From an uncultured Bacilli bacterium (lineage in GTDB: Bacteria; Bacillota_I; Bacilli_A; RF39; UBA660), in the NCBI GenBank assembly GCA_947591455.1, contig CANQDC010000003.1, positions 1 to 52,388 of the forward strand: a stretch of DNA of 52,388 nt. The letters run 5' to 3'. The notes under the pieces are model-generated. The model was given only the letters and a program-made list of their open reading frames with translations, made no database searches and was not told where the DNA came from. Positions 1 to 52,388 of this stretch are shown here, in pieces; within the stretch, counting starts at the first letter, position 1, and every line of letters begins with the position of its first letter. The position numbers and the translations under genes are program-made.

Positions 1-1
1 T

Positions 2-1273
2 AATAAAAATGTTGTAATATTAGCTAGTGATCAAAACGGAAGTGGACTTGCAGGATATTATATTGGAAATAATCCAATTTGTGAGAATAATTCTTACAAA
101 GCAACTAGCAAAGAAAAAGTAGAACAAACATTTGACAATGGAACGTATTATGTATGTGTAAAAGATAAAGTAGGAAATACCAGTAATACCGTTTCCTTCA
201 GCGTTAGTAAAATTGATAAAATAAAACCGACTTGTGAAATATTTGCTTCAGGAGAGAAAGGAACTAATGATTGGTATACAAGTAATGTTAGTTTTTCTTT
301 AACACCACACGATGAAGGAGGAAGTGGAGTCAGAAGTAAAAAAATCTCTTCAGAAAAACTTACCATGAATACCAAATCTTATGTTGTTAATGGAGTGGTT
401 ATTGATCAAGCCGGAAATGAAGGAACTTGTACTATAACAGTCAAAAAAGATGATAAAACTCCGAGTCTTACTGTGAATAAAACCAGTGTTACAATTGATC
501 AAGGGGCCTCAGAATCTATTACAAAATATTATACCGAAAGTACGGGATTAAGTGGAGCAAGTACAAAGTGTATGTATAATGGCACCGAAATTAGCAATAT
601 CAGTTCCTTGTCTTTGGGCGTATATCCAGTGACATGTACAATTACTGGTGGTAATGGAAAAACATCAAACAAAACAATTACTTTTAGACATAGATATAAA
701 TCCACTTTAGCTTGTAGTGGGAATAGAACTTTAAGTAATGGGACATGTACATATTATTATGAAAATAACGAAACGCAATGTGGATGTTCGGTTTATAAGA
801 GTTGTTCTAATTCAAATTGTACACCTATTTATAAAGAAAAAGCTGCTGCTCCTTGCGATTGTATCCAATATTCTTGTACTTTGTATCAATCTTGCCAAAT
901 ATGTCATGGTACTGCCTGGGTTGCATGTGAGGGTAAGTTTAAATATACGGTTTATTATCATGCTGATAGTCCTTATTTTCAATGTTGTACAACACCAGAA
1001 CCGGAACGTCAGAAAGACTGTGGTACGGAAACTGTATATGGTTCCGAATGCAATAATGCAACTTCTAAAAAATGTTCAAAATATAAATCTTGTCGGGATT
1101 CCTCATTTGGAATACAAGGTTATGAATCTTGCCGTGATTCATCTTGTGGGTGTGAAACGGCAAAAAATTGTACTAAAACGGAGAATCAATATTTATATAA
1201 TGCTTGTACTCAAAAGGGAAATGATGGCAGCTATGGGACCGTAAATAATACGGATAAATATTGTTATTTTTAG
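2..1273 (+). CDS. C-terminal part of a large secreted/surface protein with Ig-like repeats and a Cys-rich C-terminus (5' truncated by window)
   Basis: The frame of the 365..1273 ORF is open from base 2 (NKNVVILASDQNGSGLAGYYIGNN...YYVCVKDKVGNTSNTVSF...), so the track start at 365 is internal. Ig-like 'D.AGNEGTC.ITVKKDDKTP' motifs are followed by a region with many Cys. Confidence 0.8.
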   Translation, partial: NKNVVILASDQNGSGLAGYYIGNNPICENNSYKATSKEKVEQTFDNGTYYVCVKDKVGNTSNTVSFSVSKIDKIKPTCEIFASGEKGTNDWYTSNVSFSLTPHDEGGSGVRSKKISSEKLTMNTKSYVVNGVVIDQAGNEGTCTITVKKDDKTPSLTVNKTSVTIDQGASESITKYYTESTGLSGASTKCMYNGTEISNISSLSLGVYPVTCTITGGNGKTSNKTITFRHRYKSTLACSGNRTLSNGTCTYYYENNETQCGCSVYKSCSNSNCTPIYKEKAAAPCDCIQYSCTLYQSCQICHGTAWVACEGKFKYTVYYHADSPYFQCCTTPEPERQKDCGTETVYGSECNNATSKKCSKYKSCRDSSFGIQGYESCRDSSCGCETAKNCTKTENQYLYNACTQKGNDGSYGTVNNTDKYCYF

Positions 1274-1282
1274 GAGAAGAAT

Positions 1283-1726
1283 ATGAAACATAAAATTATA
1301 TTATACATTCCTATATTTTTTCTAATATTTTTAGTTGCTTTTTTTACCACTTTTTATGTTGTTAAATTTTTTCATAACAGGAATACAAATATACCGGAAG
1401 TTACAGAAACGATAGAAGAAAAAAGCTGTCTTCTCAAAACTTTTGAAAATGAAGACGAAATTTCTTATATCAAAGTCAATATGAAAGTGGAAAAAGACAA
1501 AATTTTAAATAAAAGTTCTGAAGTATTTATAAAGTGTTTGAATAAAAAATATTTTCAAGAATTAGAAAATAATGAGGGATTTAAGCAAAATCGTCATTTT
1601 GATGAAGCAAATTTACAAATTACTTTATCGAATAATGATTATATGGATTTTACAACGCGTGATGAAATAGTCTCTTATCAAAATTATATAAATTCTTTAA
1701 AGGAAATAGGGTATATTTGTGATTAA
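1283..1726 (+). CDS. Small membrane-anchored/exported protein of unknown function
   Basis: Start preceded by GGAGAAGA; N-terminal TM helix followed by a hydrophilic domain; same operon as the surface protein. Confidence 0.65.
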   Translation: MKHKIILYIPIFFLIFLVAFFTTFYVVKFFHNRNTNIPEVTETIEEKSCLLKTFENEDEISYIKVNMKVEKDKILNKSSEVFIKCLNKKYFQELENNEGFKQNRHFDEANLQITLSNNDYMDFTTRDEIVSYQNYINSLKEIGYICD

Positions 1727-1760
1727 AAAAAGCTGATTAACTATTTAACAAGCTTTTTTC
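1725..1760 (+). terminator. Rho-independent terminator
   Basis: AAAAAAGCT ... AGCTTTTTT 9-bp stem directly after the stop codon. Confidence 0.7.
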
Positions 1761-1802
1761 TTTTATACGTGATATAATACATACGTTTTGGAAGTGATAA
1801 CC

Positions 1803-3086
1803 ATGAAATTTAATATTATAACTCTTGGATGTAAAGTAAATTTATATGAAAGTGAAATTATGAAAGAGAAATTAATTCAGAACGGTTTTCTTGCAACGGA
1901 TTTTGATCAAGCTGATATTGTAGTAATAAATACCTGTTCAGTCACAAATATGGCGGATAAAAAATCTTTGAGACAAGTAAAACATGCTAAGAGGGCGGGT
2001 AAAATTCTTGTGGTATGTGGATGCAGTTCTGAAAATCATCAAGTCGATTATCAAAGTCAAGGAATAGACATTTTAATCGGAAATAAAGACAAAAGTAAAA
2101 TTGCTTCCATACTTTTACAATATTTAAAAACCAAACAGGCAATTACTTGTTTTTATAATCAAGAAGAGTATGAATTTGAAGATATGACAATTGACAAATT
2201 TTTGGATCACACAAGAGCATTTGTAAAAATTCAAGATGGTTGTAATAATTTTTGCAGTTACTGTATTATTCCTTATGTCAGAAAAAATATTCGAAATAAA
2301 GAGTTTCAAAAAGCGATAAATGAGATTAAAACGTTAGTGAAAAATGGCCACAAAGAAATTGTTTTAACTGGAATTCATACAGGATCCTATCATACACCAG
2401 AAGGGCATGATTTAACCGATTTAATTCATGAGATAAGTAAAATAGAGGCGTTAAAAAGAATCAGAATTTCTTCTATTGAAGCGACCGAAATCAATGATAA
2501 ATTATTACAAGAAATTAAAGAAAATCCAAAAATCGTGAATCATTTTCATATTCCCTTACAATCTGGAAGTGATGCAATACTAAAACGAATGAATCGTAAA
2601 TATACTGTTGAGTTTTACAAAGAAAAAATAGCAGCCATTCGAAATATAAAGCCGGATGTAAGTATTACCACCGATGTTATCGTGGGACATCCATATGAAA
2701 CCGATGATTTATTTTTAGAAACTATAAAAACATGTCAAGAAATAAATTTTGCCAAAATTCATGTTTTTCCTTATTCGAAACGTGATGGAACATTATCCAG
2801 TACAATGCCTATGCAAGTAGAAGAGAAAATAAAAAAACAAAGAAGCAAAACACTAGGAGAAATTAGTAAAAATTTAGAAGAAAGTTTTTTTAAAAAACAT
2901 TTAGATCAGCAAGTAGAAGTGTTAATTGAAGAAGTTTTTGAAAATGAATCAATTGGTCATACTACCAATTATTTGAAGATTAAAGTAAGTGAAAAATTAG
3001 AAAAAAATGAACTGTATCTGGTTCATTTAACAGATGTACAAGATGGATATTTACTTGGAAAAAGAAAAGAAAAAGTTAGTTTATGA
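1803..3086 (+). CDS. mtaB: tRNA (N6-threonylcarbamoyladenosine(37)-C2) methylthiotransferase MtaB
   Basis: MKFNIITLGCKVNLYES start; radical SAM motif CNNFCSYCIIPYVR; IPLQSGSD motif of the MiaB/MtaB family. Confidence 0.93.
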   Translation: MKFNIITLGCKVNLYESEIMKEKLIQNGFLATDFDQADIVVINTCSVTNMADKKSLRQVKHAKRAGKILVVCGCSSENHQVDYQSQGIDILIGNKDKSKIASILLQYLKTKQAITCFYNQEEYEFEDMTIDKFLDHTRAFVKIQDGCNNFCSYCIIPYVRKNIRNKEFQKAINEIKTLVKNGHKEIVLTGIHTGSYHTPEGHDLTDLIHEISKIEALKRIRISSIEATEINDKLLQEIKENPKIVNHFHIPLQSGSDAILKRMNRKYTVEFYKEKIAAIRNIKPDVSITTDVIVGHPYETDDLFLETIKTCQEINFAKIHVFPYSKRDGTLSSTMPMQVEEKIKKQRSKTLGEISKNLEESFFKKHLDQQVEVLIEEVFENESIGHTTNYLKIKVSEKLEKNELYLVHLTDVQDGYLLGKRKEKVSL

Positions 3087-3096
3087 CTTTTTCTTT
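3066..3096. terminator. Bidirectional terminator overlapping both convergent stop codons
   Basis: AAAGAAAAAGT (3066-3076) / ACTTTTTCTTT (3086-3096), perfect 11-bp stem. mtaB TGA is 3084-3086; XRE TAA is 3076-3078. Confidence 0.65.
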
Positions 3097-3315
3097 CATT
3101 TTATATGAAATCATCGTATCAGTTAGTCCTAATAAATAATCTGCCGAAACATCTAATATTCTACATATATTAGCTAAATAAGTAATTGGCATAACGTTCA
3201 CCCCTTTTTCATAGCGAGCATATTGTTGTTGTTTTAATCCTAGTTGATTGGCAAGTTCCTTTTGAGTCATATTTCTACAATCGCGAACCCATTGTAGACG
3301 ATCCGTATAGTACAT
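3076..3315 (-). CDS. XRE-family HTH transcriptional regulator
   Basis: Cro/CI-type HTH: MTQKELANQLGLKQQQYARYEKGVNVMPITYLANICRILDVSADYLLGL. Confidence 0.9.
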   Translation of the reverse strand: MYYTDRLQWVRDCRNMTQKELANQLGLKQQQYARYEKGVNVMPITYLANICRILDVSADYLLGLTDTMISYKMKEKVIN

Positions 3316-3428
3316 ATTTACCTCCTTAAGATTTTTATACTATTCATCCAAAACGATGTGTCGATATATGAACACATTTGTTGTAATAAAATAAGTGTAA
3401 AAAAGGAAGTAAAAAAGAAAAGAAGTTA

Positions 3429-4379
3429 TTATTTAAAAGCTTCTTTTATTTTATCAGTATTTTTAAAATTTAATTTGGCAATATCATTTAATTTCTCAAA
3501 ACCATATTTTTTGACGATTTCAACTCCAACTTCATCGACTATTGTGTTGGCTCCTTTGGGTATTTGAATATCTAAATTTCTCGAAAGCTCATCCATTTTT
3601 AATAAAAAGATATAACGACTGATGACGCTCGCCACAGCTACACTAGCACATTTACTTTCTGCTTTCGTTGTAAAAGTAATATTAGTAACTTTTTGTGTAG
3701 ATTCGATAATATGCTCAAAATACTTTCGAGGATAAACAAATTGATCGACCACAATTTTTTCATAAGGATAAGTAGTTTCTTTATGTGTTATATTGTAAAG
3801 AACTTTATTATGTAAAATCGCTTTAATTTTGTTCATATTATATCCTTTATTTTGGTATGTGTTATAATCTTTATTGCTTAAAGTAAATGTTACGTAAGGA
3901 ATTTCTTTCATTAATATAGGGGCGATTTTTACTATTTTCTCATCCGTTAATTTTTTAGAATCTTTAACACCTAATTCATTAATAAAATCGATTTTTGTTT
4001 TATCAACAAAGCTAGCTGTTACAATGATAGGTCCAAAATAATCACCGGTGCCAACTTCATCCGATCCAATGGTTGACATGCTATAAAAATAATTTAATTC
4101 TTCTTTATATTTTTCTTTTTTCTTACTGTTTTCTGAAATATCAATCGTTCGATTATTTACTTTTTTTTCCATATCGACCCAAATATTCGCATCAATATCC
4201 GCACTTATTCCTTGAAACATTACTTTCCCACTTTGATATAGCGTAATAATCGTATCAGCTTCCATAGCTTGAAAAATAGCATAAGGAGGCGTTTTTTCTC
4301 TTCGTACATCCTTATAATACTCAATCATCTTTTTTTGAATATTGTCACTTACTTTAAATACTATTGTCAAAAGAATCAC
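3429..4379 (-). CDS. rnhC: Ribonuclease HIII
   Basis: MSTIGSDEVGTGDYFGPIIVTASFV catalytic motif with the N-terminal extension typical of RNase HIII. Confidence 0.92.
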   Translation of the reverse strand: MILLTIVFKVSDNIQKKMIEYYKDVRREKTPPYAIFQAMEADTIITLYQSGKVMFQGISADIDANIWVDMEKKVNNRTIDISENSKKKEKYKEELNYFYSMSTIGSDEVGTGDYFGPIIVTASFVDKTKIDFINELGVKDSKKLTDEKIVKIAPILMKEIPYVTFTLSNKDYNTYQNKGYNMNKIKAILHNKVLYNITHKETTYPYEKIVVDQFVYPRKYFEHIIESTQKVTNITFTTKAESKCASVAVASVISRYIFLLKMDELSRNLDIQIPKGANTIVDEVGVEIVKKYGFEKLNDIAKLNFKNTDKIKEAFK

Positions 4380-4456
4380 CTCAAAAACATTTTAGCATAA
4401 ATTTCTTTCTTTTTCATTAAGAATATAATATAATGAAATAGAGTAGGAGAGTAAGT

Positions 4457-5164
4457 ATGAGTATTATTGATACAGTGATTATTCTGTTTTTATTGTTAGG
4501 TGCAGTATTAGGATTTAAAAAAGGAGTGATTCAAAGCATTGTCTCTTTTGTTGGGACAATTCTGGTTGTAATTCTTTCCTTTTGGCTTAAAAATCCTTTA
4601 TCGGTATTTTTATATACCTATTTACCATTTTTTAATTTTTCGATTAGTGCAATTAATATTTTAGTTTATGAAGCAATAGCATTTCTAATTGTTTTCGCTC
4701 TTTTAAGCACGATTTTACGAATTATATTAAAAATATCAGGTATGGTCGAATTGCTCTTAAAATTTACCATAGTATTAGCCATCCCATCTAAAATTTTAGG
4801 AGCAATTTTTGGCTTTTTGGAATATTACATATTTATATTTGTGATTTTGTTTGTATTTTCTTTATGTAATATTGATAGTGAATTACTCCAAGAAAGTAAA
4901 TTAGCAGAACAGATATTAAGTCATTCTCCTGTTATATCTACCATTGTTGAAGATTCCTATAATGCGGTAAAGACGTTTACTGATATTAATAAAAAAGAGG
5001 AAAGCATTGAAAAAAAGAATGAAGAAGCCATCGAAGTTTTATTAAAATATCATATGATTAGCGAAGAAAATTTAAATCGTTTGAACCAAAAGAAGAAATT
5101 CAATATTCCTAATTTAGATCAGATTATTAAAAATTCAACGAAAGGAGAAAAAGATAATGATTAA
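4457..5164 (+). CDS. CvpA family membrane protein
   Basis: IIDTVIILFLLLGAVLGFKKGVIQSIVSFVGTI, typical CvpA N-terminus; multi-TM; opposite rnhC. Confidence 0.8.
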   Translation: MSIIDTVIILFLLLGAVLGFKKGVIQSIVSFVGTILVVILSFWLKNPLSVFLYTYLPFFNFSISAINILVYEAIAFLIVFALLSTILRIILKISGMVELLLKFTIVLAIPSKILGAIFGFLEYYIFIFVILFVFSLCNIDSELLQESKLAEQILSHSPVISTIVEDSYNAVKTFTDINKKEESIEKKNEEAIEVLLKYHMISEENLNRLNQKKKFNIPNLDQIIKNSTKGEKDND

Positions 5165-5450
5165 ATATTTAGAAAATGAAAATATGAAGGACATAATAAA
5201 AGAAGGCATTTACATTGTTGATTTTTATGCCGATTGGTGTGGACCATGTAAAATGATGGGTTCTGTTTTAGAAAACATGTCTGCTACCAATATTTTAAAA
5301 ATAAATACAGATTCTCATCCAGATGTAGCTAGTGAATATGGAATTATGAACATTCCCACTTTACTTTTTTTTAAAGATGGGGAAGAAATAAAGAAAACAG
5401 TTGGATTTAAAACCAAAGAAGAAATCCAAGAAATTCTTGATCAATTATAA
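5157..5450 (+). CDS. trxA: Thioredoxin
   Basis: DFYADWCGPCKMMGSVLE active site WCGPC. Confidence 0.92.
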   Translation: MIKYLENENMKDIIKEGIYIVDFYADWCGPCKMMGSVLENMSATNILKINTDSHPDVASEYGIMNIPTLLFFKDGEEIKKTVGFKTKEEIQEILDQL

Positions 5451-5492
5451 AAATTGGTTCGTTTGTTTAACCACTTTTTTTAAACAGAGATT

Positions 5493-5843
5493 TTACTTCA
5501 TTAAAACATTCTTACAAGCGGTAGTATACGCTCTTAGTAAACCGCCGGCCCCTAATTTTATTCCCCCAAAATATCGAACAACTGCAATGAGAACATGATT
5601 CAACTCTTTTCTTTCAATCAGCAAATAAATGGGGTTTCCCGCAGTACCAGAGGGTTCTTTATCATCACTTTTTTTCATGAATTGATCTATTTTATAAGCA
5701 TAGGGAATATGTTTTGCTTTTTTATGTTCCTTTTTTAAATATTCTAAAATCGTTTTTACTTCCTCTACATTTTCTACTTCATAGTAGTAAGCAATAAATT
5801 TCGATTTTTTAATTTCCAAGGTATATTCATTTATTAATTTCAT
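5493..5843 (-). CDS. YigZ/IMPACT family protein (start trimmed to MKLINEY)
   Basis: DDKEPSGTAGNPIY...VVRYFGGIKLGAGGLLRAY motifs. Confidence 0.88.
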   Translation of the reverse strand: MKLINEYTLEIKKSKFIAYYYEVENVEEVKTILEYLKKEHKKAKHIPYAYKIDQFMKKSDDKEPSGTAGNPIYLLIERKELNHVLIAVVRYFGGIKLGAGGLLRAYTTACKNVLMK

Positions 5844-5961
5844 ATGATTCTCCTGTTCTTTTGTTATAGCATGAATTTCTAAAGGGAGCAAGTAGGTAAG
5901 AGAAATAGTCCTTATTTTTTTATAAATTTATAGTATAATAAAGTTGTTAGGAGGGATACTC

Positions 5962-7722
5962 ATGTTTAAAGAAAAATTAGCTTTAATTCCTAATTTACCG
6001 GGAAGTTATCAAATGCGTAATCAAGATGGCGTGATTATTTATGTAGGAAAAGCGAAAAATCTGCATCGTCGTGTCTCTTCCTATTTCAATCGTACCCAAA
6101 CAGGAAAAACGGCTAAAATGGTAAGTGAAATCGCTGATTTTACCTATATTGTTGCTAGTAGCGAATTGGAAGCATTTATTATTGAAATTAATTTAATTAA
6201 AGAATTTAATCCAAAATATAATATTTTATTAAAAGATGATAAAAGTTATCCGTATATTGAATATATTAGTAAACCTTATCCCAAAGTAAAAGTTTCTCGT
6301 TATTTAAATATTCGTAAAAAAGATAATAAAAAACTATTTGGACCATTTCCAAATGCCTATGCGGCTCGTCGAATTGTGAATTTACTAAATCGTATTTATC
6401 CTTTAAAAAAATGTAATGGAAATCCCAAAGAAGTCTGTTTGTATTATCATATTCATGAATGTTTAGGATATTGTAGTAAACGATTAAATCAACAAGAATT
6501 AGAACTTATGGAAAAAGAAATATTAAGTTTTTTACATGGCAACGATAAAGTATTAACCAACCGATTAGAAAAAAAGATGATCGAATATAGTAATTCCTTA
6601 AATTATGAAATGGCTTTAGAAATGAAAAAAGAATTGGAATACATAAAAATTGTTTTAAATAAACAAAAAGTAGAACTGCATGATTTAGTTGATCGAGATA
6701 TATTTGGGTATTACTTTGATAAAGGGTATATTAGTATTCAAATATTTTTCTTACGAAATGGGAAACTCGTAGGGGGAAAAACCGATATTTTTCCTTTAAT
6801 TAGTGAATTAGAAGATGATCTGGATTTATTTATCGCCTCATTTTATGCCAAACATGAAGTACCAAAAGAAATATTAGTAAGCGAGGCATTGAATAAAGAA
6901 ATATTAGAAAGCCTTCTAGCTACAAAATTTTTAACTCCTACGCGGGGAGCCAAAAAGAAACTGTTAGATATGGCTGTATTAAATAGTAAACTAAATTTAG
7001 AAAGAGAATTAGAATTAATTAAAAAAGACGAATATGTTACAGAAAGTGCCAATGAAGAATTAAAAGAGTTATTAGGATTAAAACAATTATATCGAATAGA
7101 TTTATTTGATAACTCCAATCTTTTTGGGAGTTTTTCGGTAAGTGGTATGGTTGTATTTAAAAATGGTCGTCCTAGCAAAAATGATTATCGAAAATTTAAA
7201 ATTAGCGTCGATAAAAATGATGATTATAATACGATGCGGGAAGTAATTTATAGAAGATATTCACGCATGAAAATGGAACAAAGTGAAAAACCAGATTTAA
7301 TTATTGTCGATGGAGGAGAAAATCAAGTGCGGGCTTGTTTAGAAATATTAGAAAGCCTAAATTTAAAGATTATGGTTTGTGGACTTAAGAAAAATGATCG
7401 CCATCGAACGAATGATTTAGTCTTAGAAAATTTAGAAATTGTGGAAATAGACCGAAGTAGTAATTTATTCCATTTTTTAACGCGTATGCAAGATGAAGTG
7501 CATCGTTATACGATTAATTATCATCGGACTATTCGAAGTAAGGGAAGTATATCAAGTGTTTTAGATCATGTCTATGGCATTGGTTCAAAACGAAAAAAAG
7601 AACTGATCAAACAATATGGCAGTGTGGCAAAAATGAAACAAGCTTCCCTAGAAGATTTAGAAAAATTCCTTCCCAAAGATACTGCAAAAAATTTATTTGA
7701 ATTTTTAAAAGATTTTAAATAG
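5962..7722 (+). CDS. uvrC: Excinuclease ABC subunit C
   Basis: GIY-YIG N-terminus (LPNLPGSYQMRNQDGVIIYVGKAKNLHRRVSSYF), DLIIVDGGENQVRA, C-terminal HhH. ATG at 5962 follows GGAGGG. Confidence 0.96.
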   Translation: MFKEKLALIPNLPGSYQMRNQDGVIIYVGKAKNLHRRVSSYFNRTQTGKTAKMVSEIADFTYIVASSELEAFIIEINLIKEFNPKYNILLKDDKSYPYIEYISKPYPKVKVSRYLNIRKKDNKKLFGPFPNAYAARRIVNLLNRIYPLKKCNGNPKEVCLYYHIHECLGYCSKRLNQQELELMEKEILSFLHGNDKVLTNRLEKKMIEYSNSLNYEMALEMKKELEYIKIVLNKQKVELHDLVDRDIFGYYFDKGYISIQIFFLRNGKLVGGKTDIFPLISELEDDLDLFIASFYAKHEVPKEILVSEALNKEILESLLATKFLTPTRGAKKKLLDMAVLNSKLNLERELELIKKDEYVTESANEELKELLGLKQLYRIDLFDNSNLFGSFSVSGMVVFKNGRPSKNDYRKFKISVDKNDDYNTMREVIYRRYSRMKMEQSEKPDLIIVDGGENQVRACLEILESLNLKIMVCGLKKNDRHRTNDLVLENLEIVEIDRSSNLFHFLTRMQDEVHRYTINYHRTIRSKGSISSVLDHVYGIGSKRKKELIKQYGSVAKMKQASLEDLEKFLPKDTAKNLFEFLKDFK

Positions 7723-7764
7723 TCAGAGAGAATTTTATATAGTATAATAGAGTAGGTGAAGTAC

Positions 7765-8898
7765 ATGAAATTAATAAAACTGGATAAAAATTATGATATA
7801 AAAGTAAAAAGTCAAGTGACCCATTTTTTAACTCCTGATTTTATTTATATTCCCATTGAAAATAGACCGCTTCCATTTAAAAGAAATCAAGAAATTAAAA
7901 AAGAAGAGTCAATTTTTACTGATGTATTCTCTCCTATTTCTGGAAATATTATTGGTGTTTCCAATGGTACTTTTTATGATGGACAAACGAAAAAATGTCT
8001 TGTTTTAAAAAATAATTATCAAGAAAAAGTAAAAAATAGAGTAGCTACACGAAAAAAATTAAGTACCATTACGATTGAAAATATCAAAAATGAAATCAAA
8101 AGAGCGGATTTACAAGAAAAATTATTGCATTTAGATAGCAAACATCTAATCGTCTGTGGAATTGATGAAGAACCTTATATAGCCAATGAAGTATTTATTC
8201 AAAAAGAAAATACCAAAGAAATATTAGAGACGTTGGATGCTTTGTTAAAGTTTTATGAAAACGCCACAGCTCATATTATAATAAAAAATATTGATAGTGA
8301 AAATATAGAGAGTTATTCTAATTTTTTAGGGACATACCAAAATATTGAGCTACATTTAGTCGATGATTATTATATGATCGGCGAAGAACAAAATATTATT
8401 AAATCTTTACATATTAAAGAAGAATATATTTATCTAAAAGCAAGCGATGTTTATGAAATTTATTATAATTTGAAAAAAAGAAAGCCAATCGTCGAAAAAT
8501 ATATTACCATTACAGGAGATGGAATAGCCAATCCTCAAGTTTTTGCTGTAAAATTAGGAACAAAACTAATGGATATTTTAACTGTGAATTATGATCTTGA
8601 TTTCACTAAATATGATCTTTATGTGAATGGGCTTATGAGAGGGAAAAAAATAAATATTGCCAATTTAATCGTGACGAAAGAATTTGATGGAATACTTATT
8701 ATGAATAAAAAGAAAAAAGAACCAAAAGAATGTATTCGTTGCGGGAAATGTATTGAAATATGTCCAATTCATTCTAATCCTATGATGGCTTATTTAACTC
8801 ATAAAAAAGTTCCTTGTATTGAATGTGGTTTATGTTCTTATATATGTCCATCTTATATTCATTTAAGAAAATATTTAATAGGTGATAGTAATGAGTAG
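7765..8898 (+). CDS. RnfC-like electron-transport subunit
   Basis: Barrel-sandwich-like N-terminus (FSPISGNIIGVSN), ITITGDGIANPQ, and two 4Fe-4S motifs CIRCGKCIEICP / CIECGLCSYICP. Confidence 0.78.
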   Translation: MKLIKLDKNYDIKVKSQVTHFLTPDFIYIPIENRPLPFKRNQEIKKEESIFTDVFSPISGNIIGVSNGTFYDGQTKKCLVLKNNYQEKVKNRVATRKKLSTITIENIKNEIKRADLQEKLLHLDSKHLIVCGIDEEPYIANEVFIQKENTKEILETLDALLKFYENATAHIIIKNIDSENIESYSNFLGTYQNIELHLVDDYYMIGEEQNIIKSLHIKEEYIYLKASDVYEIYYNLKKRKPIVEKYITITGDGIANPQVFAVKLGTKLMDILTVNYDLDFTKYDLYVNGLMRGKKINIANLIVTKEFDGILIMNKKKKEPKECIRCGKCIEICPIHSNPMMAYLTHKKVPCIECGLCSYICPSYIHLRKYLIGDSNE

Positions 8899-9796
8899 AT
8901 TACATAAAAAAATAACGATTTCTTTGCTTCAAAAATATTATATAGCTTTTTTCTTTTGTATACTATTTGGTATTTTTAAAAATGGCCTTCTTCCTTATGT
9001 TAAAGGGTATTCCAATATTTCCGAAACAATCACAATACTTATTTTGCCTATTTTATGTTTTGGAATAGGGTTTATTTTCGATCTTATTTTCAAAAATCGT
9101 GAAATGTTTAACAATCGTTTTTTTGCCTTACTTTTCTTACTCATGATTCCCGTTCAATCAAATCTTCTTTTTGTATTATTATTTTTATGTATTTGTTTAT
9201 TTTTATATAACTATATTAAAAAATGGCAAAAAAATAGTTTCTGGAATTGGATGGTAGGGATCAAATTATTTTTTGTTTTTTTACTGATATCGTTTCATAG
9301 TTATGGGTATGAAAATGTTTTAGAATTAAGTAAAGATTTTCAATATTCTTTTCTTGATTCTTTTATCGGATTTCATGTAAGTGGCCTGTATATTTCTAGC
9401 ACTATGATTCTATTTTTGTTTTTATTTATTTTTTGTTTTGATTATTATTATAAAAAGGAAATTGTTTTATATAGCTATGGTATATTTGGTATATCGTTAT
9501 TAGTGTACTCTTTATTAAAAGAAAATATGGGATTTATGCTGATGCATTTATTAGATAGCAATATATTATTCCCTTTAATTTTTATTGCTCCCTTATCATT
9601 ATTTTCACCTTATTCGAAAAAAGGAAAGTGGTTATATGGCATTTTAATTGGTATACTCACGTTACCATGCATTTGTTTAACCAATGTTTATGAAGGAACC
9701 TATATCGCTATATTTTTTGTCAATATTCTCTTTAATTTATTAAATTTAGTGATAAAAAGCGAAAGAAATCATATCAAAAAAGTAGAAAATGAATAG
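8891..9796 (+). CDS. Polytopic membrane protein, possibly a divergent RnfD-like subunit
   Basis: About 9-10 predicted TM segments; overlaps the rnfC-like gene; position matches RnfD but no clear SGAT flavinylation motif. Confidence 0.5.
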   Translation: MSRLHKKITISLLQKYYIAFFFCILFGIFKNGLLPYVKGYSNISETITILILPILCFGIGFIFDLIFKNREMFNNRFFALLFLLMIPVQSNLLFVLLFLCICLFLYNYIKKWQKNSFWNWMVGIKLFFVFLLISFHSYGYENVLELSKDFQYSFLDSFIGFHVSGLYISSTMILFLFLFIFCFDYYYKKEIVLYSYGIFGISLLVYSLLKENMGFMLMHLLDSNILFPLIFIAPLSLFSPYSKKGKWLYGILIGILTLPCICLTNVYEGTYIAIFFVNILFNLLNLVIKSERNHIKKVENE

Positions 9797-9874
9797 CAAA
9801 CCAAATTTTCTGCTTTTTGTTTGTTTTAAATAAATATGATATTTTAAGAGTACCCCTCCAAGAAAGGAGACATA

Positions 9875-10279
9875 GTGCTTATAAAATTTCATTTTTTAGT
9901 GATTCAACTATTTCTTTCTTTTCTTTTTTCTAAAGAAATGATAAATACCAAACTGATAATACCTAGTTTAGAAAAGACTGAAAAGTTACATATAAGTTTG
10001 AATAAACATGAATTCAATGCGAAAAACATAAAAATTACTTTCCAAAAAGATCAAATCATTCTTCAGGTTAAAAATAATGTAGCAAAAGAATTTTTAAAAG
10101 TAAATGATAAAATTAAAATATGTTTTCCAGATCAAATTGCCTATTATCGTGTGGTAGAAATTAAAAATTGGGAAGAAAAAGAGGAGCAATGGATTGTGAA
10201 AGCTCAAATGAGTGGCTACTTAGAAAAAAAAGAGAAAAATACGAAATTTATGACAAATTTCGTATTTTTTGATGTTTAA
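9875..10279 (+). CDS. Uncharacterised protein with N-terminal hydrophobic segment
   Basis: GTG start preceded by AAAGGAG; 134 aa; no family recognised. Confidence 0.6.
   Translation: MLIKFHFLVIQLFLSFLFSKEMINTKLIIPSLEKTEKLHISLNKHEFNAKNIKITFQKDQIILQVKNNVAKEFLKVNDKIKICFPDQIAYYRVVEIKNWEEKEEQWIVKAQMSGYLEKKEKNTKFMTNFVFFDV
10235..10270 (+). terminator. Strong intrinsic terminator located inside the 9875..10279 CDS
   Basis: AAAAATACGAAATTT (10235-10249), loop ATGAC, AAATTTCGTATTTTT (10255-10269): perfect 15-bp stem with U-rich 3' arm, before the stop codon at 10277-10279. Confidence 0.7.
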
Positions 10280-10332
10280 AAAAAGGAATTTTGAAGGTGA
10301 CCTTTAATATATATGAATAGGAGGCTTTTTTT

Positions 10333-12087
10333 ATGGCTTTTATCTCACAAAAAGAAATTAATGACATACGAAATGCCGTATCTATTGTAGAAGTAATTTC
10401 TGCGTATATCCCATTAACGCAGCGAGGGAAAAATTACTTCGGAGTTTGTCCATTTCATGAAGACCATTCTCCTAGTATGAGTGTATCAGAAGAAAAACAA
10501 ATTTATAAATGTTTTTCTTGTGGAGCGACAGGAAATGTTTTTACTTTTCTCGAAAATTTTTTAAATATTTCCTTTGGCGAAGCTATTGCCCAAGTGGCTG
10601 AAAAAGCAGGAATTGTTTTAAATACAAAACTCTTTTTAAAAAAAGATACAAAATATCAAGAAGAATATGAAATTATGGAATTTAGTAATAAATTTTACCA
10701 AAATAACTTGAATAGTGAAGCAGGAAAAAAAGCCATTGCGTATTTAGAAGAACGAGGTCTAAATGAAGAGGCCAGAACTTCCTTTGATATAGGACTTTCC
10801 TTAAATAAAGATATGTTAAGCAAGATTCTTTTAAAGAAAAATTACAGTGAAAAAATGTTGGCGGATTTGGGGTTAGTTCATCAATCTTCTTCTACAGTTT
10901 ATGATGTCTTTCAAAATCGCATTATGTTTCCCATTCATAATTTAGATGGACAAGTTGTCGGCTTTACAGCTCGATGTTATTTAGAAGAAAACATTAAACC
11001 GAAGTATTTAAATAGTAAAGAAACGTATTTATTTAAAAAAGGCAAAATATTATATAATTATCATCGAGCAAAAGATACCATTCGCTTAAAAAAAGAAGTG
11101 ATTTTAGTAGAAGGAAATATGGATGCGATTCGCCTACATATAAATGGAATCCAAAATGTAGTCGCTCTAATGGGAACGAGTTTAACAAAAAGTCAAATGG
11201 AAACTTTACGAAAATTACATGTTAAAGTTATCCTCATGTTAGATAATGATGAAGCAGGGGAAAGTGCAACTTATGCAGTGGGGAATGAATTAGAAGAAAA
11301 CGGTTTTGATTTGGCGATTGTTCGTTTAAGTAAAGCAAAAGATCCCGATGAATATATATTAAAGTATGGGATAGCTGCTTTAGCTGAGAATATACAAAAA
11401 GCCATTCCGTTTATGGATTTTAAATTAAATTATTTAAAGAAAAATAAAAATTTAGATTCCTCGGTAGATCTAGCAGAATATATAAAAGCGGTAATTGCAA
11501 GTTTAAAGAAAAATGATGATGAAATTTTAAAAGAAGTAACTTTACAAAAATTAAGTAGTGATTATAATATCTCTTATGCTGTTTTAAAAAGTGAATTGGG
11601 GACTTTACAAGAAAATCAAATCGCCAAAGAGAAAAAAAACGATCCTCAAAGTCCGAAACCGAAAAGCAGTTATCAAAAAATTGTCGATGAAGTTTTATTT
11701 TTTATGATGAATAGTGAAGAGTATATTCGTTTATATCAAACAAAACTAGGAATGTTTCGAGAAAAAGAAAATCGAGCGATAGCCAATGAGATTATTTATT
11801 TTTACGAAACAAATAAAACAATGAATTTAGCTGATTTTATTTCTTATATAGAAACGATTTCTTTAAAAAAAGAAATTATGGATATAATAGAAAATGTAAA
11901 AGTAAAACAACTTTCTGTAGAAGCTATGGAAGAATTAATTTTACGTATTAAAAAGAAAATAAAAGAAGAAGAAATCAAAAAACTAAAAGAGGATTTAAAA
12001 ATGGAATTTGATATTCAAAAGAAAGTAGAACTGACAGAAAAAATTGCTGAAATAAAAAAAGGAAGTGTTGAAAATGAAAGTTATTAA
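10333..12087 (+). CDS. dnaG: DNA primase
   Basis: Zinc finger [13 protein letters not shown]...[13 protein letters not shown]; Toprim [11 protein letters not shown]...MGTSLT; DNDEAGE. Confidence 0.96.
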
Positions 12088-13168
12088 AACTTTAGAAGAA
12101 AGAAAAGAAGAGTTATTAAAATTGGGCAAAGAAAAAGGTATGATTACTTTTGAACAATTAGCAGAAGCCCTAAAAGGATTAGATGTAGATAATGATTCAT
12201 TAGATGAACTATATAATTTTTTTGTCGAAAATAATATCGAAATTGTTGCCAATGACGAAGATTCTTCAGATGGGGAAGCCCGCATAAAAGAAGATGAACC
12301 AATTATTTTAGACGATGCCGAAATTACCAAAGATGTCAATATCAATGATCCAGTTCGGATGTATTTAAAAGAAATTGGAAAAATTAGTCTTTTATCTGCC
12401 GAAGAAGAATTAAGTTTATCCAAAAGAGCAGCTGCTGGAGATGAAATGGCTAAAAATATTTTAGCAGAATCTAATTTACGTTTAGTAGTTAGTATTGCTA
12501 AACGCTATGTTGGTCGAGGATTATTATTTTTAGATTTAATTCAAGAAGGAAATATTGGCTTAATGAAAGCGGTAGATAAATTTGATTATGATAAAGGATT
12601 TAAATTTTCTACTTATGCTACTTGGTGGATACGTCAAGCGATTACTCGTGCTTTAGCAGATCAAGCCCGTACGATTCGAGTACCCGTTCATATGGTGGAA
12701 ACGATAAATAAAATGGCCCGTATTCAACGTCAATTAACTTTAGAGTTAAATCGGGAACCAACCGATGAAGAAATAGCCAAAAAAATGGGTATTACGGTAG
12801 AAAAAGTGAGAGAAGTAATTAAAATTAGTCAAGATCCCGTTTCATTAGAAACACCAATTGGGGAGGAAGATGATTCCCATTTAGGAGATTTCGTGAAAGA
12901 TGAAAGTGCTATGACTCCAGAAGAATATGCAACCAATGAAATTTTAAAAGAAGAAATAAAGGCAGTTTTACAAACATTACAAGAACGGGAACAAGAAGTA
13001 CTAGAATTGCGTTTTGGCCTTATTGATGGGACAAGCCATACATTAGAAGAAGTTGGGAAAAAATTTAATGTAACTCGGGAAAGAATTCGTCAAATAGAAG
13101 CCAAAGCATTGCGTAAATTAAGACATCCATCTCGGGCGAAAAAATTAAAGGATTTTCTTTCTGATTAA
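12074..13168 (+). CDS. rpoD: RNA polymerase primary sigma factor
   Basis: Regions 2-4: [59 protein letters not shown] ... [29 protein letters not shown]. Confidence 0.97.
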
Positions 13169-13812
13169 TGAAAAGTTTACGTTTAGAAACCATTGCCTCC
13201 TTTGTTGAACCTGAGGATAAAGTAATAGATATAGGTTGTGATCATGCTTATCTTCCTATTTTTTTGATACAAAAAAAAATATGTCAGAAAGTGATTGCTT
13301 CCGATATACATGAAGAAGCTTTAAAAATAGCTAGAAAAAATATCGAAAAAAATCATTTGATGGAAGAGATTCCTCTTTATTTATCAGATGGATTAAAAAA
13401 TGTGCCAGATAAAGATATTAATACGATAATCATTGCTGGAATGGGCACCAATACGATTTTACATATTTTATCTTCTTTAGATCCTTTTTCAATTGATAAA
13501 CTAATTATTCAAGCGAATAATGATCTTCCTTTATTACGAAAAGAATTACGCAAGAAAAAATTTTTTCTTCAAAAAGAAAAAATTGTCTATGAAAAAAATC
13601 ATTACTATATTATTGGCATATATTCAAAAAATGCGCGTCGATTAACCAGTAAAGAAAAATATTTTGGTCCCTATGATGCTTCGAATCATGGCTACTATAT
13701 TTCTTTGTATAATCATTTTCAAACTATCAATCACAAACTTTCTTGGAAGAAAAATACGAAAGAAAAATTTTTCCTTTTTTTAAAAATACAGTTATTAAAA
13801 AAATATTTATAA
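13168..13812 (+). CDS. trmK: tRNA (adenine(22)-N1)-methyltransferase
   Basis: SAM-binding VIDIGCDHAYLPIFLI, IIIAGMGTNTI; position after rpoD. Confidence 0.9.
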   Translation: MKSLRLETIASFVEPEDKVIDIGCDHAYLPIFLIQKKICQKVIASDIHEEALKIARKNIEKNHLMEEIPLYLSDGLKNVPDKDINTIIIAGMGTNTILHILSSLDPFSIDKLIIQANNDLPLLRKELRKKKFFLQKEKIVYEKNHYYIIGIYSKNARRLTSKEKYFGPYDASNHGYYISLYNHFQTINHKLSWKKNTKEKFFLFLKIQLLKKYL

Positions 13813-14097
13813 AAAAAAGGTTGGGGCAGTTGCCTTTTTTTCTTGTAATGGAGGGTTAGAGGGTAATGATTTATTAGGAGCAAGAAAAGTCTTTTCTTCA
13901 CTTGAAGAAGTGACATTTTTTTTACCCATTTCTTTCAAAACGCTTATCATGCTTCTTGCATTCTGAATGGCTGGTTTTGCTCGTTGATAAAGAGGAATAA
14001 TTTGATTAGCAATTTGTAAAGTTCTGGATAGTCCTCCAATGATTTTTCCAAAACTTAACCCTCGGGCCAGTCCTGTAACATTAAACATATCACTCAC
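13807..14097 (-). CDS. YqfQ/VrrA-like small protein
   Basis: GLARGLSFGKIIGGLSRTLQIANQIIPLYQRAKPAIQNARSMISVLKEM resembles the YqfQ core; same neighbourhood (rpoD-trmK) as B. subtilis yqfQ. Confidence 0.6.
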   Translation of the reverse strand: MSDMFNVTGLARGLSFGKIIGGLSRTLQIANQIIPLYQRAKPAIQNARSMISVLKEMGKKNVTSSSEEKTFLAPNKSLPSNPPLQEKKATAPTFFL

Positions 14098-14198
14098 CTT
14101 GGTTTATTTTATGCGTTTAACAGAAAAATATTTCGCTATTTCAATTTAAATATAAATTATTTTGGAGTATAATAGATATAAATTAAGAAAAAGGAAGT

Positions 14199-15704
14199 AT
14201 GTTTATGTTAATGGCTATTAAAAGAATGATTATTGTAATTTGTGGGTTCTTGTTGCAAATTGGTTTTAGTCTAATTCTTTATTTATTTTTTATGAAATAT
14301 ATTGCCATAATTCATATCATCTATTCCATCATAGGTTTATTTTTAGTCTTATATTTGATAAAAGATAGTCGTAATTATTCCTATACTTTACCATGGATTA
14401 TATTACTATTATTATTTCCTGTCATTGCCTCTTTACTATATATTATCTTAGGAAATAATAAAAAACGAAGTAAAACACTAAAAAGAATTGTCGAAGAGGA
14501 AAAGAAAAGTAAAAAATATTTAATTCAAGAGGAAGAAATTTATAAAGAATTTCGCGATAATAGTCGTCTGCGTTATATTAGTGATTTTGCGCATTTCCCT
14601 GTAAGCACGAACAATGACGTGGATTATTATTCCCTAGGAGATCTGGCCTTCCCAGTAATGCTAGAAGAATTAAAAAAGGCGCAAAAATTTATATTTTTTG
14701 AATATTTCATTGTACATCAAGGAACCATGTGGAATCAAATAGTAGAAATATTAGAAGAAAAAGCAAAAAATGGAGTCGAAGTAAGAGTACTATATGATGA
14801 TTTAGGATGCTTGACGACATTACATAAAAATTATTATAAAGAATTAGAAAAAAAAGGAATTCAATGTATTGTTTTTAATCGGTTAAATCCGATTGCAGGA
14901 ATTATTATGAATAATCGTGATCATCGAAAAATTTTAATTATTGATGGGAAAGTAGCTTTTTCGGGTGGAATCAATATTGCAGATGAATACATCAATATAA
15001 ATAGTCCTTATGGGCATTGGAAAGATAATGCCATTCGTGTATCGGGAGAGGCTGTTTGGAATTATACTGTATTATTTTTAACCATGTGGAATGCCTTCAA
15101 AAAAACAGATAAAGATTTTTTTCAATATAAATATGAATTTAAAAAAAGTAAAAAGAAAAATGGCTTTGTTGTCCCTTATGGGGAATCTCCTTTGGATGAA
15201 GAAATCACAGGAGAAGATATTTACTTAAATATTATCAATCAAGCGAACCATTACATATATATATTTACACCCTATTTGATTATTGATACAGATATGATTA
15301 ATGCGCTTACTCTAGCTGCTAAAAGAGGAGTAGATGTTCGTATTGTCATACCAGGAATACCAGATAAAAAAATTGTCTATACTTTATCAGAAAGTTATGT
15401 AACCCCTCTTGTCAAAGGAGGAGTAAAAGTATATAAATATACGCCAGGTTTTATCCATGCGAAAGTTTTTGTAGCGGATGATACGGTAGCGACCGTTGGA
15501 ACAATAAATATGGATTATCGAAGTTTATATTTACATTTCGAATGTGGTTGTTATTTTGAAAAAGTAGATGTCATCAAAAAAATAAAAATGGATGCCGATG
15601 AAACCATAAAAAAATCACATTTAATTTCCCAAAAGGAAGCCTCTGCCAAATTTTTAAAAGCCATGTGGCAAGCCATTTTAAGATTAATTGCTCCTCTTAT
15701 GTAA
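14199..15704 (+). CDS. cls: Cardiolipin synthase
   Basis: Two PLD HKD motifs (NRDHRKILIIDGKVAFSGGINIADEY; IHAKVFVADDTVATVGTINMDYRS) and N-terminal TMs. Confidence 0.93.
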   Translation: MFMLMAIKRMIIVICGFLLQIGFSLILYLFFMKYIAIIHIIYSIIGLFLVLYLIKDSRNYSYTLPWIILLLLFPVIASLLYIILGNNKKRSKTLKRIVEEEKKSKKYLIQEEEIYKEFRDNSRLRYISDFAHFPVSTNNDVDYYSLGDLAFPVMLEELKKAQKFIFFEYFIVHQGTMWNQIVEILEEKAKNGVEVRVLYDDLGCLTTLHKNYYKELEKKGIQCIVFNRLNPIAGIIMNNRDHRKILIIDGKVAFSGGINIADEYININSPYGHWKDNAIRVSGEAVWNYTVLFLTMWNAFKKTDKDFFQYKYEFKKSKKKNGFVVPYGESPLDEEITGEDIYLNIINQANHYIYIFTPYLIIDTDMINALTLAAKRGVDVRIVIPGIPDKKIVYTLSESYVTPLVKGGVKVYKYTPGFIHAKVFVADDTVATVGTINMDYRSLYLHFECGCYFEKVDVIKKIKMDADETIKKSHLISQKEASAKFLKAMWQAILRLIAPLM

Positions 15705-15807
15705 TTAATGAAAACAATAAAAAAATAGAAGTAATAAACTATTTCCTCTAGTCAAAAAGAATAGAGATATGATATAATTTTTTATAGTAAGAGTAGGAGG
15801 GTATTTC

Positions 15808-17274
15808 ATGACACAAACCAAAACGATGACTATGGATATTTTAAAGTTTCCCTTTTTACTTATCTTAGATATTTTATCATTAGCCGTACGTGGTTTTAAG
15901 TTTTTAACGATTGATATAATAAAACGTTTATTTAAAGAACTACAAAAAAACAATCAAATTACTAATAAAAAAGTAGCTCAAAAATTGGAATTAAAGCGCC
16001 AAGAACTAATAAAAGATTTACAAAATGAAGGCGGTTTCAGAAGCAAAACACCACGTGTATTTTGGTATCGAGCTTTAAATAAAGAAGGAAAACTAGAAAC
16101 AGGAACTATCAATGGTTATTCGAAATTAGATGTAAATACCTTTTTATTACAAGAATCTTATATAGTATATGAAATTCGTTCGGATAAATATATTGATTTT
16201 TTATATAGCGATTCAAGTATTTTTGCCGTAAGAATGTCAAATAAGGACTTACTTTTTTGGCTGACACAACTTTCGACGTATATTAAAAGTGGGATCACTT
16301 TGACCGAATCAATAAAAATATTAAATAATCAAATGCATAATAAAAAACATTATCGTAAAGCATTTCAATCCATTATCTATGAATTAACGATGGGGGAAAG
16401 TTTTTCCAAAGCCCTAGAAAAACAAGGTGGGATGTTTCCAGCATTATTAATTAATATGATTCGTGCTGCCGAAGCAACCGGAGAATTAGAATCCACGCTA
16501 GCCGATATGTCCAATTATTATGAAGAAGTAGAAAAAACAAGAAAACAAATGATTAGTGCAATTACTTATCCTGCTATTATCATGATCTTTGCAACAGCTG
16601 TTATTACTTTCATATTGATTTATGTAATTCCTCAATTTGTTAAAATTTATGAAGAATCGAACGCCGAAATTAATGGGTTAACTGTTTTTATAATTAACTT
16701 AAGTAATTTTTTACAAAACAATATAGTAAATATTATCCTAATTTTAGTAGTGGCTGTAATTATTCTATATTTCTGTTATACAAGAATTAAAGCTTTTCGT
16801 AAAAATGTTCAATATGCTCTAATGCATTTCCCTGTTATTAGCAAAATAATTATTTATAAAGAATTGACGATTTTTACCAAAACATTTTCTTCTTTACTAG
16901 CAAATAACGTCAATATTACCGAAAGTATGGATATTTTAAGTAAAATTACCGGCAATGAGATCTATAAAGATATAATGGAACAAACAATTAAAAATATTGT
17001 CAAAGGTGATAAAATTTCTACATCTTTTAAAGATCACTGGGCCATACCCGATATTGCTTATTACATGATTGTAACAGGGGAATCTACGGGGCAATTAGCA
17101 GAAATGATGCAAAGAGTAAGTGCTTACTATTCTGAAATGCATAAAAGTATTGTCACAAACTTAAAATCCTTTATTGAACCTGTTTTAATTTCCATGTTGG
17201 CATTAGTAGTCGGAGTCATTATTTTGGCCGTTATAGTTCCTATGTTTGGATTAATGAGTCAATTAGAAACATAA
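15808..17274 (+). CDS. Type II secretion/type IV pilus inner-membrane platform protein (GspF/PilC family)
   Basis: FWLTQLSTYIKSGITLTESIKIL, MIRAAEATGELESTLADMSNYYE, second T2SSF repeat. Unusual ~130-aa N-terminal extension. Confidence 0.9.
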   Translation: MTQTKTMTMDILKFPFLLILDILSLAVRGFKFLTIDIIKRLFKELQKNNQITNKKVAQKLELKRQELIKDLQNEGGFRSKTPRVFWYRALNKEGKLETGTINGYSKLDVNTFLLQESYIVYEIRSDKYIDFLYSDSSIFAVRMSNKDLLFWLTQLSTYIKSGITLTESIKILNNQMHNKKHYRKAFQSIIYELTMGESFSKALEKQGGMFPALLINMIRAAEATGELESTLADMSNYYEEVEKTRKQMISAITYPAIIMIFATAVITFILIYVIPQFVKIYEESNAEINGLTVFIINLSNFLQNNIVNIILILVVAVIILYFCYTRIKAFRKNVQYALMHFPVISKIIIYKELTIFTKTFSSLLANNVNITESMDILSKITGNEIYKDIMEQTIKNIVKGDKISTSFKDHWAIPDIAYYMIVTGESTGQLAEMMQRVSAYYSEMHKSIVTNLKSFIEPVLISMLALVVGVIILAVIVPMFGLMSQLET

Positions 17275-17285
17275 AGGTGAGTTTT

Positions 17286-18032
17286 ATGAGTATTTTAATT
17301 TTTATAATTGGGGCGGTTTTTGGGTCTTTTTATTATGTTGTAGGAACGAGACTTCCCAATCAAGAGTCTTTAATTAAGCCGGGAAGTCATTGTACATACT
17401 GTAAACACCCTTTAAAACCCTATGATTTAGTACCCTTATTTTCTTTTTTATTTTTAAAAGGGAAATGTCGTTATTGCCAAAAAAAATTAAGTAAAGAATA
17501 TTTCGTTTATGAATTATTGACGGCGATTTTATTTACCGTGAGTTATTTAAAGTATAATTTATCTTATTCTTTTTTTATTTTGCTCATAATTTCTTCTTTA
17601 GTTGTACTTATTTTTATTACGGATTTTAAATATTTTATCATTTTAGATTCGCCACTTATTATTTCAGCCTTACTCATTCTAATCATAAAAGCTATTTATT
17701 TTGGTTTTAATGAAATTAGTATTTGCCTTTTAAATGGCCTTATGGTCTTTTTAACCATGCTACTCATTCGCCAAATAGGTAACTTGTTATTCAAACGAGA
17801 ATCTTTAGGGGGAGGGGATATCAAATTCTCCTTTATCGCTGGAATGATTTTAGGATATAAATTTGCGATTCTTTCTCTTGTTTTATCTACTTTTTTAGCT
17901 TTACCATATGCGATAGCCACCATGTTTATAAAAAAAGATAGTGAAGTTCCTTTTGGGCCTTTCTTAGTAAGTAGTCTTTTTTTAGTTTTTTATTTTTTGG
18001 AAAAATTCCAATATGTATTATATTTCTTTTAA
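17286..18032 (+). CDS. Prepilin peptidase (type IV leader peptidase)
   Basis: GSFYYVVGTRLPNQESLIKPGSHCTYCKHPLKPYDLVPLFSFLFLKGKCRYCQKKLS; C-terminal LGGGDIKFSFIAGMILG (GxGD protease motif). Confidence 0.93.
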   Translation: MSILIFIIGAVFGSFYYVVGTRLPNQESLIKPGSHCTYCKHPLKPYDLVPLFSFLFLKGKCRYCQKKLSKEYFVYELLTAILFTVSYLKYNLSYSFFILLIISSLVVLIFITDFKYFIILDSPLIISALLILIIKAIYFGFNEISICLLNGLMVFLTMLLIRQIGNLLFKRESLGGGDIKFSFIAGMILGYKFAILSLVLSTFLALPYAIATMFIKKDSEVPFGPFLVSSLFLVFYFLEKFQYVLYFF

Positions 18033-18039
18033 TAAGTAA

Positions 18040-19548
18040 TTATAATAGATCGATTTCTGAATCTTGTAAATCAAGAGAGTCTAACTCATCGCTGCTATCA
18101 TCATCCACTTCGAGTAGATCAATTGGCTCGTCAACAGACTCTAAAGAATCTTCTTCATCGACTATATTTTCTGCCCCTTCTTCCAGAGTTTCTATATCCT
18201 CATCGTTAGGTAGCGCAAGTTCCGCGTCTTCTTCCTTTAATTCATCATCATTTACATCTACTACTTCTTCAACCGCAGGAGTTTCTTCTACTTCCGTTGG
18301 TACTTCTTCCGCTCTTTTTCCTAAAAGAGCATTTTTAATATTAACATCTTCATTACCGAAATCATCTTCAATATCAATAACACGCAATATTTCTTCAAAA
18401 CTTGTTAATCCCTCAATAACTTTCATAAGTCCATCCTCAAGAAGGGTAATAGTAGCATTTTCACCATATACAAGTTTACGAAGTTCTTCTTTTCTGATAT
18501 TATTCGTAATGGCATCACGAATAGTTTGATCAATACCTAATACTTCTTGAATGGCAATACGACCCTTATAGCCATCAAGACATTCTTCACAACCGACAGG
18601 AGTATAAATGTCCGTAATATCCATTCCTAAAACTTCTTTAAAAACATTTTTTTCATAATCGCTAGCTTGTCTAGAACTCCGACATTTTGGGCATAATTTT
18701 TTGACTAATCTTTGACTAATAACTCCCGCTAGAGCGGATCCTAATAAATATCTTTCTACATCCATATCCAATAATCTTTCAATCGTATTTAATGAATTAT
18801 TTGTATGGATAGTGGAAAGAACTAAATGTCCAGTAATGGAAGCACGAACGGCGATACGTGCAGTTTCATCATCACGAATTTCTCCGATCATGATTACATC
18901 GGGGTCTTGACGAAGAATACTACGTAAAGCGCTGGCAAAAGTAAGACCAATTTCACTCATAGTTTGGACTTGATTAATACCAGTTAATTTCATTTCCACG
19001 GGATCTTCTACTGTAATAATATTTCTTTCCGGCGTATTTAAAATTTGTAACATAGAATAAACCGTCGTTGATTTTCCTGTACCAGTAGCTCCGGTAATTA
19101 AAATAATACCATTAGGGATTTCAATCATTTTTCGAACTTTTTCATAATTTTTAGGAGAAAATCCTAAAGAATCTAATCCATTGGTACTCATACTATAATC
19201 TAAAATACGAATAACAACTTTTTCGCCATACACAATAGGAAGGGTAGAAACACGAAGATCAAGATCGCGGCCTTCAATAATATTTTTGATAGCGCCATCT
19301 TGAGGAAGTCGAGATTCGGTAATATTCATTCCAGAAATAATTTTAATTCGAGTAATTAATGGATTTTTGACATTTTCAGGGACTTCGGCATAGTTTACTA
19401 ATTCTCCATCAACCCGAATACGTACCTTTAAAATGGTAGGAGTTGGATCAAAGTGGATATCACTGGCATTTTTGTTAGCAGCATCGATAATCATTTCATT
19501 AACAATATCTACAACTGGCAAACGATCATAATCAAAATCTTTAAACAT
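18040..19548 (-). CDS. GspE/PilB family secretion ATPase with acidic C-terminal tail
   Basis: Walker A GATGTGKSTTVYSML, EDPVE, RQDPDVIMIGEIRDDETA, CPKC...CEEC zinc motif. Confidence 0.95.
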   Translation of the reverse strand: MFKDFDYDRLPVVDIVNEMIIDAANKNASDIHFDPTPTILKVRIRVDGELVNYAEVPENVKNPLITRIKIISGMNITESRLPQDGAIKNIIEGRDLDLRVSTLPIVYGEKVVIRILDYSMSTNGLDSLGFSPKNYEKVRKMIEIPNGIILITGATGTGKSTTVYSMLQILNTPERNIITVEDPVEMKLTGINQVQTMSEIGLTFASALRSILRQDPDVIMIGEIRDDETARIAVRASITGHLVLSTIHTNNSLNTIERLLDMDVERYLLGSALAGVISQRLVKKLCPKCRSSRQASDYEKNVFKEVLGMDITDIYTPVGCEECLDGYKGRIAIQEVLGIDQTIRDAITNNIRKEELRKLVYGENATITLLEDGLMKVIEGLTSFEEILRVIDIEDDFGNEDVNIKNALLGKRAEEVPTEVEETPAVEEVVDVNDDELKEEDAELALPNDEDIETLEEGAENIVDEEDSLESVDEPIDLLEVDDDSSDELDSLDLQDSEIDLL

Positions 19549-19625
19549 GATACCACCAGACCCTTCTTATTCTTCTCTAATTATATAATAAGAAGAGCAA
19601 AGTTACAAGCGTTAAACAAAAAATA

Positions 19626-19650
19626 AAAAAACTGATTTCCAGTTTTTTAA
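19626..19650. terminator. Bidirectional terminator downstream of the DUF4044-like ORF
   Basis: AAAAAACTG ATTTC CAGTTTTTT hairpin. Confidence 0.7.
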
Positions 19651-19656
19651 AGTATA

Positions 19657-19758
19657 TTATCTAGCTTGAATGATATAACCAATAATGGATGCAATGACGC
19701 TGCCAACCATTAAAAATACCATCAACCATACAACCAATTTTCTAGTCTTCTTTTTCAT
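19657..19758 (-). CDS. DUF4044-like 33-aa membrane peptide (absent from the ORF track)
   Basis: MKKKTRKLVVWLMVFLMVGSVIASIIGYIIQAR*, preceded by GAGGTGA; matches the remembered pattern of DUF4044 small proteins. Confidence 0.65.
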   Translation of the reverse strand: MKKKTRKLVVWLMVFLMVGSVIASIIGYIIQAR

Positions 19759-19833
19759 CACGTTCACCTCTAACATAAATAAATGTATCATATTTTTCTT
19801 TTGAAGTAAATATGATTAACTAAGGTGAATGAA

Positions 19834-20403
19834 ATGAAAAAACATAGGACAAGCTTTAAAAAACATAAAAACGTATTTATATTTTTAGGAATTATTTTTT
19901 TCTTTGGCGTAGTAAGTGGAATCATTTTTTATTTAAAACAAGAACCAAACGTTCAACAAAGTATTTTAGTCAATAGTCAAGATATATTTAGTCATAATGT
20001 TTTTAGCATCAGAAATATTTTAATTCATTTAGGAATCATTTTTACCGTCATTGTAACTTCCTTTCTCTTTTTATCTCCACCTCTTTTTCTTTGTATTTAC
20101 TTTTTTGAAGGCGTTGGAGTAGGGTTCATTATTCCAATATTATTTTCCGTCTTTAAATGGAAATTTTTTCTTTATTTTGGTCTCTATTTCTTATTTATCA
20201 AATTCATTTATTTACTTTTATTGGGGTATGTATTTGATAGCCAAATCTTATTTTTAAAAGAATACCTACAATATATAAAAACCAAAAAAATTAATTTTTT
20301 CCTTTCCTTAAAACGAATGTTTCTTTTTAGTTTCTTTCTCTTTTTAAACGATCTTTTTACTTTTTTTATTTCCAATCGTATTTTATTATTTATTTTAAAA
20401 TAA
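19834..20403 (+). CDS. SpoIIM (stage II sporulation protein M)-like membrane protein
   Basis: FFFGVVSGIIFYL...NILIHLGIIF...FEGVGVGFIIPIL, typical DUF95/SpoIIM arrangement. Confidence 0.6.
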   Translation: MKKHRTSFKKHKNVFIFLGIIFFFGVVSGIIFYLKQEPNVQQSILVNSQDIFSHNVFSIRNILIHLGIIFTVIVTSFLFLSPPLFLCIYFFEGVGVGFIIPILFSVFKWKFFLYFGLYFLFIKFIYLLLLGYVFDSQILFLKEYLQYIKTKKINFFLSLKRMFLFSFFLFLNDLFTFFISNRILLFILK

Positions 20404-20501
20404 CAAAAACAAGTTCTAAAAGTCCTTAGTACATACGGTTTTAACTTTTCTTTCCAGCAAATTCTTGTTATAATAAAATTCGAATTAAGGGTGATTTGAA
20501 A

Positions 20502-21605
20502 GTGGCAAAAGTAATTGTTGGTATGAGTGGGGGAGTCGATTCAGCCGTTTCTGCCTATTTGTTAAAAAAAGAAGGGTATGAAGTTGAAGGGCTTTTCATG
20601 CGAAATTGGGATTCTTTAATTAATAACGATATATCCGGAAATCCTAATTTAGATCATGCAATTTGTCCTCAAGAAGAGGATTATAATGATGCTTTAAAAA
20701 CATGTACGATTTTAAATATTCCATTGCATCGCGTTGATTTTATTAAAGAATACTGGGATTATGTTTTTACCTATTTTTTAAAAGAATTAGAACATGGTAG
20801 AACTCCAAATCCCGATTTATTGTGTAATAAATATATTAAATTTGATTTATTTAAAAAAGAAGCAGAAAAATTAGGAGCCGATTTTATTGCTACGGGACAC
20901 TATGCTCAAGTAAAAAATGGAAAATTATACCGTGGTATTGATAAAAATAAAGATCAAAGTTATTTTTTAGCGATGGTAAGCCGTGAACAATTAAAAAATG
21001 TTATTTTTCCTGTTGGGAAAATGTTAAAAAAAGACGTTCGCAAAATTGCTAACCAAATTCATTTAAACGTAGCAAAGAAAAAAGACTCTACGGGAATCTG
21101 CTTTATCGGGGAAAGAAATTATCAAGCGTTCATAAAAAATTATTTAAAACCGAATCCTGGACCGATTGTAGATGTGAAAACCATGCAAAAAATAGGAACG
21201 CATACTGGTCTTATGAATTATACTATTGGTCAAAGAAGAAATGTAGGAATTAGTGGCAATGACAAACGTCATTATGTATGTGGTAAAGATGTTAAACAAA
21301 ATATTTTATATGTAGCCTTTGGAGATAGTGAATACTTATATAGCGATGCTTGTATCGTTGAAAATGTCCAATTTATTAGTGAAGAGCGCCCTTTAAATTG
21401 CACTGCTAAGTTTCGTTATCGGGGCGAGGATTATCCCGTGTCCTTAACATACTTAGATGATACACATATCAAAGTAAATTATCCAGAAAAAGTAAAAGCC
21501 GTAACTCCTGGTCAAGCTTGTGTTTTCTATCAAGAAGAAGAATGCCTAGGCTGTGGAATTATCAGCGATATTTATAAAAATGGCGAAAAATTATTTTATT
21601 TATAA
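20502..21605 (+). CDS. mnmA: tRNA-specific 2-thiouridylase
   Basis: VIVGMSGGVDSAVSAYLLKKEGYEVEGLFMRNWD; TPNPDLLCNKYIKF; DSTGICFIGERNYQAFI. Confidence 0.96.
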   Translation: MAKVIVGMSGGVDSAVSAYLLKKEGYEVEGLFMRNWDSLINNDISGNPNLDHAICPQEEDYNDALKTCTILNIPLHRVDFIKEYWDYVFTYFLKELEHGRTPNPDLLCNKYIKFDLFKKEAEKLGADFIATGHYAQVKNGKLYRGIDKNKDQSYFLAMVSREQLKNVIFPVGKMLKKDVRKIANQIHLNVAKKKDSTGICFIGERNYQAFIKNYLKPNPGPIVDVKTMQKIGTHTGLMNYTIGQRRNVGISGNDKRHYVCGKDVKQNILYVAFGDSEYLYSDACIVENVQFISEERPLNCTAKFRYRGEDYPVSLTYLDDTHIKVNYPEKVKAVTPGQACVFYQEEECLGCGIISDIYKNGEKLFYL

Positions 21606-21607
21606 AC

Positions 21608-21652
21608 TTGACGCATATTTACACTTGACAAAAAAGTGTTAAATGATATAAT
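21608..21652 (+). promoter_or_regulatory. Promoter of HTH-radical SAM operon with inverted repeat over the -35
   Basis: TTGACA (21625-21630), 16 nt, TATAAT (21647-21652). ACACTT (21621-21626) N7 AAGTGT (21634-21639). Second upstream TTGACG at 21608. Confidence 0.65.
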
Positions 21653-21683
21653 TTAAATGTAAAATGCGAGAGGAGAATGCATC

Positions 21684-22460
21684 TTGGGAAGATTAAGTGA
21701 ACTATTACAAGAATTAGGAATTTCTAAAGTACGCTTGGCAAAATATTTAGGAGTTTCTAGACAAATGGTTTATAATTATTTAGAATTAGATGATATTAAT
21801 AAATGGCCAAAAGAAAAGAAAATTTTGTTATTTAAATTATTAGATATTGAAGATGGTGATGAAGCCACAATTAGTGCGATTAAAGTAACTACCGACTATT
21901 TAATGGCTGTTGAATCAAGATTAAATCAAGGGGTAAAATCAACTAGTGATTTAGATAATTATTTTGATTTAAAAGGATTAAGTAAAGAAGATCAAACTTT
22001 ACTAGCCGATATTACTTATTTATTAAAAGAAAAATTATTAGATGAACACAAAAAAGAAGAAAATCGATATGCTTTCGAATATTTATATCATATATTACAA
22101 TCAATTGATAATGTTCCTGAAATTAAGTATATATTTGGATACATGTCTAAAACAACTGGATTTACAAATCCCGAAGAGTACCATTTTAATGAAGATAAAC
22201 AATTTATTTTTGAAGGAATTTTATATTCAGCCTTAACTTTATATAATAATGGGGGTGCGAGTCGTAGTAAACTTGCAGAAAGCCATAAACGTTTTGTTCA
22301 AGAAATAGAACAAAAAAACGAAGAAAAATTAAGTCGCACACAACAATTAAATACCATTCGTATTCAAGCTTTAAAAGAACTTGGTTATACCGAAATGAAT
22401 GAATCAAATGCAGCAGAAATTATTGAAAAAATTGCTGAAATTGAATCAAGAAAAGTGTAA
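21684..22460 (+). CDS. HTH-domain protein, putative transcriptional regulator
   Basis: N-terminal GRLSELLQELGISKVRLAKYLGVSRQMVYNYLELDDINKWPKEK; TTG start after GAGAGGAG. Confidence 0.7.
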   Translation: MGRLSELLQELGISKVRLAKYLGVSRQMVYNYLELDDINKWPKEKKILLFKLLDIEDGDEATISAIKVTTDYLMAVESRLNQGVKSTSDLDNYFDLKGLSKEDQTLLADITYLLKEKLLDEHKKEENRYAFEYLYHILQSIDNVPEIKYIFGYMSKTTGFTNPEEYHFNEDKQFIFEGILYSALTLYNNGGASRSKLAESHKRFVQEIEQKNEEKLSRTQQLNTIRIQALKELGYTEMNESNAAEIIEKIAEIESRKV

Positions 22461-23308
22461 TGCTTTTCTTTTTCGTTGGAAAAAAGATGAAATTTAAAAA
22501 AATATATATAGAAATAACGAATCGTTGTAATTTAGCTTGTTCTTTTTGTGCGAAAACCACTCGACCAAAAGAGTGGATGTCTCAAAAAAACTTTTTAAAA
22601 ATTTTAAAAGAAATACAGCCTTATACGCATTATATTTATTTACATGTAATGGGAGAACCTCTACTTCATCCCGAAATAAATGAGTTTATTCAATTAGCAA
22701 ATGAAAGAGGATTTGAAGTCAATTTGACTACCAATGGAACCTTACTAGATCGTTTATCGGATTCTACAAAGGTACGTCAAATAAATATTTCCCTCCATGC
22801 TTGTAAAGAACAAACCAACTATCCCATCAATACTTATTTAAATCGGGTATTTGAAAAATGTGAAAAATTAAATCAAAATGGTACATACATTAATTATCGT
22901 ATCTGGCGAAAGAATAATGAGGATCTTGTAAAAATCTTAGAAAATAGATATTCTATTATCATAAATAGTTCATCTAAAAAACTAAAAGAGGGTATTTTTT
23001 ATTCCAATGAAGCGGAATTCCTTTGGCCAATAAATAGGCTAGGAGAGGGGAAGTCTATACATGGTACCTGTCGTGCTTTAAAAGACCATATAGGTATTTT
23101 AGTAGATGGTACAGTTGTTCCTTGCTGTTTAGATAATAATGCCCAAATCGTTTTAGGAAATATATTCAAAACCCCTTTTTCGAAAATTATTAACTCCCCT
23201 CTTTTCTGTCATCTAGTAAAAGCATTTAACGAAAACAAAAAAGTCCATCCTTTATGCCAAAGTTGTTCTTTTTATGAGCAAAGAAAAAAGAATACAAATG
23301 ATGAATAA
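22460..23308 (+). CDS. Radical SAM/SPASM-type protein
   Basis: CNLACSFCAK radical SAM motif; C-terminal C...GTVVPCCLDNNAQIVLGNIF...CQSC cluster-binding motif; start overlaps upstream stop (TAATG). Alternative start at 22487. Confidence 0.85.
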   Translation: MLFFFVGKKMKFKKIYIEITNRCNLACSFCAKTTRPKEWMSQKNFLKILKEIQPYTHYIYLHVMGEPLLHPEINEFIQLANERGFEVNLTTNGTLLDRLSDSTKVRQINISLHACKEQTNYPINTYLNRVFEKCEKLNQNGTYINYRIWRKNNEDLVKILENRYSIIINSSSKKLKEGIFYSNEAEFLWPINRLGEGKSIHGTCRALKDHIGILVDGTVVPCCLDNNAQIVLGNIFKTPFSKIINSPLFCHLVKAFNENKKVHPLCQSCSFYEQRKKNTNDE

Positions 23309-23555
23309 TGAATAGAATAATCTTTTAAAAGAATATAATAAATAATAGTTAAAGAATTATAAAGATTTATAAAAAATAAATTAGATAATAGATAATGCTT
23401 CAAAATTTTTTATAATTCTTGTAAGATAAAAGATAAATAAAAACACAAGTGAATATTATTGTATTTAGAACCAAATAAAGATAAAATCAGGCCAAAAATT
23501 CAAAGAAATATAGTTTCGTATAATATATATTATGTTAACTTTATAAAAAATACTT

Positions 23556-24182
23556 CTATAATATATCAATAAAGAAATTAAATAATTTTTTCGAATAGGA
23601 ATCGTGCATAAGACTTTCTGGATGCCATTGTACTCCAATAAAAAACCGTTTTTGTGCGTCTTCAACAGCTTCTATAACTAAATCATCAGCAATCGCACTT
23701 ACGGATAATTCCGTGGTTGTGATATGTTCACTATGACGACTATTAACTAGAATATAATCATCGCCTAAAATTTTATGTAACAGACTATTCTTTTTTATTT
23801 TTACCGTATGGACATATTTGTCCTCTTTTTGATGATCCGTACATGGAAGCATTTTTAAATCGCCTTCAAAAGCCAAAGACATAATTTGCATACCCAAACA
23901 AATCCCTAATGTAGGAATATCTTGTTGATGTAAATATTTTACAATTTTGATATCGATTTCATGAGGAGCTTGTCCTCCTGGTAAAATAACTCCCTGACAG
24001 AGTTGAAGACACTCCACTACCCTTTCAAATTCAGTATCTATGTTGTTTTGAAAAGATATTGGAATACAAATGACTTGAACATTATATTTTCGTAAATATA
24101 ATAATAAATCACTTCGTATAGCGAGTAAAGAATGATTACTGAGACTTTTATAATCTCGTAAGAAAATACCTACTGTTTTCAT
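23556..24182 (-). CDS. Class I glutamine amidotransferase / gamma-glutamyl-GABA hydrolase-like (peptidase C26)
   Basis: VILPGGQAPHEID, PTLGICLGMQIM nucleophile elbow, GVQWHPES. Confidence 0.85.
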   Translation of the reverse strand: MKTVGIFLRDYKSLSNHSLLAIRSDLLLYLRKYNVQVICIPISFQNNIDTEFERVVECLQLCQGVILPGGQAPHEIDIKIVKYLHQQDIPTLGICLGMQIMSLAFEGDLKMLPCTDHQKEDKYVHTVKIKKNSLLHKILGDDYILVNSRHSEHITTTELSVSAIADDLVIEAVEDAQKRFFIGVQWHPESLMHDSYSKKLFNFFIDIL

Positions 24183-24197
24183 TTAAATCTCCCCCTT

Positions 24198-24950
24198 TTA
24201 TAAGAAAAAATGATTACATAAAAGTAAAAGAATTCCTAATAAAAAACCAATAAATAGAAAACGATTTTCTTTATATTTTAATGTTTCTGGATAAATTTCT
24301 TCAATGGAAATAGTAATCATAATTCCAGCAACGAAAAGTAAAATAACACTAATTAATTCACTCGTAATATAATTTTTAAATAAAATAAAAGCAAATATGG
24401 CTCCAATTGGTTCAGCAAAGCCAGAAATAAAAGTCTTTTTTAAAGCTTCTTTTTTACTATTTGTAGCATAATAAATAGGTACAGCAATACTAATTCCTTC
24501 AGGAATATTATGAAGCATAATCGCTAGTCCTAAATGAATGCCCATTTGCATATCTTGATAAGAACTTAAAAACGTAGCCACTCCCTCAGGAAAATTATGA
24601 AGTAATAAAGCAATCATATTTAAAATTCCCAGCGTATAAAGACTACTTGTATTCTTTTTAGCTTGGGCAATTTTTGCAATTAATAGTTTAATCGAAAAAA
24701 TTCCTACCAAAATAGATCCTATAGCTAATAAAAAACCTTTTTGAAAATTACTTTTTAACAATACTTCTAAAGAATTTGGTATTAAATCCGTTAAACTTAT
24801 CCCAATCATAATAGCCAATGAAAAACTAAGACAGAGCGTAATAAATTTATTGATCTGTTCTTTTTTGATCCTTAAAAAAACAATGAAAGCTCCCAATACC
24901 GTTGAAAAACCAGCTATGGTAGAAACTAGCAAAGGACCAATTATTTCCAT
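24198..24950 (-). CDS. ZIP family metal transporter
   Basis: HNFPEGVATFLS and HNIPEGISIAVP ZIP motifs; AEPIGA. Confidence 0.92.
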   Translation of the reverse strand: MEIIGPLLVSTIAGFSTVLGAFIVFLRIKKEQINKFITLCLSFSLAIMIGISLTDLIPNSLEVLLKSNFQKGFLLAIGSILVGIFSIKLLIAKIAQAKKNTSSLYTLGILNMIALLLHNFPEGVATFLSSYQDMQMGIHLGLAIMLHNIPEGISIAVPIYYATNSKKEALKKTFISGFAEPIGAIFAFILFKNYITSELISVILLFVAGIMITISIEEIYPETLKYKENRFLFIGFLLGILLLLCNHFFL

Positions 24951-25020
24951 GATATCACCAATATAATTTATGAATTATATGATATAAAAAGTACATAATA
25001 AAAGTAGGAGGTAATAGATT

Positions 25021-25167
25021 ATGAATAGAAATAGTAATAATTCTAGAAATAACTCTAGAAATAACCAAAAAGAACAAAATTCTAGAAACAACAGCAGAAA
25101 TAATAACAGAAATGAACAACAAAATTCTAGAAATAATAAATCTAGCAGAAACGAACAATCTCGTTAG
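25021..25167 (+). CDS. 48-aa Asn/Arg/Ser-rich low-complexity protein (absent from the ORF track)
   Basis: AGGAGG RBS (25005-25010 region) then ATG; MNRNSNNSRNNSRNNQKEQNSRNNSRNNNRNEQQNSRNNKSSRNEQSR*; followed by a terminator hairpin. Confidence 0.65.
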   Translation: MNRNSNNSRNNSRNNQKEQNSRNNSRNNNRNEQQNSRNNKSSRNEQSR

Positions 25168-25173
25168 TTAGAT

Positions 25174-25208
25174 AAAGAAAGGAAACGACTAAATGTTTCC
25201 TTCTTTTT
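25174..25208. terminator. Bidirectional terminator between the N/R-rich sORF and xerD
   Basis: AAGGAAAC ... GTTTCCTT 8-bp stem followed by CTTTTTTT; xerD TAG lies in the loop. Confidence 0.65.
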
Positions 25209-26079
25209 TTGCCCGCGGGTGATGTTCATATTCTTTTTTTATTTTATCATTCAATAAATGAGTATAAATTTGAGTAGTAGAAATATCGCTATGGCCAAGT
25301 AATTCTTGGATAACCCTTAAATCTGCTCCATGGCTAAGCAAATGAGTCGCATAAGAATGTCTTAATGTATGAGGACTAATCTCCTTTTTTATGCCTTGCT
25401 TTTGAGCAATTTGTTTTAAATTCTTAAAAAATCCTTGTCGGGATATAGGTTTACCAAAATTATTAATAAATAAATAATCACTATCTTTATTTTTTAATAG
25501 CTTATTACGATATTGATCAATATATATTTTTAAATAATTCTCCGCCATACTAGAAATAGGACTAATACGCTCTTTACTCCCCTTCCCTAACACGCGAATA
25601 TAATCATCATGTAAATCGAGATTATTTAACTTTAACTGAACTAATTCAGAAACCCGTATTCCGGTCGCATAGAGCAATTCTAACATCGCTTTATTGCGAT
25701 AATCATAGGGAGTTTTAAGAGGAATATTTAACAATTGATTCACTTCTTCTTCCGTTAAATAATGAGGAAGTGTTTTCGAAATTTTCGGTTGTTCAATATT
25801 TTCACAAGGATTATTCTCTAAATATCCTTCAGTAGCTAAAAAAGAATAAAAATTCTTAATAACCGTTAAATAATGGGCTCTACTTTTTTCAGCCATCTGC
25901 TCATTAAATTTCAAATACGCTTCAATATCCTTTCTTGTTACATGATTAATAGACTTCCCCTGTAAAAAAATCTCAAAGCGTTTTAAATTATCTTGATAGG
26001 AAGCAATGGTATTTTTAGACAATTTTCGTTCAAATAACAAATAATCTAGATATTTTTCATAATATTTTTCATTGGTCAT
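25189..26079 (-). CDS. xerD: Site-specific tyrosine recombinase XerD/XerC
   Basis: LLYATGIRVSELVQL; SPHTLRHSYATHLLSHGADLRVIQELLGHSDISTTQIYTHL. Confidence 0.9.
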   Translation of the reverse strand: MTNEKYYEKYLDYLLFERKLSKNTIASYQDNLKRFEIFLQGKSINHVTRKDIEAYLKFNEQMAEKSRAHYLTVIKNFYSFLATEGYLENNPCENIEQPKISKTLPHYLTEEEVNQLLNIPLKTPYDYRNKAMLELLYATGIRVSELVQLKLNNLDLHDDYIRVLGKGSKERISPISSMAENYLKIYIDQYRNKLLKNKDSDYLFINNFGKPISRQGFFKNLKQIAQKQGIKKEISPHTLRHSYATHLLSHGADLRVIQELLGHSDISTTQIYTHLLNDKIKKEYEHHPRAKKEGNI

Positions 26080-26180
26080 AGAAAAAACTCCTTCTATATA
26101 AATTATATAAAAATTTTTTTATAAACAAAAGCTTAAATAAAAATTGTTAACTATAGGAATTAATGGTATAATAATATGCG

Positions 26181-27392
26181 GTGATAAAGTTGGAATTATT
26201 GTCTAATTTATTAAGACCGAAATGTTTAAATGATATTATAGGACAAGACCATTTAATTGGAACAGGAAAAATTTTATCCAATATGGTAAAAAATGGAAAG
26301 ATTTTTTCTTTTATCTTATATGGAAAACCAGGAACAGGAAAAACAAGTATTGCCAATGCCATTGTAACAGAATTACATCGCCCTCATCGCTTTTTAAATG
26401 CAACAATCAACAACAAAAAGGATTTTGATATTGTCATTGAGGAAGCTAAAATGGAAGGCGAAATGATCTTAATTATTGATGAAATTCATCGAATGAATAA
26501 AGATAAACAAGACTTGTTACTCCCTTATATAGAAAGTGGTTTAATTATATTAATTGGTCTTACAACATCAAACCCCTATCACACCATTAATCCAGCAATT
26601 CGCAGTCGAGTTCAAATTTTTGAAGTTCATGAATTAACGAAAAGCGATTTAATCAGAGGCTTAAAAAAAGCTTGTACTCATTTAGAAAATATTCAAATTG
26701 ATGAAGAAAGTTTAGCCCATATTGCTCTCGTCTCTTCTGGGGATTTTAGAAGTGCTATTAATTTATTGGAAGTGTGCTACAATTCTAGTAATGAAGATAA
26801 AAAAGTAGATCTCTCTTTAGTAAAATCAATAAATAGTAAACCCGTGTTTTTTCATGATAAAAACGAAGATGGACATTACGATGTTTTAAGTGCGTTTCAA
26901 AAATCAATTCGGGGTAGTGATGTCGATGCTTCCCTGCATTATTTAGCTAGATTATTAGAAGCTGGTGATTTAGATAGTATCTATAGAAGAATGAGTGTCA
27001 TCGCCTATGAAGATATTGGTCTGGCCAATCCCTCAATCGGTCCCAAAGTAATGGCTGCCATTCATGCTGCTGAATTAGTTGGTCTTCCAGAAGCCGTAAT
27101 TCCTCTTGGAACAGTGATTACAGAAATGGCTTTGTCTCCGAAAAGTAATAGCGCCTATATAGCGATTCAAACAGCTCTTAGTGACATCCGTCGTGGAAGT
27201 ACAGGAAATGTTCCAAATCATATAAAAACAAATAGTACAACCTACAAATATCCTCATGATTATAAAAACGATTGGGTATTACAAGAATATATGCCAAAAG
27301 AATTACAAGGGAAAAAATATTATCAAGCCAAAAATAACAAATATGAGGCAAATATAAATAAATTATATATGGAAATGAAAGGTGAAAAATAA
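26181..27392 (+). CDS. rarA: Replication-associated recombination protein A (MgsA/RarA)
   Basis: YGKPGTGKTSIANAI; IIDEIHRMNKDKQDLLLPYIE; GLTTSNPYHTINPAIRSR; C-terminal KYPHDYKNDWVLQEYMP. Confidence 0.94.
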   Translation: MIKLELLSNLLRPKCLNDIIGQDHLIGTGKILSNMVKNGKIFSFILYGKPGTGKTSIANAIVTELHRPHRFLNATINNKKDFDIVIEEAKMEGEMILIIDEIHRMNKDKQDLLLPYIESGLIILIGLTTSNPYHTINPAIRSRVQIFEVHELTKSDLIRGLKKACTHLENIQIDEESLAHIALVSSGDFRSAINLLEVCYNSSNEDKKVDLSLVKSINSKPVFFHDKNEDGHYDVLSAFQKSIRGSDVDASLHYLARLLEAGDLDSIYRRMSVIAYEDIGLANPSIGPKVMAAIHAAELVGLPEAVIPLGTVITEMALSPKSNSAYIAIQTALSDIRRGSTGNVPNHIKTNSTTYKYPHDYKNDWVLQEYMPKELQGKKYYQAKNNKYEANINKLYMEMKGEK

Positions 27393-27393
27393 A

Positions 27394-28377
27394 ATGAAAA
27401 TAGGAATAATAGGAACCGGTGTATTTAGTACATCTATTGCCCTTTTACTAGCAAACAATAAAGAGAATCAAATTATTTTATGGAGTGAAAATGAAAATTT
27501 AGTAGAAGAATATAAAAAAAATAAGAAACTAAATAGTATTTTTAAAGAGAAAACCGTCCCTAAAAATATTACTGTTACAAATTCTTATGATGAAGCGCTT
27601 GATCAAGTAGAAATCGTTTTTTTAATGACAAGCGTTAATTATTTAGATGATGTTTGTAAAGATATAAAACACAAAATTAATCCTTTAATTCCTGTCTGTA
27701 TAGGTACAAAAGGAATAGCAAATGATAATAAAAAAATGGTACATGAAATCGTCCATAAACATCTAAAAAACAAATTTGCTCTTTTAAGTGGCCCTACTTT
27801 TGCCAATGATGTAGCAAAGTCAGATCCTATTGGTTTTGTTTTAGCTTGCAAAGACAAAAAAACTCGTGAAATTATTCATACAGTATTCTCCTTCCATTCT
27901 GTCTTTATTAAAGACTCAACGGACTTTGCAGGTGTTGCCATTTGTGGATGCATTAAAAACATTTATGCCATTGGTTCAGGAATTTTAAGTGGCCTAGGAT
28001 ACCATGAAAGTACCAATGCTCTTTATTTAACCAAAGTATACGACGAAATAGGAGAAATTTTATATAAATACAAATCTTCTTTAGAAACATTCCATAGCTT
28101 AGCTTGTTTTGGTGATTTACTAGTAACATGTACTTCCAATCAAAGCCGAAATTATACCTATGGAGAAAAATTAGGGAAAAATGGAAGTAAAAAAGCCCTT
28201 GAAAAATATCGCAAGGAAAATACCATTGAAGGAATTTCTACATTAGAAGTTATGCATAAAATAATAAAAAGAAAACACCTAAAATGTCCAATTTTAGATG
28301 TACTATATAAAATAGTCTTCCAAGAAGAAAGTCCAAAAATTTTAATAGAAGAAATAACAAAAATATCGACTAAATAG
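27394..28377 (+). CDS. gpsA: Glycerol-3-phosphate dehydrogenase [NAD(P)+]
   Basis: GIIGTGVFSTSIALLLA; LLSGPTFANDVA; GCIKNIYAIGSGI; SRNYTYGEKLG. Confidence 0.92.
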   Translation: MKIGIIGTGVFSTSIALLLANNKENQIILWSENENLVEEYKKNKKLNSIFKEKTVPKNITVTNSYDEALDQVEIVFLMTSVNYLDDVCKDIKHKINPLIPVCIGTKGIANDNKKMVHEIVHKHLKNKFALLSGPTFANDVAKSDPIGFVLACKDKKTREIIHTVFSFHSVFIKDSTDFAGVAICGCIKNIYAIGSGILSGLGYHESTNALYLTKVYDEIGEILYKYKSSLETFHSLACFGDLLVTCTSNQSRNYTYGEKLGKNGSKKALEKYRKENTIEGISTLEVMHKIIKRKHLKCPILDVLYKIVFQEESPKILIEEITKISTK

Positions 28378-28388
28378 TCGACTTTTTT
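28366..28388. terminator. Bidirectional terminator overlapping both convergent stop codons (gpsA/tcdA)
   Basis: TCGACT AAAT AGTCGA followed by CTTTTTT; gpsA TAG 28375-28377, tcdA TAG (complement) 28370-28372. Confidence 0.65.
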
Positions 28389-29053
28389 ATATCCTCTAAT
28401 AAATAATAAGCAATGAGCATTCCAGCCGTTGTAGGAACCAACATAATTGATCCAGGAGTACGCAATCCATTTTTGATTGGAACCTCTCTACTCCAAATGA
28501 CAGGTACTTTTAGAGAAACATGATTCTTTTTACAAATAGAACGCATACTTTTAGCTAAAGGATCATTATACGTTTTATCTAAAGTAGTTATTTGTAATTC
28601 TAAAGGATTCATACGATTTCCTGTCCCCATACAAGAAATGATTTTTATATTTCTTTTTTGCGCTTCTTGAATTAATAAAAATTTTGTTGTAATCGTATCA
28701 CAAGTATCAATAATATAATCATAAGTATCCGAAAATATTTCATGGATATTGGAATCGTTTAAAAACAGTTTTAAAGATTGAATATTTACTTTTGGATTAA
28801 TATCGATACAACGTTTTTTTGCCATTTCTACTTTATATTTACCAATATTTTTTTGACTTGTAATCATTTGGCGATTGAGATTGGTAATATCAATACAATC
28901 ATGATCTACTAAAGTAATATTTTGAAATCCTAAACGTATTAATGCCTCTAAAGCTGATCCCCCTACTCCCCCAATTCCTACAATTAAAATTTTCTTTTTT
29001 TGTAATCTATCAAAAACAGAGTGATCTATAATTTGTAATGTTCATTCAAACAT
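28370..29053 (-). pseudogene. tcdA: tcdA/ThiF-like E1 enzyme (tRNA threonylcarbamoyladenosine dehydratase) with in-frame TGA at codon 4
   Basis: Minus strand from 29053: ATG TTT GAA TGA ACA TTA CAA ATT... reads MFE*TLQIIDHSVFDRLQKKKILIVGIGGVGGSALEALIRLGFQNITLVDHDCIDITNLNRQMITSQKNIGKYK..., continuing into the 28370..28867 ORF. TGA at 29042-29044. Confidence 0.75.
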
Positions 29054-29069
29054 AACTTCACCTCAAAAT

Positions 29070-29248
29070 AAAAACCCGAAGGAAAGTCTGTTTGGATAAA
29101 AAACCCGCTCACGCGAGGTGGGCATCACATGAACTGTTTTAGGATCCTAGCAACACTTAATGGGCTAGTCTTCTACACCACAATTCAATTAGATTCCCAA
29201 TAATATCCATAGTCGGTTTTATGTAAAACAAACTATATCCTTCAGGTA
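29070..29248 (-). ncRNA. ssrS: 6S RNA (BsrA-like)
   Basis: Promoter TTGTAT-18-TATAAT (-10 at 29254-29259 complement). ~180-nt RNA whose 5' CCUGAAGGA (29038-29046 +200, i.e. 29238-29246) pairs perfectly with 3' UCCUUCGGG (29075-29083). Adjacent to tcdA as B. subtilis bsrA is to yrvM. Confidence 0.75.
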
Positions 29249-29299
29249 CTATTATTATACCACAAAAATAATCATTTATACAAGCGAATTGTCATTTAA

Positions 29300-30121
29300 C
29301 TATTTTGTTAATTTTCTCTCTAATTGATCATGTTTATCTTGAGTATCTTTTAATAATTCATAACATAGATTATTGCTAGTAAATTCAGGATTATTACGAT
29401 ATTTTTTGATAAATTCAATATTCTCAGTACTAATAGTATAGGCAATAATTCCTATTAAAGAAAAAGCAAAACCAAAACAAGTTCCTCCAATATTTCTTGA
29501 AGAAGTCTCAGGTACCCAAATAAAATCATTTTTATCTATTTCATTTATTTTTATTTCAAAATTTGTCTTATTTTGATTCGTTTCTTGAACATCTTCTAAC
29601 TCTGCTACTTCATAATCCTTTAAATAAGTTGTAAACGAATCCATACTTTCTTGCAATAAAGATACGATTTTTTCTTCACTCATAGCCGAAATGTCATATG
29701 TTTCCAAAGAATAGTTACTATCTTCTAAAATAGAAGATTTGGAAGTTGTAACATAGAGTTTCTTCGTTGATTCTTCTTGATGAGGCTCACAATTATTTTT
29801 ACTATATCCAGCATTTCCACCCCATTTATAATAATTATAACCCTTTTTTTCTTCCGTCACATCGCCATTTCCATCAATCGTTTTTTCGATTTCTTGACAA
29901 GCTTTTATATTGTCACGAATAATTGGATACCCTAAACCAAGAGCTTTATTAGTTAAAAATACAGCTGCTGTGATGGCCGAAAAATAAGCAATCGCCATTT
30001 TAGCTTTCGCTCTTTTATATGCTTTAATTCCAATTTGTTGAACACTTTCATTCGATTCTAATATATTTTTATATTCTTGGATTTTTCTTTGTAATTTTTC
30101 TAATCTTTGCTTTTTATTCAT
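29300..30121 (-). CDS. Uncharacterised membrane protein with N-terminal coiled coil and two TM segments
   Basis: KKQRLEKLQRKIQEYKNILESNESV coiled coil; TM near KMAIAYFSAITAAVFLTNKAL and GTCFGFAFSLIGIIAYTIS. Confidence 0.6.
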   Translation of the reverse strand: MNKKQRLEKLQRKIQEYKNILESNESVQQIGIKAYKRAKAKMAIAYFSAITAAVFLTNKALGLGYPIIRDNIKACQEIEKTIDGNGDVTEEKKGYNYYKWGGNAGYSKNNCEPHQEESTKKLYVTTSKSSILEDSNYSLETYDISAMSEEKIVSLLQESMDSFTTYLKDYEVAELEDVQETNQNKTNFEIKINEIDKNDFIWVPETSSRNIGGTCFGFAFSLIGIIAYTISTENIEFIKKYRNNPEFTSNNLCYELLKDTQDKHDQLERKLTK

Positions 30122-30218
30122 AGAATAATATCTCCTTTTTTTCTAAGGGTTTATTATAGCATAAAAATAAGAAATAACAAGCTTTAAGAATAGATGAATA
30201 GTAAAGACTTCGACATGT

Positions 30219-30246
30219 AAAAAAGCCCTTTTAAGAGGCTTTTTGT
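30219..30246 (-). terminator. Terminator overlapping the stop codon of the HerA-type gene
   Basis: Complement of AAAAAGCC (30220-30227) / GGCTTTTT (30237-30244); TAA at 30231-30233 in the loop. Confidence 0.65.
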
Positions 30247-32000
30247 TGTTGTACATTCCATCTCCCTGATACATCACAGTTCGAACTATATGGTAATGGA
30301 TTAGGAAGTTGCAGTTTGATAATCATTGGTATTTTAAAAGCACTACCAAATCCAACACAATTTCCAGGTTGCAAGGTTTTTTGCTTTTCGATTACATCTG
30401 CAGAGATATTTGGAAGCATTTCTTCAATGTATTTAATATCTTTTGGATGGGTCATTTTAAAGATTAAAAAGTTAGAAACTTGGGAAATAACTGTATCAGA
30501 GATTTCAACTGGTCTTTGACTAATAATTCCTAACAAGGTTCCATACTTACGACCTTCTTTAGCAATACGATCAAAAATATTATAACCAAGCAAATAAGTA
30601 TCATTATCATGTTGAATATAACGGTGAGCTTCTTCCAAAAATAAATGAAACGGAATACTTGCTCTTTGTTTTAAATTTTTACAAAAATCAAAGAATAAAC
30701 GAGACATAATTTTTACAATCACTTTAGCATAGGTATCATCAATATCTTCTAAATTAATATTAATAATTTGAGCCTTTTTATTATTTTTTACCACTAAACT
30801 ACTTACATATTTATCTAAAGTAATAAAACCATTGCTTGAAAAATATTTTCCAACTCTTGTATTTAATATTGTACTTAAACGTACCTTTAAAATCATAGCA
30901 TCATTATACAAATTAGAATTATTTTGGAATCCTTCACTAATCATTGTAAACTCAAGAGCTTTGGCAAAATCTGCTAAAGAATAATTATATTCTTTTGGTT
31001 CTTCCATTTCTTCATAAGAATCTTCAATATGTTTTAAAATATATTCCGTAATCAAAACACTTTCACCAAAGTTTCCATTGGAATCAATTTCAAAACACTC
31101 ACTAAAAGTTCTAGTATATCCTAACCCAGCAATTTGACTATCAAAATTAAACTCTTTCGTATGACATACTTCAATTATTTGAAAAACTTCATTTTTCTTA
31201 CGAGCGGTAGTTTGATTACTAAATAAAATAGCAAGTAAAGCCTTAGCAATTAAATGATTTTTATATTTAATTGACTCTTCATTTTCTTGACTAAATATTT
31301 TGGCCAAGCGAATCGTTCTTTCCAAAATAGGTAATTGACTATGATTCGTTGCTTGCAAAAGTAGCGCATAATCATCTAAAACAAGTAAACTAACCGGTAT
31401 TTGTAGAAGAAAATCATCCGCATCAATTGGATTCGTAGTAATAAATTTATAACTATAGTTTGGATTAATTTGACTAATACTACCAAAAGCATTTTTATAT
31501 TCTCCATAAGCATCAAAAACAAATACGTTGGCATTATAAGAAAGCATATTCGGATTACTAAATACATTTTGAACAATTCTTGCTACCCCACAAGATTTCC
31601 CACTACCACTATTTCCAAAGATAGCTAAATGATTAGAGAAAAAATCATTAATATTGGGACAGATATGGAATTTCTTATAAATAGCACTTTCTCCTAAGGT
31701 AAACGCCTTATCACTTTGTGTACCAACTAATTCCATCAATTCTTCGCTATTGATAATACGAATTTTACTTGATAAAAGAGGTTTTCTTATTACACCATTT
31801 ACATACCGATTATTTACATATTCTCCTAAAAAGCGGATTTTTATCTCACTGCTATTAATTTCAGTGATTTCTCCTAAAATTCTTTGATCAGGAGCCTCAA
31901 AAACTACATTTACATTCATTAAGTCAGTAGTTCCGGCATCTCCTCCTAAATTTTCAATGTAAGCAATATTTTCACTAATATATTTAATTTTACCAAACAT
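30231..32000 (-). CDS. HerA-type ATPase (DUF87/HAS-barrel)
   Basis: Walker A IFGNSGSGKSCGVARIVQNV; Walker B FHLFLEEAHRYIQ; RIAKEGRKYGTLLGIISQRPVEISDTVISQVSNFLIFKM. Start at MFGKIKYI. Confidence 0.88.
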   Translation of the reverse strand: MFGKIKYISENIAYIENLGGDAGTTDLMNVNVVFEAPDQRILGEITEINSSEIKIRFLGEYVNNRYVNGVIRKPLLSSKIRIINSEELMELVGTQSDKAFTLGESAIYKKFHICPNINDFFSNHLAIFGNSGSGKSCGVARIVQNVFSNPNMLSYNANVFVFDAYGEYKNAFGSISQINPNYSYKFITTNPIDADDFLLQIPVSLLVLDDYALLLQATNHSQLPILERTIRLAKIFSQENEESIKYKNHLIAKALLAILFSNQTTARKKNEVFQIIEVCHTKEFNFDSQIAGLGYTRTFSECFEIDSNGNFGESVLITEYILKHIEDSYEEMEEPKEYNYSLADFAKALEFTMISEGFQNNSNLYNDAMILKVRLSTILNTRVGKYFSSNGFITLDKYVSSLVVKNNKKAQIININLEDIDDTYAKVIVKIMSRLFFDFCKNLKQRASIPFHLFLEEAHRYIQHDNDTYLLGYNIFDRIAKEGRKYGTLLGIISQRPVEISDTVISQVSNFLIFKMTHPKDIKYIEEMLPNISADVIEKQKTLQPGNCVGFGSAFKIPMIIKLQLPNPLPYSSNCDVSGRWNVQQQKAS

Positions 32001-32097
32001 AGTCAAACACCTCTTTATATTCTTCTTCATTATAACATACAAATTTATCCTTTTCTACCAAAATGTTATAAAAAAAAGAACAAATTTTTGTTCCCTT

Positions 32098-32930
32098 TTA
32101 ATCATCAAATAAATATTGATTTTGCGCCCTTATTTGAGGTTGTTTTAATTTTTTTAAAGCCTTATGTTCAATCTCTGAAATATAAGATTCACTTACATGA
32201 TAAAGATTAGCTATCTCTCGTAATTTTTTTTCTTGAAACTTACGCATCAGTAATATCTTTTTTTCTTTTTCCGTTAAACAATTTAATCCTTTATTAATAT
32301 AAGAAAATAAATTTTGATAAATAATTTGATTTTCTAAAGAACATTCTTTCTTACTAGTAAGAGAATTATAAGCCATTTCGCAATCATTTTCTAATTCATT
32401 TAAACTAACTGGGTAATCAGAAACTGAAAATAAATCCGAATTGTTTCTTTTGATAATCCAACACTTTGTTCAATTTCTTCAATCGTAGGAAAACGTTGAT
32501 TGAATTGATTCATAAATTGTAAAATCTTTTTAAACTCTTTTTCTTTATTTACGGGAATGCGAATCAATTTGCCCTTTTCAAACAAAGCATTTTCTATTTC
32601 ATTCTTAATACAACAAGTAGCAAAAGTAGAAAATTTATTATTTTTGTTCTCTTGAAAATTATTAACCGCTTTAATAAGACCGATATTTCCTTCCTGAATT
32701 AAATCTATAAACTCTAAGCCTCTATTTCGATAATGCTTGGCAACAGGAATAACCAGTGCCAAATTATGTTTAACCATTAATTGCTTTGCTTCCTCCGCCC
32801 CATCGGCCACTTGTTTCAATAATTTTGTTTCTTCTTCTTCTATAGTTAATAAAGGAATTTGCCGAATCAAATAGAAATATTGATCTGTACTATCAATAAA
32901 ATATAAATCGGGCTCAAATCGATCATTCAT
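32098..32930 (-). pseudogene. Sigma-70 family factor interrupted by a frameshift between regions 3 and 4
   Basis: 32400..32930 encodes regions 2-3 ([35 protein letters not shown]...FSTFATCCIKNEI); the -1 frame continues FSVSDYPVSLNELENDCE-MAYNSL... into region 4 ORF 32098..32376 (LREIANLYHVSESYISEIEHKALKKLK). Confidence 0.75.
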
Positions 32931-32933
32931 TTT

Positions 32934-34361
32934 TTATTGTAACCTTTGCTTAAGGATTTCTTTCGTAATAACAGGATTCGCTTTTCCTCGTGTTTCTTTC
33001 ATTACTTGTCCGACAAAATAATCAAATAAATTGTCTTTTCCATTTTTATATTGTTCCACTTGTACAGCATTTTTAGCCAAAATTTCGACAATAATATTCT
33101 CTAATTCTTCACGATTAGAAATTTGCGCCATATCACTACTAATAAATGATTTTGGTTCTTTTTTCTCTTCAACTGCTTTATAAAATATTTCTTTTGCTTG
33201 TTTTGAGGAAATGGTTCCTGCCTCAATAGCATCTACAATTTGTTTTAAATATTCTGGAGTCAGAAAAAATTCACTTAAGCCAATTTCTTCATGATTAATT
33301 TCACCTAATATTTGCGTTGTTAACCAATTACTTGCTTTTTTGGCATCAATTCCTAAATCGATACATTTTTCAAAATAATCGGCATATTCTTTTTCTTTGA
33401 CAATGACACTTGCATCGTAATCACTTAATCCATAATCGGCCATATATTTGTCTTTTCTCTCTAAAGCAAGCATAGGGATATCTTTTTTTATCTCTTCTAA
33501 CCAACTGGCTTCAATCTTAAATTTAGGAATATTGGGATCAACAAAATATTTATAATCAATGGCATCAACTTTACTACGCATCCGTATAGTTGTTCCTGAT
33601 TCTTCATCAAAACGTCTCGTTTCTTGCTCGACTTCATCATATCTTCCTTGCTCTTTTAATTCACTTTGCCGTTTAATTTCATAATTGATTGCATCATAAA
33701 CATTGCCAAAAGAATTAATATTTTTTACTTCCACTCGAGTCCCAAATTCAGTGGCTTCCTTATCCATAATGGAAACATTTACGTCACATCTTATTTGTCC
33801 TTTTTTGGTATCTGCTTCCGAAACACCACAATACTTATAAGCACTTCTCATATGTTCCAAAAAAGCTACCGCTTCTTCAGCACTAGAAAAACAAGGTTCC
33901 GTAACCAACTCCAAAAGAGGAACGCCAGCTCGGTTATAATCAATACAAGATGTATCATAATAATGATCGAGACTAGCCGCATCTTCTTCTAAGTGAATAT
34001 CATGAATTGTTACTGGAATACGCTTTTTATCACATTCAATTTCAATTTTACCATGAACTCCTACAGGAGAAGCCATTTGAGTAATTTGATATCCTTTAGG
34101 TAAATCAGGATAATAATAATTTTTACGATCAAAATATATATATTCAGGTTGCTCGCAATTCAAAACCATACTCATCATTAAGGCATCTCGTACACATTTT
34201 TTATTCACGACAGGAAGAGTTCCTGGAAAAGCCATATCTACCGGACGAACATTATCGTTTGGTATTTCATTATAAGAATTTCGAGCACTAGAGAAAACTT
34301 TAGAATTACTTTTTAATTCGCAGTGCATTTCGAGTCCAATAACCGCTCTATATTTTCCCAT
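32934..34361 (-). CDS. gatB: Asp/Glu-tRNA amidotransferase subunit B
   Basis: AVIGLEMHCELKSNSKVFSSARNSY; DIHLEEDAASL; YNRAGVPLLELVTEPCFSS. Confidence 0.96.
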   Translation of the reverse strand: MGKYRAVIGLEMHCELKSNSKVFSSARNSYNEIPNDNVRPVDMAFPGTLPVVNKKCVRDALMMSMVLNCEQPEYIYFDRKNYYYPDLPKGYQITQMASPVGVHGKIEIECDKKRIPVTIHDIHLEEDAASLDHYYDTSCIDYNRAGVPLLELVTEPCFSSAEEAVAFLEHMRSAYKYCGVSEADTKKGQIRCDVNVSIMDKEATEFGTRVEVKNINSFGNVYDAINYEIKRQSELKEQGRYDEVEQETRRFDEESGTTIRMRSKVDAIDYKYFVDPNIPKFKIEASWLEEIKKDIPMLALERKDKYMADYGLSDYDASVIVKEKEYADYFEKCIDLGIDAKKASNWLTTQILGEINHEEIGLSEFFLTPEYLKQIVDAIEAGTISSKQAKEIFYKAVEEKKEPKSFISSDMAQISNREELENIIVEILAKNAVQVEQYKNGKDNLFDYFVGQVMKETRGKANPVITKEILKQRLQ

Positions 34362-35809
34362 TAGTTCACTTCCTTTGCAATTTGATTTTTATAATTCATT
34401 TGAGATTCAATGGCATAAGCAATATTTAAAACATTGGCATCATCATAAACATTCCCGGTAATATTTAAAGCCACTGGTAAGCCATTTATAAAGCCATCCG
34501 GTATCGTAATAGAAGGAAACCCTCCAAAATTACCAATTTGCATATGTTCTTCTAAAACAGCAGTATCTTTCGTTAAGATATCTTTTGAACCATCTAGGTG
34601 TTTGGCAGGACCACTACCAACCGGTAAAATAACCGCATCATAAGTTTCATATAACTTTTTCCAAGTATCGACAAGTAAACGTCTAACTCTTTGGGCATTT
34701 TTAAAATATCTTTCTTGATTTTCTTTTTGTAAAATATAAGACCCAATAACAAAACGTCGTTTAATTAAAGGAGAAAAACCATGCGTACGATGATCCATCA
34801 TAACTTCGTTGATACTAGATCCATTCCCCCGTGGTCCAAAAATAATCCCGGTTAAATTGGACAGATTGCTAGTTGCTTCCGCACAAGAAATAGCCACATA
34901 CACACTAGGTTCCGCATCTAAAAGCTTTTTATCAACGCTTACTTCTTCAACAAGAATGCCTAACTTTTTAATATTTTCTAAGACATTCATAAAGTTTTCT
35001 AAATGTAATTTTAATTCTTCTGAAGGATTTTCATAATTTTTAATATCACAAATTTCTTTGATATAACATAATTTTTTCCCTTTTACATTGCCCGTTAAAG
35101 ATTCTAACAAATGAATATCACTAGAATCCCAACTGGTCATGTCATTTTTATCGATTCCTTTCATCGCATCAACGACAATGGCGGCATCTCGAACATTTCT
35201 CGAAAACACGCCGCAATGATCTAAACTAGAAGCAAATGGAAATAAGCCATATCGAGAAATCATACCATAAGTTGGTTTATAGCCGACGATTCCACAATAA
35301 GCCGCTGGTTTCCGAATCGAATCCCCCGTATCACTTCCTAAAGCATAAGGATAAACACCACTGGCAACAGCACAAGCACTACCAGCACTTGATCCTGCAC
35401 AACTCCGTGATAAATCCCAAGGATTTTTGACAGCACCGGTATGTCCCGTAGTTCCGGTACCACCCATACCAAATTCATCCATAACAGTTTTATTAACTGG
35501 AACGGCTCCCGCTTGATATAAATTTTCGACTGCAGTTGCATTAAAGAAAGGGACATAATCTTTTAGCGTATTAGAAGAACCCGTTGACAATATATCTTTC
35601 GTAGAATAATTATCTTTAATTCCAAAAGGAATACCAGATAATAAATTATCAGTAACATTAGTGCCTTTCGCATCATCTAAAATAGTTACAAAAGCATTAC
35701 ACTTTTCTTGAACTTCATGAGTCTTTTCTAACGCTTCTTTTACTAAATCTTCACTTGTTACTGTACCATTTACTAAATCCTCATGTAACTCTTCAATGGT
35801 TTTATACAT
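34361..35809 (-). CDS. gatA: Asp/Glu-tRNA amidotransferase subunit A
   Basis: Amidase signature: GIPFGIKDNYSTKDILSTGSS...SCAGSSAGSACAVASGVYPYALGSDTGDSIRKPAAYCGIVGYKPTYG. Confidence 0.95.
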   Translation of the reverse strand: MYKTIEELHEDLVNGTVTSEDLVKEALEKTHEVQEKCNAFVTILDDAKGTNVTDNLLSGIPFGIKDNYSTKDILSTGSSNTLKDYVPFFNATAVENLYQAGAVPVNKTVMDEFGMGGTGTTGHTGAVKNPWDLSRSCAGSSAGSACAVASGVYPYALGSDTGDSIRKPAAYCGIVGYKPTYGMISRYGLFPFASSLDHCGVFSRNVRDAAIVVDAMKGIDKNDMTSWDSSDIHLLESLTGNVKGKKLCYIKEICDIKNYENPSEELKLHLENFMNVLENIKKLGILVEEVSVDKKLLDAEPSVYVAISCAEATSNLSNLTGIIFGPRGNGSSINEVMMDHRTHGFSPLIKRRFVIGSYILQKENQERYFKNAQRVRRLLVDTWKKLYETYDAVILPVGSGPAKHLDGSKDILTKDTAVLEEHMQIGNFGGFPSITIPDGFINGLPVALNITGNVYDDANVLNIAYAIESQMNYKNQIAKEVN

Positions 35810-35814
35810 AAAAT

Positions 35815-36111
35815 TCATTCTCCCACCACCTTTGGTACTTCAATTTCTCTTCCTTCAATTTTGTCCGAATTCCTAAGTAACTCTTCTACTGGAATCGATT
35901 CTTCCGCAACATCTTCTCGTAAAGTACAAGAAAAATTATCTAAACAATGCGTCATTGGTTCAACGGCATCAAGACCTTCAAGTTCTAATTTTCCTAAATT
36001 TTCATCAATAATCGCAAATTCATCTAATACTTGTTTATTTTCTTCTTCGGTCAATCCAATTAATAATTTCTCGGCTAAACGATCGACTAATTCTTTTGTA
36101 AAATTATTCAT
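35815..36111 (-). CDS. gatC: Asp/Glu-tRNA amidotransferase subunit C
   Basis: LDEFAIIDENLGKLELEGLDAVEPMTHCLDNFSCTLREDV, next to gatA. Confidence 0.88.
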   Translation of the reverse strand: MNNFTKELVDRLAEKLLIGLTEEENKQVLDEFAIIDENLGKLELEGLDAVEPMTHCLDNFSCTLREDVAEESIPVEELLRNSDKIEGREIEVPKVVGE

Positions 36112-36127
36112 CTTCTCTACCTCTTTT

Positions 36128-36724
36128 CTAATTTAAAATACGCTTACGAATGGATCCTTCTTCTTCCAATGGTTGAAAACTATCTGATGTCCCCTGTAAA
36201 CTTTTTGAAGTTAAAATGGAAAAATAATCTGATAACTTATTTTCATTTACTAATTTATAACTTTCTTTATTATACTCATCATAATTTACTTGTTTTAAAA
36301 TCCCATTCTCCCAATAACTCTCTTCTTTTAATTGGTACCCAAATAAATCCGGATACATAAATGCAAACTTCCCATTAAAAATATTATTTTTTATATCCAT
36401 ACAATCTTGTTTAGATAAATTCTCTCGAAAACCGGTAACTTGCAATAAATTATTTAATTGCATACAATTCATGATAAATTTTTCTTTTTGAAGGTAAGCT
36501 TGTTGGGCCAAATAAATTTCTTTTTGACTTGTTTTATTAAAATAACAATTATAAGAGGGTGTTTCGTAAAATAAATCAAAATTGAAAGTAAATTCATAGG
36601 GATTGGCTATAGCTTTAAACAATATATCTCGAGATTTCTTTTCCGTCCATGTTTCTTCATCATAGAAGACAACTTTCCCATAAAAAAGTTGTCTACGAGG
36701 CACTGGCCATGTTTCTTTATTCAT
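36128..36724 (-). CDS. Uncharacterised protein
   Basis: MMNKETWPVPRRQLFYGKVVFYDEETWTEKKSRDILFKAI...; start overlaps the aspS stop. Confidence 0.65.
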   Translation of the reverse strand: MNKETWPVPRRQLFYGKVVFYDEETWTEKKSRDILFKAIANPYEFTFNFDLFYETPSYNCYFNKTSQKEIYLAQQAYLQKEKFIMNCMQLNNLLQVTGFRENLSKQDCMDIKNNIFNGKFAFMYPDLFGYQLKEESYWENGILKQVNYDEYNKESYKLVNENKLSDYFSILTSKSLQGTSDSFQPLEEEGSIRKRILN

Positions 36725-38486
36725 CATCTTCTTCCTCCTCCTTAATAACCGCAATACCAAGTTCTTTTAATTGGGCCTCACTAACACGAGTTGGAGCCTC
36801 ACTCATTAAATCACTTGCACTTTGCGTTTTAGGGAAGGCTATAACATCCTTTATATCACTTGTCCCTGTTAAAACCATCACTAATCTTTCTATTCCTGGA
36901 GCAATACCGGCATGAGGAGGTACGCCATATTTGAAGGCATCTAATATAAAACCAAAGCGCAATTTTGCTTCTTCCTCACGAATACTTAAGGCTTTAAAAA
37001 TACGCGCTAAATCTTTCGCTTTATGATTTCTTACGCCACCACTGGCTAATTCATACCCATTTACCACCAAATCGAAACTTCTGGAAATACAATGTTCTGG
37101 ATCATCAATCGTATTAATATCTTTTACCATGGTAAAAGGATTATGTTCCGCTTTCCATCTTCCTTCCGTCTCAGAATATTCAAAGAATGGAAAATCGGTA
37201 ATCCATAAGAAATTCAATTTATCTTCATCAATTAAATGAAGTTCACGAGCAATCTTGTTACGTAAAGCTCCTAAAGAGGCATAAACAATTTTTTTCGTAT
37301 CAGCAACAATCAAAATTAAATCGTTATTAGTAATACCAAATTTTTCTTTCATGGCCGCAAGTTTTTCATCTTCTAAATTTTTTGCAATAACGCCATTAAA
37401 TTTATCATCATCATATTTTAACCAAGCTAATCCTTTTGCACCATATATTTTAACAAAATCTGTTAAATGTTCTACATCACTTCTAGAATATTTATCGCCA
37501 TTATTTTTTACAAGTAAACATTTAACAATTCCTCCTTTTTCGATAGCATTTCGAAAAACATTCATATTGGTATCTTTTAAAATATCCGTTAAATCTAAAA
37601 GTTCCATTTCAAAACGAGTATCTGGTTTATCGCTTCCAAATCGGTCCATGGCTTCTTGATATGTGATCCGTGGAAAATCAGGTAAATCAATATTTTTAAC
37701 ATCTTTAACGATTTTTTTAATCATTCCCTCGGTAACATTCCAAACATCCTCTTCTTCGGCGAAACTCATTTCCAAATCAATTTGTGTAAATTCAGGTTGA
37801 CGATCACTTCGTAAATCTTCATCTCGAAAACTTCTGGCAATTTGATAATAACGTTCAAAACCAGATACCATTAAAAGTTGTTTAAATATTTGTGGACTTT
37901 GCGGTAAAGCATAAAAAGAGCCTTTATTAATACGAGAAGGAACCAAATAATCTCGAGCTCCTTCTGGCGTTGATTTACAAAGAATTGGGGTCTCAATTTC
38001 AATAAAACCTAAATTATTTAAATATTCCCGAGCACTTTTACATACTTGATGGCGAATAAGAAGATTATTCTTTAATTTTTCTCGACGTAAATCTAAATAA
38101 CGATATTTTAAAGCTACGTTTTCATTTACCTCCGCTTCATTATCATAGACATTAAACGGTAAAACATCACATTCACTTAGAACTTCAAGCTCTTCAACCA
38201 TTAATTCAACTTCCCCAGTTGGAATTTTTGGATTAATCATATCAGGAGTACGAGCAAGTAATTTACCAGTAACTTTAATACAATACTCATTTTTTAAACT
38301 TTCTGCTAAACTAAAATCATTTTTTAAATAACTACGATTAAAGACCACTTGTAAAAAACCAGATCGATCCCTTAGGTCAACGAATATAACTCCACCCATA
38401 TCACGACGTTTATTTACCCAACCATATACGGTATACTCTTTATCGATATCTTTTTTTCGAAATTCTCCATTATTATATTGTTTCAT
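36717..38486 (-). CDS. aspS: Aspartyl-tRNA synthetase
   Basis: VYGWVNKRRDMGGVIFVDLRDRSGFLQVVF; FRDEDLRSDRQPEFTQIDLEMSF; GIAPGIERLVMVLTG. Confidence 0.96.
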   Translation of the reverse strand: MKQYNNGEFRKKDIDKEYTVYGWVNKRRDMGGVIFVDLRDRSGFLQVVFNRSYLKNDFSLAESLKNEYCIKVTGKLLARTPDMINPKIPTGEVELMVEELEVLSECDVLPFNVYDNEAEVNENVALKYRYLDLRREKLKNNLLIRHQVCKSAREYLNNLGFIEIETPILCKSTPEGARDYLVPSRINKGSFYALPQSPQIFKQLLMVSGFERYYQIARSFRDEDLRSDRQPEFTQIDLEMSFAEEEDVWNVTEGMIKKIVKDVKNIDLPDFPRITYQEAMDRFGSDKPDTRFEMELLDLTDILKDTNMNVFRNAIEKGGIVKCLLVKNNGDKYSRSDVEHLTDFVKIYGAKGLAWLKYDDDKFNGVIAKNLEDEKLAAMKEKFGITNNDLILIVADTKKIVYASLGALRNKIARELHLIDEDKLNFLWITDFPFFEYSETEGRWKAEHNPFTMVKDINTIDDPEHCISRSFDLVVNGYELASGGVRNHKAKDLARIFKALSIREEEAKLRFGFILDAFKYGVPPHAGIAPGIERLVMVLTGTSDIKDVIAFPKTQSASDLMSEAPTRVSEAQLKELGIAVIKEEEEDDE

Positions 38487-39285
38487 TTTCTTCTTCCTTT
38501 CTAATCATCTCATTCATTTTTTGCATTTGTTCTTCACTAAAATAATCCTTTAGATAATCATCTTTTTGATCAAGTTCTTGAAAAAAATTTAAATCGTGAG
38601 TTTCTCCAATTTTTTCAATTAATCGATCTTTGTCTAAAGCCTCATCGGCAACGCTAATTAGCTCCGTTAAATAATAAGCATCTCTTTTTTCAATGAAATA
38701 ATCCTCAATTAAAGATAAATCTTTATTATGTCTATTATAGTTGGCTGCTAATCGCCATAAAGCTTCTCTTTTATCTTCATTAATAGCAACATTCACTAAA
38801 TCATTAAAGGCTTCTTGATTAATCATCGGAGGCATAGGAACGCTTATATATTGTGTAATAAAATTTAGTAGTTGTTCATCATTCATACTTCTACAATAAT
38901 TTATATACGTTTCACTATTAGTTAATAAGGAAAATATACTTTTAAATCGTTTGCCACAATCTCTTATCATTTTCTTATCTTCTAATAAACTATTATAACA
39001 TTCTTGTAATTTTTTTTGTTCCTGTTCATCTAACTTGTTATTTTTTAAAGTTTTTTCGATACTGGCAATAATTTTTTCAAGGTTAGCCATTCTTCTTTTT
39101 TCTATATCATCAATTTCATTAGGAACTGAATTAACAATTTCTTTTAAATTTTTTATTAACTCGTCAATTTCCTTATTTTCCGTATCAGTAAAAGCTTTAC
39201 GATCTATATTATTTAATAGTTCTAACAATTTTTCACTATTAATAAAACGATTTACATACTTATAAATAATATTTACTAAATCCAT
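38473..39285 (-). CDS. Uncharacterised helical protein
   Basis: Charged alpha-helical protein overlapping aspS in the tdk-aspS interval; no family recognised. Confidence 0.6.
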   Translation of the reverse strand: MDLVNIIYKYVNRFINSEKLLELLNNIDRKAFTDTENKEIDELIKNLKEIVNSVPNEIDDIEKRRMANLEKIIASIEKTLKNNKLDEQEQKKLQECYNSLLEDKKMIRDCGKRFKSIFSLLTNSETYINYCRSMNDEQLLNFITQYISVPMPPMINQEAFNDLVNVAINEDKREALWRLAANYNRHNKDLSLIEDYFIEKRDAYYLTELISVADEALDKDRLIEKIGETHDLNFFQELDQKDDYLKDYFSEEQMQKMNEMIRKEEENETI

Positions 39286-39296
39286 TTGAAGCCTCC

Positions 39297-39830
39297 TCAA
39301 ATATCGTATTTATCTGACTTAAAATTTCTTCCAAAATTCATTTTTTTCTTCCGATTTAAAAGAGAACATTCCCCACAAACAGCTTTATAATTTATTTCGT
39401 CTAGAGATTCGTTCGTCTTCATTTCTTCGATAGTATCAGCAATTTGTAAAAGTCTATCATAACCAGGAAAAGCATTCATACGAAAATCACAATGTAAGCC
39501 ATAACAAAGAACAGGAATACCAAATTCTTTCGTTAAAAAATAGAAGTCATCCACTTGTTCAGCAGTTAAGAATTGCGCCTCATCGACTATAATGGCACTT
39601 AATCCATCAAAAGGAATTTTTTTAAAAACTTTATCGTTAGGTTTTAAAAGAATATCTATCGTTCCTTCAAAACTTACTCTACTAACGACTTGATCATTTC
39701 CTAACGTATCACTCGCGGCTGTAATAATCGCTACTTTTGTACCTCTTTCTTCATAATTAGTAGCAACTTGCTGCAAAAGCGTTGTGGTATCACAATCCAT
39801 TGCTCCGTAGTGAAAATATAACTTTGCCAT
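39297..39830 (-). CDS. tdk: Thymidine kinase
   Basis: KLYFHYGAMDCDTTTLLQ P-loop variant; IIVDEAQFLTAEQVDDF; GLHCDFRMNAFPGYDRLL; C-terminal Zn ligands. Confidence 0.9.
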   Translation of the reverse strand: MAKLYFHYGAMDCDTTTLLQQVATNYEERGTKVAIITAASDTLGNDQVVSRVSFEGTIDILLKPNDKVFKKIPFDGLSAIIVDEAQFLTAEQVDDFYFLTKEFGIPVLCYGLHCDFRMNAFPGYDRLLQIADTIEEMKTNESLDEINYKAVCGECSLLNRKKKMNFGRNFKSDKYDI

Positions 39831-39844
39831 AAAAACTCACCTAC

Positions 39845-41209
39845 CTAAAAATCACAATTTCCTGGTGTTCTTGGATACGGAATAACGTCTCTTATATTAT
39901 CGACTCCTGTTAAATAGATTAATAATCTTTCAAAACCCATACCGAAACCAGAATGCGGACAAGTTCCATATTTTCTTAAATTTAAATACCATTCCATATC
40001 TTTCGTTTCCATATGCATTTCTTGCATTCGTTTCACAAGTTTATCGTAGTCTTCTTCTCTTTGACTACCACCCATCAATTCACCAGCGCCCGGTACTTCT
40101 AAATCAACAGCAGCAACCGTTTTATTATCGGGATTTAATTTCATATAAAAAGCTTTGATATCTTTCGGCCAATTTTTAATAAACACCGGTCCATCAAAAT
40201 ATTCTGTTAAATATTTTTCATGTTCTTTCGCAATATCGCATCCATATTGGGGTTCATATTCCCATTTAACAGATGCTTTTTTAAGAATGGTAATAGCATC
40301 ATAGTGATCAATACGGGTAAACTTACTATTTACTAATTTTTCTAATTTAGAAATAATTCCTTTTTCAACAAAATCATCAAAAAACTTCATTTCATCAGAA
40401 CATTTTTCTAATACAGAAGAAACCACATATTTTAACATGTCTTCCATAACTTGCATGTCGCCTTCTAAATCACAGAAAGCCATTTCTGGTTCAATCATCC
40501 AAAATTCTGCCGCATGCGTTTTTGTATTTGAATTCTCTGCTCGAAATGTTGGTCCAAACGTATAGGTCTTTTTATAAGCAGTAGCAAATGTTTCCGCCTC
40601 CAATTGCCCACTGACCGTTAAATTTGTCATTTTGCCAAAAAAATCTTTACTATAATCAATTTCTTTTTGGCCACTATTTAAAGGAAGAGTCGTTACTTGA
40701 AACATTTCTCCAGCCCCTTCACAATCACTTGAAGTTAAAAGAGGTGCATGAAAATACACAAACCCATGCTTTTGAAAATATTCATGAATAGCAAAAGCAG
40801 CAACACTTCGAACCCGGAATACCGCTTGAAAAAGATTCGTTCTAGGTCTTAAATAAGCAACACTTCGCAAAAACTCTCTTGTATGACGTTTCGGCTGAAT
40901 TGGATAATCTTCAGGGCAAGTTCCCACGACATCAATTTTCACTGCTTGCAATTCTACTTCTTGATTTCCCCTCGATTCAACGAGTTTCCCTTCTATATGT
41001 AAAGCACTTCCAACCAATACTTTACTAATTTCATCAAAATTTTCTAAAGAAGTATCGTAAACAATTTGCAAGTGTTTAAAGCAAGTTCCATCGCTAAAAT
41101 CAATAAAACCAAACCCTTTTTGACGGCGATGATTACGTACCCAACCATCTAAACAAATCGTTGTATTTAAGTATTTCGTACTATCTACAAAAATTTCTCT
41201 TAAATCCAT
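39845..41209 (-). CDS. asnS: Asparaginyl-tRNA synthetase
   Basis: TICLDGWVRNHRRQKGFGFIDFSDGTCFKHLQIVYD; FGPTFRAENSNTKTHAAEFWMIEPEMAF; PHSGFGMGFERLLIYLTG. Confidence 0.94.
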   Translation of the reverse strand: MDLREIFVDSTKYLNTTICLDGWVRNHRRQKGFGFIDFSDGTCFKHLQIVYDTSLENFDEISKVLVGSALHIEGKLVESRGNQEVELQAVKIDVVGTCPEDYPIQPKRHTREFLRSVAYLRPRTNLFQAVFRVRSVAAFAIHEYFQKHGFVYFHAPLLTSSDCEGAGEMFQVTTLPLNSGQKEIDYSKDFFGKMTNLTVSGQLEAETFATAYKKTYTFGPTFRAENSNTKTHAAEFWMIEPEMAFCDLEGDMQVMEDMLKYVVSSVLEKCSDEMKFFDDFVEKGIISKLEKLVNSKFTRIDHYDAITILKKASVKWEYEPQYGCDIAKEHEKYLTEYFDGPVFIKNWPKDIKAFYMKLNPDNKTVAAVDLEVPGAGELMGGSQREEDYDKLVKRMQEMHMETKDMEWYLNLRKYGTCPHSGFGMGFERLLIYLTGVDNIRDVIPYPRTPGNCDF

Positions 41210-41218
41210 ACTTTCCTC

Positions 41219-42475
41219 CTAGGCATTAGAAACAATATAATCAATTATTTCGTTTTCATCAATTTTATGTTCTTCTTTCGTTTTATTATCCTTTACTGTA
41301 ATTAATCCTTTACTTAAATCTTCACTATTTAAAAGAATTAATAGTTCTGCTTGATTACGATCGGCTTCTTTAAATTGACTTTTTAGAGAACGCCCCGTTG
41401 TATCATAATCAACAGAAACACCAGAAATTCGTAAATCCTGGGCCAAAGTAATGGCTTTCATTTTTTCTTCTTCATTTACATATAAAATATAACAATTTAA
41501 AGGTCGACGTTCAGAGAATATAGGATCATCCATAGCTAACATGACCCGTTCTAAGCCACTAGCAAAACCCATACATGGAATACTTGGGCCTCCTAAATCC
41601 TCCACAAGTCCATTATATCTTCCACCAGCCGCAATCGTGTTCGCACTTCCTAATACTTCTTTATCACAAACAATTTCAAAGACAGTATAATCATAATAAT
41701 CAAGGCCACGAACAATTTTATCATCCACTTCATAATCAATATCTAAGAAAGTTAAATATTGTAATACTTTTTTAAATCGATCTTGCGATTCTTTACTTTG
41801 ATAATCCAAAATACTAGGTACATTTTTTAATAGGTCATTATCTTGATCGACCTTACAATCTAAAATACGTAAGGGATTAGTCTCAAAACGTTTTTGACAA
41901 TCACTACATAATTCATGAATATGAGGTTTTAAATAAGAAACTAACGCTTCACGATACTTTTCACGATCCTTCTTTGCCCCTAAATTATTAATTTTAACTG
42001 TTAAATCTTTAAATCCTAACTCTTCAAAAAGACGATAAGGCAAAGAAATTACTTCTGCATCAATAGCAGGATCATTGCTTCCTAAAACTTCTATACCAAA
42101 TTGCGTAAATTCTCTATTTCTACCATTTCCAGGTCGTTCATATCGATACATAGTCCCATTATAGAAAAACTTTCGAGGCAAATTTTCGCCATATAATTTA
42201 TTTTCAATAAAACTACGAACAACTCCTGCTGTTCCTTCTGGACGAAGAGTCAATTCACGATCACTACGATCCTTAAAATCATACGTTTCCTTTGTGACAA
42301 TATCAGAAGATTCTCCTACACTACGGTGAAATAATTCCCGTGATTCAAATAGTGGAGTTCGAATGTATTCATAATTATAAAAATCACAAAAATATTCAAT
42401 TAATTGATTAATTTTTTCTAACTTTACGGCCTCTTTTCCAAGAACATCGTAGGTTCCTTTAGGTTTCATTATCAT
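41219..42475 (-). CDS. hisS: Histidyl-tRNA synthetase
   Basis: KPKGTYDVLGKEA; TLRPEGTAGVVRSFIE; MYRYERPGNGRNREFTQFGIEVLG; IVRGLDYYDYTVFEI. Confidence 0.95.
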   Translation of the reverse strand: MIMKPKGTYDVLGKEAVKLEKINQLIEYFCDFYNYEYIRTPLFESRELFHRSVGESSDIVTKETYDFKDRSDRELTLRPEGTAGVVRSFIENKLYGENLPRKFFYNGTMYRYERPGNGRNREFTQFGIEVLGSNDPAIDAEVISLPYRLFEELGFKDLTVKINNLGAKKDREKYREALVSYLKPHIHELCSDCQKRFETNPLRILDCKVDQDNDLLKNVPSILDYQSKESQDRFKKVLQYLTFLDIDYEVDDKIVRGLDYYDYTVFEIVCDKEVLGSANTIAAGGRYNGLVEDLGGPSIPCMGFASGLERVMLAMDDPIFSERRPLNCYILYVNEEEKMKAITLAQDLRISGVSVDYDTTGRSLKSQFKEADRNQAELLILLNSEDLSKGLITVKDNKTKEEHKIDENEIIDYIVSNA

Positions 42476-42496
42476 ATTCTATTCCTCCTTTTTGAT

Positions 42497-42705
42497 AATA
42501 AAAAAACCTAATAATGTAAGGACGAAAATAATTCCGCGGTGCCACCTTACTTTACTAGGTACTCTCTCAAAATTTATCGCATTTTATGCGTTCTATGTTA
42601 TGAAAAGCTGTCTTTCTATTTATACTTTTTAGGCATTCGCAGCAAACTAGCCTTCTCTTAAAAAAGCACTTAAATATACTTTGTCTTTTCCATAGAAATT
42701 ACGTA
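42497..42705 (-). promoter_or_regulatory. T-box leader upstream of hisS, predicted specifier GAC (Asp)
   Basis: Minus strand AAGGTGGCACCGCGG...CGTCCTTAC (T-box), stem I base GGAAAAG/CTTTTC, AGTA motif opposite GAA-A-GAC, distal loop AGAGAAGG...TTTGCTGCGAA. Promoter TTGACT-17-TAAAAT (42736-42741 / 42713-42718). Confidence 0.88.
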
Positions 42706-42788
42706 TATCTACATTTTATTACTTTTGCAATTTAAAGTCAAGCAACTAACTATTATTATGTTTTAGTCAGCTAAAAATATACATTAGA

Positions 42789-44783
42789 TTAGATGGCTAG
42801 AACTACACGGAAAGAAATACTATTAACTCCATTTCCATGAGTTCTTCCAATATAAAATGGACCAGCCTCAAATCCACTACGAAAATGTCCTCCTCGAACA
42901 AACCATGGAGTACTACTAGATTCATTACCAAATGGGAAAAATGCTGTATTTTTATACCAACCACTCACTGTTCGATCACTGTTTTCTACTCCAGTACTTT
43001 CAATACGATAATGTATTTTATAAAAAGGACCAAGTTCTTTCGTTGCATCTCCTAAGATTCCGCGACTATAATCATACGCATTAGTACTATAACTATAAAC
43101 ATCATAATATTTAGACTCTGGTAAATCAATTCCATCTGTCACCTCTTGGCCGTCTAAAGTTTTACCCTTAAATCCAGAATTACGACTTATTTTTTGACCT
43201 GAGGCCGGAATATTAGAATTACTTTCTGCTTCCATACCTGCTAAAACAAATTCTAAAGATCCACCACTTAAATCATAGATACCTGTATAATTTCCTGTCG
43301 TGCTAGCTAAGGTGCTTAAATTATTAAAATAGTTAACAGTATATTCTCCATCACTTCCTGCTTCAGAAGGACCATGTTCATTACATGCATTTGGATAACT
43401 AGAACATGGTTCCACTGTTGAGGATCCAATATCTCCCGTAGTCGGATTATTTCTAGCCGCATAACCGGTTAAATGAGAATCATTATTATTTACTCTTACT
43501 CTACTATCATCATTACATTGATTATCTTTACATCTACCATATTTAGAATTTGTAAGGTACGCTACTGCTCCCCATTCTGTATTCTTCATCATATGACTGT
43601 CTAATTCTCTTTGATAGTTATAACTTACTAAATGAGCATTAGCTAATTGAATACTTCTCCAACTATAGACATTTGGCTTGATTTGTAATTTTTTTGCTGC
43701 TTCAATAGCTTCATCTGCACTAGCTGGATTTACCTCAGCAGCTTTTGTTGACTCTGCATCTTTATATCCTGATTCAAACTTACCTACCCATATTCCATTG
43801 ACTCCAAAGGCTGTAAAGGCTGGATGAGTAAGCCAATCAGTAGCTTTTGATCCATTTGATGCAATATCATTGGTTGTTTCAAATTGTATTTCAATTGGTT
43901 GAACTTTGCTTGATAATTGTGTCTCGTCTTCAACTCTTGTTGTATAATTCCCCTCATCCCATATTTTATATTTATATCTTGGGATCCATACAAAATAACT
44001 TTCTATGCTATCTTCATCTATTACTGCTCCCACTTCTGGTTCTTGAGCTTCATCTGCTAATATAACAGCATTTGCCCATTCTTGTTTTCCGTATTCATAC
44101 CATTTCTCTTCTAGATTGGCTCTTTTTACTTCTCCTTTAGCATCTATAATTACTGGAATTAAGTTTTCTCCTAATACTGGATCTGCTCCATTTAATAGAT
44201 CCTCTTTATAATAAGCATAATGGATATTTTCAGAAGTTACAGTTACTTTACTGGTGAAATTCTTATTCATAGCATCATCATTGATATCTACACTTTCATC
44301 TACCCATAATTTTAATGAAAAATCTTTTTCTTCGCCTGCTTTAATCGTACCTGTAGTTATTTGATAAGCTTTGTTTGCTGTAAAATCTGTTTCTTTTACT
44401 GTAGGATCGACTGTACTATATGTATTTAACAGTTCTTTACTATTTCCATTATAAGAAAGAGCTATATATTCATCACTTAAGACATCATTTTCATCTTTTA
44501 CTTCTAATTGGACACTATACGTAGCATCAACATTACATGTATTATGTATTTTAAAAGTAAAAGGGGTTAAAGCTTCTGCTTCTTTATCGGTTATAGGGAA
44601 TTCTTTTAATAAAGAGATATTATTTTGTTCTTCCTCGATATTTACTTCTAAGCAATTTGTATTTAATCTATTGATTGTTTCTTGACTTGCTTGGAAAGTC
44701 CAATAAGCATAACTGACTCCTATAATTACTACGATAAAAAGAAAAAGAAAAATGACGATTATATTTTTATGCTTCTTCTCCAT
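42789..44783 (-). CDS. Large surface/exported protein: SipW-type 'YAYW' signal region plus C-terminal FGE/C-type-lectin-like domain
   Basis: N-terminus KNIIVIFLFLFIVVIIGVSYAYWTFQASQE...NTCNVDATYSVQL; C-terminus IYDLSGGSLEFVLAGM...PWFVRGGHFRSGFEAGPFYIGRTHGNGVNSISFRVVLAI. Confidence 0.8.
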   Translation of the reverse strand: MEKKHKNIIVIFLFLFIVVIIGVSYAYWTFQASQETINRLNTNCLEVNIEEEQNNISLLKEFPITDKEAEALTPFTFKIHNTCNVDATYSVQLEVKDENDVLSDEYIALSYNGNSKELLNTYSTVDPTVKETDFTANKAYQITTGTIKAGEEKDFSLKLWVDESVDINDDAMNKNFTSKVTVTSENIHYAYYKEDLLNGADPVLGENLIPVIIDAKGEVKRANLEEKWYEYGKQEWANAVILADEAQEPEVGAVIDEDSIESYFVWIPRYKYKIWDEGNYTTRVEDETQLSSKVQPIEIQFETTNDIASNGSKATDWLTHPAFTAFGVNGIWVGKFESGYKDAESTKAAEVNPASADEAIEAAKKLQIKPNVYSWRSIQLANAHLVSYNYQRELDSHMMKNTEWGAVAYLTNSKYGRCKDNQCNDDSRVRVNNNDSHLTGYAARNNPTTGDIGSSTVEPCSSYPNACNEHGPSEAGSDGEYTVNYFNNLSTLASTTGNYTGIYDLSGGSLEFVLAGMEAESNSNIPASGQKISRNSGFKGKTLDGQEVTDGIDLPESKYYDVYSYSTNAYDYSRGILGDATKELGPFYKIHYRIESTGVENSDRTVSGWYKNTAFFPFGNESSSTPWFVRGGHFRSGFEAGPFYIGRTHGNGVNSISFRVVLAI

Positions 44784-44799
44784 TTTTAAATCACTCCTT

Positions 44800-44870
44800 A
44801 ACTTATTTTAGGTTATTACATCTTTATTATAACCTGTTTTAAGTTATAATTCAATAACTTATTTTAAGTT
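44800..44870. promoter_or_regulatory. Three 15-bp palindromic operator-like repeats over a divergent promoter
   Basis: AACTTATTTTAGGTT (44800-44814), AACCTGTTTTAAGTT (44831-44845), AACTTATTTTAAGTT (44856-44870). Minus-strand promoter TTGAAT-17-TATAAT overlaps the middle copy. Confidence 0.8.
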
Positions 44871-44902
44871 GTGCTATTCTTCCGTTGAGGTGACAAGATC
44901 AA

Positions 44903-45145
44903 ATGAATAGACTGAGAGAATTGAGAGAAAACCGAGATTTATATCAAAAAGATCTAGCAAAAATTTTAAATATGTCCCAAACCGGTTATTCTCAATATGA
45001 AACCGAAACAAATGATATTCCAACAGAAATATTAAAAAAATTAGCCTCATTTTATGGCGTAAGTATTGATTATTTACTATACTGTACAGACGAAAGAAAA
45101 CCGTATCCTAAATCAATTATTCATTCAAAAGAAAAGAGACCTTAA
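44903..45145 (+). CDS. XRE-family HTH regulator
   Basis: MNRLRELRENRDLYQKDLAKILNMSQTGYSQYETETNDIPTEILKKLASFYGVSIDYLLY. Confidence 0.92.
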   Translation: MNRLRELRENRDLYQKDLAKILNMSQTGYSQYETETNDIPTEILKKLASFYGVSIDYLLYCTDERKPYPKSIIHSKEKRP

Positions 45146-45158
45146 AATATAAGATCTT

Positions 45159-45602
45159 TTATTTATTTTTAGAATCCAATAAAATGCTAATTGGACCATT
45201 ATTTTCAATATTTACGATCATATCCGCTCCAAAAACACCGGTTTTCACTGGGAGAAAGGAATTTAATTTTTGATTAAATAAATCATATAATGAACGAGCT
45301 TGTTCACTTTTCATGGCTTTTATATAAGAAGGACGATTGCCTTTTTTCGTATCAGCATGCAAAGTAAATTGACTAATCGATAATATTTCTCCTTGCGTTT
45401 CTAAGATATTTTTATTCATAATTCCTTTATCGTCATCAAATATACGTAATCCAATAATTTTTTTAACCATATAGTCGATATCTTGCTCTGTATCCGTAAC
45501 TTCAAAACCAACAAGCAAAACCATGCCTTTTGGTATTTGATTATACAGATTCCCCTCAATCGTTACAGAGGATTGATTACTGCGTTGAATGAATACTCTC
45601 AT
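45159..45602 (-). CDS. dtd: D-aminoacyl-tRNA deacylase
   Basis: MRVFIQRSNQSSVTIEG; LSISQFTLHADTKKGNRPSY; GVFGADMIVNIENNGPISILLDS. Confidence 0.95.
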   Translation of the reverse strand: MRVFIQRSNQSSVTIEGNLYNQIPKGMVLLVGFEVTDTEQDIDYMVKKIIGLRIFDDDKGIMNKNILETQGEILSISQFTLHADTKKGNRPSYIKAMKSEQARSLYDLFNQKLNSFLPVKTGVFGADMIVNIENNGPISILLDSKNK

Positions 45603-47752
45603 AATTTTCGACCCGCTTTTTTTACAAAACGTAGAGAATACAAACTATTTAAAAAATCGTTTAACTCCGTAATATTGGCAACTTTAATCGTTAAAGAATA
45701 CACTAAATAGGTAGTAGAATCATTACTATGAATAGAAATAACATTTATATTTTTAGAAGTAGCTTTATTAATTATATCAGCAATATGATTTTTATCATTT
45801 AAGCATTCTACATAAATATTCGTTAAATATTCTTGATCCATATTTTCTCCCCAAAAAACTGGAATCAAACGTTCTTTTTTGGAAAGAATATTTGAGCAAT
45901 CACTTTTATGAACAGTAATTCCTTCTCCTTTAGTGATATAGCCCATAATTTTATCACCTTTTACTGGTTTACAACATTTCGCTAACGTAATTAAAATATC
46001 ATTATATCCTCCAACAATAATATCATTTTTATGATCTATTTTTGGTATATTTTTCGGTTTGGTAGCTTTTAAAGTTAAAGCATCTGATACATTGTTTTTT
46101 TCCTCAGTAGAAAGACGAATAACATAACCGGCTGTATAGCGAAATGAACCAATGGCCATATAGATATCATCCATATCATTAAACTTCAAATCTTTTTGAA
46201 TCTTTTTTAATTTTTCTTCATTAAAAACTTCTGCAAAAGATAAATGAAGTTTACGTAGTTCTTTTTCTAAGATATTTTTACCGGTTGTAATATATCGAAT
46301 CCGATCCTGTTTGCTGAAAAAAGAACGTATTTTACTTTTCGCACTATTGGTTTTAACAAATTGTAACCATTCTTGACTTGGCGTAGAATTTTTATTTATA
46401 TTAATCTTAACCACATCATGATCTTTTAATTCATAAGACAAAGGAACAATTTCATCGTTGACGATAGCACCAACTGTAGTATCTCCTACATGAGAGTGAA
46501 TACGATAAGCAAAATCAACAGGTGTAGAGCCTTTAGGAAGTTCAAAAACATCCCCATTCGGTGTAAATACATAAATAAATTCTCCTAGAACATCACTATT
46601 CACATTAATTAAAAAGTCTTCTTCATTATCATTTTCCTTATAGGTATCAATAATATTTCGAAAAATTTCTAATTTTTGTTCCATCATATTTTGAATTTTC
46701 TTGGTTCCTTTTTCTTTATAAGACCAATGAGAAGCAATTCCTTTTTCGGCTAGTTCATCCATCTCCTTCGTACGAACTTGTATTTCATAAATATGGCCAT
46801 CCGATCCAAAAACACCGGTATGTAAAGATTGATACATATTTTCTTTAGGCATAGCAATGTAATCTTTAAAACGTTTTGGTAAAGGATGGTATTTAGAGTG
46901 AATTAAACCAATAGCTAAGTAACAATCGCTTTCTTTTTCAACAATTAAACGTAAAGCTAAAATATCATAAATTTCTTTCCATTTTTTTCCTTTTTCTAAC
47001 TTTTTATATATGCTATAAACACTTTTTACTCGACTTTTTATCGTAAATTTCATACCATGATCTATTAACATTTCCGATATATCTTCTTGCATTCCATCTA
47101 AAATATCTCTTAGTTCTTCTACAGAAGTATCCAATTGTTTTAAAATATCTTCATATACTTCTGGTTTTAAATATTTTAAACATAAATCTTCTAATTCACT
47201 TTTAACAGAATAAATTCCTAAGCGATGGGCGATCGGAATAAGTACGGTCATGGTTTCCGTAGCTTTTTTCTTTTGCTTTTCAGGAGCCACTGCCCAAATC
47301 GTTCGCATATTATGTAACCGATCCGCCAACTTTATAAAAAGCACACGAACATCTTCCGCAAGACCTACTAAAACTTTTCTTAAATAAATAGCGGAAGATT
47401 CTTTATCATCAGGTAATTCCAATTTGTTAATCGTCGTAATACTTTTAACAATATTCGTAATTTCAGTCCCAAAATTTTGCTCTATTTCCTGTTCTTCTGT
47501 ATCGCCATTATTTATGACTTCATGAAGTAAAGCCGCCATAATCGTGATTTTATCAACGTGTAAATCACTTAAAATAAGAGCTACTTGCAAAGGATGCGTA
47601 ATAAATTCCTCATTCGTTAAACGCATAAAACCTTTATGTTTTTCATCAGCGAAAGTATATGCCTTTTGAATATCATCCAAATCCTCTTTGGAAAAATTTG
47701 GTTCTAATTTTTGTAATAATTCTTCAAACAGTCGTTCTTTTTCTTGCATCAT
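45599..47752 (-). CDS. relA: Bifunctional (p)ppGpp synthetase/hydrolase RelA/SpoT
   Basis: HD domain (ALLHEVINNGDTEEQEIEQNFG; KLADRLHNMRTIWAV), synthetase YDILALRLIVEKESDCYLAIGLIHSKYHPLPKRFKDYIAMPKENMYQSLHTGVFG, TGS and ACT. Confidence 0.93.
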   Translation of the reverse strand: MMQEKERLFEELLQKLEPNFSKEDLDDIQKAYTFADEKHKGFMRLTNEEFITHPLQVALILSDLHVDKITIMAALLHEVINNGDTEEQEIEQNFGTEITNIVKSITTINKLELPDDKESSAIYLRKVLVGLAEDVRVLFIKLADRLHNMRTIWAVAPEKQKKKATETMTVLIPIAHRLGIYSVKSELEDLCLKYLKPEVYEDILKQLDTSVEELRDILDGMQEDISEMLIDHGMKFTIKSRVKSVYSIYKKLEKGKKWKEIYDILALRLIVEKESDCYLAIGLIHSKYHPLPKRFKDYIAMPKENMYQSLHTGVFGSDGHIYEIQVRTKEMDELAEKGIASHWSYKEKGTKKIQNMMEQKLEIFRNIIDTYKENDNEEDFLINVNSDVLGEFIYVFTPNGDVFELPKGSTPVDFAYRIHSHVGDTTVGAIVNDEIVPLSYELKDHDVVKININKNSTPSQEWLQFVKTNSAKSKIRSFFSKQDRIRYITTGKNILEKELRKLHLSFAEVFNEEKLKKIQKDLKFNDMDDIYMAIGSFRYTAGYVIRLSTEEKNNVSDALTLKATKPKNIPKIDHKNDIIVGGYNDILITLAKCCKPVKGDKIMGYITKGEGITVHKSDCSNILSKKERLIPVFWGENMDQEYLTNIYVECLNDKNHIADIINKATSKNINVISIHSNDSTTYLVYSLTIKVANITELNDFLNSLYSLRFVKKAGRKL

Positions 47753-47757
47753 TCCAC

Positions 47758-48006
47758 CTAGTTTCTACTTTTTTCATTCATATAAATAATTAATTCCTTT
47801 TCTGTAATATTTAATATATCATTTACAATATCAAATAATGTCAAATCAACATTTCTATGCCATTTTCTTTCCATTAAACAATTCCAAATAATTTTTTCTG
47901 TAATAAAAGGCAACTTTTGAATACGAAGTTCCTCTCTTTTAGAATGTAGGGCTGGGAAAACCCGTTCATAAAGTTCTTGCAATGATTGAAATTCTTCATT
48001 TACCAT
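47758..48006 (-). CDS. ComN (YrzD)-like post-transcriptional regulator family protein
   Basis: FPALHSKREELRIQKLPFITEKIIWNCLMERKWHRNVDLTLFDIVNDILNITEKELIIYM fits the Post_transcr family pattern; neighbours spoVB-like gene as in B. subtilis. Confidence 0.6.
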   Translation of the reverse strand: MVNEEFQSLQELYERVFPALHSKREELRIQKLPFITEKIIWNCLMERKWHRNVDLTLFDIVNDILNITEKELIIYMNEKSRN

Positions 48007-48071
48007 AATCTCACACCCTTAAACATATATATTATAGAACAAAGTAAATATTTTTTAAAGGTGTGATTCGC

Positions 48072-49370
48072 ATGAAAAATAAATTTATTTCGTCAACGAT
48101 TATTTTAATTTTAGGAGGTTTTTTAACCAAATTTTTAGGTTTTCTCATTAAAATTCTATACACTCGCATTATATTAGAAGAAGGCGTCAGTTTATATGCG
48201 ATCATCATGCCTACTTACTCTCTTTTAATTACTATTGCAACGATGGCTATGCCACTCGCAATTTCGAAATTAGTCGCAGAAGAAAAAATAAGAAGTGTCA
48301 AGATTTTAACCTCATCAACAGCCATTATGATTCTTGTAAATGCTCTTCTTTTGTCCGTAATGTTTCCCTTAAGTAAATTCATTGCCTTTCATTTATTAAA
48401 AACCAAAGAAGCGTATATCTTGCTGTTAGCTTGTACCATCACCTTACCATTTATTAGTCTTTCAAGTATTGTCAAAGGGTATTTCTTTGGTAAACAAAGA
48501 ATGATTCCTTACGCAATTTCAAATTCTTTTGAACAGATAATTCGGTTACTATTAATTGCCCTATTTTTACCTTTTTTTATGAAAAAAGGAACTCTTTTTG
48601 GAGTATGTGCTTTAATTTTGTTAAACATTATTTCAGAAATTTCTTCTATTTTTATTTTCTTTCTCTTTTTACCAAAACATATTCAAATAAAAAAAGACGA
48701 TATTGTCCCAAATGTAAAAACCATAAAAGAAATTTTGCAAGTAAGTATCCCAACCGTTTCTTCAAGATTTGTAGGAAATATAGGTTTCTTTTTTGAACCC
48801 ATTATTTTGACAAACATTTTACTTTTTGTTGGTTATTCCAATTCTTTTATTTTAAGAGAATATGGAGCGTATAATGCCTATACAATTGCCCTTTTAACTA
48901 TGCCCAGCTTTTTTGTTGGGGCTATAGCTAGTTCCCTTGTTCCTGAGATTAGTAAATTTCATCAACAAAAAAATCATAAAATGGTAAAAAGAAGATTTCA
49001 TCAAGCTATGCTTTTTTCTTTTATTTTAGGGTTTTCTTTTTCTTTATTAATATTTATTTTTCGAAAAAAATTATTATGGATTTTATATCATACAACCAGT
49101 GGCTTAAATTATATTACCGTCTTAGCTCCTTTTTTTGTTTTATTTTACTTAGAAACCCCTATCATTAGCACTTTACAAGGACTTGGGGAAGCAAAATACA
49201 CGATGAAAATTACTTTTTGGGGCGTCATTTTAAAAAATATTGTTTTAGCTTTATTTTCTTTTTTACACATCGGCATTTATGGTTTAATTATTTCTGAAAT
49301 TGCCAATATTATCTTTGTAGTCAGTATGAACTTTTATAAAATAAAAAAAATAATGGCAATCAATTCTTGA
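48072..49370 (+). CDS. SpoVB/MurJ-like polysaccharide (lipid) flippase of the MOP superfamily
   Basis: ILGGFLTKFLGFLIKILYTRIILEEGVSLYAIIMPTYSLLITIATMAMPLAISKLVAE; 12+ TMs. Confidence 0.85.
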   Translation: MKNKFISSTIILILGGFLTKFLGFLIKILYTRIILEEGVSLYAIIMPTYSLLITIATMAMPLAISKLVAEEKIRSVKILTSSTAIMILVNALLLSVMFPLSKFIAFHLLKTKEAYILLLACTITLPFISLSSIVKGYFFGKQRMIPYAISNSFEQIIRLLLIALFLPFFMKKGTLFGVCALILLNIISEISSIFIFFLFLPKHIQIKKDDIVPNVKTIKEILQVSIPTVSSRFVGNIGFFFEPIILTNILLFVGYSNSFILREYGAYNAYTIALLTMPSFFVGAIASSLVPEISKFHQQKNHKMVKRRFHQAMLFSFILGFSFSLLIFIFRKKLLWILYHTTSGLNYITVLAPFFVLFYLETPIISTLQGLGEAKYTMKITFWGVILKNIVLALFSFLHIGIYGLIISEIANIIFVVSMNFYKIKKIMAINS

Positions 49371-49377
49371 CATTATT

Positions 49378-49512
49378 TTAGATTTTTAAACAATGATTTA
49401 GGATAACGAAAAGGAAAAAGAGAATTTGAAAAACCATTCCCAGGATCATCATATAACCGTACTTGATCATTTTATGGATTTTCCTTTTTATTTTAGATAA
49501 AATGTTATTCAT
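49378..49512 (-). CDS. 44-aa membrane peptide translationally coupled to the DUF421 gene (absent from the ORF track)
   Basis: MNNILSKIKRKIHKMIKYGYMMILGMVFQILFFLFVILNHCLKI*; start overlaps upstream stop (TAATG). Confidence 0.5.
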   Translation of the reverse strand: MNNILSKIKRKIHKMIKYGYMMILGMVFQILFFLFVILNHCLKI

Positions 49513-50162
49513 TATAAAGAACTCTTTCGAATAATATAGATTTGATTTTTCTTTTTAAAAGCATAAAAAACATCTTTTATTTGTAACCCCTTTTTAGCCA
49601 GTTCTTTCTCTAACCATGATTTATTTTTCTTAATATATTCCAGTGCTCGCATTTGAATTTCCCCATCTAAAATAACGGGCATAGGATAATTACTTTTTGT
49701 ATGAAAAAAATTATACTGAAAAATAGATAATTTTCCATTAGGTTCTAAGAAGGCATATTCTACATCTTCAATACTTTTAATTTCTTTCTGACGCAAACTT
49801 AAAAGAAGATCATCCATGCTATATCTTTGTCGAACCATTTCCTTATAATTAACATTTCCATTTACAATAATTAACGAAGGTTTCCCTCCAAATAAATTTC
49901 GAAATGTCCGCGATTTAATACTTACAAAAGCTAAGAACAATTCTAGAAAAACTAATAAAGCAATAGGTAAAATTGTTAAAAAAATAGAATCTTTAATATT
50001 TTCAATACTGATGGCCACTAATTCTGCAATTAGAATAGAAACAATTAAATCAATAATTCCCAGCTGACCAATTTCTCTTTTGCCCATAATTCGATAAGCA
50101 AGAACAATAAAGAAATAAAAAAATGTCGTCCGAAAAATGACAGAGAATAATTCCACTTTCAA
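49512..50162 (-). CDS. DUF421 (YetF/YrbG-like) membrane protein
   Basis: FYFFIVLAYRIMGKREIGQLGIIDLIVSILIAELVAISIE; KSRTFRNLFGGKPSLIIVNGNVNYKEMVRQRYSMDDLLLSLRQK. Confidence 0.9.
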   Translation of the reverse strand: MKVELFSVIFRTTFFYFFIVLAYRIMGKREIGQLGIIDLIVSILIAELVAISIENIKDSIFLTILPIALLVFLELFLAFVSIKSRTFRNLFGGKPSLIIVNGNVNYKEMVRQRYSMDDLLLSLRQKEIKSIEDVEYAFLEPNGKLSIFQYNFFHTKSNYPMPVILDGEIQMRALEYIKKNKSWLEKELAKKGLQIKDVFYAFKKKNQIYIIRKSSL

Positions 50163-50236
50163 TCACCCTTTCAACTATAGTATGGTACATTTCATATTTT
50201 TTTAATCATCTTCATACAATAAATTAGGTGATTTTT

Positions 50237-50599
50237 ATGGAATTTATCAAAAAATATGGATTACTCTCTTTGATTTTTTTAGGAGCCTTTTTTATAGGAT
50301 CTTTCCTTCTAAGTATTCTTAATTATTTTTTACTAGCTAGCAAAACAACTCATATCATTGGCCTATTTTATTTACTTATCGTATGTATCGTTTTAAGTTT
50401 CTTAACTTCTAAAAAAAGCAATTCTAGAGGAATCATTACAGGATTAAAAAATGGATTTTTATTTATAGGGATTCTTCTTTTGATCAATCTTGTGTTTTTT
50501 CAAAGCTCCTTTAAATTTATGCGCCTATTTTATTACATAATTTTAGTATTTGCTAGTATTTTTGGTGCCATTTTCGGAGTCAATACCAAAAAAGAATGA
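50237..50599 (+). CDS. TIGR04086-like (YrzE) membrane protein
   Basis: Four TM helices; SKKSNSRGIITGLKNGFLFIGILLLIN; location near tgt/spoVB-like as in B. subtilis. Confidence 0.65.
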   Translation: MEFIKKYGLLSLIFLGAFFIGSFLLSILNYFLLASKTTHIIGLFYLLIVCIVLSFLTSKKSNSRGIITGLKNGFLFIGILLLINLVFFQSSFKFMRLFYYIILVFASIFGAIFGVNTKKE

Positions 50600-50623
50600 T
50601 CCCTTTCTAAAATCATTCTTTTT
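50589..50623. terminator. Bidirectional terminator overlapping both convergent CDS ends
   Basis: AAAAAGAATGAT (50589-50600) / ATCATTCTTTTT (50612-50623), perfect 12-bp stem; stops at 50597-50599 (+) and 50613-50615 (-). Confidence 0.75.
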
Positions 50624-50921
50624 CAATAAATTTAAAATTGTCTTGAGTATCAACATAAGAAGACTCATTATAAGCTTTTTTAGTTAAAGGATTAATCATG
50701 ACTTCTAAATCTGTTTTTTCATATAATTCATTTAAAGTAATTTCCTTATTAATACAAGATTCCGTATAATAACAATTTTTAGCAGTTTCAATAATCTTTT
50801 TCTCAGTGACAGCTATTAATCTTTCGTTATGTTTATGGACAGTTTTCATAATCGATGGAACAGCAATTAATAAGATTATCAGTAAAACTGTTCCATAAAA
50901 AATAATTTTATTTTTATTCAT
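50613..50921 (-). CDS. Small pilin-like/single-TM exported protein
   Basis: KNKIIFYGTVLLIILLIAVPSIMKTVHKHNERLIAVTEKKIIETAKNCYYTESCINKEITLNELYEKTDLEVMINPLTKKAYNESSYV; N-terminal TM then a pseudopilin-like pattern. Confidence 0.5.
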   Translation of the reverse strand: MNKNKIIFYGTVLLIILLIAVPSIMKTVHKHNERLIAVTEKKIIETAKNCYYTESCINKEITLNELYEKTDLEVMINPLTKKAYNESSYVDTQDNFKFIEKE

Positions 50922-50938
50922 TTTCTTACCTCTTTTTA

Positions 50939-52066
<1,128 letters not shown>

Positions 52067-52284
52067 CTATATCTTTTTAATAATCAATTATTGTCAACAT
52101 TATAACATGTATACTTTTAGGTGTAAATTAATGAAAAAAACAATATTCGAATTGATATGAAGTTTTTGATTTTTAAAAAAGCATATTGTACTATGAACAA
52201 ATGTCTGTTATGATTATTTTAGGAATACTTAGTTAGTTTAGGTACTATTCTCTTTTACTTTTTAAAGTGGAAGGAGGTGACATT

Positions 52285-52377
52285 ATGAGAAAATCAGAGA
52301 AATATCTTTGCTCTATCATAATACTCCTTATTATTGTGATTTTAATCATATTAATAAAAATAGTACCAACTGTATAA
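52285..52377 (+). CDS. 30-aa hydrophobic peptide (absent from the ORF track)
   Basis: Strong RBS AAGGAGGTGA; MRKSEKYLCSIIILLIIVILIILIKIVPTV*. Confidence 0.5.
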   Translation: MRKSEKYLCSIIILLIIVILIILIKIVPTV

Positions 52378-52388
52378 GTCGGTACTAA

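Follow-up and report, generated by a model that had tools for sequence, protein, structure and literature searches.

Probable stop-codon loss of a decaying sortase gene into the terminator upstream of dnaG in an uncultured Bacilli bacterium

Overview of the locus

The open reading frame (ORF) located at positions 9875-10279 of the window (the whole stretch of 52,388 nucleotides analyzed here, from the uncultured Bacilli genome G000) is very probably a decaying sortase gene in which a point mutation removed the stop codon, so that the frame runs on into an ancestral terminator, an accident in which no ribosome-rescue circuit is involved. Comparison with the relatives, among them 21 genomes of the genus, provides the evidence, i.e., a covarying hairpin, the position of the stop codon in the other genomes, the loss of this stop, the loss of the catalytic residues, and a promoter-like element immediately downstream.

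According to our proposal, the hairpin would be the ordinary ancestral terminator between the dnaG-rpoD operon and the gene that precedes it. This gene would once have encoded a sortase; in the G000 lineage the catalytic residues would have been lost, and the C-terminus would be little constrained. The stop codon that abuts the stem in the relatives would have become the sense codon GAG at 10232-10234, and the frame would then cross the terminator and close only at TAA (10277), the first in-frame stop that it meets. Transcription is expected to end at 10265-10270, and therefore most transcripts would be non-stop; trans-translation or some other pathway would free the ribosomes on these messages, and the product would be degraded. 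The stop loss itself would have been neutral. The features of the gene are the following:

9863..9869, forward strand: ribosome-binding site AAAGGAG of ORF 9875-10279 (read directly)
9875..10279, forward strand: 134-aa ORF, putative degenerate sortase-family protein with an N-terminal membrane segment (position, HMM, motif loss, model)
10232..10234, forward strand: GAG (codon 120), where relatives have the stop TAG or TAA that is lost here (codon-level 3'-end comparison)
10235..10270, forward strand: putative intrinsic-terminator hairpin (fold, covariation in 18 relatives, position)
10277..10279, forward strand: TAA, the stop now used, downstream of the U-tract (read directly)

A conserved hairpin within the coding sequence

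The original prediction held that an intrinsic terminator lies inside the ORF, upstream of its stop codon, and in G000 the hairpin, the U-tract, and the stop are found exactly where it had located them. The two arms (10235-10249/10255-10269) form a perfect 15-bp stem with the loop ATGAC, and a U-tract is present at 10265-10270, the combination of stable hairpin and U-tract that defines an intrinsic terminator; the TAA stop lies downstream of both. The 3' end of the ORF, which starts with a GTG codon, reads GAG AAA AAT ACG AAA TTT ATG ACA AAT TTC GTA TTT TTT GAT GTT TAA. The hairpin RNA has a folding energy of -14 kcal/mol (z = -4.4) that none of 200 shuffles equaled, and there is no other perfect inverted repeat with arms of at least 13 bp and a loop of 3-8 in the 52-kb window. 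Synonymous-codon shuffling of this A+T-rich ORF gave a 15-bp repeat in 17 of 500 cases, and thus the repeat alone is modest evidence. A simple terminator scan of the window did not pick up the hairpin at 10235-10269, because its rules require three G-C pairs and the A+T-rich stem has only two.

The strongest evidence for the hairpin is comparative covariation. The same hairpin, with altered letters, precedes dnaG in most members of the genus and also occurs at this place in other genera of the family. In an alignment of 18 relatives, the rows of which were selected for having a visible hairpin, standard pairs occupy 99% of the pair cells vs. 24-53% when the partners are slid by 1-3 columns. 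Moreover, 15 cells are altered on both sides, a number that was not reached in any of 500 shuffles, and at two positions A-U/G-C exchanges occur on both sides of the stem. This covariation indicates that evolution has preserved the stem at the gene's 3' end. A comparable stem is weaker or absent in G009, G021, G003, G011, G004, and G032. The hairpin 10235-10270 is an old covarying element and presumably the intrinsic terminator of the gene before dnaG. The fold, the U-tract, and the covariation thus support the idea of a terminator inside the ORF, and the corollary that a transcript ending there would lack a stop codon also holds as a prediction, the TAA being located past the U-tract. That the transcripts of ORF 9875-10279 are non-stop is a reasonable prediction from this layout.

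Loss of the stop codon

To compare the 3' ends, the stop-stem distance was defined as the stem start minus the end of the stop codon in 17 sortase-type homologues, the window included. The distance ranges from -10 to +6 nt in 15 of them, i.e., the stop is placed at the foot of the stem, and the two outliers are the window (-46) and G017 (-74), a distant relative of G000. The 3' end of the relatives follows the pattern G-K-L-x-K-K/N-stop; the corresponding stretch is GYL-EKK-GAG in the window and GKL-IKK-CAG in G017, the site of the lost stop being the fourth codon after GxL (GAG and CAG, respectively). The sister species G001 carries TTC at the codon-120 site and a TAA one codon later, and G008, the next outgroup, has TAA exactly at this site, so the loss of the stop dates to the common ancestor of G000 and G001 or close to it, with no new stop gained by G000 before the stem.

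The dnaG tree places G000 and G017 in separate, supported regions and, therefore, the two stop losses are independent. That one codon was hit twice in a set of 17 homologues might point to something beyond drift. The second case (L014 of G017, 1083-1475) also has a frame that crosses the terminator, ending 25 nt before dnaG.

The gene upstream of dnaG is a degenerate sortase

Pfam and NCBIfam scans of the 134-aa protein yielded no family and no rescue-factor match, and a protein search in 60 relatives yielded one clear homologue only, in the sister species G001 (31% identity in this search). When the proteins of the locus are compared between the two species, identity is 29% for this protein, 52% for the RnfD-like neighbour, and 75% for DnaG, which is in keeping with relaxed constraint. 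A positional search directly upstream of dnaG revealed a homologue of the ORF in most of the genus. Some of these genes encode apparently intact sortases with HSG and TC motifs (G008, G019, and G002 and, outside the genus, G032, L128, and L130). Two intact orthologues were scanned against Pfam, both exceeding the PF04203 cut-off, and the one compared with solved structures matched several sortases. The window protein and the remaining homologues have lost the catalytic motifs and are shorter than the intact copies; the window protein lacks both the catalytic His and the catalytic Cys.

The homology of the window protein to PF04203 sortases (class C/D-like) is found in sequence as well as in fold. 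An HMM of the intact orthologues gives the protein a score of 16.5 bits, and none of 2000 shuffles scored as high. The hhalign probability is 93-98% when the protein is grouped with one to four other degenerate copies (2-5 rows) and 37% when it is used alone. The AlphaFold model is confident (pLDDT 85) except at the C-terminal end, and its top four PDB matches are sortases, with weak TM scores of about 0.46-0.50; since the input alignment included true sortases, these fold matches are supporting evidence only. Taken together, these comparisons indicate that ORF 9875-10279 is a positional, degenerate, and catalytically dead homologue of the sortase upstream of dnaG-rpoD and no rescue factor. 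It differs from PF04203 sortases in the missing catalytic residues and in its low identity to the copy of the sister species. The gene is still open over 134 codons, and it may thus be selected as a non-catalytic protein.

The readthrough extension (15 extra residues, 120-134) is predicted to be disordered, the pLDDT of residues 121-134 being 53-55. The alternative offered from the start, that the last residues are simply dispensable, is supported.

The dnaG neighbourhood and terminators across the genome

The ORF is flanked by the following features:

8882..9796, forward strand: NQR2/RnfD/RnfE-family membrane protein, upstream neighbour (Pfam PF03116, E 3.6e-14; relatives)
10282..10314, forward strand: conserved dnaG promoter-like element AAAGGAATT-N15-TAATATATAT that follows the terminator immediately (consensus of 41 loci of the family)
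10333..12087, forward strand: dnaG (primase), which opens the insulated dnaG-rpoD operon (ORF; orthologues in 57/60 genomes)

The dnaG gene starts 53 nt past the stop of ORF 9875-10279. In six relatives of the genus the nearest ORF upstream of dnaG is the NQR2/RnfD/RnfE-family gene rather than a sortase-type gene. The element AAAGGAATT-N15-TAATATATAT occurs once in the window, against a mean of 0.01 expected by chance, and the bipartite element AAAGGAAAT-N-GGTAATAaATATaATTAG is found family-wide before dnaG-rpoD (41 loci) and once in 442 kb of G000. Its first half resembles a sigma-H type -35, and AAAGGAAAT-N-GGTAATAaATATaATTAG presumably serves as the promoter of dnaG. Between the upstream gene and this promoter-like element one would expect an insulating terminator.

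To place the terminator in its genomic context, we considered 442 kb of G000 (the window plus 390 kb) and all ORFs of at least 100 aa with a terminator-like hairpin. Such a hairpin was found at 47 ORF ends, and in 32 of these it starts within -20 to +5 nt of the stop; the gene of the window is the only one with the hairpin wholly inside the coding sequence. An apparent second case (L056, 121-387) was discarded as a spurious ORF beside an apparent 16S rRNA end. Since the terminators lie so close to the stops, a single substitution at the stop puts a terminator in frame. In B. subtilis, terminators a few nucleotides behind the stop codons are the rule and have been read as a sign of runaway transcription (PMC7858274). 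The ORF of the window shares with these a stem within a few nucleotides of the ancestral stop, as do most terminators of G000; it differs in that the stop itself is lost and the ORF crosses the terminator.

Ribosome-rescue genes in the genus

tmRNA is found above the cut-off in 17 of the 22 genus members and SmpB likewise in 17 of 22. Neither was found in the 67%-complete assembly of G000, even with laxer filters, nor in G001. The rnr and engB genes, which flank tmRNA/SmpB in relatives, are also missing from G000 and G001, so the absence is probably an assembly gap. A clade-wide loss of tmRNA/SmpB was rejected, given that the genomes lacking both (G000, G001, G012, and G015) do not form one clade and would require three changes on the dnaG tree. 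In this set rnr is missing from G000, G001, and G012, with only a 38%-identical RNase R-like match in G015, and engB is missing from G000, G001, and G015. No RqcH (PF05833) was found above the cut-off in the 22 genus genomes, weak sub-cutoff matches being judged spurious, and hence tmRNA may be the main non-stop rescue route in the genus.

In G012 (C12; L133, 11480-12940), engB is followed by ftsE-like genes and the rnr-smpB-ssrA block is absent. As tmRNA, SmpB, and the RNase R of this block were not found elsewhere in this 85%-complete genome, a loss or relocation of trans-translation is possible in G012.

Origin of the arrangement

The original prediction had compared the gene to E. coli arfA and B. 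subtilis brfA, in which a deliberately non-stop mRNA would be produced, its product being destroyed by trans-translation and accumulating only when tmRNA fails. The likeness consists of an mRNA predicted to end before its stop codon; for brfA, the truncation is reported to result from RNase III cleavage ahead of the stop (PMC11633108). The architecture fits such a circuit in G000 alone; the presence of tmRNA and SmpB in most of the genus, with no RqcH detected, would also suit it. However, arfA and brfA are conserved rescue factors, while here we find a lineage-specific stop loss in a decayed sortase. The comparison across related genomes confirmed the hairpin as a conserved element, but a stop beyond the terminator is found in only 2 of the 17 homologues, as independent events, and is absent from the sister species; in addition, the protein derives from a sortase, and tmRNA and SmpB were not found in G000, probably owing to the assembly gap. 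The idea of a gene sensed by its trans-translation status is thus not supported, and we regard such a circuit as extremely improbable.

The stop loss might instead be a base-calling or assembly error, the true codon 120 being TAG and the gene ending before the hairpin as in the relatives. A single MAG, 67% complete, is the source of the G at 10232, and one base would restore the ancestral layout. Nevertheless, G001 also has no stop at the codon-120 site, and thus the site is evolving, and G017 shows an independent loss of the same stop, which makes an error unlikely. Finally, the stem is covered by the ORF and dnaG begins shortly after it, so one could think of a translation-sensitive terminator, in which the ribosome melts the stem and the polymerase enters dnaG-rpoD, coupling the expression of primase and sigma factor to the translation of the ORF. 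This is very unlikely, since the arrangement shows no conservation, a promoter-like element of its own is conserved before dnaG, and the stop-abutting terminators of the genome suggest uncoupled, runaway transcription (PMC7858274).

The stop loss in a decaying sortase gene, most likely an accident, provides a clean natural case of stop loss into a terminator, affecting the same codon in two lineages of a catalytically dead gene, and a pattern that is striking in a single genome dissolves once the orthologues are compared. If such genes do make non-stop messages, they would be natural substrates for the study of trans-translation in uncultured gut Bacilli. It is very improbable, in our opinion, that decaying genes of the genus are repeatedly turned into obligate non-stop messages by losing their stops into stop-proximal terminators, the protein being silenced post-translationally via trans-translation; if so, this could be how arfA-type regulation begins.

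Other degenerate copies of the locus

In seven genomes (G010, G012, G016, G017, G013, G006, and G007; loci L011, L012, L016, L014, L018, L019, and L020, respectively), the dead sortase-like gene is located directly after a gene whose product ends in a sorting-signal-like tail (VPSTG/VPNT... hydrophobic ...YYVFKK). These genomes also carry further PF04203 sortases. The dead copy beside the sorting-signal-like gene may have a non-catalytic role.
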